The position numbers were made by a program, and so were the translations under genes. A stretch of 64,000 bases of DNA from Aquabacter cavernae (lineage in GTDB: Bacteria > Pseudomonadota > Alphaproteobacteria > Rhizobiales > Xanthobacteraceae): NCBI RefSeq assembly GCF_003993795.1, contig NZ_RWKV01000015.1, positions 62,001 through 126,000 of the forward strand. The letters run 5' to 3'. The notes below the pieces were generated by a model, which made no database searches, was not told where the DNA came from, and saw only the letters and a program-made list of their open reading frames with translations. Shown here piece after piece: positions 1-64,000 of this stretch; the first letter of the stretch is position 1, and every line of letters starts with the position of its first letter.

Positions 1-193
1 CAATAAAATTACGATTTAAGTCAGAAATAAAAATTAAATAATCAATACAATTATTGATTAATACATACAATTACGTGATTTATTCGATGAATTTTCTATC
101 GAAACACACGAAATTCCAAACCATCATCGGAATGAATACATACTCCGGAAAACGCTCATCCAGGCCGATGGCGCGCCACTCCTGCTCCGGAAA
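1..193. other. AT-rich intergenic segment with perfect palindrome
   Basis: No convincing gene is visible here. The first 170 bases are very AT-rich in a window that is otherwise strongly GC-rich. A perfect 9-bp inverted repeat lies at 39-47 and 52-60 (TAATCAATA, loop CAAT, TATTGATTA). It could be a regulator site or part of a promoter for a gene left of the window. A short open frame starting near 54 runs through the terminator of the next gene and has no coding character. Confidence 0.5.
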
Positions 194-222
194 CAAAAAA
201 AGCCCCGGCTTGCGCCGGGGCT
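194..222 (-). terminator. Rho-independent terminator of the oxalate carrier gene
   Basis: A 9-bp GC stem (AGCCCCGGC / GCCGGGGCT, loop TTGC) at 201-222 is flanked on the plus strand by a run of A from 195. On the minus strand this reads as stem followed by a U tract, directly after the stop codon of the leftward gene ending at 259. A second small hairpin lies at 228-245. Confidence 0.85.
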
Positions 223-258
223 CTAGGAGCCGCCCGGAGGCGGCTGGAGGGACTGGTG

Positions 259-1563
259 TCAGACGCCGGCGGGAACTTGGCCCGTCGTGCGCGCCGCCGC
301 TTCCGCATTGAGCCGGTGATGCCGGGCGAGAAGTGGCTTGAGAATGAAGAGAGCCGAGAAGGCAGCCGTCAGGTCCATGGCGGCGACGATATAGAGCACC
401 ACAGCCCAGGAGCCGGTCGCCTCCATGATGAGGTTCGCCACCGGCACCAGCAGGGCCGCGAAACCCTTGGCCGTGTAGAGCACGCCGTAGATCTTGCCCA
501 CATGGGCGCTGCCGAACGTGTCCGCCGCCGTGGCCGAGAACAGCGAGTAGACCTCGCCCCAGGCCAGGAAGACGATGCCCGACAGGATGATGAACGCCCA
601 CGGATTGTGACCGAACGTGCCGAGGGCGACGATGCCGATGCCTTCCATGGCGAAGGCGAAGAACATGGTCTTCTCACGGCCGATATGGTCGGAGATCCAG
701 CCGAACAGCGGACGGGAGATGCCGTTCAGGATGCGGTCCAGCATCAGCGCGAAGGGCAGCGCGGCCATGGCGAAGAAGTAGAGGTTCACCTGAACATGCT
801 TCACACCGAGATCTTCCGCGATGACGCCCAGCTGGGCCACCGCCATGAGGCCGCCTGTCACCGTGCAGATGAACATGAACAGCATGACCCAGAAGACCGG
901 AGTCTTGAGCGCCTCGGTGAGCGTGTAGTCGCGGCGGCTCTGGGCCACCGTGCTGGAGAACACCACCTCGCCCTTCTGCGGCGCGCGCAGGAAGCCGGCG
1001 GCGAGCAGAATGACCAGGCCCTGGATGCAGCCGAACAGGAAGAACACGTCACTATACGAGGTCGTCTTCAGCATGTTGGCGATGGGCATGATGGTGAGCA
1101 CGGTGCCCGAGCCGTAGCCGGCGGCAGTGAGGCCCACCGCGAGGCCGCGCTTGTCCGGGAACCACCGCAGCGCGCTGTTGACGCAGGTGGAATACACGCA
1201 GCCGACGCCGATGCCGCCGATCGCCGCGCCCACATAGAAGCCGGTGAGCGAGGTGGCATAGGAGTTCACGATCCACGACAGGCCGGTGAAGAGACCGCCC
1301 ACCAGAACCACGGCGCGCGGGCCGTACTTGTCGATGAAATAGCCCTGGACCGGCGAGAGCCAGGTCTGCACCACCACGAAGACGGTGAAGGCCACCTGGA
1401 TGGAGGCGCGGCTCCAGCCATTGGCGTTCTGAATCTCCGGGACGAACAGCGTCCAGGAATATTGGATGTTCGCTGCCGCAACCATACAGACAACGCCGGC
1501 GATCAATTGAAGCCAGCGATTGGCGGACACCTGCGCCACGCCACCACTTTGAGATGAAGCCAT
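259..1563 (-). CDS. oxlT: MFS oxalate/formate antiporter family transporter
   Basis: This 434-residue, 12-segment membrane protein belongs to the OxlT branch of the major facilitator superfamily, which exchanges oxalate for formate across the inner membrane. The family pattern is clear: an N-terminal NIQYSWTLFVPE segment, FIDKYGPR in loop 2-3 and SRPLFGWISDHIGREKTM after TM8. Charged residues in the pore half include R277/R284 and K366 (in YTAKG); OxlT uses an Arg in TM8 and a Lys in TM11 to bind oxalate. I chose the ATG at 1563, which is preceded by TAGGAAAC, over an in-frame start near 1659 that has no ribosome site. The gene lies 92 bases downstream of frc on the same strand, so the two are probably co-transcribed. 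Net direction of transport cannot be read from sequence. Confidence 0.85.
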   Translation of the reverse strand: MASSQSGGVAQVSANRWLQLIAGVVCMVAAANIQYSWTLFVPEIQNANGWSRASIQVAFTVFVVVQTWLSPVQGYFIDKYGPRAVVLVGGLFTGLSWIVNSYATSLTGFYVGAAIGGIGVGCVYSTCVNSALRWFPDKRGLAVGLTAAGYGSGTVLTIMPIANMLKTTSYSDVFFLFGCIQGLVILLAAGFLRAPQKGEVVFSSTVAQSRRDYTLTEALKTPVFWVMLFMFICTVTGGLMAVAQLGVIAEDLGVKHVQVNLYFFAMAALPFALMLDRILNGISRPLFGWISDHIGREKTMFFAFAMEGIGIVALGTFGHNPWAFIILSGIVFLAWGEVYSLFSATAADTFGSAHVGKIYGVLYTAKGFAALLVPVANLIMEATGSWAVVLYIVAAMDLTAAFSALFILKPLLARHHRLNAEAAARTTGQVPAGV

Positions 1564-1655
1564 GTTTCCTACCCTTTGAGCACTTTTATTTTTTTGAAGC
1601 GTGAAGCCGGCGCGCCCGTTTGTTGTTTTCCCTCCGAGCGCCGGCCGATTGGAAC

Positions 1656-2885
1656 TCAAACCGCGCCGTTGGCGCGCATGCTCGCAATATCCTCCACGCC
1701 ATAACCAAGGCGGGCGAGGACATCCTCCGTGTGCTCGCCCAGCAGCGGCGCCCGTTCCACGGGAACATCGCTGTCGGAGAGGCGGATGGGAGAGGCGACG
1801 GTCACATAGGTGCCGCGCTCGGGATGGGGGATCTCCACCAGGAAGCCGCGCTCATAGAGAGAGCGGTCCTCGATGATGTCCTTGGTGGAGAGGATGGGGC
1901 CGCAGGGAACGTCGATGGCGTTCAGCGCCTTCATAACTTCAAACTTGGTGCGGTTGCGCGTCCAGCCTTCGATGAGGCCGAAGCAGGTCTCCAGCCGCTG
2001 GGCGCGGGCTTCATGGGTGGAGAAGCGCTGGTCCTCGATGAGGTCGCGCCGCCCGATGAGCCGCATGAGCGGGGCCCAGCCCTGGGGCTGGATGATCACG
2101 TAGCAGTAATCATTCTCCCCGCCGGGCGCGCAGCGCAGGGCCGCGCCCGGCTGGCCGCCGCCGGAGGCATTGCCGGTCCGCGGCACGCAATCCCCCGCCA
2201 CGGTGCTGGGATATTCCGGCAGGGTGCCGGCGCCGAGCCGCTGCTGGTCGCGCAGCTTCACGCGCAGCAGGTTCATCACGCAATCCTGCATGGCCACTTC
2301 CACCCGCTGGCCACGCCCCGTGACCGTGCGCTGGTAGAGCGCCGCCAGGATGCCCGCCACGCAATGGATGCCCGTGCCGGTATCGCCGATCTGGGCGCTG
2401 GTGGCGGTGGGCGGGCCGGAGCGCCAGCCGGTGGTGCTCATGGCCCCGCCCATGGCCTGGGCGATGGTCTCATAGGCCTTCGCCTCCACCCCGCTCTCGT
2501 CGGCGAAGCCCTTGATGGACGCATAGATAAGGCGGGGATTGAGCGCGGACATGCGCTCCCAGGTGAGGCCCTGGCGGTCCAGCACCCCGGCGCCGAAATT
2601 CTCCACCATCACGTCGCTCTGTTCCACGAGGCGCAGCAGCGCTTCCTGGCCCTGGGTCGACTTGATGTTGAGCGTGACGCTCCGCTTGTTGGCGTTGAGC
2701 ATCGTGAAATAGAGACTGTCCACATTGGACTTGTCGCGCAGTTGGGAGCGCGTGATATCGCCCCGGCGCGGCATCTCCACCTTGATCACGTCCGCCCCCA
2801 TCCAGGCGAGCAATTGCGTCGCGGATGGTCCGGACTGCACGTGCGTCATGTCGAGCACGCGGACACCGTCAAGTGCCTTGCCCAT
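1656..2885 (-). CDS. frc: Formyl-CoA:oxalate CoA-transferase (CaiB/BaiF family)
   Basis: This 409-residue class III CoA-transferase moves CoA from formyl-CoA to oxalate, giving oxalyl-CoA and formate in the cytoplasm. It tracks the Oxalobacter enzyme closely: THVQSGPSATQLL near the N-terminus, NVDSLYFTMLNANKRS at 54-69, the catalytic Asp at 168 (in AQIGDTGTG), VAMQD..NLLRVKLRDQQRL, and the mobile glycine loop SGGGQPG at 241-247. Length is close to the family norm of about 428. The ATG at 2885 follows GGGGTAGAGGC. Its partner, oxalyl-CoA decarboxylase (oxc), is not in the window. Expression is probably under the GntR-type regulator at 3805 through the site at 3002-3015. Confidence 0.9.
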   Translation of the reverse strand: MGKALDGVRVLDMTHVQSGPSATQLLAWMGADVIKVEMPRRGDITRSQLRDKSNVDSLYFTMLNANKRSVTLNIKSTQGQEALLRLVEQSDVMVENFGAGVLDRQGLTWERMSALNPRLIYASIKGFADESGVEAKAYETIAQAMGGAMSTTGWRSGPPTATSAQIGDTGTGIHCVAGILAALYQRTVTGRGQRVEVAMQDCVMNLLRVKLRDQQRLGAGTLPEYPSTVAGDCVPRTGNASGGGQPGAALRCAPGGENDYCYVIIQPQGWAPLMRLIGRRDLIEDQRFSTHEARAQRLETCFGLIEGWTRNRTKFEVMKALNAIDVPCGPILSTKDIIEDRSLYERGFLVEIPHPERGTYVTVASPIRLSDSDVPVERAPLLGEHTEDVLARLGYGVEDIASMRANGAV

Positions 2886-2966
2886 GCCTCTACCCCTGGA
2901 ACCTGCCCTGTAGCGCCAGTCTGTGCCGGCTTTTTCAAGGTGCGCACCGCCGAAGCGGCCCTGGAC

Positions 2967-3015
2967 CCAGAGGGTTTCCCCTCTGGAATTACGTCTATTG
3001 GATTACGTATACCAG
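2967..3015 (-). promoter_or_regulatory. frc upstream region: hairpin, direct repeat and putative GntR operator
   Basis: On the frc coding strand, CTGGTATACGTAAT lies 117 bases before the start codon (plus-strand 3002-3015). The half site ATTACGT also occurs at 2988-2994, giving a direct repeat with 14-base spacing. An 8-bp perfect hairpin (CCAGAGGG, loop TTTC, CCCTCTGG) sits at 2967-2986, in the likely leader. The 14-mer recurs exactly at 3604-3617 in front of the regulator gene, in the same orientation relative to the gene it precedes. Confidence 0.6.
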
Positions 3016-3076
3016 ACGAAAAGAGATAACACGGCCCTCTCCCTCCGGCAAACGGATTTACGCCGAAAGTCGAAGA

Positions 3077-3541
3077 TCAGCGCAGCGCGGACAAAGCAGC
3101 GCCCATGGTGCTGACGCCCGGCTGCACGTCCGCCTCTTCCTCATGCAGGTAGTGGCGGATCAGGTCGGTGGCGCTGATCACGCCCACCAGGCCGTGCTCC
3201 TCGATCACCGGCAGGTGGCGCACTTCATGCTCGTTCATGAGGCGGAGCACCGTGCCGATGCTGTCCGACAGGCGGCAGGAAATGACGGCGCGCTTGATGA
3301 AGCTGGCCACCGACAGGCTCGCTGTGGTGGAGCCGTTGTCCACCAGAGCGCGGGTCACGTCGCGCTCGGAGAACACGCCCACCACCGTATTACCCTCGGT
3401 GCGGCACACGTCCTTCACCACCACGGAGGAGATGTTCTCGCGCTTCATGATGAGCGCGGCGGTTCCCACCGTTTCGTTCATCCGCACCGTGATGATGCGG
3501 GCATGGCGCTTCTCGCGCAGGATGTCATCGACCGTGATCAT
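3077..3541 (-). CDS. Two-CBS-domain protein
   Basis: This 154-residue soluble protein is a tandem CBS pair (about residues 8-65 and 75-132) with nothing else attached. Conserved pieces include VGVFSERDVTRAL in the first domain and VRHLPVIEEHGLVGVISATDLI in the second. Such pairs usually bind adenosine nucleotides or related ligands and control a partner protein. I chose the ATG at 3541 (MITVDDIL), preceded by GAGAGGGAAC, over an upstream in-frame start. The gene lies between frc and the GntR regulator, shares the regulator's upstream region in divergent orientation, and may run on into frc. Its role in oxalate use is inferred from position only. Confidence 0.8.
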   Translation of the reverse strand: MITVDDILREKRHARIITVRMNETVGTAALIMKRENISSVVVKDVCRTEGNTVVGVFSERDVTRALVDNGSTTASLSVASFIKRAVISCRLSDSIGTVLRLMNEHEVRHLPVIEEHGLVGVISATDLIRHYLHEEEADVQPGVSTMGAALSALR

Positions 3542-3603
3542 GTGGCGTTCCCTCTCGTTTAACGCCCGCGGTTGAACCCGGGTCGGCTTACATTCCAACC
3601 ATG

Positions 3604-3617
3604 CTGGTATACGTAAT
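3604..3617 (+). promoter_or_regulatory. Putative GntR operator between CBS gene and regulator gene
   Basis: CTGGTATACGTAAT is an exact copy of the site upstream of frc. It lies 63 bases before the leftward CBS-domain gene and 188 bases before the rightward regulator gene, so it could control both. The core GGTATAC is near-palindromic, as FadR/FCD-type sites often are. A weaker TACGTAT core occurs at 3731-3737, nearer the regulator start. Confidence 0.6.
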
Positions 3618-3804
3618 ACGCCGTGTCAAGGGATGGAATTGCTCCAGGCCCAATGTTGCATTGCGGAATAAGTGCCGAAGCGCTTCTCTCAACATGGGGT
3701 TACTTGCCGAACCCTGGAGAAGATGCGATCTACGTATGATGTATTTCGCTTCTTCAGGAAGCGGACGGTAGGATGGCGCTGAGCGGCATCGGGCAAGGGT
3801 TCAG

Positions 3805-4494
3805 ATGACGTACCAAGATATCAACGTGAAGCCGATCGAGACGGAATCGAGCTTCCGGATGAAGGCGTACAAGGCCCTGAAGGCGGCCATCATGGAGATG
3901 GACATCTACAGCCACTCCGAAGAAATCCGTCTGGAAGAGCGTCAGCTCTCCGAGAAGCTGGGCGTCTCCCGCACCCCCATCCGCGAGGCCATGACGCTGC
4001 TGGAGCAGGAAGGCTTCGTGCGCTCCGTGCCGCGGCGCGGCATCTTCGTGGTGCGCAAGACCAGGCAGGAAATCCTCGAAATGATCACCGTGTGGGCGGC
4101 GCTGGAGGCCATGGCGGCCCGCCTCGCCTGCGAGGTGGCGAGCGAAGGCGACATCCGCAAGCTGCGTGAGAATGTCCAGGCCTTCGCCAATCGTGACCCC
4201 GAAGAGTTCGTCTCCGAATATTCCGAAGCCAACCTCGCCTTCCACAAGCAGATCATCCGCATGTCCGGCTGCAGCCTCATCGCCGAGACCACGGAGAGCC
4301 TGTTCCCGCACATGCGCGGCGTGCGCAAGCTGACCATCGGCCAGGATCACCGCGCCCAGCGCTCCATCCTCGACCATACCCGCATCGTGGAAGCCATCGA
4401 GAAGCGGGACGCGGACCTTGCCGAGCGCCTGGTGCGCGAACACACGCTGGGCCTCGCCCGGCATGTGGAGGAGCATGGCGAGTTCCTGAACTGA
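3805..4494 (+). CDS. GntR family regulator, FadR/FCD subfamily
   Basis: This 229-residue protein has a winged helix at about 18-85, with recognition helix LGVSRTPIREAMTLLEQEG, followed by an all-helical FCD ligand domain at about 90-222. The His residues in ANLAFHKQII, LDHTRIVEAI and VREHTLGLARH fit the metal-binding set typical of FCD domains that sense small carboxylates. Position next to frc and the oxalate carrier suggests it senses oxalate, formate or an acyl-CoA; this is inference. It probably regulates itself and the leftward genes through the two 14-bp sites. The ATG at 3805 follows AAGGGTTCAG. Confidence 0.85.
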   Translation: MTYQDINVKPIETESSFRMKAYKALKAAIMEMDIYSHSEEIRLEERQLSEKLGVSRTPIREAMTLLEQEGFVRSVPRRGIFVVRKTRQEILEMITVWAALEAMAARLACEVASEGDIRKLRENVQAFANRDPEEFVSEYSEANLAFHKQIIRMSGCSLIAETTESLFPHMRGVRKLTIGQDHRAQRSILDHTRIVEAIEKRDADLAERLVREHTLGLARHVEEHGEFLN

Positions 4495-4516
4495 GCCCTG
4501 CGCACTTTGATCCCAA

Positions 4517-4554
4517 ATGAAAAAGGCCGCGCCCGAAGGCGCGGCCTTTTTCAT
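4517..4554. terminator. Bidirectional terminator between convergent genes
   Basis: A 14-bp stem (AAAAAGGCCGCGCC, loop CGAA, GGCGCGGCCTTTTT) at 4520-4551 carries A and T runs on its two sides, so it can end transcription from the rightward regulator gene and from the leftward YciI gene. Confidence 0.9.
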
Positions 4555-4579
4555 TTTCGACAAATGGGATGCCGGCGCC

Positions 4580-4870
4580 TCAGGCGTTGGGGTTCTTGAA
4601 CACCCATTTCCAGGGCAGAACCTCGACGCTCTCGAACAGGCCGGCCTTGGCGAACGGATCGTTCTCCAGCAGCGCCTTCGCTTCCGCGGCGCTCTGCGCC
4701 TCCACCACGAGCATGGAGCCGATCATGCGCGACCCATCCTCGGTCACGAGCGGGCCGCCGATCGCCACCTTGTCCGCATTGGCGTTCAGGAATTCCAGAT
4801 GCGCCGGACGCGCCTCGGCGCGCACATGCTCGTGATTCGGCTTGTCCTTCTTAAGAACGACGAACAGCAT
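4580..4870 (-). CDS. YciI family protein
   Basis: This 96-residue single-domain protein has the YciI ferredoxin-like fold pattern. It contains RPAHLEFL near residue 21, the GGPLV turn, GSMLVVEAQSAAEAKALL and a C-terminal WKWVF. Family members are small dimeric proteins of poorly defined enzymatic role, often with a conserved His in the pocket; the His in RPAHL fits. The ATG at 4870 has a strong GGGAGGGT site. It lies 54 bases downstream of carA's stop end, on the opposite side of the terminator from the GntR gene, but this says little about function. In many Hyphomicrobiales a YciI gene sits near other housekeeping genes. Confidence 0.8.
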   Translation of the reverse strand: MLFVVLKKDKPNHEHVRAEARPAHLEFLNANADKVAIGGPLVTEDGSRMIGSMLVVEAQSAAEAKALLENDPFAKAGLFESVEVLPWKWVFKNPNA

Positions 4871-4924
4871 GAATGACCCTCCCTTGATATATGGCCGCTG
4901 GTCCGGGAGGCGCCGGAGGGCGCC

Positions 4925-6133
4925 TCAGGCCGCGGCCTTCTTCTTCGCCATCAGGTCCACGAAGCGGTCGAACAGATAGTGGCTGTCCTGCGGGCCGGGC
5001 GAGGCTTCCGGGTGGTACTGCACCGAGAAGACCGGCCGGTCGGCCAGCGCGATGCCCGCGTTCGAGCCGTCGAACAGGGACACATGGGTCTCGCGCGCAT
5101 TGGCCGGCAGGCTCTCGCGATCCACGGCGAAGCCGTGATTCATGGAGGTGATCTCCACCTTGCCGGTGGTCAGGTCCTTCACGGGATGGTTCGCGCCGTG
5201 ATGGCCCTGGTGCATCTTCACCGTACGACCGCCCACCGCGAGGCCGATCATCTGATGGCCGAGGCAGATGCCGAAGGTGGGAATATCGCTGGCGATCAGC
5301 TCGCGGATCACCGGAACCGCATATTCACCCGTGGCCGCCGGATCGCCGGGACCGTTGGACAGGAACACGCCGTCCGGCTGGAGAGCGAGGATGTCGGCGG
5401 CAGCGGTGGTGGCGGGCACCACGGTCACCTTGCAGCCCGCGCGGGCCAGCAGGCGCAGGATGTTGCGCTTCACGCCATAGTCGATGGCCACCACATGGAG
5501 CTTGCCGCTGCCCTCCTGGCCATAGCCCTCGGGCCACTGCCAGGGGGTCTCGTCCCAGTTGAACCGCTGGGCGGAGGTGACGCCGGGAACGAGGTCCATG
5601 CCCTCCAGGCCCGGCCACTCGCGGGCTTTGGCCTTCAGCGCCTCCACGTCGAACACGCCGTCCGGATGGTGGGCGATCACCGCATTGGGCATGCCGGTTT
5701 CGCGGATCAGGGCGGTGAGGGCGCGGGTGTCGAGGCCGGAGATGCCGGCAATGCCGCGCGCCTTGAGCCACTGGTCCAGATGGCGGGTGGCGCGATAATT
5801 GGACGGCTCGGTCACCGCGGTGCGCAGCACCACGCCGCGCACGCCGGACGCCCCGGCCATGGACACCGTCTCGATGTCCTCTTCATTCGTTCCCACATTG
5901 CCGATATGCGGGAAAGTGAAGGTGATGATCTGGCCGCTATAGGAGGGATCGGTGAGAATCTCCTCATAGCCGGTGATGGCGGTGTTGAAGCAGACCTCTC
6001 CCACACCCTCGCCCACGGCGCCGAGGCCCACGCCCTCAAGGACGGTTCCATCGGCCAGCACGAGCAGCGCGGTCGGTTTGGGTTCGGTCCAGCCTTCGGC
6101 CGGGATCGGGGCGTGATCTTGTTCCTGGGTCAT
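4925..6133 (-). CDS. carA: Carbamoyl-phosphate synthase small subunit
   Basis: This 402-residue protein supplies ammonia from glutamine to the large subunit CarB for carbamoyl phosphate used in arginine and pyrimidine synthesis. The N-terminal CPSase_sm domain (LVLADGTVLEGVG to about 170) is followed by a class I glutamine amidotransferase domain with its nucleophile Cys in FGICLGHQM and the His in SVQYHPEASPGP. The ATG at 6133 gives the usual length; in-frame upstream codons would add an unrelated tail. The ribosome site there is weak. carB is not in the window. The gene is divergent from the YqeY gene with about 170 bases between them. Confidence 0.95.
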   Translation of the reverse strand: MTQEQDHAPIPAEGWTEPKPTALLVLADGTVLEGVGLGAVGEGVGEVCFNTAITGYEEILTDPSYSGQIITFTFPHIGNVGTNEEDIETVSMAGASGVRGVVLRTAVTEPSNYRATRHLDQWLKARGIAGISGLDTRALTALIRETGMPNAVIAHHPDGVFDVEALKAKAREWPGLEGMDLVPGVTSAQRFNWDETPWQWPEGYGQEGSGKLHVVAIDYGVKRNILRLLARAGCKVTVVPATTAAADILALQPDGVFLSNGPGDPAATGEYAVPVIRELIASDIPTFGICLGHQMIGLAVGGRTVKMHQGHHGANHPVKDLTTGKVEITSMNHGFAVDRESLPANARETHVSLFDGSNAGIALADRPVFSVQYHPEASPGPQDSHYLFDRFVDLMAKKKAAA

Positions 6134-6304
6134 GGATCGCCTAGATAAGGCGTCACGCGCCGCGACGCCAGAGGGCCGGTGGCTGTGCCACCGAATTCCT
6201 CGCGGGTGAGGCTGCGGTCCGCACGCCGGAGTGCGGTTTGCACCGGATCGGCCTTCCGCCGACACCTCCCCTCACGCGACGCTTTCGACACCCAAGAGGA
6301 CACC

Positions 6305-6763
6305 GTGCTCCGCGACGATATCAATACTGCGCTCAAGGATTCCATGAAGGCCGGCGACAAGCTTCGCCTGTCCACGCTGCGCCTCGTTAATGCGGCCATC
6401 AAGGACCGCGACATCGAAGCCAGAGGCCTGGGCAAGGACCCGCTCGGCGATGACGAGGTGCGCTCGCTTCTGGCCAAGATGGTGAAGCAGCGCGAGGACA
6501 GCGCCCGCATTTATCTGGAAGGCGGCCGCCCCGAGCTGGCCGAGCAGGAAAAGGCCGAGATCCTCGTGATCCAGCATTTCCTGCCCAAGCAGCTCACCGA
6601 AGAGGAGACCCGCGCCATCATCGCCAATGTGGTGGCGGAGATCGAGGCGAAGGGCATCAAGGACATGGGCCGCACCATGGCCGTGCTGAAGGAGCGCCAT
6701 GCGGGCGCCATCGACTTCGGCAAGGCCTCCGCCTGGGTGAAGGACGCGCTCACCGCCGCCTGA
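6305..6763 (+). CDS. GatB/YqeY domain protein
   Basis: This 152-residue helical protein has the YqeY fold related to the C-terminal tRNA-binding domain of GatB. Seen features are LRDDINTALKDSMKAGD at the start, LRLVNAAIKDRDIEARG, and the C-terminal half IKDMGRTMAVLKERHAG. The start is a GTG at 6305 preceded by AAGAGGACACC; a longer in-frame ATG at 6179 lies in the promoter region and has no ribosome site. It is followed by dnaG after 135 bases, an order common in alphaproteobacteria. The biochemical role of free YqeY proteins is not settled. Confidence 0.9.
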   Translation: MLRDDINTALKDSMKAGDKLRLSTLRLVNAAIKDRDIEARGLGKDPLGDDEVRSLLAKMVKQREDSARIYLEGGRPELAEQEKAEILVIQHFLPKQLTEEETRAIIANVVAEIEAKGIKDMGRTMAVLKERHAGAIDFGKASAWVKDALTAA

Positions 6764-6898
6764 TCCGCTGCGCCTGACCCTGTGGACAGCGGGAAGAACG
6801 GGGACACCTCGTCTTCCCGTTGGCCTTGCCGCTGGACGGTCGCTCATATGGGCGGCTGGTGGTAAAGTTTATGCCTGAGGCTCGCGAGTCCGCCCTGA

Positions 6899-8803
6899 AT
6901 GCGCTTTCCGCCCTCCTTCCTCGATGAGATCCGCACGCGCCTGCCGGTGTCGGATGTGGTGGGACGGCGGGTGAAGCTGAAAAAGCAGGGCCGCGAGTTC
7001 GCCGGGCTCTCGCCGTTCAATCCCGAAAAGACACCGTCCTTCTTCGTCAACGACCAGAAGGGCTTCTATCACTGCTTCTCCTCGGGCAAGCACGGCGACG
7101 TGTTCGACTTCCTGATGGAGACCGAAGGCCTGCCCTTCGGCGAGGCGGTGGAGCGCCTTGCCTCCATGGCGGGCCTGTCCCTGCCCGAAGTGACGCCGGA
7201 GGCGAGCGCCCGCGAGGAGCGGCGGCGCACCCTGCATGAGGTGCTGGCGCTCGCCGCAACCCATTTCGCCGAGACCCTCCAGGGCCGCTCCGGCGCCAAG
7301 GCGCGCGGCTATCTCTCCGACCGCGGCCTCGGCCCCGCCACCCAGAAGCGCTTCCGCCTCGGCTATGGCGCGGGCGAGCGGTTCCACCTGAAGGAAGCCC
7401 TGGGCAAGGCCGGGGTCGGCGTTCCCGACATGGTGGAAACGGGCCTGCTGGTCTCGGGCGAAGGCATCGCCGTTCCCTATGACCGGTTCCGCGACCGGGT
7501 GATGTTTCCCATCACGGACCTGAAGGGCCGGGTAGTGGGCTTCGGCGGGCGGGCGCTGGAGAAGGATGTCCAGGCGAAGTATCTCAACTCGCCGGAGACC
7601 CCCCTCTTCCACAAAGGCTCCCTGCTTTATAACGGCTTCGAGGCGCGCGCCGCCGTGCACAAGGGTGCGCGGCTCATCACCGTCGAAGGCTATGTGGACG
7701 TGATCGCCATGGTTGAGGCGGGCTTCGAGGGCGCGGTGGCGCCGCTCGGCACCGCCCTCACCGAGGACCAGCTCCAATTGCTCTGGCGCATGGCGGACGA
7801 GCCGACCCTGCTGTTCGACGGCGACAAGGCGGGGCGCCGCGCCGCCTTCCGCGCCATCGACATCGCCTTGCCGCACCTCAAGCCCGGCAAGAGCCTGGTC
7901 TTCGGCGCCCTGCCCGAGGGGCAGGATCCCGATGATTTGATCCGCCGCTCCGGCCGGGACGCCATGGAGGATGTGCTGGGGCGCTCCGAGCCGCTGGCCG
8001 CCATGCTCTGGGCGCGGGAGACGGAAAGCATCAACCTGGATACGCCCGAGCGGCGCGCGGCCCTGGAGGCGCGCCTTGCCGAGCTGGTGTCCGCCATCGC
8101 CGACGAAAGCGTGCGCCGTCATTACCGGCAGGATCTCAACGAGCGCATGCGCCGCCTGCTCTCCCCCGCCCCGGCGGCGGGCGTGTGGTCCGGCGGGCGG
8201 CCGCGCCAGGGCCAGGGCCAGGGCCGCGGCAAGCCTTTCGCGGCACCGCCCCTCGCCCCCAAGGGCGGCGATCTTGCCCGCACCTCCGCCATTGCGGGCG
8301 GTGCTTCCGTGATGCCGCGCAATGAGGCGTTGCTGCTGTTCTGCCTGCTCAACCACCCCTGGCTGATGGATGAGACCGGCGAGGAGATCGCCGCTTTGCC
8401 CTTCGCCAATGCGGATGCGGGGCGCCTGTGCCAGGCCACGCTGGAAGCCCATATGCTGGCCGACGGCGAAGTGGATCTGCCCCCGCTCCCGGCGGATGTG
8501 GAGGGCGTCGCGACCCGCGTGCGGGCGCTCGCCAACCCCCGTATGGACTGGCCAGCATATCCAGATACCGGCAGAGAGGATGTTCGCCTCTGGTGGCGCC
8601 AGCGCACGGCCTTGCATCTGAAGGCTTACGCGCTATCTAGAGAGCTGAGGGATGCCGAGCAGCAATTGGGTGACGACCCGAGCGAGGCAAATTTCGCGTG
8701 GTTGCGGGATGTGCGCGAGCGCTTGTCCGCTGCTGAAGGAACGGAGGCCCTGGTCGAGGGGTTCGGAGCGGCATCGGGTCGCTCATCTGCGCGCTCCATA
8801 TGA
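6899..8803 (+). CDS. dnaG: DNA primase
   Basis: This 634-residue primase makes RNA primers for replication. Domains in order are an N-terminal CHC2 zinc-ribbon region (1-100), the catalytic core with TOPRIM (ITVEGYVDVIAMVEAG, then LLFDGDKAGRRAA), a Pro/Gly/Gln-rich linker near 425-445, and a helical DnaB-binding tail. The zinc ribbon is odd: the four ligand positions are S38, N41, C59 and S62 instead of Cys, His, Cys, Cys, so zinc is unlikely to bind. The surrounding EKTPSFFVNDQKGFYHCF frame is otherwise intact. To my knowledge a similar loss occurs in relatives such as Bradyrhizobium. It forms the usual macromolecular-synthesis pair with rpoD, 181 bases downstream. Confidence 0.95.
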   Translation: MRFPPSFLDEIRTRLPVSDVVGRRVKLKKQGREFAGLSPFNPEKTPSFFVNDQKGFYHCFSSGKHGDVFDFLMETEGLPFGEAVERLASMAGLSLPEVTPEASAREERRRTLHEVLALAATHFAETLQGRSGAKARGYLSDRGLGPATQKRFRLGYGAGERFHLKEALGKAGVGVPDMVETGLLVSGEGIAVPYDRFRDRVMFPITDLKGRVVGFGGRALEKDVQAKYLNSPETPLFHKGSLLYNGFEARAAVHKGARLITVEGYVDVIAMVEAGFEGAVAPLGTALTEDQLQLLWRMADEPTLLFDGDKAGRRAAFRAIDIALPHLKPGKSLVFGALPEGQDPDDLIRRSGRDAMEDVLGRSEPLAAMLWARETESINLDTPERRAALEARLAELVSAIADESVRRHYRQDLNERMRRLLSPAPAAGVWSGGRPRQGQGQGRGKPFAAPPLAPKGGDLARTSAIAGGASVMPRNEALLLFCLLNHPWLMDETGEEIAALPFANADAGRLCQATLEAHMLADGEVDLPPLPADVEGVATRVRALANPRMDWPAYPDTGREDVRLWWRQRTALHLKAYALSRELRDAEQQLGDDPSEANFAWLRDVRERLSAAEGTEALVEGFGAASGRSSARSI

Positions 8804-8916
8804 GCGCACTCCTTAACGCGGATCGAAATACACGGGCTGCCACGCCTTAAAGTGCGGGGCGGTTCAGGCTGATTTAACGGGATCGCCTTAAAAGACGATC
8901 CTAGCAGGATGTACAG

Positions 8917-8944
8917 GGCGGCGGACCTTAGCGGTCACGCCGCC
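8917..8944 (+). promoter_or_regulatory. Hairpin in the dnaG-rpoD spacer
   Basis: The 181-base spacer contains a two-part hairpin: outer arms GGCGGC / GCCGCC and inner arms GACC / GGTC around TTAGC. A smaller GGATCG / CGATCC pair lies at 8880-8901. Neither is followed by a U tract, so these could be rpoD leader structure, a weak attenuator or an RNA-processing site rather than a terminator. The rpoD ribosome site CAGGAGAAGTCC follows 30 bases later. Confidence 0.35.
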
Positions 8945-8984
8945 ATTTGGCCGTCGGCACGCGGCTCAGGTTCAGGAGAAGTCC

Positions 8985-10988
<2,004 letters not shown>

Positions 10989-11017
10989 AGCCACGCTTCT
11001 CCCGCAGGCAGCCGGAA

Positions 11018-11048
11018 ACCCCTCGCCTGAATAGGCGAGGGGTTTTTT
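11018..11048 (+). terminator. rpoD terminator
   Basis: A 10-bp stem (CCCCTCGCCT, loop GAAT, AGGCGAGGGG) at 11019-11042 is followed by six T. It lies directly after rpoD. Confidence 0.95.
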
Positions 11049-11412
11049 GTTGGTCTCATTAAATATTTCTTAATTATCCCTTAACACCGAATATTATCCA
11101 CAATGACGACAACAACTTTCAGACAATCTCGAATACTATTCTATATCGTATCATTATATTTCGCATATATATCGGCACATACATTTCAATACTGAAATAT
11201 AAAGCGAAATCGCGTCGTCATTAAACTGATACCCCAAATCAGTAATTGTTGCATCGACGCAACACGCGCTTCAAATGCGATCCTTTCAACACTCCACCCT
11301 CGATTGCGCCCGTGAATACCTCCCCTTTCAGAAGGTAGAATGGTAGAGTCATTCGGACTTTTCCGATCGATCGCTTTTCCGTGCCCCACATAGGGCCCTT
11401 GCGAGGATTTTT
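11049..11412. other. AT-rich, gene-free promoter region of the autotransporter
   Basis: About 170 bases after the rpoD terminator are strongly AT-rich, and the rest is mixed. No gene is supported on either strand; the one open frame on the minus strand has no ribosome site or recognisable product. The 3' end carries CGAGGATTTTT, the ribosome site of the autotransporter gene. The compositional break suggests an acquired promoter, or one bound by a xenogeneic-silencing or MucR-type protein. Confidence 0.55.
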
Positions 11413-14400
11413 ATGCCAAATCGTACGGCTTCAGCGACCGCGCTCTTCGCTCGCCCCCTCAATCGGACCAATGGCCTCGACGCTGCGGGCCAAAAGAGGG
11501 CAGGCTTTTCGATCGGAAGCAAAATCCTTCAGTCGCTTAGGAGTTCGAAAAACAAGTCTTCGCTGGCGAAAATTATAACGCGCCCCCAAATGTCCCTTGC
11601 CGCATTATTGCTTGCGTCCACGTCGAGCATAGCGTGGTCGCAATCGGTTCTGGTGCTTGGCCAATCCAATAGCGACGGCCAGGCGGCTGCGACGGGGTTG
11701 GCGGCCCTGCTGACCGCATCGGGATATACACCTACTGTAACGTATAATCCCACAGATGTGACTGGAAATTTAAACTCATTCTCACAAGTATGGGATGTTC
11801 GCCATTTGACTGCGATTGGTGCAGCCGAAAGCCAGAGCTATATGAATTACCTGAACTCTGCTGGCGGCTTATTTCTTTTGGGCGAAAATTCTGGTTTTGT
11901 AACACGAAATACATCAGTCGTTGATTTCATCGTGAATGCGGGTGGAGGCACCATCGCTTACGGCGGCACTACAGTTTTTACGCAGTATGTGACTGACGTC
12001 TTCAATGGTAACGGCACTGTTGTGGCAAATTCGGCGACCCCGATCGCGGTCCCCGCAGCCGGCACATTCTCCGACCCAGGCAATGGCGTTTACATCACCA
12101 CGTCCCAACCTGACGGTGCGGGCAGCGGCACCGGCATTGCCTTCGGTACGGGCGCACTCACCAATGCCCAGACCGGCCGCCTCATGACCTATCTTGATAT
12201 CAATACATTTCAGGCATCCTTCTATAGTAGCAACCTCGCATTGCGCGCACTGGTCATGCGGATGATTGGCTTCGTCCAGGGCGATGTCATAATTCCCATC
12301 GGCGGCGATCAGATCATCGACACCAGCAAGCCGAGCTTCAACCTCAGCGATCCTGCCGCGGTGGCCGCAAACATTACCTTCGCAGGCGGCACACTCGACC
12401 TGACCAATGCTGTTGACCCCAACAATATTGTCGTCACCCAGCCGGTGATGATCGAGGAAACCGGCGCCTTCATCAATACGGTCGGCACCACGGGGACTTT
12501 CACGGGTGTCATCAGCGGCGACGGCGGTCTCGTCGTCCTCGGACAGGGCACGCTCGTGCTGACCGGCGCCAACACCTATCAAGGCGGCACGCTGGTAACC
12601 GATTCCTCGACGCTCCAGATTGCACGCAGCGATTCCTTGGGCACCGGTAGCCTGGCTCTCAGCGGGGGGCGCCTGCTGGCTGGGGCCGCGATGGATATCG
12701 GAACGCAGGTCACCCTGATGAGCGGCCTGAATTCCATCGATACCGGCGGCTACGCGGTCACGCTGAACGGCATCGTCAGCGGTAGCGGGAGCTTCGTTAA
12801 GTCCGGTGACGGCACGCTGACGCTGACCGGCGCCAACTCATATCTGGGCGGCACGATCATCGCGCGCGGCGCTCTCCGGGTGTCTTCGGACGAGAATCTG
12901 GGCGACAGCTCCGGTGCCCTCGGGCTCATGGGTGCTGCCACACTCGTCACCACCGCGAACATCACCTCGGCGCGGGCCGTGACGCTCGGCACCGGCGGCG
13001 GGACATTCGCGCCGGACACCGGCACGACGCTCACACTGTCCGGCACCATCACCGGCGCGGGCGACCTCGTGAAGGACGGGCTCGGAACGCTGATCCTCCT
13101 CGGCGCCAACGATTTCGGCGGCGGCACCACCATTAATGCCGGCATCCTCCAGATCGGCAATGGCGGCACCTCGGGCTCCATCATTGGTGACATCGCCGTC
13201 AATCAGACCGGCACGCTCATCTTCAATGCGTCCGGCAACGGCGTCTTGTCTGGAAATATCACCGGCGCGGGCGGCCTCGTGAAGGACGGTGACGGCACGC
13301 TGACGCTGACCGGGACCAACAATTTTGGCGGCGGCACCACCATTAATGACGGCGCCCTCCAGATCGGCAATGGCGGCACCTCGGGCACCATCACCGGCGA
13401 CATCGCCGTCAACCAGAACGCCGCGCTCATCTTCAACTCCTCCAGCGCCGGCACCTTCGCAGGCACCATTTCCGGTGCCGGCGGCCTCTTGAAGGATGGT
13501 GACGGCACGCTGGCGCTCACAGGAGCCAACGAGTATTTGGGCGGGACGGTCATCGCGCGCGGTGCTCTCCGGGTGTCTTCGGACGAGAATCTGGGCGACA
13601 GCTCCGGTGCCCTCGGGCTCATGGGCGCCGCCACCCTCGCCACCACCGCGAACATCACCTCGGCGCGCGCCATTACGCTCGGCACCGGCGGCGGGACGTT
13701 CGCGCCGGACACCGGCACGACGCTCACACTGTCCGGCACCATCACCGGCGCGGGCGGCCTCGTGAAGGACGGGCTCGGAACGCTGATCCTCCTCGGCGCC
13801 AATGATTATGGCGGCGGCACCACCATTAATGCCGGCACCCTCCAGCTCGGCAATGGCGGCACCTCGGGCACCATCACCGGCGACGTCGCCGTCAACCAGA
13901 ACGGCACGCTCGCCTTCAACTATTCCGGCAGCTACATCTTCGCAGGCGACATCACCGGCACGGGAACGGTGAGCTTCATCGGCGGCACGGTGCAGTTCTC
14001 CAACCCCAATGCCTATGGCGGCACCATTGTCGTGGATGGCAGCACCCTGACCCTCCAGAATGGCTCCTCCAGCGGCGCCAGCTACGCCATCAATGACGGC
14101 GGCGTCATCGGGGGCAACGCCACCATCGGCGGCCTGGAGGTGAATAGCGGCGGCACGGCGGCGCCGGGCAACTCTCCCGGCACCATCACGGTGAACGGCA
14201 CCGTCGCCTTCAACGCCGGCAGCCTCTATCGGGTGGATGTGACCCCCACGGGCCAGCACGACCTGATCACCGCCACGGGTGCGGTCACCATCGATCCGGG
14301 TGCCAGCGTCCAGGTGGCGGCGGTGCCGGGCGTATACGTTCCGAACAGCACTTACACCATCCTGAGCGGTGCCTCAGTCACGGGGACTTTCGGCTCGGTC

Positions 14401-15615
14401 ACGTCCGACTATGCCTTCCTCACGCCGACGCTCAGCTATGACAGCAATGAGGTCTTCCTCGTTCTGGCCTATAAGGGCGTGGGCTTCGCCCCCTTCGCGA
14501 CGACGTCCAACCAGATCGCGGTGGCCAATGCCGCCGAAGCGCTCGGCTTGGGCAACCCGGTGTTTGACGCCATCATCCAGTTGCCGGTCTCGGACGTGTC
14601 TCCGGCGCTCAATGCCCTCTCCGGCGAGGTCTATGCCTCCACGTCGAGCGTGATCCAGCAGCAGTCCATCTATGTGCGTGATGCGGTCACCGCCCGCCTG
14701 CGTCAGTCCGTGACCACGACCGGCGCCGCACCGCTCTCCTCCGCAACCAATGCCGCGGCCCCCGCCACCGCACAGCTCGGCCCCGGCCTGACCCCCACCC
14801 TATGGGCCCAGGGCTATGGCGGATGGGGCGATACGTTCAGCAACGGCAATGCCGCCTCCATCTCCAACTCCATCGGCGGCTTCCTCATGGGTGCCGACGT
14901 GGCGGTGCTGCCCAATGCGCGCGTGGGCATCTTCGGCGGGTTCAGCCAGTCGCAGTTCGACATGGATGCCCGATCTTCCTCCGGCTCCATGGACAATTAC
15001 GACCTCGGCCTTTACGGCGCCGTCCAGTTCGGCGCCTGGGGCCTCAGGGGCGGGCTTTCCTATGCGTGGCACGATGTCTCGGTCGGCCGAACGGTGGCCT
15101 TCCCGGGCGTCTCCCAGACGCTGGATGCGGGCTATACCCTGGGCACCACCCAGTTGTTCGGGGAGGTGAGCTATGCGTCCGTCCTGGGCCAGTACGCCTT
15201 TGAACCCTTTGTCGGCCTTGCCTACGTGGCAACCAATGGGGCCTCCGCCACCGAGACCGGCGGCTATGCGAGCCTCGGAGTGGAGATCGGGGGTTTCGAG
15301 ACCCTCTACACGACCCTGGGCCTGCGGATGGCCACATCGCTTCGTGTGATGGAGCACACGCTGACACCGAGCCTGTCATTGGGCTGGCAGCACGCCTTCG
15401 GCGACACCACGCCAAGCGCCGCCCTGCTGTTCCAGGGCGGCACGACACCCTTCCAGTTGACCGGCACACCCATCGCGCAGGATGCGGTGCTGCTGGGAGC
15501 AGGGCTGTCCTATGCCCTGTCGGACGTTTCCGCCCTGTCGGTGAACTATAATGGGCAATTGGCGTCCGCCGCCTCGCAGAACGCCTTCACCGCGCAATTC
15601 TCGCTGAAGTTCTAA
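11413..15615 (+). CDS. Autotransporter (type Va) with PATR repeats and amidotransferase-like head
   Basis: This 1400-residue protein should be secreted across the outer membrane by its own barrel. It has an unusually long basic N-region and a signal peptide ending near 76 (SLAALLLASTSSIAWS). An N-terminal head follows at about 78-290 (SVLVLGQSNSD, YMNYLNSAGGLFLLGENSGF) that looks like a ThuA / class I amidotransferase-like Rossmann domain. At least seven passenger-associated repeats of the type GAGGLVKDGDGTLTLTGAN..GGTTI come next, to about 880. A linker leads to a C-terminal autotransporter barrel (about 1128-1400) ending in Phe (FSLKF). A GAGGA site precedes the ATG. Two blocks 693 bases apart are near-identical. 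Substrate or binding partner is unknown. Confidence 0.88.
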   Translation: MPNRTASATALFARPLNRTNGLDAAGQKRAGFSIGSKILQSLRSSKNKSSLAKIITRPQMSLAALLLASTSSIAWSQSVLVLGQSNSDGQAAATGLAALLTASGYTPTVTYNPTDVTGNLNSFSQVWDVRHLTAIGAAESQSYMNYLNSAGGLFLLGENSGFVTRNTSVVDFIVNAGGGTIAYGGTTVFTQYVTDVFNGNGTVVANSATPIAVPAAGTFSDPGNGVYITTSQPDGAGSGTGIAFGTGALTNAQTGRLMTYLDINTFQASFYSSNLALRALVMRMIGFVQGDVIIPIGGDQIIDTSKPSFNLSDPAAVAANITFAGGTLDLTNAVDPNNIVVTQPVMIEETGAFINTVGTTGTFTGVISGDGGLVVLGQGTLVLTGANTYQGGTLVTDSSTLQIARSDSLGTGSLALSGGRLLAGAAMDIGTQVTLMSGLNSIDTGGYAVTLNGIVSGSGSFVKSGDGTLTLTGANSYLGGTIIARGALRVSSDENLGDSSGALGLMGAATLVTTANITSARAVTLGTGGGTFAPDTGTTLTLSGTITGAGDLVKDGLGTLILLGANDFGGGTTINAGILQIGNGGTSGSIIGDIAVNQTGTLIFNASGNGVLSGNITGAGGLVKDGDGTLTLTGTNNFGGGTTINDGALQIGNGGTSGTITGDIAVNQNAALIFNSSSAGTFAGTISGAGGLLKDGDGTLALTGANEYLGGTVIARGALRVSSDENLGDSSGALGLMGAATLATTANITSARAITLGTGGGTFAPDTGTTLTLSGTITGAGGLVKDGLGTLILLGANDYGGGTTINAGTLQLGNGGTSGTITGDVAVNQNGTLAFNYSGSYIFAGDITGTGTVSFIGGTVQFSNPNAYGGTIVVDGSTLTLQNGSSSGASYAINDGGVIGGNATIGGLEVNSGGTAAPGNSPGTITVNGTVAFNAGSLYRVDVTPTGQHDLITATGAVTIDPGASVQVAAVPGVYVPNSTYTILSGASVTGTFGSVTSDYAFLTPTLSYDSNEVFLVLAYKGVGFAPFATTSNQIAVANAAEALGLGNPVFDAIIQLPVSDVSPALNALSGEVYASTSSVIQQQSIYVRDAVTARLRQSVTTTGAAPLSSATNAAAPATAQLGPGLTPTLWAQGYGGWGDTFSNGNAASISNSIGGFLMGADVAVLPNARVGIFGGFSQSQFDMDARSSSGSMDNYDLGLYGAVQFGAWGLRGGLSYAWHDVSVGRTVAFPGVSQTLDAGYTLGTTQLFGEVSYASVLGQYAFEPFVGLAYVATNGASATETGGYASLGVEIGGFETLYTTLGLRMATSLRVMEHTLTPSLSLGWQHAFGDTTPSAALLFQGGTTPFQLTGTPIAQDAVLLGAGLSYALSDVSALSVNYNGQLASAASQNAFTAQFSLKF
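12808..13898 (+). repeat. Internal near-identical duplication in the autotransporter gene
   Basis: The segment 12808-13205 recurs at 13501-13898, an offset of 693 bases (231 codons). The best stretch, from ATCGCGCGCGG through CACTGTCCGGCACC, differs at only scattered, mostly third-position bases. A related shorter module lies between the copies at about 13262-13500. The pattern fits recent in-frame duplication of passenger repeats. Confidence 0.85.
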
Positions 15616-15621
15616 GACCAT

Positions 15622-15646
15622 CGGCCCCGGCCTTCGACCGGGGCCG
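15622..15646 (+). terminator. Hairpin downstream of the autotransporter gene
   Basis: A 9-bp GC stem (CGGCCCCGG, loop CCTTCGA, CCGGGGCCG) starts seven bases after the stop codon. It lacks a long T run, so its strength as a terminator is uncertain. Confidence 0.6.
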
Positions 15647-15662
15647 CATGGCTTTCGCTCAC

Positions 15663-15690
15663 GCGCAACTCGGCTGTTGCCGAGTTGCGC
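15663..15690. repeat. UGUU-loop hairpin element
   Basis: A perfect 12-bp inverted repeat (GCGCAACTCGGC, loop TGTT, GCCGAGTTGCGC) lies between two convergent genes. The flank ATGGCTTTCGCTCACG and the TGTT loop resemble the paired hairpins at 63280-63343, so this looks like one unit of a dispersed REP-like family. It may also help end transcription of the two convergent genes. Confidence 0.55.
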
Positions 15691-15706
15691 CGCGTACCGG
15701 CGCCCC

Positions 15707-16654
15707 TCAGGGCATCGCCACCATGTGATAGCCCGCCCCTTCCCGCTCGATAATGCCGCGGTCCGCGAGATGCGAGCCCATGACCGGAATGCGCTCCACG
15801 GCCATGCGGTCCAGCATGCGGGCGCGGGTTTCGGCGGCCTGGGTGCGGTTCACGTCGAACAGGACCGACCAGGCCGGATGCGGGAATTGCAGCGGGCCCA
15901 CATGCATGATGTCCGCCCACATGAGCAGGGAATTGTGCCCGTCCTCGATCATCACGCCCATATGGCCCGGCGTGTGGCCGGGCTCGGGGATCGCCTTGAG
16001 GCCGGAAAACAGCTCCACCTCCCCGTTCACCGCCCGCACTTTCTTCGGATAGGCCGAGAGCACAGCCCGCGCTGCGCCGAAATAGCCGTCCATGCCCTGG
16101 GGCGCGCGGGAGCGGATGCCGTCATCCATCCAGAACTCGATTTCGCTGTGCTGGACCACGAGTTCCGCATTGGGGAAGACCGGCTTGCCCGCCGCGTCGA
16201 TGGTGCCGCCCGCATGGTCCACATGCAGGTGGGTGAGGATGACAGCCTCCACCTTGGTCCGGTCCAGCCCGGCGGCCGCGAGCGCCCGCGCCACCTTGCC
16301 CAGATCCGCGCCGCCCGCAGCGCCGGTGCCCGCATCGATGAGGATCAGCCGCCCGTTGCGCTCCACCGCGAAGGCATTGACCGGAATGGGCAGCGGCCCC
16401 GCCGCCGGCGCGCCCATGGCGCGGATCAGCTTCGCCCCGTCGGGCGAGGCGGCGTCGGGCACCATGGCGAGGGGCAAGGGAAACAGGCCATCCAGCAGCG
16501 GCGTCACCTTGAACGCCCCCACCTGGACCGGCCCCGCCGAGAGCGGCTGGGCGAAGGCGGGGTCGAGCCGCAGCCAGGGCGCCGCCGCACAAGCGGCGGC
16601 CCCGGCCAGGAAATGGCGGCGCGAGGGACGGGACAGCGACGTTCCAGCAGGCAT
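15707..16654 (-). CDS. Tat-exported MBL-fold metallo-hydrolase
   Basis: This 315-residue protein has a twin-arginine signal (SRPSRRHFLAGAA) and then a metallo-beta-lactamase fold. The metal motif THLHVDHAGG is intact, followed by PEPGHTPGHMG and a MWADIMHVG segment, so two zinc ions in the periplasm are likely. It resembles the lactonase / quinoprotein relay branch more than true beta-lactamases. The ATG at 16654 has an AAGGAG site; the GTG 18 bases upstream overlaps that site and is less likely. It is the last gene of the leftward run behind ppx, 57 bases downstream. The substrate is unknown. Confidence 0.85.
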   Translation of the reverse strand: MPAGTSLSRPSRRHFLAGAAACAAAPWLRLDPAFAQPLSAGPVQVGAFKVTPLLDGLFPLPLAMVPDAASPDGAKLIRAMGAPAAGPLPIPVNAFAVERNGRLILIDAGTGAAGGADLGKVARALAAAGLDRTKVEAVILTHLHVDHAGGTIDAAGKPVFPNAELVVQHSEIEFWMDDGIRSRAPQGMDGYFGAARAVLSAYPKKVRAVNGEVELFSGLKAIPEPGHTPGHMGVMIEDGHNSLLMWADIMHVGPLQFPHPAWSVLFDVNRTQAAETRARMLDRMAVERIPVMGSHLADRGIIEREGAGYHMVAMP

Positions 16655-16711
16655 GGCCCTTGCTCCTTCCACAGGTCTCGCCGGCCGCGCCCACCCGGGA
16701 GGGAGCGGCGA

Positions 16712-18202
16712 TCAGGCGGTCCCGATCACGTTCTCCCGGCCGATCAGGCGCGCCAATTGGCGCACCCGGCCCTGGACCCGTTCATTCACGAGGTCCGACA
16801 GGCGCTCCGGCACCGTCAGCACCAGGGTCTCGCCCTTCACTTCAAGCGTGATGGACGGAAGGATGCCGGTCATGGCGGCGGACAGCGAATAAGCCACCCG
16901 CATGGCGGCACCCAGGATGCGCGCGCGGTCCATCATGCCCGGCGTCACCAGAGCGAGGATGGACGGCACCGGCTCCTCGGGGGTGAGGCCCACATGGCGG
17001 AAATAAACCGGCAGAGCCACGGAGATGCGGCTCGCATGGTCCACGCCCGCGAAGGCGGCATGGGCGATCATGTTGATGCTCTGCTCGGCCCGGTAGTCGG
17101 GATGGGCGCGCCAGCTCACATCGGCCAGCAGGCAGGCCGCGTGGCGGATGCGCCGCTCGTCCGCGCTCTCCTCAAGGGTGGGAGAGGAGGCGAACAGGCG
17201 GTCGGTCCAGGCCACCAATTCTTCCTGGTGCAGCGGCGAGCGCGAGCGCAGCAGGTTGAATTCCTGGGCGGAGAGAAGGAGGGGGTCCTCCTTGCGCTGC
17301 GTCTCGTCCAGCAGCGAATAGAGCAGCCCCTCGCGCACGCCGAGGGCCGAGATCACCACCTGGGCCGGGCGCCCGTGGCGCACCAGATTCTCCAGCACCA
17401 GCGCGCCGTAGGACAAAAGCGGACGCCGGGCGACCGAAACCGCCTCGATGCTGCCGAGTTGCTCCACATCGCCCCGGTGCACCATGCGCGCGAAGGCCAG
17501 CGCCTCCTTGGCGGGAAGGGTGTAGCCGTGCATCACATGCAGCGGATAGCCCTGCTGGAACATGTGCAGGCGGGCCAGCGCGCGCCAGTTTCCGCCCACG
17601 GCGAAGAAGGTGCGTCCGGCCATCTTCTTGAGGACCGGCGTGCCCTCCATGGCGTCCCGGACGATCTTCTCGGCCTTGCGCATGGAGCGGGCCGAGCGGT
17701 CCTGGAGCGCGAGGCTGCCGAGCGGCAAGGTGATTCCCTCGTCCGCGATGCGCTCGGAGCGCACATCCACCAGTTCCAGCGAGCCGCCGCCCAGGTCCCC
17801 GGCGATGCCGTCGGGCTCATGGATGCCGGAAATGACGCCCAGCGCCGCCAGCTCCGCCTCGCGGCGGCCGGTCAGGATCTCGATCTGGGTGCGGCAGATG
17901 GCTTCGCATTCGGCGATGAAGGCGGGGCCGTTGGCCGCATCGCGCGAGGCTGCGGTGGCGAGCGCATAGAGCGTCTCGACCTTCATGGCATCGCACAAGG
18001 CACGGAATCGCCGCAGCGCCGACAGCGCTTTATCGATCGCGTCCTGCGCGAGCCGGCCCGTGGAGAGAACCTCCCGGCCGAGCCCGCACAGGGCCTTCTC
18101 GTTGAAGATGGGGGTCGGCGCGCGCGAGAGCGCCTCGTACACCACGAGACGCACTGAGTTCGACCCGATGTCGATCACCGCGATAGGCGCGGTGACCGTC
18201 AT
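16712..18202 (-). CDS. ppx: Exopolyphosphatase / guanosine pentaphosphatase family
   Basis: This 496-residue protein removes terminal phosphate from polyphosphate. The N-terminal actin-like ATPase fold carries VIDIGSNSVRLVVYE, ATAASRDAANG, the catalytic-Glu region ILTGRREAELAALG and the GDLGGGSLEL loop; a helical HD-like half follows. The start is not certain: ATG at 18202 gives a normal N-terminus 34 bases after the ppk stop, whereas an in-frame GTG at 18289 would overlap ppk by about 50 bases. It is downstream of ppk on the same strand, so polyphosphate synthesis and breakdown are coded together. Confidence 0.93.
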   Translation of the reverse strand: MTVTAPIAVIDIGSNSVRLVVYEALSRAPTPIFNEKALCGLGREVLSTGRLAQDAIDKALSALRRFRALCDAMKVETLYALATAASRDAANGPAFIAECEAICRTQIEILTGRREAELAALGVISGIHEPDGIAGDLGGGSLELVDVRSERIADEGITLPLGSLALQDRSARSMRKAEKIVRDAMEGTPVLKKMAGRTFFAVGGNWRALARLHMFQQGYPLHVMHGYTLPAKEALAFARMVHRGDVEQLGSIEAVSVARRPLLSYGALVLENLVRHGRPAQVVISALGVREGLLYSLLDETQRKEDPLLLSAQEFNLLRSRSPLHQEELVAWTDRLFASSPTLEESADERRIRHAACLLADVSWRAHPDYRAEQSINMIAHAAFAGVDHASRISVALPVYFRHVGLTPEEPVPSILALVTPGMMDRARILGAAMRVAYSLSAAMTGILPSITLEVKGETLVLTVPERLSDLVNERVQGRVRQLARLIGRENVIGTA

Positions 18203-18236
18203 TGGATCGGTCAGATGCGGCTCCCGGCTGCGCCCC

Positions 18237-20417
18237 TCATTTACGGAGGAGGAGGCTGCGCGGCGAAGAATCTTTGAGAGACTTTCCACGTCCCGACAAG
18301 CTCGGATTGGTCATGAAATAGCGGTGAGCGTTGAACGGCTCCTCGCCTGGGGCCGGGAATATGCGTTGGGAGGAGCCATCGGGCAACACCTCCCAGCTCT
18401 GTTCGTTGTCGATAATGTTCGCCACCATGATCTGATCCAGCACCTGCTCATGCACGGTGGGGGTCGTGATGGGGCAAAGTGTCTCGACGCGGCGGTCCAG
18501 ATTGCGGGTCATCAGGTCGGCGGACGAGATGTAGACGATGGCCTTGGGGTGCGGCAGGCCGTAGCCGTTGCCGAAGCAGTAGATTCGGCTGTGCTCCAGG
18601 AAGCGGCCGACGATGGACTTCACCCGGATGTTCTCGGACAGGCCGGGAATGCCGGGCCGCAGGCAGCAGATGCCGCGCACGACGCATTCCACCGCCACAC
18701 CCGCATTGCTCGCCTTGTAGAGCGCGTCGATGATGACGGGATCCACCAGAGAGTTGCACTTCAGCCAGATGGCCGCCGGCCGCCCGGCGCGGGCGTGGGC
18801 GATCTCCTCGTCGATATTTTCGAGGATGCGGGGCTTGAGCGTGGTGGGGGAGACCGCCATCACGTCCAGCTCGCCGGGTGTCGCGTAGCCGGTGATGAAG
18901 TTGAAGATCCGCGCCACGTCCTGCGCGATCACCGGGTCGGCGGTGAAGAAGGACAGGTCGGTATAGATGCGCGCCGTGATGGGGTGATAATTGCCCGTGC
19001 CCACATGGCAGTAGGTGGCGAGAGAGCCGCCCTCGCGGCGCACCACCATGCTGAGCTTGCCGTGGGTCTTCAGGTCGATGAAGCCGAACACCACCTGCAC
19101 GCCGGCCCGTTCCAGGTCGCGCGCCCAGCGGATGTTGGCCTCTTCGTCGAAGCGGGCCTTCAGTTCCACCAGGGCGGTGACCGACTTGCCCGCCTCGGCC
19201 GCCTCGGCCAGGGCCTTCACGATGGGGCTGTCGGAGGAGGTTCGGTAGAGGGTCTGCTTGATGGCCACCACATTGGGGTCGCGAGCAGCCTGACGGAGAA
19301 ACTGAACCACCACATCAAAGGATTCATAAGGATGATGGACGAGGATGTCCTTCTCGCGGATGGCGAGAAAGCAGTCTCCGCCATGGTCCCGGATGCGCTC
19401 GGGAAATCGGGCGTTGTAGGCGGGAAACTTCAGGTCCGGCCGGTCCACCGACACGAGCTGCGAAAACTCGTTCAGCGCCAGGACGCCGTCCACGACGAAG
19501 ATTTCCTCGTCCTTCATGCTGAGTTCGCGCGCCACGAAGTTGCGCAGTTCGTCCGGCATGGCGGCGTCCGCTTCCATGCGGATCACCGAGCCGTAGCGGC
19601 GCTGCTTCAGCGCGGTCTCGAACAGGCGGACGAGATCCTCGGCCTCCTCCTCGATTTCCAGGTCGCTGTCGCGGATCACCCGGAACACGCCCTGCCCCTT
19701 CACGGCATAGCCGGGGAACAGGCGCGAGATGAACAGGCCGATCATCTGCTCCAGCGTGATGAAGCGCGTGCCGTCCGCGTCGGGCAGGCGGATGAAGCGA
19801 TCCACCTTGGCCGGAATGCGGATGAGCGCGTTCATGCCCCGGCCGTCGCTCTGGCGCACCAGCTGCAGCGCCAGGGAGAAGCCGAGATTGGGGATGAAGG
19901 GGAAGGGATGGGCCGGGTCGATGGCGAGCGGGGTCAGCACCGGGAAGACATGGTGCAGGAAGTGCCGCTCCAGCACCTTCAGGTCCTCGGACGAGGTGTC
20001 CTGCCCGTCTACCAGGGTGATGCCGACGCGAGCCAGTTCACCGCGCAGCTCCAGCCAGCGGGCCTGCTGGTCGAAGATGAGCGTGGAGGCTTCCGCCATG
20101 ATGGAGTTGAGCTGCTCGGTGGGGGTGAGACCCTCCGGGCTCAAGGCGGTGACGCCCTCGCGAATCTGCTCCTTCAGGCCGGCGACGCGCACCATGAAGA
20201 ATTCGTCGAGATTGTTCGCGGAGATGGAAAGGAAGCGCAGCTGCTCCAGCAGCGGGTGGTTGGCGTTGGACGCCTCTTCCAGCACCCGGCGGTTGAAATG
20301 CAGCCAGGAGATTTCACGGTTGATGAAGCGGTTCGGAGAGGTGGCGAGAATCTCCTCGGCCCCGAGATTTTCCGCCACGTCTTCCATGGCCACGGCTGCG
20401 CTCTCATTCGCATTCAT
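18237..20417 (-). CDS. ppk: Polyphosphate kinase 1
   Basis: This 726-residue enzyme builds polyphosphate from ATP through a phosphohistidine intermediate. The N domain ([20 protein letters not shown]), the head domain ([13 protein letters not shown]), and two PLD-like C domains are in order; [29 protein letters not shown] and [10 protein letters not shown] contain the expected active-site Arg and His residues. Length matches the family. It follows the hdaA gene after a 132-base gap that holds a short GTTCC / GGAAC pair but no clear terminator, and is followed by ppx. The short acidic N-terminal extension before the conserved start is usual in this group. Confidence 0.97.
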
Positions 20418-20549
20418 CGCATAAACCCCCGATTTTCCGCCGGACCATGGCCGCCTTGCATGACCACTCTATGACGATCCCTCCCCACACGCACGGTGCA
20501 GGGCCGATGGGAAAAACAGTTCCGGCGCGGAACCTTAAAGCACACCGCA

Positions 20550-21251
20550 TCACTCCTCGTCCGCCGCCTCGCTGGTGGCGCGCAGCACGTCGGCGGCGAA
20601 GGCGCGCGTCACGGGGCGCCGGGCGGCCAGCGCGGCGCGGTCGATGGCGCCCACCAGCGCCTCCGCCCCGCTCACGGACCGCTCCATGCGGGCGAGCAGA
20701 TAGTGGACGGTGGGCTCGTCCACCGGGATCTGGCGGTCCGCGAACAGCTTCACCAGGACCGCGGCCAGCAGCGCATCGTCGGCGGGGGCGATCTCCACCG
20801 TCGGCATGGCGCGCAGGCGCGAGGCGAGGTCGGCCGTGGCGAGGGCAAAGCCGGAGGGCGCCTGCCGGGCCGTGAACAGCACATGGGCGCCGGTCTCCTT
20901 GGCGAGGTTCAGGAGATGGAACAGGGCCGCCTCGTCGAACGCACCGGCCGCCAGATCCTCCACAACGAGCGCGCCCGCCACCAGCGCCTCGGGCACGCCG
21001 GCCCGCGTCAGGTCGCCCGCGCGCACCTGCAGGGCGCCCGCCGTCTCGGCGAACATGGCGGCGAGATGCGACTTGCCCGCCCCCGCCGGCCCCACGAGGC
21101 ACACCATCGGCGCGGGCCAATCGGGATAGGCATCCAGCAAGGCAAGCGCCGCCGCATTGCCCGGCGCCTCCAGGAAATCCTCCCGCTTGAAACCCGGCGC
21201 CGACGGCAGCTCCAGGGGAAGCTGGGAGGGCGCGCGATCACGGCTCGCCAT
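20550..21251 (-). CDS. hdaA: DnaA-homologous regulator HdaA
   Basis: This 233-residue protein is a short AAA+ relative of DnaA. In alphaproteobacteria HdaA works with the sliding clamp to switch off DnaA-ATP after initiation. A clamp-binding type motif QLPLELP sits at the N-terminus, followed by Walker A (GPAGAGKSHL), a Walker B-like VVEDLAA, sensor 1 (LFTARQAPSGF) and a lid with an SGAEALVGAIDR segment. It lacks DnaA's DNA-binding domain IV. Its start is three bases after the stop of the AI-2E-type permease, so the two are translationally linked. Adjacency to ppk is widely conserved in the order. Confidence 0.88.
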   Translation of the reverse strand: MASRDRAPSQLPLELPSAPGFKREDFLEAPGNAAALALLDAYPDWPAPMVCLVGPAGAGKSHLAAMFAETAGALQVRAGDLTRAGVPEALVAGALVVEDLAAGAFDEAALFHLLNLAKETGAHVLFTARQAPSGFALATADLASRLRAMPTVEIAPADDALLAAVLVKLFADRQIPVDEPTVHYLLARMERSVSGAEALVGAIDRAALAARRPVTRAFAADVLRATSEAADEE

Positions 21252-21254
21252 GGC

Positions 21255-22355
21255 TCAGCGTCGCTCCGCCGCGCTGCCGGGGCCCTCGTCCGGCTGCTCG
21301 TCGCCCGTATAGAGGGGGCTGTGGAAGTAGCGATGGAAGCCGAAGCGCACGAGAACCCCCGCTGCCGCCGTGAGCGGCACCGCCAGCAGCAGGCCCACGA
21401 AGCCGAACAGGTAGCCAAAGGCGAACAAGGCGAACATGAGCCAGACCGGATGCACGCCGATGCTGTCGCCCACCAGCTTGGGCGAGAGGATATAGCCCTC
21501 CACCGTCTGGCCGGTGATGAAGATGCCGAGCACGATGCCGATCATGGTCCAGTCCGGGAAGAACTGGACGATGGCCACGCCCATGGCGAGCACGAGGCCG
21601 GTCAGCGAGCCCACATAGGGAATGAAGGTGATGAGGCCGGAGACGATGCCGATGAGCAGGCCGAAATTCAGCCCCGCCATGGAGAGGGCAATGGCGTAGA
21701 AACTGCCGAGGATGAGGCAGACCAGGGCCTGGCCTCGGATGAAGCCGGCCACGGCGAGATCCATCTCGCGGCCGAGCTTGCGCACCACGGGGCGCTGGTG
21801 GAGCGGGATCCAGCTGTCCACCGCCCGCACCATGTCCGGCCAGTCGCACAGCACGTAGAACACCACCACCGGCGTCACCACCACCAGCGAGAAGACCGAG
21901 AGCAGCGCCTGCCCGCCGGACCAGATGGAGGAGATGAGGCCCAGCAGATAGGTCACGCCCTGGGACATCAGCTCGGCCAGGGAGCGCTGGATGTCCGGCA
22001 GGCGATCGCCGAGGAAATGGCCGAGCCATTCCCGGTTCTCCTCCGTCACCAGCCCCTGGAGGCGGGTGACGTAGCTCGGCATGTTCCGGATGAAGTCCGC
22101 GAGCTGGCTGCCCAGAAGCGGCAGCACCACCAGCAGGAACATCATGATGGCCAGCAGGAACAGGCCGACGATGAGCAGGGAGGACGGCGTGCGGGCGATG
22201 CCGATGCGCGCGAGGCGCTCCACCACCGGGTTCAGGAAATAGGCGAGCGCAAGTCCGGCGACGAACGGCAGGAGAATGCCGCTCAGCAGCCACAGCACCA
22301 GGACGGTGACGCCCAGGGCCCCGATCCAGAACCGCACCTGAAGGTGAAGTGGCAT
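21255..22355 (-). CDS. AI-2E family (PerM-type) membrane transporter
   Basis: This 366-residue inner-membrane protein has about eight hydrophobic segments with the typical AI-2E family layout: paired helices at the N-terminus, a soluble middle (about 95-170) and a C-terminal bundle with ITFIPYVGSLTGL and YILSPKLVGDSIGVHPVWLM. Family members include autoinducer-2 exporters and Na+/H+ antiporters, so the substrate is open. I chose the ATG at 22355 with a GGGAAGGCGGG site; an in-frame start 75 bases upstream adds a charged tail. Upstream lies a CDP-alcohol phosphatidyltransferase and downstream hdaA. Confidence 0.88.
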   Translation of the reverse strand: MPLHLQVRFWIGALGVTVLVLWLLSGILLPFVAGLALAYFLNPVVERLARIGIARTPSSLLIVGLFLLAIMMFLLVVLPLLGSQLADFIRNMPSYVTRLQGLVTEENREWLGHFLGDRLPDIQRSLAELMSQGVTYLLGLISSIWSGGQALLSVFSLVVVTPVVVFYVLCDWPDMVRAVDSWIPLHQRPVVRKLGREMDLAVAGFIRGQALVCLILGSFYAIALSMAGLNFGLLIGIVSGLITFIPYVGSLTGLVLAMGVAIVQFFPDWTMIGIVLGIFITGQTVEGYILSPKLVGDSIGVHPVWLMFALFAFGYLFGFVGLLLAVPLTAAAGVLVRFGFHRYFHSPLYTGDEQPDEGPGSAAERR

Positions 22356-22405
22356 CCCGCCTTCCCCGATGGGCCGCCTGCGGCGTCCCGCCGGCCGGCA
22401 TGCGC

Positions 22406-22936
22406 TCAACTGGCCATGTGACGCATCCAAGAGGCGAGATAGGCCGCTGCGGAAAGAGCCGTCAAGAGGCCCACCGCCAGGAGCCCGACCTGCATCAGCG
22501 GGCCGAGGGAGAAGGCGAAACCGTTGGAGGCCAGAACCAGGGCCGCGAAGGCGATCTGGGCGAGCGTGTTCACCTTGGAAATCGCCAGCGGGCTGATATG
22601 GACCGGGCGCCCCATGATCACCGAGAGCATGACCGCGCCGATGATCATCACGTCGCGCGCCACCACCGCGATGGCGACCCAGCGCGGGATCAGCCCCTCC
22701 ACCGAGAGCGCCACATAGATGGAGATGAGCAGCGCCTTGTCCGCCAGGGGATCGAGATAGGCGCCAAGCTCGGTCTGCATGCCGAAATGCCGGGCGAGGA
22801 AGCCGTCAACGGCATCCGAGACCCCGGCCAGCACGAACAGGAAGAAGGCGATCTGCGGCTCGCCTGAGGCAATGGCCCACACCACCACCGGCACCAGCAG
22901 GAACCGGCCGAGGGTGATGATGTTGGGCAGGCTCAC
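22406..22936 (-). CDS. CDP-alcohol phosphatidyltransferase family protein
   Basis: This 176-residue integral membrane enzyme transfers a phosphatidyl group from CDP-diacylglycerol to an alcohol. The full signature is present: D-G-x2-A-R-x8-G-x3-D-x3-D in SDAVDGFLARHFGM and GAYLDPLADK. Length and the N-terminal SLPNIITLGR resemble PgsA / bacterial cardiolipin synthase-like members, but the acceptor alcohol cannot be told from sequence. The start is a GTG at 22936 preceded by GAGG, 10 bases after the SDR gene. It shares a leftward operon with the AI-2E-type permease. Confidence 0.88.
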   Translation of the reverse strand: MSLPNIITLGRFLLVPVVVWAIASGEPQIAFFLFVLAGVSDAVDGFLARHFGMQTELGAYLDPLADKALLISIYVALSVEGLIPRWVAIAVVARDVMIIGAVMLSVIMGRPVHISPLAISKVNTLAQIAFAALVLASNGFAFSLGPLMQVGLLAVGLLTALSAAAYLASWMRHMAS

Positions 22937-22946
22937 CGCGCGCGCC

Positions 22947-23717
22947 TCATCCGCGCTTGATGGTGAGCGGGGAGAAGCCCTGCACGCTCGCCATGGCCTG
23001 GATGCGGTTGATGTTCACATGGCGCGGCACGGAGCAGGCGAAGAACACCTGCTCGGCAATGTCCTCGCCGGTCATGGGGGCGGTGCCATTATAGATCTTC
23101 TCGGCCCGCGTCTCGTCGCCCTTGAAGCGGACGAGGGAGAATTCGGTCTCCGTCAGGCCCGGCTCGATATTGGTGACGCGCACCCCGGTGCCCGACACAT
23201 CCGCCCACAAGCCGAGGGAGAACTGCTTCACGAACGCCTTGGTGGCGCCATAGGTGTTGCCGCCCGGATAGGGATAGTCGCCGGCCACCGAGCCGGTGAA
23301 GACCACATGCCCCTCCTTGCGCTCCACCATGCCCGGAAGCGCGGCGCGCACGGTGTTGAGCAGGCCGGTGATGTTGGTGTCCACCATGTCCCGCCAGTCA
23401 TCCATGGCCACCTGGTGGGCCGGCTCCAGGCCGAGGGCGAGGCCCGCATTGGCGAACACCACATTATAGGCGGCGAAAGGCTCCGGCAGCGCGGCGATGG
23501 CGGCCTGGGTCGCGGCCCAGTCGCGCACGTCCAGCACCACGGGATGGATGAGGCCCGGAAATTCCGCCGCAAGCGCCTCCAGGCGCTCGACGCGGCGGCC
23601 GACCGCGACGATGCGGGCACCTGCCCCGGCAAAACGGCGAACCGTCGCGGCCCCGATGCCCGACGTGGCTCCGGTGATGAGCACGGTCAAGGTCTTGGGG
23701 TCCAGCATCTGATACAT
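22947..23717 (-). CDS. SDR oxidoreductase, YdfG-like (3-hydroxy acid dehydrogenase)
   Basis: This short-chain dehydrogenase of about 256 residues matches E. coli YdfG along its whole length: VLITGATSGIGAATVRRF for NADP binding, GLALGLEPAHQVAMDDWRDM, catalytic Ser in FTGSVAG, YGATK with Tyr and Lys, and IEPGLTETEFSLVRFKGD. The usual NNAG is ANAG here, a tolerated change. YdfG-type enzymes oxidise serine and 3-hydroxypropionate-type acids using NADP. The start is uncertain: ATG at 23717 has a GGAG site, and an in-frame ATG at 23750 would add 11 residues. It appears to be the first gene of the leftward run. Confidence 0.85.
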   Translation of the reverse strand: MYQMLDPKTLTVLITGATSGIGAATVRRFAGAGARIVAVGRRVERLEALAAEFPGLIHPVVLDVRDWAATQAAIAALPEPFAAYNVVFANAGLALGLEPAHQVAMDDWRDMVDTNITGLLNTVRAALPGMVERKEGHVVFTGSVAGDYPYPGGNTYGATKAFVKQFSLGLWADVSGTGVRVTNIEPGLTETEFSLVRFKGDETRAEKIYNGTAPMTGEDIAEQVFFACSVPRHVNINRIQAMASVQGFSPLTIKRG

Positions 23718-24074
23718 CGCGACGGTCTCCGAATAGGCCCGCAAAGGCATAAAGCATGAAGCCGCTCAAGGGGAAGCCCACCGGCCGGCCAGAGAAGACG
23801 GCGATGGTGACGCCCTGCCCGCTGAATGGCGGGACGACACGAGGTTGACGCCGCCGCGGGAGCGAGGGATCGTCCGTACCCTGTTAACGTTACCTCCCCC
23901 GGGGAGGGTCGGGGCCATCCTCCTGCCATCTTCTGGCGGAAGTTAATCCGGCTCAGTGTTGTCCGCGGGGGCGGATCTTGAAGCGTTCGTTAAGGCCTGG
24001 GGGGTGAGTCTCGCGCGATTCGATTCGCGTGGGGCGCAGACAGGCAGGCGCAGCGGCGTCAGGAGAGGTTGCGG
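23718..24074. other. Divergent promoter region
   Basis: The stretch lies between the leftward SDR gene and the rightward lipoprotein gene. It holds TGTTAACGTTAC followed by a compact palindrome CCTCCCC-C-GGGGAGG at 23893-23907, and the ribosome site AGGAGAGG at its right end. No gene is supported. Confidence 0.4.
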
Positions 24075-24677
24075 ATGAAGGTCCATGTCGTTCCGGCTGT
24101 CGTATGTGTCGGCCTCCTGCTGTGCGGATGCAGCACCGACCTCGACGGTTTCGGGACCAAGACCAGTGCCGTGGATCAGGCACGCATCCTGAACGCGCCG
24201 ACGGGAGCCGTTGAGAGCGCGCCCATTGCCGCGCCCGGCGCAACGGGCTCCATCCCGGCACCGTCCATCACCGGCGCCAACGCCGCGTCCGCGAGCGCCG
24301 CCGTCACGCCGTCCACCACCGCCTCGGCCGCCAGCGTTCCGCTGGCTCCGCCGCCGGTCAATCCCGGCGCCGTCGCCTACGCCACCACCGGCACCCAGGA
24401 ACAATTGTCCGGCGCCTGGACCTTCAGCTGGGACGATGGCAGCCGGACCTGCCCGCTCACGCTTTCCACCGCGCGCGGCGTCAGCGGCCTTTCCGCCCAG
24501 GCGGACATTTCCTGCCCCAGCGAGATCTTCATGACCAAGGGCTGGGACATGCTGGGGCCGGATCTGGTGCTCCAGAACCATGTGGGCAAGGTCACCGCCC
24601 GCCTCTCCCCGTCGGGCCCCAACCGCTATGTGGGCGTGATCGCCGACAACAATCAGTCGGTGGTCCTCACCCGCTAG
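24075..24677 (+). CDS. Lipoprotein with AprI/Inh-like beta-barrel domain
   Basis: This 200-residue protein has a lipoprotein signal with Cys in LLLCGCS, a low-complexity Ala/Pro/Thr/Ser linker (about 35-105), and a C-terminal domain starting at LSGAWTFSWDDGSRTCPLTL. That domain, with its two Cys residues and QADISCPSEI, resembles the Inh / AprI metalloprotease-inhibitor fold found at the C-terminus of many Hyphomicrobiales outer-membrane lipoproteins such as Omp19-like proteins. The ATG at 24075 is preceded by AGGAGAGG. It is likely anchored in the outer membrane; the protease target, if any, is not known. Confidence 0.8.
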   Translation: MKVHVVPAVVCVGLLLCGCSTDLDGFGTKTSAVDQARILNAPTGAVESAPIAAPGATGSIPAPSITGANAASASAAVTPSTTASAASVPLAPPPVNPGAVAYATTGTQEQLSGAWTFSWDDGSRTCPLTLSTARGVSGLSAQADISCPSEIFMTKGWDMLGPDLVLQNHVGKVTARLSPSGPNRYVGVIADNNQSVVLTR

Positions 24678-24678
24678 A

Positions 24679-24752
24679 GCCTGATCCACTCAGGTTGAAT
24701 CAACCGGAGTGGTGAATCAGCCTCTCACTCATTGATAGAGCCTGATTCAGCC
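24679..24752. repeat. Dispersed palindromic repeat, copy 1
   Basis: Directly after the stop codon, GCCTGATCCACTCAGGT opens an imperfect palindrome that closes with GGAGTGGTGAATCAGCC. A further half unit (TAGAGCCTGATTCA) follows at 24735-24748 and repeats the TAGAGCCTGATCCA at 24675-24688. The first 17 bases match exactly the perfect hairpin at 48938-48975 read on the other strand. Confidence 0.65.
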
Positions 24753-24796
24753 CCGTCTAAGGAAATGGCCGGCCCTGAACGGACCGGCCATGCGCC

Positions 24797-25219
24797 TCAC
24801 TGGGCCGACTTGAGCCGCGCCACCGCCGGAGCACCGTGGGTGAAGGCCTGGGAGTAGGGGCAGATGCCGTGTGCTTCCGCAACGAGGGTCTGCGCCAGTT
24901 CGGGCGCGACGCCCGGCAGCTCCACTTCAATCTCGAAGCTCAGGCCGAAACCAACCTCCTTGCGCACCAGCGAGGCGCGACAGGTGATGAGCGCGTTGGA
25001 CGTGTCCACCTTGTGGGATTTGCCGGCCAGCGCCAGCGCGCCGCCGAAGCAGGCGGAATAGCCGAGCGCCACCAATTGCTCGGGATTGGTGCCCACGCCG
25101 GAGCCGCCCATTTCCTTAGGATAGGACAGGTCGAGCGTGACCTTGCCGTCCGAGGTCTCGGCGTGGCCCTGGCGGCCGCCGCCCGTGGTGGTCGCTTCAG
25201 CGGTATAAACGACAGTCAT
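24797..25219 (-). CDS. ohr: Organic hydroperoxide resistance protein (Ohr/OsmC family)
   Basis: This 140-residue protein reduces organic hydroperoxides through two Cys residues. Both are present in the right frame: GYSACFGGAL and GICPYSQA, with the Arg/Glu network residues in GTNPEQLVALGYS. Length matches Ohr. The ATG at 25219 has an AGGAG site; longer in-frame starts cross the operator region. It is divergent from a TetR gene, with two TetR-type palindromes between them, so the regulator probably controls it. Ohr is more often regulated by OhrR (MarR family), which makes this pairing worth noting. Confidence 0.9.
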   Translation of the reverse strand: MTVVYTAEATTTGGGRQGHAETSDGKVTLDLSYPKEMGGSGVGTNPEQLVALGYSACFGGALALAGKSHKVDTSNALITCRASLVRKEVGFGLSFEIEVELPGVAPELAQTLVAEAHGICPYSQAFTHGAPAVARLKSAQ

Positions 25220-25270
25220 GGGAATCTCCTGTTGGGAAAGCCGGTGGCGGATCACCCGCGCACCCATCAA

Positions 25271-25288
25271 CTAACGAACGATCGTTAG
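25271..25288. promoter_or_regulatory. TetR-type operator 1 (ohr side)
   Basis: CTAACGA-ACGA-TCGTTAG is an inverted repeat with 7-bp arms, 52 bases upstream of ohr. It shares AACGA..TCGTT with the second site at 25318. Confidence 0.75.
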
Positions 25289-25317
25289 CCTAAACTTGCG
25301 ATCCCTGTCAACAGATG

Positions 25318-25335
25318 CTAACGATCGATCGTTCG
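25318..25335. promoter_or_regulatory. TetR-type operator 2 (regulator side)
   Basis: CTAACGATCGATCGTTCG contains the perfect 14-bp palindrome AACGATCGATCGTT, 27 bases before the GTG start of the TetR gene. Centre-to-centre distance to operator 1 is 47 bases. Confidence 0.75.
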
Positions 25336-25361
25336 CGATTATTGGAACTGGAGCCGAGCCC

Positions 25362-25943
25362 GTGTCCGCGCAGACGTCGTCCCGCAGGGAGACCCTGACC
25401 AGCCTCGCCATCGAGATGATGCAAGAGAGAGGGTTCTCGGCCCTGGGGCTGCGCGATCTGGCGGAGGCCGCGCAGATGCGCCCGCCGAGCCTGTACAATT
25501 ATTTCGCCTCGAAGGACGACATGGGCCGCGCGGCCCTGGCGCTGTATGCGGAGCGCCACCGGGCCGGGCTGGAGGCGCTGGACGCCCTGCCCTCCGGCGC
25601 CGCGCGCATCCGGACCTATAGCGACAAATGCGGGGAATGCCTGCGCGTGGAAGGGCGCTTCTGCCTGTTCCTCATGCTCACCACCTGCAATCACGAGCTA
25701 TCGGACGCGGCCGTGCGGGAGATTGCGGGCTTCGTGACGGAGCAGACCGATTGGCTGGCGCGAGCCTGGGATGCGGGCCGGGCGGACGGCTCCATCCGTT
25801 CCGATCAGGCGGGGATGGTCATGGGGCCGATCCTGTTCGGCGCCCTGCGCGGCATGATGGCGTTCAGCGTGCTGCAGACGGACCCCGGCGGGGCCTATGA
25901 CGGCCAGGAGCAGGCGCTGCTGGCGGCACTGGGCGTCGGCTGA
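25362..25943 (+). CDS. TetR/AcrR family repressor
   Basis: This 193-residue protein has an N-terminal helix-turn-helix (about 8-55; LGLRDLAEAAQMRPPSLYNYFASKDDM) and a helical ligand domain with Cys residues in SDKCGECLRVEGRFCLFLMLTTCNH. The cluster of four Cys at about 85-105 could serve as a redox sensor, which would suit control of a hydroperoxide reductase. The likely start is the GTG at 25362, since the longer in-frame ATG at 25296 lies inside the operator region. It is divergent from ohr. Confidence 0.85.
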   Translation: MSAQTSSRRETLTSLAIEMMQERGFSALGLRDLAEAAQMRPPSLYNYFASKDDMGRAALALYAERHRAGLEALDALPSGAARIRTYSDKCGECLRVEGRFCLFLMLTTCNHELSDAAVREIAGFVTEQTDWLARAWDAGRADGSIRSDQAGMVMGPILFGALRGMMAFSVLQTDPGGAYDGQEQALLAALGVG

Positions 25944-25983
25944 AGCGTTTCCAGCGACGTGTCAGGCTGAAAAGCGCGAAGGC

Positions 25984-26190
25984 TCAGCGCGCCTCGATGG
26001 CGACCGGAGCGGGCTGGTCCGGAGCCGGGCGGCTCTGCGGCCCTGCGAACAGGACCGCGCCAATGATGATGCCGTAGGCCGCGAGAAACATCCCCCAATC
26101 CGACAGGGACCAGCCCAGCAGAAGCCGACGGCCGCTGCGGGCGGACCGGGATCGGGAGGCGGAGATCGGCAGCGACGTGGGCATTTCCAC
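25984..26190 (-). CDS. Small single-span membrane protein
   Basis: This 68-residue protein is not recognised. It has a Ser/Arg-rich cytoplasmic N-terminus, one membrane segment (WGMFLAAYGIIIGAVLFAG) and a short Pro-rich tail. TAGGAAATGTGGAA precedes the ATG, and the AT-rich stretch 26200-26262 upstream could be its promoter. Coding is supported by composition and the clear hydrophobic helix, not by homology. Confidence 0.5.
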   Translation of the reverse strand: MEMPTSLPISASRSRSARSGRRLLLGWSLSDWGMFLAAYGIIIGAVLFAGPQSRPAPDQPAPVAIEAR

Positions 26191-26262
26191 ATTTCCTACT
26201 GGATTTGTGGATTTAAATTACTCACGTCGTGTGAATTGTCAATATCACGTAAAAATTATGTA

Positions 26263-27057
26263 TTAACTACCCTGGAAGTGCGCCGGACGCTTCTCCACGA
26301 AGGCCGCGACGCCTTCCTTGAAGTCCCGCGTGCCCACCGAGGCGAGGAAGGAGGCCTGCTCCGCCGCGAACTGGTCCGGCAGGCTGCGTTCGAACGAGCC
26401 GCGCAGCAGGGCCTTCACCCGGCCGAACGCCAGGGTCGGCCCATCCGCCAGCCGCCGGGCCAGACCATCCACCTTGGCGGCCAGATCCTGGGGCGGCACC
26501 ACCGCATTCACGAGGCCGAGCCGCAGCGCTTCCTCCGCGCCGATGACATCGCTCAGCAGCGCCAGCTCCATGGCCTTGCGCAGGCCCACCACGCGGGGCA
26601 GAGACCAGGAGGCGCCGCCATCGGGCGAGGTGCCGATCTTGGTATAGGCCAGGGTGAATTTGGCATCTTCCGAGGCGATGGCGAGGTCCGCCGCCAGGGC
26701 GACGCTCAGTCCCGCGCCCGCCACGGCGCCATGCAGCGCCGCGATCACCGGCTGGTTCAGCCGCGTGAGGGTGGTAAGCGCGGCGTGGAACGGCCCGATG
26801 ATGGAGGACACCACCGCCTCCGCCTCGTCGCCCGCCGAATGGAAGCGCGCCACGTCGCCGCCGGCCAGGAAGCCCTTGCCCTCGCCCGAGAGCACCACGA
26901 CCCGCACCGCCCCATCGGCGGCCACCTGATCCACCGCCCGCTTGAAGGCGAGGATCGCAGCCTCGTTGATGGCGTTCAGCACCTGGGGACGGTTGAAACG
27001 GATGCGGGCGATGCCGCCTTCGATGTCGAGAAGAACGGGATCGGCTTCGGCAGTCAT
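26263..27057 (-). CDS. Enoyl-CoA hydratase/isomerase family protein
   Basis: This 264-residue crotonase-fold protein should act on an acyl-CoA thioester. The first oxyanion-hole segment GEGKGFLAGGDVARF and the second HGAVAGAGLSVALAADLAIA are intact, and SPDGGASWSLPRVVGLRKAMELALL places it near the PaaG / 1,2-epoxyphenylacetyl-CoA isomerase branch. The usual second catalytic Glu is not obvious (SPDGG region), as in isomerase-type members. GGAGGACTC precedes the ATG. No other fatty-acid or phenylacetate gene lies nearby, so the substrate is open. Confidence 0.85.
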   Translation of the reverse strand: MTAEADPVLLDIEGGIARIRFNRPQVLNAINEAAILAFKRAVDQVAADGAVRVVVLSGEGKGFLAGGDVARFHSAGDEAEAVVSSIIGPFHAALTTLTRLNQPVIAALHGAVAGAGLSVALAADLAIASEDAKFTLAYTKIGTSPDGGASWSLPRVVGLRKAMELALLSDVIGAEEALRLGLVNAVVPPQDLAAKVDGLARRLADGPTLAFGRVKALLRGSFERSLPDQFAAEQASFLASVGTRDFKEGVAAFVEKRPAHFQGS

Positions 27058-27154
27058 GAGTCCTCCAGCTTGTTCTTTTCAGGCGCGACCTGCGCCGCGG
27101 TGATCCTAGACACAGGGGTGCGGGCGATCCAGCCAACGCATTTACCGATTCATG

Positions 27155-27184
27155 AATGTGAAAAACACATTTGCACAATTTGTG
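27155..27184. promoter_or_regulatory. Tandem inverted repeats upstream of the sulfate-reduction operon
   Basis: Two palindromes lie close together: AATGTG-AAAAA-CACATT at 27155-27171 and CACAATTTGTG at 27174-27184. They sit about 80-105 bases before the DUF2849 start, in an otherwise AT-rich promoter region. A sulfur regulator such as CysB is a plausible binder, but no regulator gene is adjacent. Confidence 0.45.
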
Positions 27185-27262
27185 AAATTATTTTACGCTT
27201 AGAGACTTTCCTAAAAGCGGATTGCACATCCGCTGAACGTATTTTGTGGATCGGGACCCGAC

Positions 27263-27574
27263 ATGACGTCTCCGCTTCAGCAGAAGCTGAAAATCACCGG
27301 CCCCACGGCCGTCACCGCCAACCGTCTGGCAGATGGCGTGGTGGTGTGGCTGACGGCGGCGCATGGCTGGTCCACCCATATCGGCGAGGCGGCGGTCGCC
27401 ACCACGTCTGAAGCGGCGCTGGCCCTTCTCAATGCCGCGCACGCCGACGAGAACCATGCCGTGGGCGCCTATGCGGCGCGCGTGGCGGTGGAGGACGGCC
27501 GGGCGAGCCCGGCGAACCTGCGCGAGCGGATCCGCGTCGATGGCCCGACCATCGCGTTCGACGCGGCGGCCTGA
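27263..27574 (+). CDS. DUF2849 protein, first gene of sulfite-reduction operon
   Basis: This 103-residue protein (SPLQQKLKITGPTAVTANRL, GVVVWLTAAHGW) belongs to DUF2849. The family occurs almost only in front of cysI-type reductases in alphaproteobacteria, so a role in siroheme sulfite reductase function or regulation is inferred. It has no signal peptide or metal motif. The next gene starts 20 bases after its stop. Confidence 0.85.
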   Translation: MTSPLQQKLKITGPTAVTANRLADGVVVWLTAAHGWSTHIGEAAVATTSEAALALLNAAHADENHAVGAYAARVAVEDGRASPANLRERIRVDGPTIAFDAAA

Positions 27575-27594
27575 GCCCGGAGGCTGACGGCATC

Positions 27595-29247
27595 ATGTAT
27601 GTCTATGACGAATTCGATCGCGCCTTCCTTGGCGAGCGCGTGGATGATTTCCGCGATCAGGTGACCCGGCGTCTGTCGGGCGAGCTGAACGAGGAAGAGT
27701 TCAAGCCGCTGCGCCTCATGAACGGCGTCTATCTCCAGCTTCACGCTTATATGCTGCGGGTGTGCATTCCCTACGGCACGCTGGCGTCCAACCAGCTGCG
27801 CGCGCTCGCCTCCGTGGCGCGGCGCTATGACAAGGGCTACGGCCACTTCACCACCCGCCAGAACATCCAGTTCAACTGGATCAAGCTGTCCGAGTTGCCG
27901 GACGCCATGGCGGAACTGGCGGCGGTGGGCATTCACGGCATCCAGACCTCCGGCAACTGCATCCGCAACACCACCACGGACCCGTGGGCGGGCGCGACGC
28001 CGGAAGAGATCGAGGACCCGCGCCTCTATGCGGAGGTGATCCGCCAGTGGTCCACGAACCATCCGGAATTCACCTTCCTGCCCCGCAAGTTCAAGATCGC
28101 CATCACGGCGGCCAAGCACGACCGGGCCGCAATCCGCGTCCATGACATCGGCCTGCGCCTGCACCGGCGCGGCGATGAGACCGGATTCGAGGTGATCGTG
28201 GGCGGCGGGCTCGGCCGCACGCCGTTCGTGGGCAAGACCATCCGCGACTTCCTGCCCAAGGAAGACCTGCTCTCCTATCTGGAGGCGATCCTGCGGGTCT
28301 ATAATTCCGGCGGCCGGCGCGACAACATCTACAAGGCGCGCATCAAGATCCAGGTCCACGAAGTGGGCACGGAGGAATTCTCCCGTCGCGTGGACGAGGA
28401 ATGGGCGCAAATCCGCGAAGGCGCCCTGCGCCTGGACGAGGCCGCCTTCGACGCCATCCGCGACCGCTTCGTGAACCCCGCCTTCGAGGCGCTGGACGAC
28501 GCGCCTGCCGCACTCGCCGAGGCGCTGAAGAACCCGGACTTCGCCCGCTGGCACGCCAATTCCGTCGGCCCCCACAAGGTGCCGGGCCACGCCATCGTCA
28601 CCATCTCGCTGAAGCCCGTGGGCAAGCCGCCGGGAGACGCCACCGCCGACCAGATGGACGGCGTCGCGGACCTTGCGGACACCTTCGCCTATGGCGAGAT
28701 CCGGGTCGCCCACGAGCAGAACCTCACTTTGCCGCATGTACGCCAGAAGGATCTGCCCGAGCTGTGGCGGCGCCTGGACGCGCTCGGCCTCGCCACCCCC
28801 AATGTGGGGCTCATCTCCGACATCATCGCCTGCCCGGGCCTTGATTATTGCTCCCTGGCCAATACCCGCTCCATCCCCCTCGCCCAGCGCCTCACCGAGC
28901 GTTTCGCGGACCCGGAGCGGATCGCGGATATCGGCCGGATGCACATCAACATCTCCGGCTGCATCAATGCCTGCGGCCACCACCATGTGGGCCATATCGG
29001 CATTCTGGGGGTGGAGAAGAAGGAGCAGGAATTCTACCAGGTGACCCTGGGCGGAAAGGGCAACCTCAAGACCCGCCTTGGCGAATTGATCGGCCCTGCC
29101 GTTTCCGAAGAGGAAGTGGTGGATGTGATCGAGCGCATCGTGGACACCTATCTGGACCTGCGCGAGAGCCCGAAGGAAACCTTCATCGCCGCCGTCCAGC
29201 GGCTCGGCCTCGACCCCTTCAAGGAACGCGCCTATGCCGCTCGTTAA
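27595..29247 (+). CDS. cysI: Ferredoxin-type siroheme sulfite/nitrite reductase
   Basis: This 550-residue reductase carries out the six-electron reduction of sulfite to sulfide. The duplicated ferrite-reductase folds are visible (YLQLHAYMLRVCIPYG; FTTRQNIQFNWIKL; GYGHF), and the [4Fe-4S]-siroheme ligands are Cys in ACPGLDYC and SGCINACGHH. The same fold serves assimilatory nitrite reductases, but the neighbours cysH and sbp-cysTWA favour sulfite. No flavoprotein subunit (cysJ) is in the window, so electrons probably come from ferredoxin. It overlaps the DUF934 gene by 14 bases. Confidence 0.9.
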   Translation: MYVYDEFDRAFLGERVDDFRDQVTRRLSGELNEEEFKPLRLMNGVYLQLHAYMLRVCIPYGTLASNQLRALASVARRYDKGYGHFTTRQNIQFNWIKLSELPDAMAELAAVGIHGIQTSGNCIRNTTTDPWAGATPEEIEDPRLYAEVIRQWSTNHPEFTFLPRKFKIAITAAKHDRAAIRVHDIGLRLHRRGDETGFEVIVGGGLGRTPFVGKTIRDFLPKEDLLSYLEAILRVYNSGGRRDNIYKARIKIQVHEVGTEEFSRRVDEEWAQIREGALRLDEAAFDAIRDRFVNPAFEALDDAPAALAEALKNPDFARWHANSVGPHKVPGHAIVTISLKPVGKPPGDATADQMDGVADLADTFAYGEIRVAHEQNLTLPHVRQKDLPELWRRLDALGLATPNVGLISDIIACPGLDYCSLANTRSIPLAQRLTERFADPERIADIGRMHINISGCINACGHHHVGHIGILGVEKKEQEFYQVTLGGKGNLKTRLGELIGPAVSEEEVVDVIERIVDTYLDLRESPKETFIAAVQRLGLDPFKERAYAAR

Positions 29248-29725
29248 GAACGGGGCCGTGGTGCCCGATCCCTTCACCGTGGTGGAGGCCGAAGGGCCGC
29301 TGCCCGAAGGCGCCGTGACCGTTCCCCTCGCCCGCCTTCTGGCTGAGGGCGCGGACCTTGCCGGGCGCAACAGCCCGCTGGGCGTCGCCGTGCCCAACAC
29401 CGCCGACGTGCGCGAACTGGCGCCGCATCTGCCCCATCTCTCTTTGGTGGTGCTGGACTTCCCGAAGTTCCGCGACGGGCGCGCCTATAGCCAGGCGCGG
29501 CTGCTGCGGGAACGCCTCGGCTTCACCGGCGAGTTGCGCGCGCGGGGCAATGTGCTGCGCGACCAGGTGCTGTTCATGGTCCGCTGCGGCTTCGATGCCT
29601 TCGAGATCGAGAAGGCGGACGACATCCCGGCCTTCGCCAAGGCGCTCGCCACCTATTCCATCTTCTACCAGCCCACCGGCGACGGACGCCCCACGGTCGC
29701 GAGCCTGCGGGCGGGCCACGCCTGA
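29234..29725 (+). CDS. DUF934 protein of the sulfate-assimilation operon
   Basis: This 163-residue soluble protein (VVLDFPKFRDGRAYSQARLL, RARGNVLRDQVLFMVRCGFD) is a DUF934 member. It starts inside the end of cysI and is followed by cysH after 11 bases. Such coupling implies a partner role in sulfite reduction, but no biochemical function is assigned to the family. Confidence 0.88.
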   Translation: MPLVKNGAVVPDPFTVVEAEGPLPEGAVTVPLARLLAEGADLAGRNSPLGVAVPNTADVRELAPHLPHLSLVVLDFPKFRDGRAYSQARLLRERLGFTGELRARGNVLRDQVLFMVRCGFDAFEIEKADDIPAFAKALATYSIFYQPTGDGRPTVASLRAGHA

Positions 29726-29736
29726 GGAGGCCGGCC

Positions 29737-30489
29737 ATGCGCACCATACCCGCCGCCATGCCCGAAGTACCCGCCACGGCGGACACCGCACCACCGGAAG
29801 CCGCCTTGCAGGCGGCCCGGCTCGCCGCCCGGTTGCGCGATGCCTCGCCCCTGGAAATCCTCTCCACCGCACGCGAGGCCTATGGCGCGCGCATCGCGGC
29901 GGTCTCGTCCTTCGGGACGGAATCGGCGGTGCTGCTGCACATGATCGCGCAGGTGGACCGGTCCCTGCCCGTCCTGTTCCTCGACACCGGCCATATGTTC
30001 GCGGAGACCCTGGCCTATCGCGACACGCTGGTGGAACGCCTCGGCCTCACCGATGTGCGCACCCTCTCTCCCGACCCGCAGGCGCGGGCAGCGCGCGACC
30101 CGGACGATGCCCTCTGGTCGGAGGATCCCGACGCCTGCTGCGCCCTGCGCAAGGTGGAGCCGCTGGCCCGCGCCATCGCGCCCTTCTCCGCCTGGATCAA
30201 CGGACGCAAGCGCTATCAGGCGGAGACCCGTGCCCATATCCCGGCCGTGGAATTCGAGGACGGGCGCGTGAAGTTCAATCCGCTCGCCGCCCTCGGTCCC
30301 GCCGAGATCGCGGGCTGGATGCGCGCCCATGATCTGCCCGAGCACCCCTTGAAGGCGTTCGGCTTCGCCTCCATCGGCTGCATGCCCTGCACCAGCCGGG
30401 TGCGGCCGGGAGAGGATCCGCGCGCGGGTCGCTGGCGTGGACGCGCCAAGACGGAATGCGGCATCCACGTCCACAAACCGGGCAGTTGA
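29737..30489 (+). CDS. cysH: Adenylyl-sulfate (APS) reductase, assimilatory
   Basis: This 250-residue enzyme reduces activated sulfate to sulfite with thioredoxin. Residues include SSFGTESAVLLHM for nucleotide binding, the Cys pairs DACCALRK and GCMPC that hold a [4Fe-4S] cluster, and the catalytic Cys in KTECGIH. The cluster pairs indicate use of APS rather than PAPS. GAGGAGG precedes the start. ATP sulfurylase genes (cysDN) are not in the window. Confidence 0.92.
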   Translation: MRTIPAAMPEVPATADTAPPEAALQAARLAARLRDASPLEILSTAREAYGARIAAVSSFGTESAVLLHMIAQVDRSLPVLFLDTGHMFAETLAYRDTLVERLGLTDVRTLSPDPQARAARDPDDALWSEDPDACCALRKVEPLARAIAPFSAWINGRKRYQAETRAHIPAVEFEDGRVKFNPLAALGPAEIAGWMRAHDLPEHPLKAFGFASIGCMPCTSRVRPGEDPRAGRWRGRAKTECGIHVHKPGS

Positions 30490-30612
30490 ACAGCTGAATT
30501 CTGTAAGTTAATATTTTCCACTAATTTTATAGATTAAATTATTGACGGTCCCCCGAGGCGGTGCCATCGTGATTTTCACGACAAGCTGAAGCCCTGCCAT
30601 CGGAGGCACCCC

Positions 30613-31632
30613 ATGTCCGCTCCCTTTTCCCTGAAGCGCTTCGCCGGCGCCGTTGCGGTCTCGCTGTCCGCCGCGCTCGCGCTGCCGGCGGTCGCCGCCG
30701 ACGTCACGCTGCTCAACGTGTCCTATGACCCGACCCGCGAGCTTTATACGGATTTCAACAAGGCGTTCTCGGCCGAGTGGGCGAAGACCCATCCCGGCGA
30801 CACGCTCACCATCCGCCAGTCCCATGGTGGCTCGGGCAAGCAGGCCCGCTCGGTGATCGACGGTCTGGAAGCGGACGTGGTCACCCTCGCCCTCGCCTAT
30901 GACATCGACGAAATCGCGGACCGGGGCTTCATCGCCCAGGACTGGCAGAAGCGCCTGCCGGACAATGCCGCGCCCTACACCTCGACCATCGTGTTCCTGG
31001 TGCGCAAGGGCAACCCGAAGGGCATCAAGGACTGGGACGACCTCGCCAAGGCCGGCACCAAGGTGGTGACCCCGAACCCGAAGACCTCGGGCGGCGCCCG
31101 CTGGAACTTCCTCGCCGCCTGGGGCTATGCCCTCAAGAAGAATGGCGGGGACGAGGCCAAGGCGAAGGAGTTCGTGAAGGCCATCTACAAGAACGCCCCC
31201 GTGCTGGACACCGGCGCGCGCGGCTCCACCGTCACCTTCGTGGAGCGCGGCATCGGCGACGTGCTGATCGCCTGGGAGAATGAGGCCTATCTGGCGGTGA
31301 ACGAGCTGGGGCCGGACAAGTTCGACATCGTCACCCCCTCCATCTCCATCCTCGCCGAGCCGCCCGTGGCCGTGGTGGACAAGGTGGTGGACAAGCGCGG
31401 CACCCGCGCCCTCGCCGAAGCCTATCTGAAGTATCTCTACACGCCCGCCGGGCAGGAGCTTTCGGCCAAGCACTATTACCGTCCGCGCAACGAGGCCATC
31501 GCGGCCAAGTACAAGGACAAGTTCGCCGACGTGCAGCTCTTCACCATCGACCAGGTGTTCGGCGGCTGGCGCAAGGCGCAGAAGACCTTCTTCTCCGACG
31601 GCGGCGTGTTCGACCAGATCTACGCCAACTGA
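30613..31632 (+). CDS. Periplasmic sulfate-binding protein of ABC importer
   Basis: This 339-residue protein has a signal peptide ([17 protein letters not shown]) and a type 2 periplasmic binding fold. Typical sulfate-binder pieces are [61 protein letters not shown] and [16 protein letters not shown]. It could be named sbp or cysP. GGAGG precedes the ATG. The 123-base upstream gap is AT-rich and probably carries its own promoter. A hairpin separates it from the permease genes, which would allow more binding protein than permease. Confidence 0.93.
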
Positions 31633-31677
31633 TCCAGCCTTGACCGGCGGGGCACCTTCCTCCCGTCCCGCCAACTA

Positions 31678-31725
31678 CCGCCGCGTCCGCCTCGGGGGGT
31701 GCAAATCCCGAGGCGGGGGCGGCGG
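31678..31725 (+). terminator. Inter-cistronic hairpin after the sulfate-binding protein gene
   Basis: CCGCCTCGGG at 31687-31696 pairs with CCCGAGGCGG at 31707-31716, with further pairing of CCGCCGC-type arms outside. It lies between the binding-protein stop and cysT and lacks a T run. This fits partial termination or 3' mRNA protection within the operon. Confidence 0.6.
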
Positions 31726-31759
31726 TCCCGTTCCACGACACCGGAGCCGCAGCGCCCTT

Positions 31760-32614
31760 ATGGTCACCGCCGCCATCCCCCGCCCCCTGCGGCGGCCGCG
31801 CAGCGTCATTCCCGGCTTCGGGATCACGCTCGGCCTCACCCTCACCTGGCTCTCCGTGATCGTCCTGTTGCCGCTCTCGGCTCTGTTCATCAAGACCAGC
31901 GAGATCACCCTGGAGCGGTTCATCGCCATCGTCACCAGCACGCGCACGCTGCATGCGCTACAGGTCTCGTTCGGCCTCTCGCTGGCCGCCGCGTGCGTGA
32001 ACCTCGTGTTCGGCGTCATCGTGGTCTGGGCGCTGGTGCGCTACGACTTCCCGTTCCGCCGGGTGGTGGACGCCATCATCGACATTCCCTTCGCCCTGCC
32101 CACCGCCGTGGCGGGCATCGCGCTCACCTCGCTTTATGCGGAAAACGGCTGGGTGGGCTCGCTCCTGGCACCGCTCGGCATCAAGGTGGCCTTCACGGAA
32201 CTGGGCATCCTGGTGGCGCTCATCTTCATCGGCCTGCCCTTCGTGGTGCGTACGGTCCAGCCGGTGCTGGCGGACCTGGACGCGGAGCTGGAGGAGGCGT
32301 CCGCCAGCCTGGGCGCCTCGCGCGGCCAGACCGTGTGGCGCGTGGTGCTGCCCTCCGTCATCCCCGCTTTGCTCACGGGCTTCGCCCTCGCCTTCGCCCG
32401 CGCCGTGGGCGAATACGGCTCGGTCATCTTCATCGCCGGCAACCTGCCGGGCCAGACCGAGATCGCGCCGCTGCTCATCGTCATCCGGCTGGAGGAGTTC
32501 CGCTATGCGGACGCCACCGCCATCGCCACCGTGATGCTGCTGGCGTCCTTCGTGCTGCTTCTGGTCATCAACCGCCTCCAGCGCTGGAGCGAAACGCGGA
32601 GCGCGCGCACATGA
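31760..32614 (+). CDS. cysT: Sulfate ABC transporter permease CysT
   Basis: This 284-residue protein has six membrane segments and the binding-protein-dependent permease motif [30 protein letters not shown] that docks to the ATPase (written in two parts here: [10 protein letters not shown] and [14 protein letters not shown]). [14 protein letters not shown] is typical of CysT. The ATG at 31760 was chosen; an in-frame TTG at 31640 would cross the hairpin. Its stop overlaps the start of cysW (ATGA). Confidence 0.92.
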
Positions 32615-33540
32615 CCCTCGCCGCAGACGCCCTTCGCACCACGACCCATCCCGCCGCCCACGCCCTCGCCTCGGAGGGCCTGAACACCCATGCCGGGGCC
32701 CTGCCCGCGCGCCGGCCCGGCCCGACCAACAGCGAGCCGAAGGCGGTACGCATCGCCATCATCACGGTGGCGCTGCTGTTCCTCGGCCTGTTCATCGCGC
32801 TGCCCTTGATCTCGGTCTTCTACGAGGCGTTCAAGCGCGGCTGGCTGGCCTATGTCGCCGCTTTGGTGGAGCCGGACGCGCTCGCCGCCATCCGCCTCAC
32901 CTTGCTGGTGGCGGGCATCTCGGTGGTGGCCAATGTCACGTTCGGCCTCGTGGCCGCCTGGGCCATCGCCAAGTTCGAATTTCCAGGCAAGAGCCTGCTC
33001 ATCACGCTCATCGACCTGCCCTTCTCCGTCTCCCCGGTGGTGGCGGGCCTCGTCTATGTGCTGCTGTTCGGCTCGCAGGGCCTGTTCGCCGCCTATCTCC
33101 AGGCGTGGGACATCAAGATCATCTTCGCCTTGCCCGGCATCGTGCTCGCCACCTTGTTCGTCACCTTCCCCTTCGTGGCGCGCGAGCTGATCCCGCTCAT
33201 GCAGGAACAGGGCACGGCGGAGGAAGAGGCGGCCGCCTCGCTCGGCGCCTCCGGTCTCTCCATCTTCTTCCGGGTGACGCTGCCCAATGTGAAATGGGCG
33301 CTGCTCTATGGCGTGCTGCTCTGCAACGCCCGCGCCATGGGCGAGTTCGGCGCGGTGTCGGTGGTGTCGGGCCACATTCGCGGGCTCACCAACACCATGC
33401 CGCTGCATATCGAGATTCTCTATAACGAGTATCAGTTCGTCGCGTCCTTCGCCGTGGCCTCCCTGCTGGCCTTGCTGGCCCTGGTCACGCTCATCGCGAA
33501 GACGCTTCTTGAGGCCCGCCTCGTGGAGGACGCGCAATGA
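32611..33540 (+). CDS. cysW: Sulfate ABC transporter permease CysW
   Basis: This 309-residue partner permease has a 45-residue cytoplasmic N-terminus and six membrane segments. The coupling loop [20 protein letters not shown] and [17 protein letters not shown] are typical of CysW. Its start overlaps the cysT stop and its stop overlaps the cysA start by four bases each, so the three genes are translationally coupled. The N-terminal tail is longer than in E. coli. Confidence 0.92.
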
Positions 33541-34583
33541 GCATCGATATCGTCAACGTCACCAAGCGCTTCAAGACCTTCACCGCGCTGGACAATGTCA
33601 GCCTCCGCATTCCCGGCGGCCAGTTGGTGGCGCTGCTGGGCCCGTCGGGCTCGGGCAAGACCACGCTGCTGCGCATCATTGCCGGCCTCGACTGGCCGGA
33701 CGGGGGCGAAGTGCGCTTCGACGGGCAGGACGCGCTCGCCCGCTCCGTGCGCGAGCGCAATGTGGGCTTCGTCTTCCAGCATTACGCCCTGTTCCGGCAC
33801 ATGAGCGTGTTCGAGAACGTCGCCTTCGGCCTCCGGGTGCGCAAGGGCGCGGACAAGCTGCCGGACGCCGCCATCCGCGAGAAGGTGAACCAGCTTCTCT
33901 CTCTCGTGCAGATCGACTGGCTGGCGGACCGCTATCCCGCCCAATTGTCCGGCGGCCAGCGCCAGCGCGTGGCGCTCGCCCGCGCGCTCGCCATCTCGCC
34001 GCGCATCCTGCTGCTGGACGAGCCGTTCGGCGCGCTGGACGCCAAGGTGCGCAAGGAATTGCGCCGCTGGCTGCGCAACCTGCATGAGGAACTGCCCGTC
34101 ACCTCCGTGCTCGTCACCCACGACCAGGAAGAGGCGCTGGAACTGGCGGACACGGTGGTGGTGATGGGCAAGGGGCGCATCGAGCAGGTGGGCTCCCCGC
34201 AGGAGGTCTACGACACCCCCGCCACCGCCTTCGTGCACGATTTCATCGGTGAGAGCCTGTCGCTGCCCGCGCGCGTCGCGGACGGGGCGCTCTATGTGGG
34301 CGCGCGCCGCACCGCGCTCGACACACAGGGCCTCGGCGAAGGCCCGGCCCGCCTCCTCGCCCGCCCCCATGACGTGGACTTCGCCGAGCCCGGCACGGCG
34401 CCGGTGGCCGGGCGCGTGCTGGCGGTGCGCACCTTCGGCCCCACGACGCGGGCGGACATCGTGCTGCCCGGCACCAATGGCGATGTGGTGGTAGAAGCCG
34501 CCGTGCCCGTGGGCGCACGCCTTGCGGTGGGCAGCGAGGTGGGCCTCGTGCCGCGCCGCTACCGGGTGTTTCCGGCCGCCTGA
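33537..34583 (+). CDS. cysA: Sulfate/thiosulfate ABC importer ATPase CysA
   Basis: This 348-residue ATPase drives the importer. Walker A is [12 protein letters not shown], the Q loop is [12 protein letters not shown], the signature is [15 protein letters not shown], Walker B is [12 protein letters not shown] and the switch His is in [12 protein letters not shown]-terminal TOBE-like domain follows from about residue 240. The last 25 bases overlap the 3' end of the convergent DUF2865 gene, so the two transcripts run into each other without a visible terminator. Confidence 0.95.
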
Positions 34584-35227
34584 ACGGTGCCATCCGCAGC
34601 GAGGTTCAGTTCCTCCATACGGCGCTTGAGATCGGCGGGAAGGCGCCGCGCCTCCTCCGGCGGCACAAAGGCCGATTCGGGATGGGGGCCGGCGCCGGAT
34701 TTCTTCTGGAACACCCGCGCGCCGTCCGTGGTCATCACCACATCGCCGGGCCGCAGCGTCTCGTCTGACGTGACGGGGACGGAGGCGAGCCCCAGCGGCC
34801 CGTTGCCGGTGCAGGTGCAGGCATCGTCCAGGCGCGCGCGGTAGAGGAAGGCATTGGGCAGTGCGGTATAAGGCCGCCCGTCATGTTCGGCCGCGTCAAT
34901 GGCGCCGGCGCCGCGATAGACCCGCGTTTCCGCCTTCGGGCAGAAGGACCGGCAGGTCTGTTCCGCATCCTCCATGCGGGTGAGCGGGAAATAGCGGCCG
35001 TCGCACAGCCGCACGCAATAGGCGACGCGCGGCGCGGCCCGCTCCACCTCCGGCGCGGGCATGCCGAACAATTGCGGCAGCGGGCGCGGCCGCACGAGGC
35101 CGCCGAACAGCGCCGCGAAGAAATCGCCCGGCCCCTGCGCGGCGGCCGGCGGAGCGGCGAGAAGCAGGCCCGCCAGCATCGCCAGGGCGAAGGCTGCGGG
35201 GTGCGTTCCGGGCCGCACGGCGCCCAT
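34559..35227 (-). CDS. DUF2865 secreted protein
   Basis: This 222-residue protein has a signal peptide ([19 protein letters not shown]) and a DUF2865 core with paired Cys motifs: [23 protein letters not shown] and DACTCTG. The Cys pattern suggests disulfides in the periplasm. The family is restricted to Hyphomicrobiales and has no known function. Its start codon overlaps the stop of the upstream small gene (TGATG), and its 3' end overlaps cysA on the other strand by 25 bases. Confidence 0.85.
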
Positions 35228-35409
35228 CAGGCGAACTGGCTCGGGCCGAAATAGCGCTCGGGCGCCAAAGGCTGTCCCTGCTCCTGCCCATGCTCCTGCT
35301 GAGGCGCATATCCCGGCGCGCTATGAGGCGGCGGCGAGATGAAACCGGCGGATGCCGACGAGAGCACCGCCAGGATAGAGATGACGAAGAATCCGCGCGC
35401 GAGCACCAT
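35227..35409 (-). CDS. Small secreted or membrane-anchored protein
   Basis: This 60-residue protein is not recognised. It begins with a hydrophobic stretch (GFFVISILAVLSSASAGF) that could be a signal peptide or anchor, then a Pro/Gln/Glu/Gly-rich tail. The ATG at 35409 has a strong GGGAGGGATCC site and the stop overlaps the DUF2865 start, which supports real translation and shared function. Confidence 0.6.
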   Translation of the reverse strand: MVLARGFFVISILAVLSSASAGFISPPPHSAPGYAPQQEHGQEQGQPLAPERYFGPSQFA

Positions 35410-35733
35410 GGATCCCTCCCTCGATGCGGCGCCGTGCGCCGTTGGTTCGAATTGGTGACACTTTGCTAACTCTGCCGTGGGCCATCGGTTCCCACGGCGT
35501 TCACCACACACGAAACCGTGTCTGCGCCTTGCAGTGCAGCGAAGCCGTCGCTTGAAACAGGCTGCGAATTGGGCAAGGTGGTTGCCGCCGTTACGGCACT
35601 GACGCGCCTCATGCCGGACCTCCATCGCGCGAGGCCCAACGGGACCCGGGTCAAACCCGTGCGGCGATCGAGCGTTTCAAGAGGCGGCGAAAGCCGGCAA
35701 GCCTCTTCGTATCAGGCAAAGTGACCGCCCCGG
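35410..35733. other. Divergent intergenic region with hairpins
   Basis: No gene is supported here. Two structured spots are visible: GCCGTGGG / CCCACGGC at 35474-35498, and a nested hairpin AAGAGGC..GGC-GAAA-GCC..GCCTCTT at 35679-35707 just before the LysR gene. The second could lie in the leader of the regulator mRNA. Confidence 0.4.
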
Positions 35734-36660
35734 ATGATCGAAAAGCTGGACTATCTCATCGCCCTCGCCCGCGAGCGTCATTTCGGCCGGGCGGCGGAAG
35801 CCTGCGGCGTCACCCAGCCCACCTTGTCGGCCGGCGTCAAACAATTGGAAGAGACGCTCGGCGTGCTCCTGGTGCAGCGCGGTTCCCGCTTCATGGGCTT
35901 CACGCCCGAGGGCGAGCGCACCCTGGAATGGGCGCGGCGGATCGTGGCTGATTCGCGCGCCATGCGGCAGGACATCGACGCGCTGAAGCGCGGCCTCTCC
36001 GGCCCCCTGCGCATCGCCGCCATTCCCACCGCCTTGCCCATGGTGGCCGCGCTCACCACGCCATTCCGCGCGCGCCATCCCGACGTGCGCTTCACCGTCA
36101 TCTCCCGGACCTCCATCGAGATCCTCAACCATCTGGAAAACCTGGAGATCGACGCGGGCCTGACCTATCTGGACAACGAGCCGCTGGGCCGGGTGAACAC
36201 CGTGCCGCTCTATCGCGAGCAATATCGCCTCGTAACCTCCCCCACCGCCAAATATGGCGACCGGGACACCGTCACCTGGGCGGAGATCGCCCAGCTTCCC
36301 TTGTGTCTCCTCACGCCCGACATGCAGAACCGGCGCATCGTGGACGGCCTGCTCTCGGCGGCGGGCGGCCCGCCCAAGCCCACGCTCGAATCCAATTCCA
36401 TGATCGTGCTGTTCACCCATGTGCGCACGGGCCTGTGGGCGAGCGTGATGCCGGCCATGCTGGCGGATTCGCTGGGGCTTACCTCCAATGTGCGCTCCAT
36501 CCCCATCGTGGAGCCGGAGATCACCCATCTCATCGGCCTCGTGGTGCCCCACCGCGAGCCCACGACCCCCATCACCGCCGCTCTGGTGTCCGAGGCCCGC
36601 CGTATCGCGCCGCGCCTGGAGAGCCTGGCGGTGAAGGATCCGGCGCTCGCCGTCCTCTGA
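35734..36660 (+). CDS. LysR family regulator of the formate dehydrogenase operon
   Basis: This 308-residue protein has a winged helix at 1-60 (RERHFGRAAEACGVTQPTLS, GVKQLEETLGVLLVQRG) and a LysR substrate domain at about 90-295. It lies directly upstream of fdsGBACD in the same direction, as the fds regulator does in related formate-oxidising bacteria, so formate- or molybdate-linked control is likely. A perfect LysR-type palindrome between it and fdsG is the probable target. The effector is not known from sequence. Confidence 0.88.
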   Translation: MIEKLDYLIALARERHFGRAAEACGVTQPTLSAGVKQLEETLGVLLVQRGSRFMGFTPEGERTLEWARRIVADSRAMRQDIDALKRGLSGPLRIAAIPTALPMVAALTTPFRARHPDVRFTVISRTSIEILNHLENLEIDAGLTYLDNEPLGRVNTVPLYREQYRLVTSPTAKYGDRDTVTWAEIAQLPLCLLTPDMQNRRIVDGLLSAAGGPPKPTLESNSMIVLFTHVRTGLWASVMPAMLADSLGLTSNVRSIPIVEPEITHLIGLVVPHREPTTPITAALVSEARRIAPRLESLAVKDPALAVL

Positions 36661-36786
36661 TCCCGCCTTCGCCCCGGGCATAGACATTCCCAATCACGCC
36701 ACCGTGTAAGCGGCGCCTTTTCTCCAAGGCGACCGCAACGGAGCACCATGTCGCGCGCCGAAAGGAGGTTTCTGGACACCTCTACG

Positions 36787-36801
36787 ATAGAAATGTTCTA
36801 T
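36787..36801 (+). promoter_or_regulatory. LysR-type palindrome upstream of fdsG
   Basis: ATAGAA-ATG-TTCTAT is a perfect 15-base inverted repeat of the T-N11-A class, about 100 bases before the fdsG start. It is the only strong palindrome in the 243-base gap. Confidence 0.65.
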
Positions 36802-36903
36802 TGCAGCATCCGACAGCTGGCTTGATCCGTGCACTTGGTATGCCACACTCCTTGTAACGATCTCAAAGAAGCGGGCCTGAGGCTCGCCAGACGGGAAACA
36901 AGG

Positions 36904-37383
36904 ATGCATCAGGCAGGCTACGAACCCTGGAGCGCGGAACGCGCGTCCCAGATCATTGAGACGCACCGGGACATGGCCGGCGCGGCCATGCCGATCCTGC
37001 ACGCGATCCAGGAGGCTTTCGGCTTCGTGCCCGAGCCCGTGGTTCCCATGATCGCCGAGAGCCTGAACCTCTCCCGCGCCGAAGTGCACGGCGTGGTCAC
37101 CTTCTACCACGACTTCCGCCGCGAGCCCCCGGGCCGCCACGTCATCAAGCTGTGCGCCGCCGAAGCGTGCCAGTCCATGGGCTCGGACGCGCTGTCCGAC
37201 TATGCCCAGGAGCGCCTCGGCCTGGAGATGGGCGAGACCTCCGCAGACGGCCGGGTGACGCTGGAGCCCATCTTCTGCCTCGGCCTGTGCGCCTGCGCGC
37301 CCGCGGCCATGATCGACGGGCGCCTTGTGGGCCGCCTCGATCGCGAAACCATTGACGAACTGGTGGCGGAGGCCAACCGATGA
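36904..37383 (+). CDS. fdsG: NAD-dependent formate dehydrogenase gamma subunit
   Basis: This 159-residue NuoE-like protein carries one [2Fe-2S] cluster with Cys in CAAEACQSMG and FCLGLCACAPA. It passes electrons between the diaphorase and formate-oxidising parts of the soluble enzyme. I chose the ATG at 36904 (MHQAGYEPW), which gives the family length; an in-frame ATG at 36829 lies in the promoter. The stop overlaps the fdsB start by four bases. Confidence 0.93.
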   Translation: MHQAGYEPWSAERASQIIETHRDMAGAAMPILHAIQEAFGFVPEPVVPMIAESLNLSRAEVHGVVTFYHDFRREPPGRHVIKLCAAEACQSMGSDALSDYAQERLGLEMGETSADGRVTLEPIFCLGLCACAPAAMIDGRLVGRLDRETIDELVAEANR

Positions 37384-38942
37384 GCACCGCCCGTATCTTC
37401 GTTCCCAACGACGCCACCGCGCTGGCCTGCGGCGCGGACCGCGTCGCCCGGACCCTCGCCGAGGCGCTCGCCGCGCGCGGCACCGAGGCGCGCATCGTGC
37501 GCAACGGCTCGCGCGGTCTGTTCTGGCTGGAGCCCCTGGTGGAGGTGGAGACCCCCGCCGGGCGCGTGAGCTACGGCCCCGTGAAGCCGTCCGACATTCC
37601 CGCGCTGCTGGACGCCGGGATGCTGGAGGGCAAGGACCATCCGCTGTGCCTCGGCCTCGTGGAAGAGATCCCCTATCTCAAGAAGCAGACCCGCCTGACC
37701 TTCGCCCGCTGCGGCATCATCGATCCGCTGTCGCTGGACGATTACAAGGCCCATGGCGGCTATAAGGGCCTCGCCAAGGCCGTGGAGATCGGCCCGTCCG
37801 CCACCGTGGAAGAGGTGTTCCAGAGCGGGCTGCGCGGGCGCGGCGGCGCGGGCTTTCCCACCGGCATCAAGTGGCGCACCGTGGCGGCCACGTCGGCGGA
37901 CCAGAAATACATCGTCTGCAACGCGGACGAGGGCGACAGCGGCACCTTCGCCGACCGCCTCATCATGGAGGCGGACCCCTTCTGCCTCATCGAGGGCATG
38001 ACCATTGCCGGCCTCGCGGTGGGAGCCACCAAGGGCTATGTCTATTGCCGCTCGGAATATCCCCTCTCCCTCGCCGTGATGGACAAGGCCATCGCCATCG
38101 CCCGCAAGGCGGGACTGCTGGGCGACAATGTGCTGGGCTCCGGGCTCTCCTTCGACATGGAAATGCGCATGGGCGCGGGCGCCTATGTGTGCGGCGAGGA
38201 AACCGCGCTGCTGGAAAGCCTGGAAGGCAAGCGCGGCGTGGTGCGCGCCAAGCCCCCGCTGCCCGCCATCAAGGGCCTGTTCCAGAAGCCCACCGTCATC
38301 AACAACCTGATCTCGCTGGCCACCGTCCCGGTGATCCTGGAAAAGGGCGGCGCCTTCTATCGCGACTTCGGCATGGGCCGCTCGCGGGGCACCATGCCCA
38401 TCCAGCTGGCCGGCAACATCAAGCATGGCGGCCTGTTCGAGACCGCGTTCGGCATCTCGCTGGGCGAATTGGTGAACGACATCGGCGGGGGCACCGCCTC
38501 CGGCCGCCCGGTGAAGGCGGTGCAGGCGGGCGGGCCGCTCGGCGCCTATCTGCCGGTGCACCAGTTCGACACGCCCTTCGACTATGAGGCGTTCGCGGCC
38601 AAGGATGCGCTCATCGGCCATGGCGGCATCGTGGTGTTCGACGACACGGTGGACATGGCCCACATGGCGCGCTTCGCCATGGAATTCTGCGCGCACGAGA
38701 GCTGCGGCAAGTGCACCCCCTGCCGCATCGGCTCCACGCGCGGCAAGGAAACCCTCGACAAGATCATGGCGGGCGAGCGGCGGGAGGCGAACCTCGCCAT
38801 CCTCACCGACCTTTGCCACACCATGAAGCTCGGCTCGCTGTGCGCACTCGGCGGCTTCACGCCCTACCCGGTCATGAGCGCCCTCACCCATTTCCCGGAA
38901 GACTTCGGCGCCAGCCCGAAGCTGCCGATGGCCGCGGAGTAA
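37380..38942 (+). CDS. fdsB: NAD-dependent formate dehydrogenase beta subunit
   Basis: This 520-residue NuoF-like subunit reduces NAD+ with FMN. It has an N-terminal thioredoxin-like part (about 1-120), the NADH/FMN core (GLRGRGGAGFPTGIKW, CNADEGDSGTFADR, GAGAYVCGEETALLESLEG) and the [4Fe-4S] motif ESCGKCTPCRIG followed by a late Cys in DLCHTM. The N-terminal domain distinguishes it from plain NuoF. It is followed by a 100-base repeat before fdsA. Confidence 0.95.
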   Translation: MSTARIFVPNDATALACGADRVARTLAEALAARGTEARIVRNGSRGLFWLEPLVEVETPAGRVSYGPVKPSDIPALLDAGMLEGKDHPLCLGLVEEIPYLKKQTRLTFARCGIIDPLSLDDYKAHGGYKGLAKAVEIGPSATVEEVFQSGLRGRGGAGFPTGIKWRTVAATSADQKYIVCNADEGDSGTFADRLIMEADPFCLIEGMTIAGLAVGATKGYVYCRSEYPLSLAVMDKAIAIARKAGLLGDNVLGSGLSFDMEMRMGAGAYVCGEETALLESLEGKRGVVRAKPPLPAIKGLFQKPTVINNLISLATVPVILEKGGAFYRDFGMGRSRGTMPIQLAGNIKHGGLFETAFGISLGELVNDIGGGTASGRPVKAVQAGGPLGAYLPVHQFDTPFDYEAFAAKDALIGHGGIVVFDDTVDMAHMARFAMEFCAHESCGKCTPCRIGSTRGKETLDKIMAGERREANLAILTDLCHTMKLGSLCALGGFTPYPVMSALTHFPEDFGASPKLPMAAE

Positions 38943-38977
38943 GCATGATGGAAGCCATCGGCATCACCGGCCATTTC

Positions 38978-39077
38978 CCCCTCCCAACCCTCCCCCGCAA
39001 GCGGGAGAGGGCTTTGATTTCCGGCGCACCCCAAACTCCCTCTCCCGCTTGCGGGGGAGGGAGTTTGGGGAGGGGGC
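38978..39077. repeat. Large palindromic repeat between fdsB and fdsA
   Basis: A unit starting CCCCCTCCCAACCCTCCCCC (38978-39012) is followed by its near-inverse, ending GGAGGGAGTTTGGGGAGG (39030-39077). Each unit also holds its own small palindrome CTCCCGCTTGCGGGG or its complement. The two arms can pair into a long stem around an 18-base spacer. A rearranged copy lies at 42011-42135. Confidence 0.85.
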
Positions 39078-39126
39078 TCTCGCCCCACGCCCGCGCGAAC
39101 ACAACCGAATTCTGAGGACCGCCGCC

Positions 39127-41964
39127 ATGTCCCTCGTCCATGAAATTGACTACGGCACCCCGGCCTCCAAGTCGGAGAAGGTCATCACCCTCGTCATCGA
39201 CGGCATGAAGGTGGAGGTGCCGGAAGGCACGTCCATCATGCGCGCCGCCATGGAGGTGGGGAACCAGATCCCCAAGCTGTGCGCCACCGACATGCTGGAC
39301 GCATTCGGCTCCTGCCGCCTGTGCCTCGTGGAGATCGAGGGCCGGGCCGGAACGCCCGCCTCCTGCACCACGCCCGTCATGGACGGCATGGTGGTGAAGA
39401 CGCAGACCGAGCGGCTGAAGCAGATCCGCAAGGGCGTCATGGAGCTGTACATCTCCGACCACCCGCTCGACTGCCTGACCTGCTCCGCCAACGGCGATTG
39501 CGAGCTTCAGGACATGGCCGGCGTCGTCGGCCTGCGCGAAGTGCGCTACGGCTATGAGGGCGAGAACCACATCAAGATGGGGAAGGACGAGTCCAACCCC
39601 TATTTCACCTATGAAAAGTCCAAGTGCATCGTCTGCAATCGCTGCGTGCGCGCCTGCGAGGAAGTGCAGGGCACGTTCGCGCTGACCATTTCCGGCCGCG
39701 GCTTCGGCTCCCGCGTGTCGCCGGGCATGGACGAGGAGTTCCTCTCTTCCGAGTGCGTCTCCTGCGGCGCCTGCGTGCAGGCATGCCCCACGGCGACGCT
39801 CAACGAAAAGGCCATGTTCGACATCGGCACGCCCGAGCATTCGCTGGTGACCACCTGCGCCTATTGCGGCGTGGGCTGCACCTTCAAGGCGGAGATGCGC
39901 GGCGACGAGCTGGTGCGCATGGTGCCCTACAAGGACGGCAAGGCGAACCGCGGCCATAGCTGCGTGAAGGGCCGCTTCGCCTATGGCTATGCGACCCACA
40001 AGGACCGCATCCTGAAGCCCATGATCCGCGCCTCCATCCACGAGCCGTGGCAGGAAGTGAGCTATGAGGAGGCGATCAACTACGCCGCCTCCGAGTTCAA
40101 GCGCATCCAGGCCAAGTATGGCCGCCGCTCGGTGGGCGGCATCACCTCCTCGCGTTGCACCAACGAGGAGACCTATCTGGTCCAGAAGCTGATCCGCGGC
40201 GCGTTCGGCAACAACAACGTGGACACCTGTGCCCGCGTCTGCCACTCGCCCACCGGCTACGGCCTGTCCCAGACCTACGGCACCTCGGCGGGCACGCAGG
40301 ACTTCGACTCGGTCGAGGACAGCGACGTCATCCTGGTCATCGGCGCCAATCCCACGGACGGCCACCCGGTGTTCGGCTCGCGCATGAAGAAGCGCCTGCG
40401 CCAGGGCGCCAAGCTGATCGTGGTGGATCCGCGCCAGATCGACATCGTGCGCACGCCCCATGTGCAGGCGGACTATCACCTGCCGCTGCGCCCGGGCACG
40501 AACGTGGCCATCGTCACGGCGCTCGCCCATGTGATCGTCACCGAGGGCCTCGTGAACGAGAGCTTCGTGCGCGAGCGCTGCGACTGGGACGAGTTCCAGG
40601 ACTGGGCCGCCTTCGTCGCCGACGAGCGCCACAGCCCCGAGACCATCCAGAAGTTCACCGGCGTCGATCCCAAGCTGGTGCGCGGCGCGGCCCGCCTCTA
40701 TGCCAAGGGCGGCAACGGGGCCATCTATTACGGCCTGGGCGTCACCGAGCATTCCCAGGGCTCCACCACGGTGATGGCCATCGCCAACCTCGCCATGGCC
40801 ACCGGCAATATCGGCCGCAAGGGCGTGGGCGTGAACCCGCTGCGCGGCCAGAACAACGTCCAGGGCTCGTGCGACATGGGCTCCTTCCCGCACGAGCTGC
40901 CGGGCTACCGCCACATCTCGGACGACGCCACCCGCGCCTCGTTCGAGGCCCTGTGGGGCGTGAAGCTGGACGACGAGCCGGGCCTGCGCATCCCCAACAT
41001 GTTCGATGCCGCCGTGGATGGCACCTTCAAGGGCATGTATGTGCAGGGCGAGGACATCCTCCAGTCCGACCCCGACACCCGCCATGTCTCGGCCGGCCTC
41101 GGCGCGCTGGAATGCCTGGTGGTGCAGGACCTGTTCCTGAACGAGACCGCCAACTACGCCCACGTCTTCCTGCCCGGCTGCTCCTTCCTGGAGAAGGACG
41201 GCACCTTCACCAATGCCGAGCGCCGCATCCAGCGCGTGCGCAAGGTGATGGCACCCAAGAACGGCTATGCGGACTGGGAAGTCACCCTCATGCTCGCCAA
41301 GGCGCTGGGCTATGAGATGGACTATGCCCATCCCGGCGAGATCATGGACGAGATCGCCCGCCTCACCCCCTCCTTCACGGGCGTGTCCTACAAGAAGCTG
41401 GACGAGATGGGGTCGGTGCAGTGGCCCTGCAACGACAAGGCGCCGGAAGGCACCCCCATCATGCATATCGGCGGCTTCGTGCGCGGCAAGGGCAAGTTCG
41501 TCCTCACCGAATACGTGCCCACCGACGAGCGCACCGGCCCGCGCTTCCCGCTGCTGCTCACCACCGGGCGCATCCTGTCCCAGTACAATGTGGGCGCCCA
41601 GACCCGGCGCACCGACAATGTGGCCTGGCATCCGGAGGACGTGCTGGAGATCCACCCCCACGACGCGGAGAACCGGGGCATTCGCGACGGCGACTTCGTG
41701 CGCCTCGACAGCCGCGCCGGCTCCACCTCGCTGCGCGCGGTCATCAGCGAGCGCATGCAGCCGGGCGTGGTCTACACCACCTTCCACCATCCGGTGACCC
41801 AGGCGAACGTGGTGACCACCGACTTCTCGGACTGGGCCACCAATTGCCCGGAATACAAGGTCACCGCCGTGCAGGTGGCGCCCTCCAACGGGCCCACGGG
41901 CTGGCAGGAAGAGTATGAAAAGCTCTCCCGCGAGAGCCGCCGCATCGCCGAAGCGGCGGAGTGA
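39127..41964 (+). CDS. fdsA: NAD-dependent formate dehydrogenase alpha subunit (molybdopterin)
   Basis: This 945-residue subunit oxidises formate to CO2 at a bis-MGD metal centre. An N-terminal NuoG-like region holds the [2Fe-2S] Cys set (FGSCRLCLVE, PASCTTPV), an LDCLTCSANGDCEL cluster and two ferredoxin-like sets (CIVCNRCVRAC, CVSCGACVQAC). CAYCGVGC begins the molybdopterin part. The metal-ligand Cys is 372 (in CARVCHSPT), followed by His 373. It carries molybdenum or tungsten. GAGGA precedes the ATG. The length equals that of FdsA enzymes from Rhodobacter and Cupriavidus. Confidence 0.96.
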   Translation: MSLVHEIDYGTPASKSEKVITLVIDGMKVEVPEGTSIMRAAMEVGNQIPKLCATDMLDAFGSCRLCLVEIEGRAGTPASCTTPVMDGMVVKTQTERLKQIRKGVMELYISDHPLDCLTCSANGDCELQDMAGVVGLREVRYGYEGENHIKMGKDESNPYFTYEKSKCIVCNRCVRACEEVQGTFALTISGRGFGSRVSPGMDEEFLSSECVSCGACVQACPTATLNEKAMFDIGTPEHSLVTTCAYCGVGCTFKAEMRGDELVRMVPYKDGKANRGHSCVKGRFAYGYATHKDRILKPMIRASIHEPWQEVSYEEAINYAASEFKRIQAKYGRRSVGGITSSRCTNEETYLVQKLIRGAFGNNNVDTCARVCHSPTGYGLSQTYGTSAGTQDFDSVEDSDVILVIGANPTDGHPVFGSRMKKRLRQGAKLIVVDPRQIDIVRTPHVQADYHLPLRPGTNVAIVTALAHVIVTEGLVNESFVRERCDWDEFQDWAAFVADERHSPETIQKFTGVDPKLVRGAARLYAKGGNGAIYYGLGVTEHSQGSTTVMAIANLAMATGNIGRKGVGVNPLRGQNNVQGSCDMGSFPHELPGYRHISDDATRASFEALWGVKLDDEPGLRIPNMFDAAVDGTFKGMYVQGEDILQSDPDTRHVSAGLGALECLVVQDLFLNETANYAHVFLPGCSFLEKDGTFTNAERRIQRVRKVMAPKNGYADWEVTLMLAKALGYEMDYAHPGEIMDEIARLTPSFTGVSYKKLDEMGSVQWPCNDKAPEGTPIMHIGGFVRGKGKFVLTEYVPTDERTGPRFPLLLTTGRILSQYNVGAQTRRTDNVAWHPEDVLEIHPHDAENRGIRDGDFVRLDSRAGSTSLRAVISERMQPGVVYTTFHHPVTQANVVTTDFSDWATNCPEYKVTAVQVAPSNGPTGWQEEYEKLSRESRRIAEAAE

Positions 41965-42010
41965 GCGGGGGACCCGCTTCCATGACGCCCCTCTCCCACC
42001 CGCGCGCCGC

Positions 42011-42135
42011 ACTCCCTCTCCCGCTTGCGGGGGAGGGCTGGGGAGGGGGAAAGCACGCTTCTCCGCCAACAACGGCCGACGGCCTGCTCCCGGCCCTTGC
42101 CCCCTCCCTAACCCTCCCCCGCAAGCGGGAGAGGG
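42011..42135. repeat. Large palindromic repeat between fdsA and fdsC
   Basis: It is built of the same two units as the element before fdsA, but in swapped order: the CTCCCGCTTGCGGGGGAGGG unit at 42011-42049 first, then the CCCCCTCCCTAACCCTCCCC unit at 42100-42135, with about 50 bases between. Sequence identity to the first element is very high. Confidence 0.85.
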
Positions 42136-42225
42136 AATGGGACGGCGCATCCCTCACGCGGACCCGCTTGAACTCCGCCCTCGCCCGCACGACCTTGAAG
42201 GGATCATCCCTCACCGGTACGCGCC

Positions 42226-43080
42226 ATGACTGACGACCCCGCCATGCCGGACTTTCCCCAGCCCGTCCGCCGCATCGCCCGCGATGCGTGGAAGGACGGC
42301 GCGACCACGCGCGGGGAGCGGGCGGTGCCCGAAGAGACCCCCGTCGCCCTCACCTATAACGGCACCACCCATGCGGTGATGATGGCGAGCCCCCTGGACA
42401 TCGCCGACTTCGCCCTGGGCTTCTCCCTCACCGAAGGCATCATCGCGGATGCCGCCGACATCCTCTCCTTGGACGTGATCGCGGTGGAAGAGGGCATCGA
42501 GGCCCGCATGTGGATCGCGGAGGAAAAGATGGGCCATCTCTCCGCCCGCCGCCGCCATCTGGCGGGGCCCACGGGCTGCGGCCTGTGCGGGGTGGAGAGC
42601 CTGTCCGAGGCGGTGAAGCCCGCCGCCCTGGTGGCCTCGCACGCGCATTTCACCCCCGATGCGCTGCTCGCCGCCATGGCCCTGCTCGGCCCCGCCCAGG
42701 CGCTGAACCACGAGACGCGGGCGGTGCACGCCGCCGGTTATTTCGAGCCGGGGCGCGGGCTTCTCGCCGTGTGCGAGGATGTGGGCCGCCACAACGCCCT
42801 GGACAAACTGGTGGGCAAGGTGACGCGGCTTGAGGCCGAGCCCGCGCGCGGCCTGCTGCTGCTCACCAGCCGGGTCTCCATCGAGATGGTGCAGAAGGCG
42901 GCGGTGCTGGGGGTCGGCGTCATCGCCGCCGTTTCCGCCCCCACCTCGCTCGCCATCCGCACGGCGGACGCCGCCGGTATCACCCTGGCCGCCATCGTGC
43001 GGCCGGACGGCTTTGAACTCTTCACCCATCCCGCCCGCATCGGGCCGGACGAACCCTCACGGCAGAGCCATGTCGCATAA
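42226..43080 (+). CDS. fdsC: Formate dehydrogenase accessory sulfurtransferase FdhD/FdsC
   Basis: This 284-residue protein delivers sulfur to the molybdenum cofactor before insertion into FdsA. The family core is visible: DFALGFSLTEGII, the Cys motif GPTGCGLCGVESL, CEDVGRHNALDKLVGK and LLLTSRVSIEMVQKAA. The start may be the ATG at 42226 or another 18 bases downstream; neither has a strong ribosome site. Its stop overlaps the fdsD start. Confidence 0.93.
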   Translation: MTDDPAMPDFPQPVRRIARDAWKDGATTRGERAVPEETPVALTYNGTTHAVMMASPLDIADFALGFSLTEGIIADAADILSLDVIAVEEGIEARMWIAEEKMGHLSARRRHLAGPTGCGLCGVESLSEAVKPAALVASHAHFTPDALLAAMALLGPAQALNHETRAVHAAGYFEPGRGLLAVCEDVGRHNALDKLVGKVTRLEAEPARGLLLLTSRVSIEMVQKAAVLGVGVIAAVSAPTSLAIRTADAAGITLAAIVRPDGFELFTHPARIGPDEPSRQSHVA

Positions 43081-43303
43081 GACCACCACCGACCGCCTCG
43101 TCTATATGGCGAACCAGATCGCCACCTTCTTCGCGAGCCAGCCCCCGTCCACCGCCGTGGCGGGCACGCGGGATCACATCCAGAAATTCTGGGACCCGCG
43201 CATGCGCGCCGGCATCGCCGAGCACATCGCCCATGGCGGCGAGGGCCTCTCCCCCATCGCCCTGGAAGCGCTGAAGGGACTGACGCCGGTCAAGGCGGCC
43301 TGA
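43070..43303 (+). CDS. fdsD: NAD-dependent formate dehydrogenase delta subunit
   Basis: This 77-residue protein matches the short FdsD family: RLVYMANQIATFFASQP, FWDPRMRAGIAEHI and LSPIALEALKGL. It assists assembly or stability of the Fds complex. The ATG at 43070 lies eleven bases inside the end of fdsC, the usual coupled arrangement. It is the last gene of the operon. Confidence 0.92.
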   Translation: MSHKTTTDRLVYMANQIATFFASQPPSTAVAGTRDHIQKFWDPRMRAGIAEHIAHGGEGLSPIALEALKGLTPVKAA

Positions 43304-43354
43304 CATCGGCTGAGGTGATCGACCTTCGGGCGGATGGATTCGAGCCTTAAGGCC

Positions 43355-43448
43355 GTCATGCCCGGGCTTGTCCCGGGTATCCACGCCTCTGCGTCGAGCG
43401 CGCACCCAGCGGGTCCGCGTGGATGGCCGGGACAAGCCCGGCCATGAC
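43355..43448. repeat. Imperfect inverted repeat downstream of fds operon
   Basis: GTCATGCCCGGGCTTGTCCC at 43355 is mirrored by GGGACAAGCCCGGCCATGAC ending at 43448, with GTATCCACGCC / GCGTGGATGGC extending the arms inward. This is a well-known type of dispersed intergenic palindrome in Hyphomicrobiales. Here it lies between fdsD and the convergent metal-exporter gene and may act as their shared terminator. Confidence 0.85.
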
Positions 43449-43508
43449 GCTGTTTTCCTAAAGACGCCGTCCAGGCCGTTTCAACTCTCGGACGGCGCGC
43501 CGCCCGCC

Positions 43509-44771
43509 TCACACAACGTGGGCAGCGGCCAGCCGGCAGGGCATGTCGCCCGCCTCCACCTGGATGGCGGCGTGGCCGATGCGGAACTTCTCCTTCAGCT
43601 CGTCCGCCGTCTGCATGAGGAAGGCGTCGTCCAGCGCCGCGCCGGGGCGCACCAGATGGACGGTCATGGCGTTCTGCGTGGTGGAGAGTGCCCAGATGTG
43701 CAGGTCATGCACCTCGGACACGCCGGGGCGCGCGGCGAGATAGGCCTTCACCGCCGCCACGTCGATGCCGGCGGGCACCGCGTCCATGGCCATGTCCACG
43801 CTGTCGCGCAACAGGCCCCAGGTGCCCAGGACGATGGCCACGGCGATGGCAAGGCTCACCACCGGATCGAGCCAGAGCCAGCCGGTGAACGCGATGACGC
43901 CCGCCGCAATGACCACGCCCAGGGAGATGGCGGCGTCCGCCACCAAGTGGATGAAGGCGCCGCGCACGTTCAGGTCTTCCTTCCGGTCCGCCATGAACAG
44001 CATGGCCGTGCCGAAATTCACCCCGATGCCGATGAGCGCGACGATCATCACGATGCCGGTCTGGATGGGCTCGGGATCGTCGAAGCGCGAAATGGCTTCC
44101 ACGATGATGCCGCCGGTTCCCACCAGCAGAATGATGGCATTGGCCAGCGCCGCCAGGATGGAGGAGCGGCCGAGACCGAAGGTGCGCTTTTCCGTGGGCG
44201 GGCGCTGGGCGAGCCATGCGGCGGCCCAGGCCAGGAGAAGGCCCAGAACGTCAGACAGGTTATGGCCCGCATCGGCCATCAGGGCCAGCGAACCGGAGAA
44301 GAAGCCGAACCCGGCCTCGATGATCACGAAGGCGAAATTGACCGAAGCACCGATGGCGAAGGCGCGCAGCGACTTGGGCATGGCATGGGCATGGTCATGC
44401 CCGCCATGGCCGTGGGAATGGCCGTGACCGTGGCCGTGGCCGTGATGGTCGTGCCCGGCATGATCGTGATCGTCATGCCCGTGCGCCTCATGAGCATGTT
44501 TTCCATGATCATGACCTGCGTGGTCGTGCTCTTCATGCTCGTGTTCTTCGTGGGCATGTGCCGCAGCGGCCTTGGGAGCCTTGGGGGCCGCATGATCGTG
44601 CCCCGAATGGTCATGGCCTGCGTGATCATGGCCCGCATGATCGCCAGAGCCGTGATCGTGCCCCGCATGATCGTGCGCCCCGGTGTTCTTCGCCGGGTCT
44701 CCGGCCGTGTCCCGCCCCGCCATGTCCCGCCCCGCCTGTCTCGCCGCCTGCGCCGCTGCAGCGCAATACAT
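43509..44771 (-). CDS. Cation diffusion facilitator with very His-rich N-terminus
   Basis: This protein of about 420 residues exports a divalent metal such as Zn, Co or Ni in exchange for protons. After a short Ala-rich start it has a hydrophilic tail of about 100 residues with some 37 His in HDH/HGH runs, then six membrane segments. The metal-site motifs are intact: MADAGHNLSDVLGL in TM2 and HLVADAAISLG in TM5. A C-terminal cytoplasmic domain with VHDLHIWALS follows. The start is unsure: ATG at 44771 or another 48 bases later. It is closest to the DmeF/ZitB types. Nothing adjacent shows its regulator. Confidence 0.88.
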   Translation of the reverse strand: MYCAAAAQAARQAGRDMAGRDTAGDPAKNTGAHDHAGHDHGSGDHAGHDHAGHDHSGHDHAAPKAPKAAAAHAHEEHEHEEHDHAGHDHGKHAHEAHGHDDHDHAGHDHHGHGHGHGHSHGHGGHDHAHAMPKSLRAFAIGASVNFAFVIIEAGFGFFSGSLALMADAGHNLSDVLGLLLAWAAAWLAQRPPTEKRTFGLGRSSILAALANAIILLVGTGGIIVEAISRFDDPEPIQTGIVMIVALIGIGVNFGTAMLFMADRKEDLNVRGAFIHLVADAAISLGVVIAAGVIAFTGWLWLDPVVSLAIAVAIVLGTWGLLRDSVDMAMDAVPAGIDVAAVKAYLAARPGVSEVHDLHIWALSTTQNAMTVHLVRPGAALDDAFLMQTADELKEKFRIGHAAIQVEAGDMPCRLAAAHVV

Positions 44772-44813
44772 CGCATTCAGCGTCAATCGCGTGTCGGTTT
44801 CAATGCGTCCGCT

Positions 44814-45590
44814 TCACTTCAGAAAGTCTTCAACGAGACCGGCGAACGCATCGGGCATTTCCACCACCGACATATGGGCGCAATCCAGCTCCTCGCGCCG
44901 GGCGCCGGGCAGGTGCGCGGCGACGAGGTCGCCCCAGGCGGGCGGGGTTGAGCGGTCGCGCGCGCCGATGATCACCATGGCCGGCACCTTCACGCGCTTC
45001 AGATCCTCGCGGAAATCCATGTCGCGCATGGCGCAGCTCGTGCCCATATAGCCGCTCGCCGGGGTGTCCGTGATCATGCCGCGCACCCTGGCGACGGCGG
45101 CCGGGTCGGCCGCGCGGAATTCCGGCGTGAACCAGCTCTCGATCACCGCATCCGCCACGGCGTCGAGGCCCACCTTGCGGATATGGCGGATGCGCCCTTC
45201 CCACAGGCGCGGCGGGCCCGCATGGGCGGTGGAATTGGCGATCACCACCCGTTTCAGGCGGTGGGGCGCGTTCAGCGCCATCCATTGCCCCACCATGCCA
45301 CCCAGAGACAGGCCGCACAGATGGGCGGACGGCAGGTTCAGCGCATCCAGGATGTTCAGGAGATCGCGGCCGAGATCGCCCATGGAATAGACCGCGTCCG
45401 GCGCCGTGCTCTGCCCATGGCCGCGCGCATCATAGCGGATGACGCGGAAGCGGCGCGCGAGGCGCGGGACGATGGGATCCCACAGTTCCAGCCGCGTGCC
45501 GAGCGAATGGGCGAGAACCAGGGGCGGGGCCGCCTCCGGTCCCTCAATGGCGACGCGGAAACGCTCTCCGGAAAAGGTGAGGACGGACAC
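44814..45590 (-). CDS. 3-oxoadipate enol-lactonase-like alpha/beta hydrolase
   Basis: This 258-residue alpha/beta hydrolase resembles PcaD, which opens 3-oxoadipate enol-lactone in the protocatechuate pathway. The nucleophile is Ser in LCGLSLGGMVGQ, with acid Asp in IGARDRSTPP and His in DCAHMS; YDARGHGQST and TPASGYMGTSCAMRDMD are PcaD-like. The start is GTG at 45590 with a GAGGG site. No other pca gene is present, so the assignment is by similarity only. GGTATACC at 45608-45615 upstream may be a regulator site. Confidence 0.8.
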   Translation of the reverse strand: MSVLTFSGERFRVAIEGPEAAPPLVLAHSLGTRLELWDPIVPRLARRFRVIRYDARGHGQSTAPDAVYSMGDLGRDLLNILDALNLPSAHLCGLSLGGMVGQWMALNAPHRLKRVVIANSTAHAGPPRLWEGRIRHIRKVGLDAVADAVIESWFTPEFRAADPAAVARVRGMITDTPASGYMGTSCAMRDMDFREDLKRVKVPAMVIIGARDRSTPPAWGDLVAAHLPGARREELDCAHMSVVEMPDAFAGLVEDFLK

Positions 45591-45699
45591 GGGAAACCCT
45601 CAGGTATTCGGTATACCCGATCTAGCGCCTCGCGGTTCCCGAGGAAAGAGGCAGGGTCTTCGCCGGCCTCTGCCGCTTGAGGCCGTCGCGCGCCGAAAG

Positions 45700-45729
45700 A
45701 AAAAACCCTCCCGCCAGGGGCGGGAGGGT
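45700..45729 (-). terminator. Terminator of the DUF3126 gene
   Basis: An 11-bp stem (ACCCTCCCGCC, loop AGG, GGCGGGAGGGT) at 45705-45729 is followed on the minus strand by a U tract (plus-strand A run 45697-45705). It ends the leftward transcript from cysE-DUF3126 and insulates the pcaD-like gene. Confidence 0.9.
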
Positions 45730-45800
45730 CGAAACCATCGGATCCTCCCCGTCATCCGGGGAAGAAAGAAGCGGCGGACGGGCCGCCGCTTCCCCGCGCC

Positions 45801-46010
45801 TCAGTCGAGGTCGGTGTCCAGAATGGCCATCTGGAAATTGTAGGAGAGGTCGCCGTCCTCGTCGTCCTTGAACAGGACGCCGATGAACTCGTCCCCGAGA
45901 TAGACCTCGGCGGAATCCTTCTTCTTCGGCCGCGCCGTCACCTTGATCTGGGGGTTCCCGAACAAGGTGCGAAGATAGCGCTGCACGCGCTCCAGCTCGG
46001 TCTTATCCAA
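45801..46010 (-). CDS. DUF3126 protein
   Basis: This 69-residue protein (ELERVQRYLRTLFGNPQIKV, EVYLGDEFIGVLFKDDEDGD) is a full-length DUF3126 member, an alphaproteobacterial family of unknown role. The start is a TTG at 46010 with GGAGGA seven bases before it; no ATG is available. It lies 32 bases after cysE, an arrangement often seen in the order, so a link to cysteine synthesis is possible but untested. Confidence 0.85.
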   Translation of the reverse strand: MDKTELERVQRYLRTLFGNPQIKVTARPKKKDSAEVYLGDEFIGVLFKDDEDGDLSYNFQMAILDTDLD

Positions 46011-46042
46011 ACGTCAGTCCTCCAAGGGGGTCGAAAAAAGTC

Positions 46043-46912
46043 TCAGATGTCCGCGCCGGCGAAGATGTTGTCGTCGAACATCTGGTCCATGGCGCGGGCA
46101 GGCTCGGCGCAGCCGGCCTCGCCCACCACCTTGGCGGGCACGCCCGCCACGGTCGTGTTGTTGGGCACGGGCTTCAGAACCACGGAGCCCGCGGCGATGC
46201 GGGCGCAGCGGCCCACCTCGATATTGCCCAGAACGCTCGCGCCCGCGCCGATGAGCACGCCGCGCCGGATCTTGGGATGGCGGTCGCCCGTCTCCTTGCC
46301 GGTGCCGCCGAGCGTCACGCCCTGGAGAATGGACACGTCATCCTCGATGACGGCGGTGGCGCCCACCACGATGCCCGTCGCATGGTCGAGGAAGATGCCC
46401 CGGCCCACCGGAACGCCGGGATGGATGTCCACGCCGAGCACGGCGGACACGCGGCTCTGGAGATAGAGCGCGAAGTCCTTCTGCCCCTGCAGCCACAGCC
46501 AGTGGGCGAGGCGATGGGTCTGGAGCGCGTGGAAGCCCTTGAAATAGAGCACCGGCTCCAGCGTGCGCGTGGTGGCCGGGTCGCGGTCCACCACCGCCAT
46601 GATGTCGGCGCGCAGCGCCTGGGGAATGGAGCGGTCTCCCGCCACCGCCTCGCGATAGGCGGCGCGAATGAGCGAAGCCGGCAGTTCCGTATGGTCGAGG
46701 CGGGCGGCGAGGCGCGCGCCCACCACCGCTTCCAGGCTGTCATGGCCGAGCACGCTCGCCACCATGAAGCCGGCCAGCAGCGGCTCGCGCTCGGCGGCCT
46801 CGTCAGCCTCGTTGCGCAGGCGTGCCCACACCGGGTCCACCACGTCTTGCCAGCGTTCCCCCGCGGATTTCGATGCCGCGGGGACCTGCGTCTGGAACAG
46901 GGACTGTGCCAT
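46043..46912 (-). CDS. cysE: Serine O-acetyltransferase
   Basis: This 289-residue enzyme makes O-acetylserine, the acceptor for sulfide in cysteine synthesis. A helical N-terminal domain (about 25-150) leads into a left-handed beta-helix of hexapeptide repeats: AVLGVDIHPGVPVGRGIFLDH, GIVVGATAVIEDDVSILQG, and IGAGASVLGNIEVG. The catalytic His are in DIHPG and LDHATG. The C-terminus ends in DI, as needed to bind O-acetylserine sulfhydrylase. ATG at 46912 has a GGGAGG site. Confidence 0.95.
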   Translation of the reverse strand: MAQSLFQTQVPAASKSAGERWQDVVDPVWARLRNEADEAAEREPLLAGFMVASVLGHDSLEAVVGARLAARLDHTELPASLIRAAYREAVAGDRSIPQALRADIMAVVDRDPATTRTLEPVLYFKGFHALQTHRLAHWLWLQGQKDFALYLQSRVSAVLGVDIHPGVPVGRGIFLDHATGIVVGATAVIEDDVSILQGVTLGGTGKETGDRHPKIRRGVLIGAGASVLGNIEVGRCARIAAGSVVLKPVPNNTTVAGVPAKVVGEAGCAEPARAMDQMFDDNIFAGADI

Positions 46913-46983
46913 CGCAGCCTCCCGATTGATCAATTCGCTTAACTTCTAGCACAGCTCCCGGCATGGGCGCATCCCGCCCCCGA

Positions 46984-47736
46984 TCACGGTCGCCGGGCGA
47001 GGAATTCCAAGGCCGCCTGCTTGAACACCTTGTCGCCCACGGCAGGATTGTGGTCGCGGTTGGGAATGTCCAGCGCCTCGCCGTTGGGCAGAAGTTCGGC
47101 CAACTTGCGCGCGTCGCCCGCAATGGCGTCCCGCGTGCCCACCGCCACCAGAACCGGCTGGCGGATGCTCGCCACCTCGTCCCGCTCCAGCGTCTGGCGC
47201 GAGCCGCGGATGCAGGCGGCCAGCGCCCTCAGGTCCGCCTTGTTGGCGTCGCCGAAGGCGCGGAACATGCGGCCCATGGGGTCGGTCACGTCGTCCAGGC
47301 TGGGCGCTTCCAGCGCGTCCGCGATGGATTGGGGCAGGCCCACGCCGTCGATGAGGTGGTAGCCGAGCCCACCCATGATGAGCGAGCGCACATGCTCAGG
47401 GTAAAGCATGGTCATGGTGGCGCCCACCCGCGCGCCCATGGAATAGCCGATGACGTCCGCGCGCGGGATGCCGAGATGCTCCAGCAGGCGCAGCGCGTCC
47501 TTGGCCATGAGGCGGGTGTGGTAGTCCTGCGGCGCATAGAGCTTGGCCGAGGCGCCGTGGCCGCGATGGTCGAAGGCGATGGCCCGGTAGCCCGCCCCGG
47601 TGAGCGTCTTGAACCAGGACGTGTTGACCCAGTTCACCTCCTTGGTGGAGCCGAAGCCATGGATGAGCAGGACCGGATCGCCCGTGCCCTCCTCCACATA
47701 GGAAAGGTCCAGTCCGTCGGAGGAGAAAGTGGGCAT
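46984..47736 (-). CDS. Alpha/beta hydrolase
   Basis: This 250-residue soluble hydrolase has the complete triad: Ser in VIGYSMGARVG, Asp in AVGTRDAIAG and His in NRDHNPAVG. HGFGSTKEVNW and FDHRGHGASA give the oxyanion hole and strand context. It is close to general esterase/haloperoxidase-type members and has no clear substrate. It lies alone between cysE and a membrane-associated hypothetical gene, in the same direction as both. Confidence 0.85.
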   Translation of the reverse strand: MPTFSSDGLDLSYVEEGTGDPVLLIHGFGSTKEVNWVNTSWFKTLTGAGYRAIAFDHRGHGASAKLYAPQDYHTRLMAKDALRLLEHLGIPRADVIGYSMGARVGATMTMLYPEHVRSLIMGGLGYHLIDGVGLPQSIADALEAPSLDDVTDPMGRMFRAFGDANKADLRALAACIRGSRQTLERDEVASIRQPVLVAVGTRDAIAGDARKLAELLPNGEALDIPNRDHNPAVGDKVFKQAALEFLARRP

Positions 47737-47796
47737 GGGAACCTCGAAGGAGCGGCGCGCAAGGGTGCGCGCGGCCGAAACCTGACGGTCCTGTCT

Positions 47797-48849
47797 CTAC
47801 TGCCGCTGGGCGCGGGAGGGAAGGCGCCGCCAGCATAGCCGGGCTGCGCTGACGCATAGGCCGTTGAGGCCCGACACCAGCATGACCAGCCAGACCAGCG
47901 CCCCGACGGCCCACCAGAGGAACGACAGCAGCGCCCCGGTGATCACCAGCGCGCCGCGCCCCACGCTCTTCAGGATGAACAGCGTCTGCCCGCCGCTTTT
48001 CTCCGCGAGGCGCGCGAGGCGCGTCACATCGCCGGTGGTCTCCGCCACGGCGAGGCCGTCCAGCGCCGCGCGGGTTCCTGCCTTCGCCTGTACCGTGCCC
48101 AGATCGTCCAGCACGCGGGTCAGCTTCGCGGCGCCCGCCGGCCGGATGGCCGCCTTCAGCGCGCCCGCATCCAGCGCGCCCGCGCCCTTGCGCAAGGCGG
48201 CGAAATCCACGCTCTCGCGGGCAAGGCGGGTGAGGTCCGTGCCCAGCGACGCCGTGAGCCGCCCCGTGCGACGCGCCACTTTCACGAGCGTGAGGCCCGC
48301 ACGGGCGGGGGCGCTGGCCCCCAAAGTCGCATAGGTGCCGGCGGTGAGCGCGAGGCCCGCCGCCGACAGGCCGAGAATCAGCGTGTCCGTGGGCTCGCCT
48401 CGGGCATAGTTCCAGCCCTCCCGCGTCGCGTCGCGAAGATCGCCCCACACCGTGAGGTCACCCGCCGCCGCGCCCGCAAGGCCCGCCAGATCGTCCGGCG
48501 TGCCGGTGAGGAAGCCCGCGCCGAACTTGCGCGCGGCGCGCAGGGCCTGCGCGGTGTCGGTGTTGGCTTGCGCCACCCGCGCCCGCAGGTCCGGGGCGAC
48601 GGGAATGGCATGGGCATCCGCCCATTGGAGGGCCGATGCGGCCAGTTCCGGATCATCGGCGGCAAGAGCCGCATCGATCCGCCCGGCCATGGCCTGCGGC
48701 GTGAGGCCCGACAAGGCCAGTTCCGCGAGCAGGGACGGATCCTCCCGCCCGCGCACCAGGGTCATACCCTCCCGCGCGGCCGGAAGCGCCCAGGGCGCGA
48801 GCGCGCCGAGGGCCGAACAGAGAAAGAGAAAGGCAAGGATCCGTCTCAT
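47797..48849 (-). CDS. Conserved hypothetical membrane-associated protein
   Basis: This protein of about 350 residues is not recognised by function. It has an N-terminal signal or anchor (ILAFLFLCSALGALAPWAL), a long Ala-rich helical middle with one hydrophobic patch (ILGLSAAGLALTAGTYATLG), and a C-terminal membrane helix (LSFLWWAVGALVWLVMLVSG). The two-ended anchoring suggests an envelope protein. The start could be 48849 or 48858. Similar proteins occur in Hyphomicrobiales. Confidence 0.7.
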   Translation of the reverse strand: MRRILAFLFLCSALGALAPWALPAAREGMTLVRGREDPSLLAELALSGLTPQAMAGRIDAALAADDPELAASALQWADAHAIPVAPDLRARVAQANTDTAQALRAARKFGAGFLTGTPDDLAGLAGAAAGDLTVWGDLRDATREGWNYARGEPTDTLILGLSAAGLALTAGTYATLGASAPARAGLTLVKVARRTGRLTASLGTDLTRLARESVDFAALRKGAGALDAGALKAAIRPAGAAKLTRVLDDLGTVQAKAGTRAALDGLAVAETTGDVTRLARLAEKSGGQTLFILKSVGRGALVITGALLSFLWWAVGALVWLVMLVSGLNGLCVSAARLCWRRLPSRAQRQ

Positions 48850-48937
48850 GGATCCCATGCATATGGGAAATGCCGCCCGGCCCCGCCACCCCGCGCCCTG
48901 CCCTTCGGGCCGGCGCGGGAGCGGGAGAGGACGGCGG

Positions 48938-48975
48938 GATCCACTCAGGTCGGATCGACCTGAGTGGATCAGGCT
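48938..48975. repeat. Dispersed palindromic repeat, copy 2
   Basis: GATCCACTCAGGTCG at 48938-48952 and its exact complement at 48956-48970 form a perfect 15-bp stem with loop GAT, directly after the terC stop codon. Read on the minus strand, its 17-base head GCCTGATCCACTCAGGT matches the element at 24679. A T run does not follow on the terC strand, but the stem could still slow polymerase. Confidence 0.75.
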
Positions 48976-49728
48976 TTAGTGGCGGCCGCCGGAGCTGGGG
49001 CGGCGGCGCCGCGACAGCATGTTGAGAGCCTCCACCCCGGCGGAGAAGGCCATGGCGGCGTAGATGTAGCCCTTCGGGACGTGGGCGCCGAAGCCTTCCG
49101 CGATCAGCGTCATGCCGATCATGATGAGGAAGCCCAGGGCCAGCATGACCACGGTGGGATTCGCCTCGATGAACTTGGCGAGCGGGTCCGCCGCCAGCAG
49201 CATCACGGTGACCGCGGCGAGCACGGCGATGACCATGATCGGGATGTGCTCGGTCATGCCCACGGCGGTGATGATGCTGTCGATGGAGAAGACCAGGTCC
49301 AGCATGATGATCTGCGCGATGGCCGAGGCGAAGCCGATGCCCACCTTCGACGCGCCGGCCTCGAACAGGTCTCCCTCGGCCGGATGCTCCACATTGTGGT
49401 GGATCTCCTTGGTGGCCTTCCACACCAGGAACAAGCCGCCCGCGATCAGGATCATGTCGCGCCAGGAGAAGGGATGGCCGAACACCGAGAAGACCGGCGT
49501 GGTCAGCGTGACGATGATGGCGACGGTGCCCAGCAGCACGAGGCGCATGATGAGCGCGAGGCCGATGCCGATGCGCCGTGCCTTGGAGCGGAACTGCTCC
49601 GGCAGCTTGTTGGTGAGGATGGAGATGAAGATCAGGTTGTCGATGCCGAGCACCACTTCCATGGCGACCAGCGTGACGAGGGCGACCCAGGCGGCGGGGT
49701 CGGCGGCGAGTTGAAGCAGATAGTCCAT
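48976..49728 (-). CDS. TerC family membrane protein
   Basis: This 250-residue protein has seven membrane segments and the TerC core: [20 protein letters not shown] with the buried acidic pair, [17 protein letters not shown] and an [13 protein letters not shown] ending. TerC/Alx proteins take part in manganese export and help metal loading of exported proteins. The role in tellurite resistance is not implied without other ter genes. It is 15 bases downstream of the lipid-kinase gene. Confidence 0.9.
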
Positions 49729-49743
49729 CTTTCGCTCTTTAGC

Positions 49744-50715
49744 TCACGGATGAAAGGGAGCGACGCGGGAGAAGCGGCGCGAGGATTGGATGCGAACCGG
49801 CGCGGATGCGGGCGCGTAGACCCGCAGGGCGGCCGGGTGAATGGTGAAATGGGCGGGGGTCCAGGTGGTCAGTTCGCCATCCGTGTTCACCGCGCGCGGC
49901 TTGCGGGTGCGGATGATCACGTCGGTGGTGCGGAAGGCGCGCACATCGTCCCATTGGCCGTGGGTTCCTTCGCGCAGGCTCGGCAGCAGCACGAGCAGCT
50001 TCCACCAATGGTCCACCTCCAGGCTGTAGAAATCGAGGGTGCCGTCATCGGCCGTGGCGTCCTGCGCCACCGTCATGCCGCCCCCGTAATGGCGGCCATT
50101 GCCCACGGAGGCCTGGAGGGTGCGCACGGTCTCGATGGTGCCGTCATGCTCGATATAGGCCGTGAAGAGCCGCGACTGGGCGAGCAGCCGCGCGGCCGTG
50201 ATGGCATAGCCCAGCTTGCCCCATTTCTTCTTGGCCGCGCCCGTCAGTTCGCGGGCGAGATCGGCGGAGAAGCCGATGGAGGCGACGTTGAGAAAGAGAT
50301 GGCCGTTCACCATGCCCAGATCCACCGGGCGCGGCTCGCCCTCCACGATCAGGCGGGCAGCGGCCAAGGGATCGGCGGGGATGCCCAGGGTCCGGGCGAA
50401 ATCATTGGCGGTGCCCAGCGGGATGACGCCCAGCGGCAGGCCGGTGTCGAACAGGCCCTGGGCGGCGCCGTTCAGCGTGCCGTCGCCGCCGCCGATCACC
50501 GCGAGGTCGCAATTGCCCGCATGGCGGCGGATCAGGTCCGACAGGCTCTCGCCGTCCTGCAGGGACGCAGCGGTGAGCTGAAGCCCGCCCTCCTCCAGCG
50601 TGCGGCGCACGTCGGCGACGCAGGCATCGCCCTGGCGCGCCTTGCCGTTCACGACGAACAGCGCACGTCGCGGACGAACGACATCGGAATAGGACTCGAC
50701 GGACGAAATGCTCAC
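49744..50715 (-). CDS. Diacylglycerol kinase-like lipid kinase (YegS/DgkB family)
   Basis: This 323-residue soluble kinase has the family motif LAVIGGGDGTLNGAAQGL, then PLGTANDFARTLG and the C-terminal beta-sandwich with VAQDATADDGTLDFYSLE. It should phosphorylate a lipid alcohol with ATP; diacylglycerol or sphingoid acceptors cannot be separated by eye. The start is probably GTG at 50715 with a GAGGGG site; the in-frame TTG six codons upstream is less likely. It appears co-transcribed with terC. Confidence 0.85.
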   Translation of the reverse strand: MSISSVESYSDVVRPRRALFVVNGKARQGDACVADVRRTLEEGGLQLTAASLQDGESLSDLIRRHAGNCDLAVIGGGDGTLNGAAQGLFDTGLPLGVIPLGTANDFARTLGIPADPLAAARLIVEGEPRPVDLGMVNGHLFLNVASIGFSADLARELTGAAKKKWGKLGYAITAARLLAQSRLFTAYIEHDGTIETVRTLQASVGNGRHYGGGMTVAQDATADDGTLDFYSLEVDHWWKLLVLLPSLREGTHGQWDDVRAFRTTDVIIRTRKPRAVNTDGELTTWTPAHFTIHPAALRVYAPASAPVRIQSSRRFSRVAPFHP

Positions 50716-50885
50716 GGAACCCCTCACCGGCAAAATTGTCGGAGCTTCACGACATCACGCGCCAATAGAATGGACGCGCCAGAGGGGCCCGGAAAGCTGA
50801 CGCTTAGGTAGGCTGAGCAAGGCGCCGCGCCCACTCCCCAAGCATGAGGCAGATTGACGCACCCATGTTTCGGGTGCCGGAAATG

Positions 50886-50912
50886 AAAAAGCCCGGCGCT
50901 CGCGCGCCGGGC
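50886..50912 (-). terminator. Terminator of the Tim44-domain gene
   Basis: A 9-bp stem (GCCCGGCGC, loop TCGC, GCGCCGGGC) at 50891-50912 is followed on the minus strand by a U run (plus-strand A at 50886-50890). The rest of the 310-base gap 50716-51025 shows no gene. Confidence 0.88.
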
Positions 50913-51025
50913 CCAGTATGCCGGTCGGAAGGTCGTTCGCCCGGCCTCGTGCAGGCCGGGAGGGGTAGGGACCACCCCGGCCTGATCAAGCGCGTGCGGC
51001 GGTGGCCGCGTCAGCCCTTGCGGTC

Positions 51026-52120
51026 TCAGGTGTCCTGGATGGCGGAGAGCACCCACTCGCCGCCGCGCGGACGGGTGAACGTCCACACCTCGGTGACCGT
51101 CTCCGGCGCCTCGGAGCTGCCCGCCGCCAGCGCGCCGGTGGTCCGGTCACGCATCACGTCGCGCATCTCGTAGCGCATGGCGACCGTGGCATACTCCACG
51201 CCGCCCTCGCGCCAGGCTTCCGCGAGGTCGCCCTGAACGAGCTTCACGTCGCTCACTTCGTTCCGCACGCCCTTCTGGGCGTTTTCCGCCAGTTCCTCGG
51301 AGAAGAAGTTGAACACTTCCACCGTGGTGAGGCGGGCGAGTTCCCCATGGTCCTCGCGGGAGAAGGCATCCTGCACGCCGACGAGGCACTTCTCGAAGGC
51401 GTCGAAATCCTCGCCCTTCACGCCGATCTCGTCGCGCACCTTGCGGTTGGGGGCGGGCTGGTAGACCGGCTGCTGCGGGGGCACGGCGGAGCCGGGGGTC
51501 ATGCCGCCCATCCCGTTATTCGTGCCACCCATGTTCGAGGCGCCCATGCCGGTGCCCATGCCGCCGAAGCCGCCGAGAGCCGAGCGGTTGGCCGTCTGGG
51601 GGCCGTTCTGGGGGCCGTTCTGGGGCGCGGAGCCGCCGAACATGCCGCCATTGGCGTTGAAGGGCGCGCCCGCGCCGGCCGCGGCCGGACCCTGCTGGCG
51701 ACGGCCCGCGAAGAAGCGCATCGCCAGGAAGATGACGCCGCCGATCAGGGCGACCTGGAGAATCAGGCCGAGGAACCCGGCCATGCCGCCGAGGCCGCCG
51801 CCCATGAGCATGCCCACGAGGCCGCCGAGGGCGAGACCGCCCAGGAGGCCGCCGGCCATGCCGCCGAACATGCCACCGCGTGCGGGAGCCGCTGCCGCGG
51901 CCGCGCTCTGCGGGCCGGGCGCCGGGGTCGCCGAACGCTGGATGGGTTGCGCCGCGCTGGGCGCGGTGTTGGTTGTGGGGGGCGCCGTATAGGTGCGCGA
52001 ACCGCGGCTACCCACGCTGCCGCCCTTGCGGGCGTCCGCGGTATCCACTGCTGCGATCGTCATGGCGGCGCCCAGCAGGAAGACGCCCAAGATGGCTGGT
52101 AAACGCTTGAAAATGTTCAT
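51026..52120 (-). CDS. Tim44-like domain membrane protein
   Basis: This 364-residue protein has a signal or anchor (AILGVFLLGAAMTIAAVDTA), a low-complexity Gly/Met-rich hydrophobic stretch (about 80-150, MFGGMAGGLLGGLALGG), a second Gly/Asn/Met-rich linker (about 155-220), and a C-terminal Tim44-like domain (about 235-364; DFDAFEKCLVGVQDAF, LARLTTVEVFNFFSEEL). Bacterial members are thought to attach to the inner membrane. ATG at 52120 sits close behind GAGGGGAT. It is a single-gene unit with its own terminator. Confidence 0.88.
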   Translation of the reverse strand: MNIFKRLPAILGVFLLGAAMTIAAVDTADARKGGSVGSRGSRTYTAPPTTNTAPSAAQPIQRSATPAPGPQSAAAAAAPARGGMFGGMAGGLLGGLALGGLVGMLMGGGLGGMAGFLGLILQVALIGGVIFLAMRFFAGRRQQGPAAAGAGAPFNANGGMFGGSAPQNGPQNGPQTANRSALGGFGGMGTGMGASNMGGTNNGMGGMTPGSAVPPQQPVYQPAPNRKVRDEIGVKGEDFDAFEKCLVGVQDAFSREDHGELARLTTVEVFNFFSEELAENAQKGVRNEVSDVKLVQGDLAEAWREGGVEYATVAMRYEMRDVMRDRTTGALAAGSSEAPETVTEVWTFTRPRGGEWVLSAIQDT

Positions 52121-52444
52121 ATCCCCTCGACGAAGCGAAGCGCTTTCTCCCAAGTTGCCCTAACGGCAACCATCCACATATAGGATGCGCCCGCAGCCAA
52201 TGTAAGGGGCCGAAACGACGTCGCGCGCACATTCCCGTGGAGTGGCGTGGGCGACCTCGGGGGTCGATGCCACAGCGTTTCGCAGCTGCGAAGGCTGCCT
52301 TTGCGGCACACATTTCCAGTGCGGGGCGGCTGTTCGGATACTTTCCCGGCTCATGTCAGGACCCGCGCGACATGCCTTCCGCCGCGCCGCGGGAGAGAGT
52401 AAAGTCCGCGCGATTTTCAGCCGTCAACGCGCGACGAGGCAGAC
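52121..52444. other. Divergent promoter region
   Basis: The gap separates the leftward Tim44-domain gene from the rightward zinc-finger gene. It contains GTTGCC-CTAAC-GGCAAC near 52154 and a perfect 14-bp palindrome TTCGCAGCTGCGAA at 52279-52292. No gene is supported. Confidence 0.4.
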
Positions 52445-52696
52445 ATGGCAGCCACCGGTATCCCGCACTTCTGCAACGATCTGGGTGTTCCGGTGGTCGA
52501 AGTGGGCGCGCATGAATTCATGTGCATCGGCGCCACTCCGCCCTTCGACCATCCCCATATTTTCCTCGACATGGGCGACGACCACGAGATCGTCTGCTCC
52601 TATTGCTCCACCCTCTACCGCCTCAATCCGGCCCTGAAATCCTCCGAGGCGAAGCCCGAGGGATGCGTGTGGCAGGAGCGGCCGGTCGCGGCCTGA
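52445..52696 (+). CDS. zf-CHCC zinc-finger protein (NDUFS6-like)
   Basis: This 83-residue protein has the C-x(9)-H plus C-x2-C zinc site of the zf-CHCC family: Cys in FMCIGATPPFDHPHIF, then VCSYCSTLYRL. The fold equals the C-terminal domain of the mitochondrial complex I subunit NDUFS6; alphaproteobacteria often carry it as a free gene away from nuo. A complex I assembly role is therefore possible. It ends four bases before the GTG of the flavin monooxygenase gene. Confidence 0.85.
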   Translation: MAATGIPHFCNDLGVPVVEVGAHEFMCIGATPPFDHPHIFLDMGDDHEIVCSYCSTLYRLNPALKSSEAKPEGCVWQERPVAA

Positions 52697-52699
52697 GCC

Positions 52700-53869
52700 G
52701 TGGCCCGGCCCGATCATCGCCCGGTCTCGCGCGCCCTCATCGTGGGCGGCGGCATCGGCGGGCTGGCCTGCGCCATCGCGCTGCGCCGTGCCGGTCTGGG
52801 GGTCAGCCTGCTGGAGCAGGCCCCGGCCTTCGAGGAAGTGGGCGCCGGGCTCCAATTGAGCCCCAACGCCACGCGCGTGCTGCGGGACCTCGGCGTGCTT
52901 CCGGCCCTGGAAGCGGTCGCCGTGGCGCCCGAGGCGCTTGAGATTCGCGACGGGCAGAGCGGGCGCATGATCGCCACCTGCCCCTATGCGCCCGCCACCC
53001 AGCGCTATGGCGCCCCCTTCCTGGTGGCCCATCGGGCGGACCTGCTGCGCGTGCTCGCCGATGCGGCGGGGGCGCTCGGCTGCGCGTTCGAGATGGGCGC
53101 GAAGCTCGAAGGGGTCGAGGTGTCCGACGACGCGGCCGTGGCGGTGGCGAATCGCGACGGGCAGGCGGTGGTGCTGGAGGGCGACATCCTGGTGGGCGCC
53201 GATGGCGTGCGCTCCGTGGTGCGCGCGCAGCTCGGCGGCTCGGCGGCCCCGGTCTTCGCGGGCCGCATCGCCTATCGCGCCACCGTGCCCGCCCGGCCCG
53301 GCCCGCGCCCCGCCGTGAAGCTCCATCTCGGGCCGGACGCCCATCTCGTCACCTATCCGGTGCGGGGCGGCGAGGCGGTGAACATCGTGGCCGTTGTGAA
53401 GACCGACCAGCCGGTGGCCCGCTGGAGCGAACCGGGCGACGCCTCCACCGTCCATGCCGCCTTCGCGGGCTGGGCGGACGAGGTGCGCGCGCTGCTCGCG
53501 GCGGTGCGCGAATTCCGCTGCTGGGGCCTGTACGATCTCGATCCCCTGCCCCGCTGGGGCGCCGGGCGCGGCACGCTGCTGGGCGATGCCGCCCATGCCA
53601 TGCTGCCCTTCCTCGCCCAGGGCGCGGCCCAGGCCATCGAGGATGCGGCGGAGCTTGCGGGCGCCGTCACCCGCGAGGCGGGCGCCGAAGCGGCGCTCCG
53701 GGCCTACGAGACCACCCGCCGCCCGCGCACCGCCCGCATCCAGCGTGAGGCGCGCACATCGGGCGCCATCTATCACCTCTCCGGCCCGCCGCGCCTTGCC
53801 CGCGACGCCTTCATCGGCCTCACGGGAAACCGGCTGCTGGAGCGCTATGACTGGCTCTACGGGGTCTGA
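52700..53869 (+). CDS. FAD-dependent aromatic hydroxylase-like monooxygenase
   Basis: This 389-residue flavoprotein belongs to the PHBH / salicylate hydroxylase family. The dinucleotide motif LIVGGGIGGLACAIAL, the DG motif LVGADGVRSVVR and the GD motif LLGDAAHAMLPFLAQG are intact. LQLSPNATRVLRDLG is typical of salicylate-hydroxylase-like members; ubiquinone-ring hydroxylases share the fold. The start is GTG at 52700. Close coupling to the zinc-finger gene is common in relatives. The substrate cannot be assigned. Confidence 0.87.
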   Translation: MARPDHRPVSRALIVGGGIGGLACAIALRRAGLGVSLLEQAPAFEEVGAGLQLSPNATRVLRDLGVLPALEAVAVAPEALEIRDGQSGRMIATCPYAPATQRYGAPFLVAHRADLLRVLADAAGALGCAFEMGAKLEGVEVSDDAAVAVANRDGQAVVLEGDILVGADGVRSVVRAQLGGSAAPVFAGRIAYRATVPARPGPRPAVKLHLGPDAHLVTYPVRGGEAVNIVAVVKTDQPVARWSEPGDASTVHAAFAGWADEVRALLAAVREFRCWGLYDLDPLPRWGAGRGTLLGDAAHAMLPFLAQGAAQAIEDAAELAGAVTREAGAEAALRAYETTRRPRTARIQREARTSGAIYHLSGPPRLARDAFIGLTGNRLLERYDWLYGV

Positions 53870-53895
53870 GGTCCGGACCCCGCCGTGCCAAAGCG

Positions 53896-54042
53896 CTCCC
53901 TCCCTCTTCCCTTGCGAGAGGGTGCTGAGCGAGAGCGAAGCGGGTGAGGGGTACGGCCGGGCGTGGTGGCATCCTGAAAGGTTATTCCAGGCGGTGAGGC
54001 CCCCCTCACCCCAGCCCTCTCCCGCGAGGGGAGAGGGGGCAC
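53896..54042. repeat. Intergenic CCCTCTCCC-type repeat pair
   Basis: Two inverted units lie in the gap between convergent genes. The first (53896-53952) reads CTTGCGAGAGGGTGCTGAGC and ends GGTGAGGGG; the second (54001-54042) reads CCCCTCACCCCAGCCCTCTC and ends AGGGGAGAGGG. They are related to the units at 63151-63360 and probably end transcription of both neighbours. Confidence 0.8.
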
Positions 54043-54083
54043 GGGCGCGCCAGCGACAGCTTCTTCCGCATCTTCAGGCCACG

Positions 54084-55919
54084 CTAAAGCGCCGGGCCGC
54101 GGGTCCAGCGCACGCTCCAGGGATCGGCGCGGGTGCCCGTGAAGCGCCCCTCGGTCCAGATGACCTCGCCCGTACGATCCGCAAAACCGTCCAGAGGATC
54201 AGGGCCGAGATTGGCCTGGACCGCCAGCGCTTCGCCCGCCGGTCCCGGCCACACCACCACGAACCCGGTGTCCCCCACGCGCCGCCAGGTGCCGCCCTGC
54301 GCGAGCCGCGCGGCCAATGGCCAGATGTGGCGGCGGCGGGCCTGGAGGATGCGGCGGGTCCAATCCAGCCAACGGGCGGGCTCCGGCGTCTCGCGCGCCG
54401 CCCAGTCCAATTTGGCGGAGAGGAAGGTGGCGGGCGCGCACGGGTCCGGGATGCGCTCCCGCCGGGCGGGATCGGCGAAGGCCGGAAAGCGCGCGAATTC
54501 CGCCCGGCGCCCCTCGCGCACCGCATCGCCCAGGTCGCCGGAGAAATCGCAGAAGAAGGGGAAGGGCTGCGCGCAGCCCCATTCCTCGCCCATGAACAGC
54601 ATGGGGATCTGCGGCGCCAGCAGATAGAGCGCCGCCGCCGCCCGCACCGCCTCCGGCGCGGCCAAAGCCGTGATGCGCTCGCCGAACGCCCGGTTGCCCA
54701 CCTGATCGTGATTCTGGAGGAAGCCGATGAAAGCCTGCGGCGGCAGGTGGCCGCTGGGCTCCCCCCGCGGTTCCTCCCGTCCGGTCATCACCTCCCCCTG
54801 GAAGGCGAAGCCCTCCGCCAGCGCGCGCGGCAGGAGCGCGGGGTTGGCGCGATAGTCGGCATAATAGCCGTCCCCCTCCCCGGTCAGCGCCACATGCAGG
54901 CCGTGATGGACATCGTCATTCCACTGGGCGGTGAAGGCGCCGGCATCGCCGCGCACAAGCCGGGCGGCGGCGTTGTCCTCATTCTCCAGGATCAGATGGA
55001 CGTGCCGGTCGCCCGCCGCCGCCCGCACGCGCCGCGCCAGCTCGCGCAGCAGATGGTCCGGGCCGGAATCGCGGATGGCATGGACGGCATCGAGCCGCAG
55101 CCCGTCCATGTGGAATTCCTCGATCCAATACAGAGCGTTATGGATGAAGAAGTCGCGCACCGGGCCGCTGTCCGGCCCGTCGAAATTCAGCGCCGCGCCC
55201 CAGGGCGTGCGGTGGCGGTCGGTGAAGAAGGAGGGGGCATAGGCGCCGAGATAATTCCCGTCCGGCCCGAAATGATTATAGACCGCGTCGAGGATCACCA
55301 TAAGCCCGCGCCGGTGCGCCGCGTCCACCAGCGCTTTCAGGTCTTCCGGCCGCCCATAGGTGGAATCGGGCGCGAACGGCAGGACGCCGTCATAGCCCCA
55401 GTTCCGGGCGCCGGGAAAATCCGCCAGCGGCATGAGGGAGAGGCCGGTCACACCCAGCGCCACCAGATCGTCCAGCCGGTCCATGGCGGAGCGGAACGTG
55501 CCCTCCGGCGTGAAGGCGCCCACATGCAGCTCATAGAGCACCGCCTCGTGCCAGGGCCGGCCGCGCCAGTCGCCGTCGCGCCACCGGAAGCGGGCGGGGT
55601 CCACCACTTCCGAAGGACCGTGGCAATCCTCCGGCTGGTAGCGCGAGGCGGGATCGGGCACCCGCAAGCCGTCCTCCAGCTCGAAGCCGTAGCGCACGCC
55701 CGCGGACACGGGCGCGAGGCACTGATGCCAGCCACCCGGCCGGGCCTCCATGTCCAGGCTCAGCCCGTCCACATGCAGGCGCACCCGGCGCTGGGCGGGC
55801 GCATAAAGGGTGAAGCGCACGCCCTCGGGGGTGATTTCAGCCCCATAGGGCATCACATGGCGGCGCGCTGCTCCGGCGTCTGGGCCGGTGGCGGGGCGGT
55901 TGGGATGGGAGCGGGTCAC
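54084..55919 (-). CDS. treZ: Malto-oligosyltrehalose trehalohydrolase
   Basis: This 611-residue GH13 enzyme frees trehalose from the end of maltooligosyl-trehalose made by TreY. It has an N-terminal sandwich (YGAEITPEGVRFTLYAPAQRRV), ELHVGAFTPEGTF, the TreZ-typical LMPLADFPGARNWGYDGV, the nucleophile Asp in DGLRLDAVHAI, acid/base Glu in LILENEDN and the QNHDQVGNRAFGER block. The start is read as GTG at 55919; an ATG at 55853 is possible. treY is not in the window. Confidence 0.93.
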   Translation of the reverse strand: MTRSHPNRPATGPDAGAARRHVMPYGAEITPEGVRFTLYAPAQRRVRLHVDGLSLDMEARPGGWHQCLAPVSAGVRYGFELEDGLRVPDPASRYQPEDCHGPSEVVDPARFRWRDGDWRGRPWHEAVLYELHVGAFTPEGTFRSAMDRLDDLVALGVTGLSLMPLADFPGARNWGYDGVLPFAPDSTYGRPEDLKALVDAAHRRGLMVILDAVYNHFGPDGNYLGAYAPSFFTDRHRTPWGAALNFDGPDSGPVRDFFIHNALYWIEEFHMDGLRLDAVHAIRDSGPDHLLRELARRVRAAAGDRHVHLILENEDNAAARLVRGDAGAFTAQWNDDVHHGLHVALTGEGDGYYADYRANPALLPRALAEGFAFQGEVMTGREEPRGEPSGHLPPQAFIGFLQNHDQVGNRAFGERITALAAPEAVRAAAALYLLAPQIPMLFMGEEWGCAQPFPFFCDFSGDLGDAVREGRRAEFARFPAFADPARRERIPDPCAPATFLSAKLDWAARETPEPARWLDWTRRILQARRRHIWPLAARLAQGGTWRRVGDTGFVVVWPGPAGEALAVQANLGPDPLDGFADRTGEVIWTEGRFTGTRADPWSVRWTRGPAL

Positions 55920-56036
55920 GGGCAGGCAATCCCCGGCGGGGTTTCAGCTTGAACCCGCCGGACGGCGGAGCGGTTCCCGCCGCTGTTGCACCGCACCCCT
56001 TGCCCTGCGCCGCCGCGCCTGCCAGAAGGCCCCATC

Positions 56037-57890
56037 ATGATCGTTCTCGATGACATCTCCCTGCGCATCGCGGGCCGCCTCCTCTTGGACCACGCCTCGG
56101 TCTCCATCCCGGATGGGGCGCATGTGGGCGTTGTGGGGCGCAACGGCGCGGGCAAGACCACGCTGTTCAAGGCCGTCATGGGCGAGCTGGAGCTGGAAAG
56201 CGGCAGCGTGCGCCTGCCCAACCGCGCCCGCATCGGCCGCGTGGCGCAGGAAGCCCCCGCCGGTCCCGACAGCCTGATCGAGCGCGTGCTGGCCGCCGAT
56301 GTGGAGCGCGCCGCGCTGCTGAAGGAGCGCGAGGCGGGGCCGGACCCCATGCGCATCGGCGAGATCGAGATGCGTCTCGTGGACATCGACGCCCATTCCG
56401 CCCCCGCGCGGGCCGCGCGCATCCTGGCGGGCCTCGGCTTCGACGAGGCGGCGCAGGCCCGCGCCTGCTCGGAATTCTCCGGCGGCTGGCGCATGCGCGT
56501 GGCGCTGGCGGCCCTGCTCTTCACCGGGCCGGACCTCCTGATGCTGGACGAGCCCACCAACTATCTCGACCTCGAAGGCACGCTCTGGCTCCAGGACTAT
56601 CTGTCCACCTATCCCGGCACGGTCATCCTCATCAGCCATGACCGCGACCTGCTGGACGAGTCCGTCGATCACATCCTGCATTTCTTCAACGGCAAGCTGA
56701 CCCTCTATCGCGGCACCTTCACCTCCTTCGATCGGCAGCGCCGCGAGAAGCTGATGCTGGACCAGAAGCACCGCAAGAAGCAGGAAACCCAGCGCGCCCA
56801 CATGGAGGCCTTCATCGCCCGCTTCCGGGCCAAGGCCACCAAGGCGAAGCAGGCCCAGTCGCGCATGAAGGCGCTGGCGCGCATGGAGCCCATCGCCCCG
56901 GAAGTGGGCGAGCAGGAAGCCTCCATCTCCATCCGCCATCCCGAGAAGCTGCTCTCGCCGCCCATCGTGGTGCTGGACGGGGTGGATGTGGGCTATACCG
57001 AGGGCCAGCCCATCCTGCGCAATCTCAACCTGCGCATCGACGAGGACGACCGCATCGCCCTTCTGGGGCCGAACGGCAACGGCAAGTCCACCTTCGCCAA
57101 GCTCATCGCCGAGCGTCTTGCCCCCCAGCGGGGCAGCATGGTGCGGGCCGACAAGCTGGAAGTGGCCTATCTCGCCCAGCACCAATTGGACGAACTGCGC
57201 CCCGGCGAGAGCCCGGTGGAGCATGTGCGCCGCCTGATGGTGGACGCGCCGGAGGCACGGGTGCGCGCGCGGGCGGCCGAGATGGGCTTTTCCGGCGGTT
57301 CGGGCGATACCAAGGTCTCGTCCCTCTCGGGCGGCGAGAAGGCGCGCCTGCTGCTGGGCCTCGCCGCCTTCCATGGGCCGCACTTGCTGATCCTGGACGA
57401 GCCCACCAACCATCTGGACATCCAGTCCCGCGAAGCGCTCATCGCCGCCATCAACGACTTCCCCGGCGCCGTCATCCTGGTTTCCCATGACCGGCACTTG
57501 CTGGAAGCCACCGTGGACCGGCTGTGGCTGGTGGGGAACGGCACGGTGAAGTCCTATGAGGGCGACCTCGACCAGTATCGCAAGGACGTGCTGAGCCGCA
57601 CCGGCCGCATGACCGGCGATGGCCGCAAGGACAAGGAGGCGCCGGAGGCGACCTCCGAAGACGCTGCCGGCATCGCCCTGCGCAAGCGGGTGAAGGACGC
57701 CGAGGCGGTGATGGCCAAGCTGGAGAAGGACATCGCGGCCATCGACAAGCGCCTCGCCGACCCCAAGCTCGCCAAGTTCCCCGCCGACAAGGCCCGCCTC
57801 ACCCGCCAGCGCGCGGAAGCGGTGGACGCCCAGGCGGGCGCGGAAGAGGAATGGCTGGAGGCCAGCAGCGCAGCGGAAGCCGCGCAATAG
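56037..57890 (+). CDS. ABC-F family ATPase
   Basis: This 617-residue soluble protein has two ABC ATPase domains and no membrane part. Domain 1 has GRNGAGKTTLFK, EFSGGWRMRVALAALL and LLMLDEPTNYLD; domain 2 has GPNGNGKSTFAK, SLSGGEKARLLLGLA and LLILDEPTNHLD. The linker between them (about 235-310, RREKLMLDQKHRKKQETQRA) and a C-terminal coiled coil (about 540-617) place it near Uup/YheS. Such proteins act on ribosomes. It lies in opposite orientation between two sugar genes, so it is likely an independent unit. Confidence 0.92.
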   Translation: MIVLDDISLRIAGRLLLDHASVSIPDGAHVGVVGRNGAGKTTLFKAVMGELELESGSVRLPNRARIGRVAQEAPAGPDSLIERVLAADVERAALLKEREAGPDPMRIGEIEMRLVDIDAHSAPARAARILAGLGFDEAAQARACSEFSGGWRMRVALAALLFTGPDLLMLDEPTNYLDLEGTLWLQDYLSTYPGTVILISHDRDLLDESVDHILHFFNGKLTLYRGTFTSFDRQRREKLMLDQKHRKKQETQRAHMEAFIARFRAKATKAKQAQSRMKALARMEPIAPEVGEQEASISIRHPEKLLSPPIVVLDGVDVGYTEGQPILRNLNLRIDEDDRIALLGPNGNGKSTFAKLIAERLAPQRGSMVRADKLEVAYLAQHQLDELRPGESPVEHVRRLMVDAPEARVRARAAEMGFSGGSGDTKVSSLSGGEKARLLLGLAAFHGPHLLILDEPTNHLDIQSREALIAAINDFPGAVILVSHDRHLLEATVDRLWLVGNGTVKSYEGDLDQYRKDVLSRTGRMTGDGRKDKEAPEATSEDAAGIALRKRVKDAEAVMAKLEKDIAAIDKRLADPKLAKFPADKARLTRQRAEAVDAQAGAEEEWLEASSAAEAAQ

Positions 57891-57911
57891 CCGGACGATA
57901 AGGGCGGCCCC

Positions 57912-59522
57912 TCAGTCCAGGCGCACCACCAGCCCTTCATGGGCGCGCAGGCCCACGTCGCCCGTCACCGTCTCACCCTCCCGGTCGCAGAAGGTGGAGA
58001 GCAGCACGCGGCCCCGCGCGCCCGGCATGGCCGCCAGCAGCGGGTCGCCGCCCAGATTGAGCGCCACCAGGATGCGCTCACCCGCCCCGTCCCGCCGGAA
58101 CATCAACAGGTCGCCGTCCGCCGCCACCGGCGCATAGTCACCCTCGGACAAGGCCGGATGGTGCCGCCGCAGGGAAATGAGGCGGCGGTGCAAAGTGAGC
58201 ATGGAATCCGGGTCGCCCATCTCGGCGGCCACATTCACCTCGGTGAAATCGGGCGCGAGCGGCAGCCAGGGTTCCGCATCGGAGAAGCCCGCGAAGCGGC
58301 TGCCGTCCCATTGCATGGGCGTGCGCACCCCGTCCCGGCCCATGCCGATGCCCGGCACATTCTTCTCATAGGGGTCCTGCACGCGCTCGGGCGGGATCTC
58401 CACCTGCGCCATGCCGATCTCGTCGCCGTAATAGAGGGTGGGCGTGCCGCGCAAAGTCAGCAGCAACATGGCCGCCACCCGCGCCTGATCGCCGCCCACG
58501 CGCTTGTGGATGCGCGGCCGGTCGTGATTGCCCAGCACCCAATTGGGCCATCCGCCCTTGGGCAGGGCCGCCTCGTAGCGGGTGATCAGATGTTCGATGG
58601 CCCGCGCCTGCCAGGGGGTCTCCAGCAGCGCGAAATTGAACGGCAAGTGCGCGCCGTCCAGCGCGCCGCCGTAATAGGCCACCAGCCGCTCGATGGGCAG
58701 GTAGATCTCCCCGATCAGCAGCCGGTCCGGGAATTCGTCCACCACGCGCCGGAGCCCCGCCACCACGTCCTGCACCTCGTCGAGATCCGTGGTGTGAAGC
58801 GGCAGGAGCCGGAAATAGGGATTGGTGCCCGCCCGATAGTCGGGATTGGGCGGGTTATCGCGGAAGTGCGGGTCCTTCATGAGGTGCCAGATCACGTCCA
58901 CGCGGAAGCCGTCCACCCCGCGCGCCAGCCAGAAGCGCATCACGTCATGGATGGCCGCGGCCACCTCGGGATTGCGCCAGTTGAGGTCCGGCTGCCGGTC
59001 GAGGAAAGCGTGGTAGTAATATTGGCCGGTCGCCTCATCCAGCGCCCAGGCGCTGCCGCCGAATTCGGACAGCCAATTGTTGGGCGGCCCACCGTCGGGG
59101 CCGGGATCGCGCCAGATGTACCAGTCTCGCTTGGGATTATGGCGCGAGGCGCGGGCCTCCGCGAACCAGGGATGAACGTCCGACGTGTGGTTCGGCACGA
59201 GGTCGATGATCACGCGCATGTCGCGCTCATGGGCCGCCGCCACCAGCGCGTCGAAATCCGCCAGCGTGCCGAACAGCGGGTCCACATCCACATAATCGGC
59301 CACGTCATAGCCGAAGTCCGCCATGGGCGAGGGATAGAAGGGCGACAGCCAGACGGCATCGACGCCCAGCCCCTGGAGATAATCGAGCCGCCGCGTGACG
59401 CCCTTGAGGTCGCCCACCCCATCGCCGTCCGTATCCTGGAACGAGCGCGGATAGACCTGATAGATCACGCCGCTCTTCCACCAGGACGCGCCCTCCCGGC
59501 GCGGATCGCGAGCCTGTTCCAC
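57912..59522 (-). CDS. GH13 alpha-glucosidase (oligo-1,6-glucosidase-like)
   Basis: This 536-residue (beta/alpha)8 glycosidase has all catalytic residues: nucleophile D209 (DGFRVDV), acid/base E272 (LLIGEIYLP) and D334 (LGNHDRPR). Other motifs are VYPRSFQDTDGDGVGDLKG and LVPNHTSDVHPWF. Val before the first Asp-containing motif end (NHTSDVHPWF) suits alpha-1,4 or broad specificity rather than strict alpha-1,6. The start is GTG at 59522 with GGAGAGGTGAC. It is divergent from treS with 270 bases between. It lacks the extra domains of GlgE. Confidence 0.9.
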   Translation of the reverse strand: MEQARDPRREGASWWKSGVIYQVYPRSFQDTDGDGVGDLKGVTRRLDYLQGLGVDAVWLSPFYPSPMADFGYDVADYVDVDPLFGTLADFDALVAAAHERDMRVIIDLVPNHTSDVHPWFAEARASRHNPKRDWYIWRDPGPDGGPPNNWLSEFGGSAWALDEATGQYYYHAFLDRQPDLNWRNPEVAAAIHDVMRFWLARGVDGFRVDVIWHLMKDPHFRDNPPNPDYRAGTNPYFRLLPLHTTDLDEVQDVVAGLRRVVDEFPDRLLIGEIYLPIERLVAYYGGALDGAHLPFNFALLETPWQARAIEHLITRYEAALPKGGWPNWVLGNHDRPRIHKRVGGDQARVAAMLLLTLRGTPTLYYGDEIGMAQVEIPPERVQDPYEKNVPGIGMGRDGVRTPMQWDGSRFAGFSDAEPWLPLAPDFTEVNVAAEMGDPDSMLTLHRRLISLRRHHPALSEGDYAPVAADGDLLMFRRDGAGERILVALNLGGDPLLAAMPGARGRVLLSTFCDREGETVTGDVGLRAHEGLVVRLD

Positions 59523-59792
59523 GTCACCTCTCCGCCTTGCTGAACCACGGCTTCAACCGGCCGTGAGCCTCCCTGTTCCGCGCGACGGCGGTGCGACAAG
59601 AAAAGCCGCCCGCCGGGGAACCGGAAGCTCGACCGCGCGTTGGCCAGGGGAGGAGGGGACGACCCGGCGACCGGCCGGGTTGCCGTCCGCCGCTCCGCCA
59701 GTCCGACCGGCGAGGACGATGCCGACACTTCCACGACCGCACCTTTCCCCTTCCGCCGCCCCTTTTTGCGCCTGCTTGCCCGGAGCCCTGTC

Positions 59793-62700
59793 ATGACCGA
59801 TCCCGTGACCGCGGGCGACGATCCGCTCTGGTACAAGGACGCCATCATCTACCAGCTCCATGTGAAGTCCTTCTTCGATTCCAACAATGACGGGATCGGC
59901 GACTTCGCGGGGCTCATCTCCAAGCTGGACTATATCGCCGACCTCGGCGCCACCGCCGTGTGGCTGCTGCCCTTCTATCCCTCTCCCCGCCGGGACGACG
60001 GCTACGACATCGCGCTCTATGAAGGCGTGTCGCCGGACTACGGCACCATGGAGGATGCGCGACGCTTCATCGAGGCCGCCCATGCGCGCGGGCTTCGCGT
60101 CATCACCGAACTGGTGGTGAACCACACCTCGGACCAGCATCCCTGGTTCCAGGCCGCCCGCAACGCGCCCAGGGGCTCGCCGGAGCGCGACTTTTATGTC
60201 TGGGCGGACGACGACCAGGGATACCAGGGCACGCGCATCATCTTCCTGGACACCGAGAAGTCCAACTGGACCTTCGACCCGGTGGCCGGGCAATATTTCT
60301 GGCACCGCTTCTATTCCCACCAGCCGGACCTGAACTTCGACAATCCGGTGGTGCTGGAGCGGATTTTGTCCGTGATGCGCTTCTGGCTGGATATCGGCGT
60401 GGACGGCCTGCGGCTTGACGCGGTGCCCTATCTCATCGAGCGCGAGGGCACCTCCAACGAGAACCTCGCCGAGACCCACACCATCCTGAAGCAGGTCCGC
60501 GCCCATCTGGAGGAGCGCTATACCGGCCGCATGCTGCTGGCCGAGGCCAATATGTGGCCCGAGGACACCCAGCAATATTTCGGCGAGGCGGGCGACGAAT
60601 GCCACATGGCGTTCCACTTCCCCCTCATGCCGCGCATGTACATGGCCATCGCCAAGGAAGACCGCTTCCCCATCACCGACATCCTGCGCCAGACGCCCGC
60701 CATACCGGACGCCTGCCAATGGGCCATCTTCCTGCGCAACCATGACGAGCTGACGCTGGAAATGGTGACCGACAGCGAGCGGGACTATCTGTGGAGCGTC
60801 TATGCCTCGGACCGGCGCGCCCGCATCAATCTGGGCATCCGCCGCCGCCTCGCGCCCCTGCTGGAGCGGGACCGGCGCCGGGTGGAATTGATGAACGCGC
60901 TGCTGCTCACCATGCCAGGCACGCCGGTCATCTATTATGGCGACGAGATCGGTATGGGCGACAACATCCACCTGGGCGACCGGGACGGGGTGCGCACGCC
61001 CATGCAATGGTCGCCGGACCGAAACGGCGGCTTCTCCAAGGCCGATCCCGAGCAACTGGTGCTGCCGCCCATCCAGGATCCGCTCTACGGCTATTTCGCC
61101 CTGAATGTGGAAGCCCAGCAGCGCGACCCGCACTCCCTGCTCAACTGGATGCGGCGCTCGCTCGCCACGCGCAAGCGCCACATGGCCTTCGGCCGGGGCG
61201 CCTTCCGCCTGCTCTATCCCGGAAACCGGAAGATCCTCGCCTATCTGCGCACCCATGGGGAGGAGACGATCCTGTGCATCGCCAACCTGTCCCAGACGCT
61301 GCAGGCGGTGGAACTGGACCTCTCGGAGTTCGAGGCGCGCGTGCCGGTGGAGATGGGCGGCTCGACACCCTTCCCGCCGGTGGGCCGCCTGCCCTATCTG
61401 CTCACCATCCCGCCCTACGGCTTCTATGCCTTCAACCTCTCGCTCGGCAGCGCGGAGCCCTCCTGGCACGCGCCCGCGCCGGAGCAATTGCCGGAATTCC
61501 TGACCCTGGTGCTGCGCGGCGGGCTTTCGGACCTTCTGTCGGCGCGCCACCGGCCGAGCCTCGAAGGCGAGGCGCTGCCCGCTTATGTGGGCCGCCGCCG
61601 CTGGCTGTCGGCACGCCATGAGGCGGTCCAAAGCGTGAAGCTCGCCTGGGCCATGCCGCTACCCAAGGCGGGCGAGGACGTGTTCCTCGCCGAGATCGCC
61701 GTGGAGCGGGCCTCGGGCACCGAGCATTACGCCATGCCGCTCGCCATCGCCTGGGAGGACCAGAACCCCTCGAACCTCGCGGTGCAGCTCGCTCTGTCGC
61801 GGGTGCGGCAGGGGCGGCGCGTGGGCTATCTCACCGATGCGCTGGCGCTCGACCTGTTGCCCCATGCGGTGATCCGCGGGCTGCGCCGCGCGGTGACGCT
61901 GGACCTGCCGGACGGCGGCGCGCTGCGCTTCATCTCCTCCGAAGCGCTCGACGCATTGGACATCCCGCCCGACGCGCCCGTCCAGCGCAGCGGCGTGGAC
62001 GAGGCGGTGTCGGTGCTCGATATCGAGGACTATGCCAGCTTCAAGGTGATCCGCCGCGCCCGCGCGGGTGCCCATCCGGTCTCGGAAATGGCGCGCCACG
62101 TCACAGCGCAGGGCTATGCCCGCACCGCGCCCTTGCTGGGCGAGGTGCAGCGCATGGACCCGCAGGGCAACACGGCGGTGCTCGCGGTCCTGCTGGGCTA
62201 TGTGCGCAGCCAGGGCGATGCCTGGAACTGGATCATCGACCAGTTGCGGCGCGCCCTCACCGCCGCCTCCCAGGGCGGTGGCGACATCGAGCAGGTGTTC
62301 GAGGAACAGTCGTCCGGCCTGATCCCGTTCGCGCGGGCGGCGGGCCGCAGCCTCGGGGAATTGCACGCCATCCTCGCCCGGCCCTCGCAGGATCCCGCCT
62401 TCCGTCCCCAGATGGCAGGGCCGGAGGCGGTGGAACGCTGGGCCGAGGACGCGCGCACGGCCCTGGACGGCGCGTTTGCCGCCCTGGAGACACTCCCCCC
62501 CGATGCGCCGGAACGGCCGACAGCCGACGCCATCCTGGCCGTCCGCGATCGGCTCATGAACGCCTGCGCCACGCTGGCGGGGTCCGGCGCGGGCGCGCCG
62601 CTCACCCGCGTGCATGGCGACTTCCGGCTGGAACGCCTGCTGGTGGCGGGCGGGGATGCCTTCGTGGCCGATTTCGACGGCCCCGCCGACCTTCCCCTGG

Positions 62701-63086
62701 AGGCGCGGCGCCGCAAGGACAGTCCCTGGACGGACACAGCGACGCTCATCGCCAGCCTGTTCCGAGCGGCCGCCCATGTGGATGCCTCCGGCATCGAACT
62801 GCACGGCTTGACCGGCCCCGACCGGCGCCGCGCGCTCATGGGCGCCTTCACCGCCCGCGCCCAGCGGGCCGTTCTTGGCGGCTATGGCGAGGCGAGCCAG
62901 TCTCCGTCCGGCGCCGACCGCGCCTTGCTGGACCTCTTCCTCATGCGGGCGGTGGCGCAGCAGATCGCCGCCGAAGGGGGCATCCCCGCGCGCTATGCGG
63001 TGCATCACCTCCACGCCCTCGCGATGCGCCATGCGGGCGCCGCCGAATCCGAACCGGAGGAGACCCGCGACGAGGTCACCGCATGA
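59793..63086 (+). CDS. treS: Trehalose synthase / maltokinase fusion
   Basis: This 1097-residue protein joins a GH13 trehalose synthase (about 1-555; D209 in DGLRLDAVPYL, E251 in LLAEANMWPED, D318 in LRNHDEL) to a maltokinase-like half (about 620-1097). TreS interconverts trehalose and maltose; maltokinase makes maltose 1-phosphate for GlgE. In the kinase half the catalytic H941-G942-D943 and the D960-F961-D962 metal motif are present, but the residue five after the catalytic Asp, normally Gln in HGDxHLGQ, is Arg948. ATG at 59793 gives the standard TreS N-terminus. glgB follows after a repeat-filled gap. Confidence 0.93.
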   Translation: MTDPVTAGDDPLWYKDAIIYQLHVKSFFDSNNDGIGDFAGLISKLDYIADLGATAVWLLPFYPSPRRDDGYDIALYEGVSPDYGTMEDARRFIEAAHARGLRVITELVVNHTSDQHPWFQAARNAPRGSPERDFYVWADDDQGYQGTRIIFLDTEKSNWTFDPVAGQYFWHRFYSHQPDLNFDNPVVLERILSVMRFWLDIGVDGLRLDAVPYLIEREGTSNENLAETHTILKQVRAHLEERYTGRMLLAEANMWPEDTQQYFGEAGDECHMAFHFPLMPRMYMAIAKEDRFPITDILRQTPAIPDACQWAIFLRNHDELTLEMVTDSERDYLWSVYASDRRARINLGIRRRLAPLLERDRRRVELMNALLLTMPGTPVIYYGDEIGMGDNIHLGDRDGVRTPMQWSPDRNGGFSKADPEQLVLPPIQDPLYGYFALNVEAQQRDPHSLLNWMRRSLATRKRHMAFGRGAFRLLYPGNRKILAYLRTHGEETILCIANLSQTLQAVELDLSEFEARVPVEMGGSTPFPPVGRLPYLLTIPPYGFYAFNLSLGSAEPSWHAPAPEQLPEFLTLVLRGGLSDLLSARHRPSLEGEALPAYVGRRRWLSARHEAVQSVKLAWAMPLPKAGEDVFLAEIAVERASGTEHYAMPLAIAWEDQNPSNLAVQLALSRVRQGRRVGYLTDALALDLLPHAVIRGLRRAVTLDLPDGGALRFISSEALDALDIPPDAPVQRSGVDEAVSVLDIEDYASFKVIRRARAGAHPVSEMARHVTAQGYARTAPLLGEVQRMDPQGNTAVLAVLLGYVRSQGDAWNWIIDQLRRALTAASQGGGDIEQVFEEQSSGLIPFARAAGRSLGELHAILARPSQDPAFRPQMAGPEAVERWAEDARTALDGAFAALETLPPDAPERPTADAILAVRDRLMNACATLAGSGAGAPLTRVHGDFRLERLLVAGGDAFVADFDGPADLPLEARRRKDSPWTDTATLIASLFRAAAHVDASGIELHGLTGPDRRRALMGAFTARAQRAVLGGYGEASQSPSGADRALLDLFLMRAVAQQIAAEGGIPARYAVHHLHALAMRHAGAAESEPEETRDEVTA

Positions 63087-63150
63087 CACCCGCCCCTCAC
63101 CCGACCCGGGACCATCGCCATCTTCGGCTGGTCATGCCGCCGCCGTTCGC

Positions 63151-63360
63151 GCCCCTCTCCCCTCGCGGGAGAGGGTGCCGAGCGACAGCGAGGCGGGTGA
63201 GGGGGCTGGCGCCGCCTGGCGCAAGCAGTCTGAAGCGCGCGCAACCGGACGCGCCCCGTCACCCCAGCCCTCTCCCGCACCGAAGTCGGATGTTTCCGAC
63301 TTCGGCACGTGAGCCATCCGAACGCGGCAACAGCCGCGTTCGGCGGGAGAGGGAGCGGGT
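63151..63360. repeat. Composite intergenic repeat with two nested UGUU-type hairpins
   Basis: An outer CCCTCTCCC-type pair runs from 63151 to 63205 and from about 63257 to 63360. The second unit CCCTCTCCCGC / CGGGAGAGGG is split by 65 bases that hold two perfect 11-bp hairpins: CCGAAGTCGGA-TGTT-TCCGACTTCGG (63280-63305) and CCGAACGCGGC-AACA-GCCGCGTTCGG (63318-63343). AACA is the complement of TGTT, so the pair is inverted. The gap 63087-63429 otherwise holds only the glgB ribosome site AAGGGAGG. Confidence 0.8.
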
Positions 63361-63429
63361 CGCGCCCCGGACCATGCAATGTCCGACTATCGCGACGCTC
63401 CCGCACCACCACACACAAGGGAGGCTGTC

Positions 63430-64000
63430 ATGAGCCGCCAGGACAGCAGCGTCGCCGATGCCGGCCTTCGGGACGCGGACATGGCCCAGATCGTGGAGGG
63501 CCGCCACGGCGACCCCTTCGCGGTGCTGGGTCCCCATGCGGTGCCCGGCGGCGTGGAGGTGCGCACCTTCCAGCCGGGCGCGGAAAGCGTCGCGGCCATA
63601 GACAAGACGGGCGCGGTCATCGCCCCCCTGGCGCGCATTCATCCGGGGGGCCTGTTCGCCGCCCGCCTGAAGGGCAAGGCCATGCCGCCCTACCGGCTGC
63701 GCATCGTCTGGCCCGGCGGGGCGGTGCAGGAGACCATGGACCCCTATGCCTGCCCCTCTTTGCTCGGCCCGCTGGACCTCCATCTTCTGGGGGAAGGCAC
63801 CCATCTCGGCTTCTCCGACGTGCTGGGCGCCCATGTGATGGACTGCGGCGGCACACAGGGCGTGCGCTTCACGGTGTGGGCGCCCAATGCCGCGCGGGTC
63901 AGCGTTGTCGGCGATTTCAATGGCTGGGACGGTCGGCGCCATCCCATGCGGTGCCATGCGGGCATCGGCGTGTGGGAGCTGTTCATTCCCGGCCTGGCAG
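63430..64000 (+). CDS. glgB: 1,4-alpha-glucan branching enzyme, N-terminal part (runs off window)
   Basis: The first 190 codons are visible and the frame stays open to the end of the window. The N-terminal domain has QIVEGRHGDPFAVLGPH and QPGAESVAAID, and the CBM48 domain has VRFTVWAPNAARVSVVGDFN and GWDGRRHPM, as in GlgB. The catalytic GH13 domain lies beyond the edge. It introduces alpha-1,6 branches into glycogen or the glucan made through GlgE. AAGGGAGG precedes the ATG. It probably follows treS in one transcript. Confidence 0.93.
   Translation, partial: MSRQDSSVADAGLRDADMAQIVEGRHGDPFAVLGPHAVPGGVEVRTFQPGAESVAAIDKTGAVIAPLARIHPGGLFAARLKGKAMPPYRLRIVWPGGAVQETMDPYACPSLLGPLDLHLLGEGTHLGFSDVLGAHVMDCGGTQGVRFTVWAPNAARVSVVGDFNGWDGRRHPMRCHAGIGVWELFIPGLA

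Follow-up and report, generated by a model that had tools for sequence, protein, structure and literature searches.

Operators of the FadR subfamily of GntR-type regulators were described by Suvorova et al. 2015 (PMC4494728), and according to the main text of that paper 13 FadR-subfamily groups have an extra half-site close to the palindrome, at a distance of 7-12 nt from the centre of the site, and in a divergon with the regulator gene a single site tends to stand slightly nearer to the structural gene; the same main text describes no oxalate regulon (the term 'oxal' occurs 0 times). On the side of oxalate metabolism, ApbA2 of Cupriavidus necator, a PanE2 homologue, has been assigned a proposed role in the step between oxalyl-CoA and glyoxylate; mutants lacking it grow more slowly on oxalate, those lacking frc-oxc do not grow on it, and in the main text of this study GntR has 0 occurrences (PMC7486775). 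An oxalate GntR operator is likewise not described in the accessible portions of PMC8305402, PMC5987411, PMC7176365 and PMC12542648, and among the matches listed for the literature on oxalate-gene regulation, as far as their accessible text goes, there was no paper on such an operator or on an oxalate GntR regulon. In its accessible parts, the literature searched says little on the regulation by which oxalate users among soil and plant-associated bacteria turn on these genes.

In the window, i.e. the whole 64-kb stretch of DNA analysed here, a preliminary description had put forward an exactly repeated 14-mer, upstream of frc and of a gntR gene, as the operator of an oxalate regulon. The operator-like element was confirmed, but neither the literal 14-mer nor the assignment of the copy at 3604 primarily to gntR could be maintained. 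Judged from the sequence, it is probable that both copies belong to one operator, GTATNNNGTATRCCA, to which the adjacent GntR/FCD regulator, and most likely its oxc-side paralogue, would bind, keeping the genes repressed until a pathway carboxylate appears. This is apparently a gene switch for oxalate use without earlier description; the core type itself is known from the FadR subfamily.

The repeated 14-mer and the conserved operator

The exact 14-mer CTGGTATACGTAAT was found at both places described earlier, 3002-3015 on the minus and 3604-3617 on the plus strand; as claimed, there is no third exact copy in the 64 kb (the only additional match with at most 3 mismatches, at 45606, has 3), and the half-site ATTACGT is repeated at 2988 and 3002, 14 bp apart. 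These two copies are also the only exact ones in the own genome (4,515,019 bases). The genome scan with the literal 14-mer and mismatches, which had been suggested as a check, gave 6 matches with up to 2 mismatches against 5 in the backwards control, i.e. chance level; since the mismatch matches stood at the level of the control, the literal 14-mer was replaced by a degenerate motif. A one-mismatch occurrence of this motif (GTATTCGGTATACCC, 45604-45618), about 14 bp upstream of the ORF 44814-45590 on the minus strand, is likely due to chance.

Exact repetition alone is weak evidence, since the window contains 629 distinct 14-mers, among them this one, in two or more copies. Two of these 629, again including this one, have at least 9 A/T, and resampled pairs of the two intergenic regions shared any 14-mer in 5 of 20,000 cases; resampled sequences, here and below, were drawn from the dinucleotide frequencies of each region and are not exact dinucleotide shuffles. 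It is the placement of both copies in short intergenic regions that counts, not the repetition. The 628 other repeated 14-mers and the control-level result of the literal scan could be taken as signs of a match by chance or composition without function, but the promoter spacing of the sites is kept in 16/16 and 15/15 loci and with the held-out matrix (see below) their scores were reached by 0/2000 resampled sequences, and we give this explanation a practically negligible probability.

Xanthobacter, Azorhizobium and Aquabacter loci have these genes in the same order, oxlT-frc-CBS-gntR, and in the comparison of 16 CBS-gntR and 15 frc upstream regions (own locus included) both 14-mers appear as short conserved blocks amid drifting DNA. 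On the minus strand the block of the CBS gene reads TTGACA-N17-CA[GC]NAT in 16/16 regions, with GTATTNNGNATAC within the spacer (GTATTACGTATAC in 4/16), and the block of frc reads TTGCNN-N14-TG-N-TANNNN in 15/15, with TGG[CT]ATAC 6-10 bp past the -10, the site being TGGTATAC in 4/15 and TGGCATAC in the rest. The exact 14-mer is not kept in the relatives; the denominator common to all sites is GTATNNNGTATRCCA, which consists of a GTATAC-type core and a GTAT half-site displaced by 7 bp. From these alignments the exact identity of the two copies is judged to be incidental, and the conserved entity to be the degenerate operator. The cores at 3007-3012 and 3607-3612 are GTATAC and agree with the palindromic GTM-N0-1-KAC of the FadR subfamily; in many relatives the core is GTATTC or GTATGC rather than GTATAC.

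Sites were scored with a held-out matrix whose training set comprised 15 sites from distant loci with a regulator of 58-74% identity. These loci had been chosen for a GTATAC in the vicinity of gntR, and within them TGGTATAC served as the core for picking the sites, so that the matrix is biased towards this core. The generic sigma-70 promoter and terminator scan of 2850-3850 listed nothing, and the promoters were read from conservation (Table 1). Operator 1, an exact match to the degenerate motif (22.7 bits, 0/2000 resampled sequences), fills the 17-bp spacer between the putative -35 and -10 of the CBS gene in 16/16 loci, this -10 being a poor one which agrees with TATAAT at only 3/6 positions. 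Operator 2, with one mismatch to the motif (19.0 bits, 0/2000), follows the putative frc -10 in 15/15 loci and starts at about +1/+2 of the putative frc transcript. The predicted 5' ends of the frc and CBS transcripts are at about 3016 and 3594, respectively. The CBS-domain gene (3077-3541, minus strand) lies between the two copies and was absent from the preliminary description, where the copy at 3604 had been assigned to gntR: it does stand upstream of gntR (about 187 bp), but its primary place is the promoter spacer of the CBS gene, about 62 bp upstream of this gene. The weak third box before gntR (9.5 bits, reached by 84/2000 resampled sequences) is a possible autoregulatory half-operator or may be the gntR -10 (TATGAT); the corresponding values for the weak own boxes of gntR2 and oxlT2 were 15/2000 and 325/2000.

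Table 1. Features of the oxalate locus and related sites (window coordinates, unless a fetched locus, L, is named)
Feature	Position	Strand	Remarks
oxlT, oxalate/formate antiporter	259-1659	-	TIGR04259 620.2 bits, cut-off 335
frc, formyl-CoA (oxalate) CoA-transferase	1656-2885	-	TIGR03253 578.5 bits, cut-off 504.2
Repeated half-site ATTACGT	2988-2994	-	14 bp from operator 2; poorly kept beyond the closest relatives
Operator 2	3000-3015	-	14-mer 3002-3015(-); core motif GGATTACGTATACCA 3000-3014 on plus strand
Putative extended -10 (TGT-TATCTC), frc promoter	3023-3028	-	TG-N-TA in 15/15 loci
Putative -35 TTGCCG, frc promoter	3046-3051	-	TTGC at fixed spacing, 15/15 loci
CBS-domain protein, 154 aa	3077-3541	-	Pfam PF00571 5.4e-22; operator 1 within its putative promoter
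Putative -10 CAGCAT, CBS-gene promoter	3601-3606	-	CA[GC]NAT in 16/16 loci
Operator 1	3604-3619	-	14-mer 3604-3617(+); core motif GTATTACGTATACCA 3605-3619 on minus strand
Putative -35 TTGACA, CBS-gene promoter	3624-3629	-	invariant in 16/16 aligned loci, always 17 bp from -10
Weak third box GTATGATGTAT upstream of gntR	3734-3744	+	RTAT[GC][AT]TGTAT in 15/16 loci, L008 differing
GntR-family regulator, FCD (FadR) subfamily, 229 aa	3805-4494	+	Pfam GntR 2.9e-13, FCD 1.7e-26
YciI gene	4580-4870	-	right-hand neighbour of the GntR/FCD gene
Small ORF without annotation	L115 6177-6416	+	own contig C15 ~60177-60416, just left of the window
oxlT2 leader element CCGTCACGGGCCGTTC	L115 ~7853-7878	-	just left of the window
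Palindrome TGCTGC-N3-GCAGCA	L115 6057-6071; L007 227; L009 974; L010 1974; L013 37; L014 64; L017 44; L114 14760		
Site upstream of nuoA	L117 4949-4963		relatives L158, L159, L160
Sites at mdh	L119 4544-4558; L143; L187 2600; L200 2532; L198 1426; L207 1447		

Regulon members in the own genome and in relatives

With at most one mismatch the degenerate motif gave 13 matches in the own genome against 6 in the backwards control, and five of the 13 are located in two oxalate loci comprising about 21 kb of the 4.5 Mb (binomial 3e-9, the span having been set after seeing the loci). Once the five oxalate sites are set aside, 8 matches stand against 6 controls, which is why the one-mismatch sites beside genes for, among others, an HxlR protein, an ABC transporter and a periplasmic-binding protein were attributed to chance. 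The site-bearing targets are the CBS gene, frc-oxlT (oxlT overlaps the 3' end of frc, and from this position the two probably form the same operon), a 79-aa small ORF, a panE-like gene and tctCBA-gntR2-oxc-frc-frc; on these five upstream regions the held-out matrix gave 19.0-25.0 bits, with 0/2000 resampled sequences reaching the score in each case. With the refined motif, the genome scan thus extends to the oxc cluster, to two further frc genes (a second and a third) and to a panE homologue. The panE gene is a fitting member, because deletion of ApbA2 slowed the growth of C. necator on oxalate in the experiments reported in the main text of PMC7486775. The membership of oxc, also foreseen earlier, holds in the own genome by way of the tctC site, which is about 4.6 kb away from oxc on its upstream side, but it is weak across relatives. 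Gene order suggests that the tctCBA-gntR2-oxc-frc-frc cluster is one transcript, and the held-out matrix gave no match in its internal gaps (oxc, frcC, frcB, tctB).

The frequency of the site was determined in 80 fetched loci and the own ones, where a score of at least 14 bits was counted if the site was no more than 320 bp from the head of the gene or operon; target genes were tblastn matches with E<=1e-12, some of the oxc matches being only 26-35% identical, and the counts are not independent, since single genera (Pandoraea, Xanthobacter) contribute many of the loci. A site is present upstream of the CBS gene in 23/23 evaluable loci, own included, and upstream of panE in 26/27 loci (28/29 alignment pieces, L033 and L052 being split), one panE having no 14-bit site; when L021, L022 and L025, which have a site in common with the training set, are left out, these counts become 20/20 and 23/24. 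For the other genes the values with and without a 14-bit site were as follows: frc 19/21 and 2/21, tctC 6/9 and 3/9, gntR 40/57 and 17/57, gntR2 15/25 and 10/25, frcC 14/29 and 15/29, oxc 20/49 and 29/49, oxlT2 12/31 and 19/31. The background is about 1% (1/194 window tiles, 2/164 tiles of other own loci, 4/530 resampled regions). In Inquilinus and Skermanella a single site separates gntR from panE and the CBS gene, which run in tandem in the opposite direction, and in G009 the order is oxlT2, site, CBS gene, panE; owing to these arrangements the CBS protein can be said to go with the site beyond the own family. Distant gntR-oxc or gntR-frc loci with a site were L031, L040, L049, L056, L059, L060, L063, L066 and L075. 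Altogether, in many genomes separate transcription units for oxalate use are preceded by the same site; some oxc, oxlT2 and gntR matches lack it.

The exact degenerate motif had 23 matches in 31 genomes against 4 control matches. In the own family there were 18 matches and 0 control matches, and 15/18 are at oxalate genes, the remaining ones being two upstream of mdh (G003, G013) and one without explanation (G013:C30); outside the family 2/5 matches lie by a tctC-like or a gntR/oxc/tctA-like gene (L124, L136). A homologue of the regulator (E<=1e-40) is carried by 20/31 genomes, namely by 12/13 motif-positive and 8/18 motif-negative ones (both in 12 genomes, only the motif in 1, only the regulator in 8, none of the two in 10), so that the exact motif is absent from 8/20 genomes with a homologue; the co-occurrence has a Fisher p = 0.007, computed over 31 genomes which are not independent.

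The surroundings of the small ORF contain further elements. A second MFS/oxlT-like gene (oxlT2) is situated directly left of the window and is followed by pgi, and the 79-aa frame lies between pgi and oxlT2, downstream of an operator. It has one hydrophobic stretch, similar frames occur in 7/7 aligned loci, with a C-terminal FPR[AG]F ending in 5 of these, and none of the 3 tested had a Pfam match. The leader of oxlT2 contains an invariant element able to form a hairpin, which occurs in 13/214 fetched loci, always ahead of oxlT2, while the own genome has a single copy; Rfam gave only two matches on L115 5900-8000, both to microRNA families far below the gathering scores, which were rejected. 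Furthermore, a perfect palindrome, TGCTGC-N3-GCAGCA, was observed in 8/14 of the scanned loci; in the seven cases from the pgi gap it precedes the operator by 18-19 bp, and near tctC it is about 120 bp off. It resembles the PhaR/AniA box of alphaproteobacteria, a hint of cross-talk with carbon storage.

The regulator, its paralogue and the proposed switch

The regulator exceeds the cut-offs of both GntR (PF00392, 49.7 against 27 bits) and FCD (PF07729, 93.5 against 24.3 bits) and is below those of all 19 NCBIfam models listed; its identity with NanR (70.2 against a cut-off of 260 bits, with one GGTATA per window site) or with PhnR of Burkholderia, the phosphonate regulator (TIGR03338, 109.2 against 271.5 bits), was rejected. 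The structure model has a pLDDT of 88.9, and the top fold matches listed are GntR-family regulators, with PmiR, a Brucella GntR and VanR Atu1419 as the nearest; the best PDB sequence match is the PmiR chain (6e-19). Among 45 aligned homologues, 58-97% identical to the window regulator, the recognition helix S55 R56 T57 P58, R60 E61 A62 (SRTP-REA), the wing P76 R77 R78 G79 (PRRG) and the residues N143, H147, H191 and H213 are invariant in 45/45. The latter four can be aligned with TM0439 (3fms/3sxy), and we take them to be the likely FCD metal ligands (pocket of Asp/Asn and three His). Oxalate, being a strong chelator, would be a suitable ligand for a metal-bound FCD pocket.

The paralogue GntR2 adjoins oxc on another contig and is 62% identical to the window regulator (GntR1), and one operator code is expected for both since the single recognition helix is invariant. 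GntR2 might even be the main or sole reader of the operator, or the two might be interchangeable, leaving GntR1 as a minor or specialised partner. The degree of identity and the common helix agree with this, as do G002 (72% complete), which has a 61% homologue and no GntR1 type of 86-100% and yet an exact panE site, and G009, where a single homologue of 53% without GntR1 is accompanied by two exact sites. However, the exact motif is kept in 6/6 of those genomes in the 31-genome set that carry GntR1 (at least 86% identity), and the frc-CBS-gntR1 block is intact in the fetched Xanthobacter, Azorhizobium and Aquabacter loci; we regard this reading of GntR2 as main, sole or interchangeable reader as somewhat doubtful, though worth serious consideration. 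It is far less plausible that another factor, e.g. an IclR/BhcR-like protein, owns the motif. An iclR gene does stand between the two sites of the second oxalate locus, between panE and tctC, but the motif recurs together with gntR at distant loci in whose fetched DNA (some flanks are short) the own iclR has no match, there is no iclR match beside the window locus either, and the GTATAC core fits the FadR-subfamily consensus GTM-N0-1-KAC published in the main text of PMC4494728; this explanation is very improbable.

In the reading we prefer, the adjacent GntR/FCD regulator, and most likely the oxc-side paralogue too, would recognise the operator. Without inducer the bound dimer would block the promoter of the CBS gene, where the operator lies between -35 and -10, and that of frc-oxlT, where it covers about +1 to +20, and it is from these positions that steric repression is predicted. 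A small pathway carboxylate (oxalate, glyoxylate or oxalyl-CoA) might fill the FCD pocket and cause the protein to release the DNA, upon which OxlT (exchange), Frc (activation), PanE (reduction) and Oxc (decarboxylation) would be made together, with the CBS protein and the small membrane protein alongside. The sites, their conservation, the promoter geometry, the co-occurrence with the regulator and the genes preceded were obtained from the sequence; we infer the binding, that it represses and does not activate, which inducer acts and how the two regulators share the work, and the release triggered by a carboxylate would be the economical model. That the CBS protein is an adenylate sensor is a guess from its domain.

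The position of the site is not uniform: it is 28-42 bp before the start codon at panE, about 109 bp at tctC and about 160-180 bp at nuoA, and FadR-subfamily proteins can activate. At some promoters the regulator might activate, or act in both ways, instead of being a plain repressor, but both window sites are in repressor positions (spacer and about +1), and we consider this unlikely.

Wider reach and comparison with known systems

The sites at nuoA and mdh were followed further because the same sites recur in relatives. Upstream of nuoA (complex I) the site GCATTATGTATGCCA or a close variant, 18.7-19.3 bits, was observed in 4/5 genomes of the genus, and in the other 24/28 genomes with a nuoA match there was no site of at least 13 bits within about 400 bp upstream. 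Operator-like sites precede mdh in the own genome, G003, G002 and G013, with held-out scores below 13 bits for the own genome and G003, 13.3 for G002 and 22.8 for G013, the only strong one; G017 and G027 have a strong site on the other side of the gene instead, about 75 bp past the 3' end of mdh. The membership of nuoA and mdh is a lead, not a result. It might be imagined that one code, served by two paralogous FCD regulators, ties the transport, activation, reduction and decarboxylation of oxalate to energy metabolism (nuoA in 4/5 genus genomes, mdh more weakly in 3/5 and strongly in one other genus), with the CBS protein, as candidate adenylate sensor, and the 79-aa membrane protein as standing parts; we hold this extended picture to be speculative and rather unlikely to be right as a whole.

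A conserved operator makes the regulon predictable in many genomes. The CBS protein and the small membrane protein are likely parts of it, both unstudied, and the regulator is a candidate oxalate-responsive component for biosensors.

Compared with the described systems, PmiR of Pseudomonas aeruginosa and VanR Atu1419 of Agrobacterium have the same fold as the window regulator (TM-score (query) 0.61-0.71), but the identity is low (24-28% over 210-230 columns) and they are named for other pathways. By analogy with the ApbA2/PanE2 route of C. necator, as given in the main text of PMC7486775, where a panE-like gene acts with frc/oxc, the panE homologue found here is predicted to work with these enzymes. 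With E. coli NanR and its (GGTATA)3 operator, insofar as the consulted part of PMC8012715 describes them, our system has in common the GntR-type repressor predicted here, the GGTATA unit, the direct-repeat character and the placement downstream of the RNA-polymerase site, whereas each window site contains one exact GGTATA unit and a GTAT-like unit displaced by 7 bp. The agreement is closest in type with the FadR-subfamily operators in the main text of PMC4494728: the GTATAC core fits their GTM-N0-1-KAC, an extra half-site near the palindrome is common to both, and the window operator follows the tendency of a divergon site to stand slightly nearer to the structural gene. In contrast to those operators, the displaced half-site here equals the core in conservation, and the palindrome frequently has a degenerate right arm.
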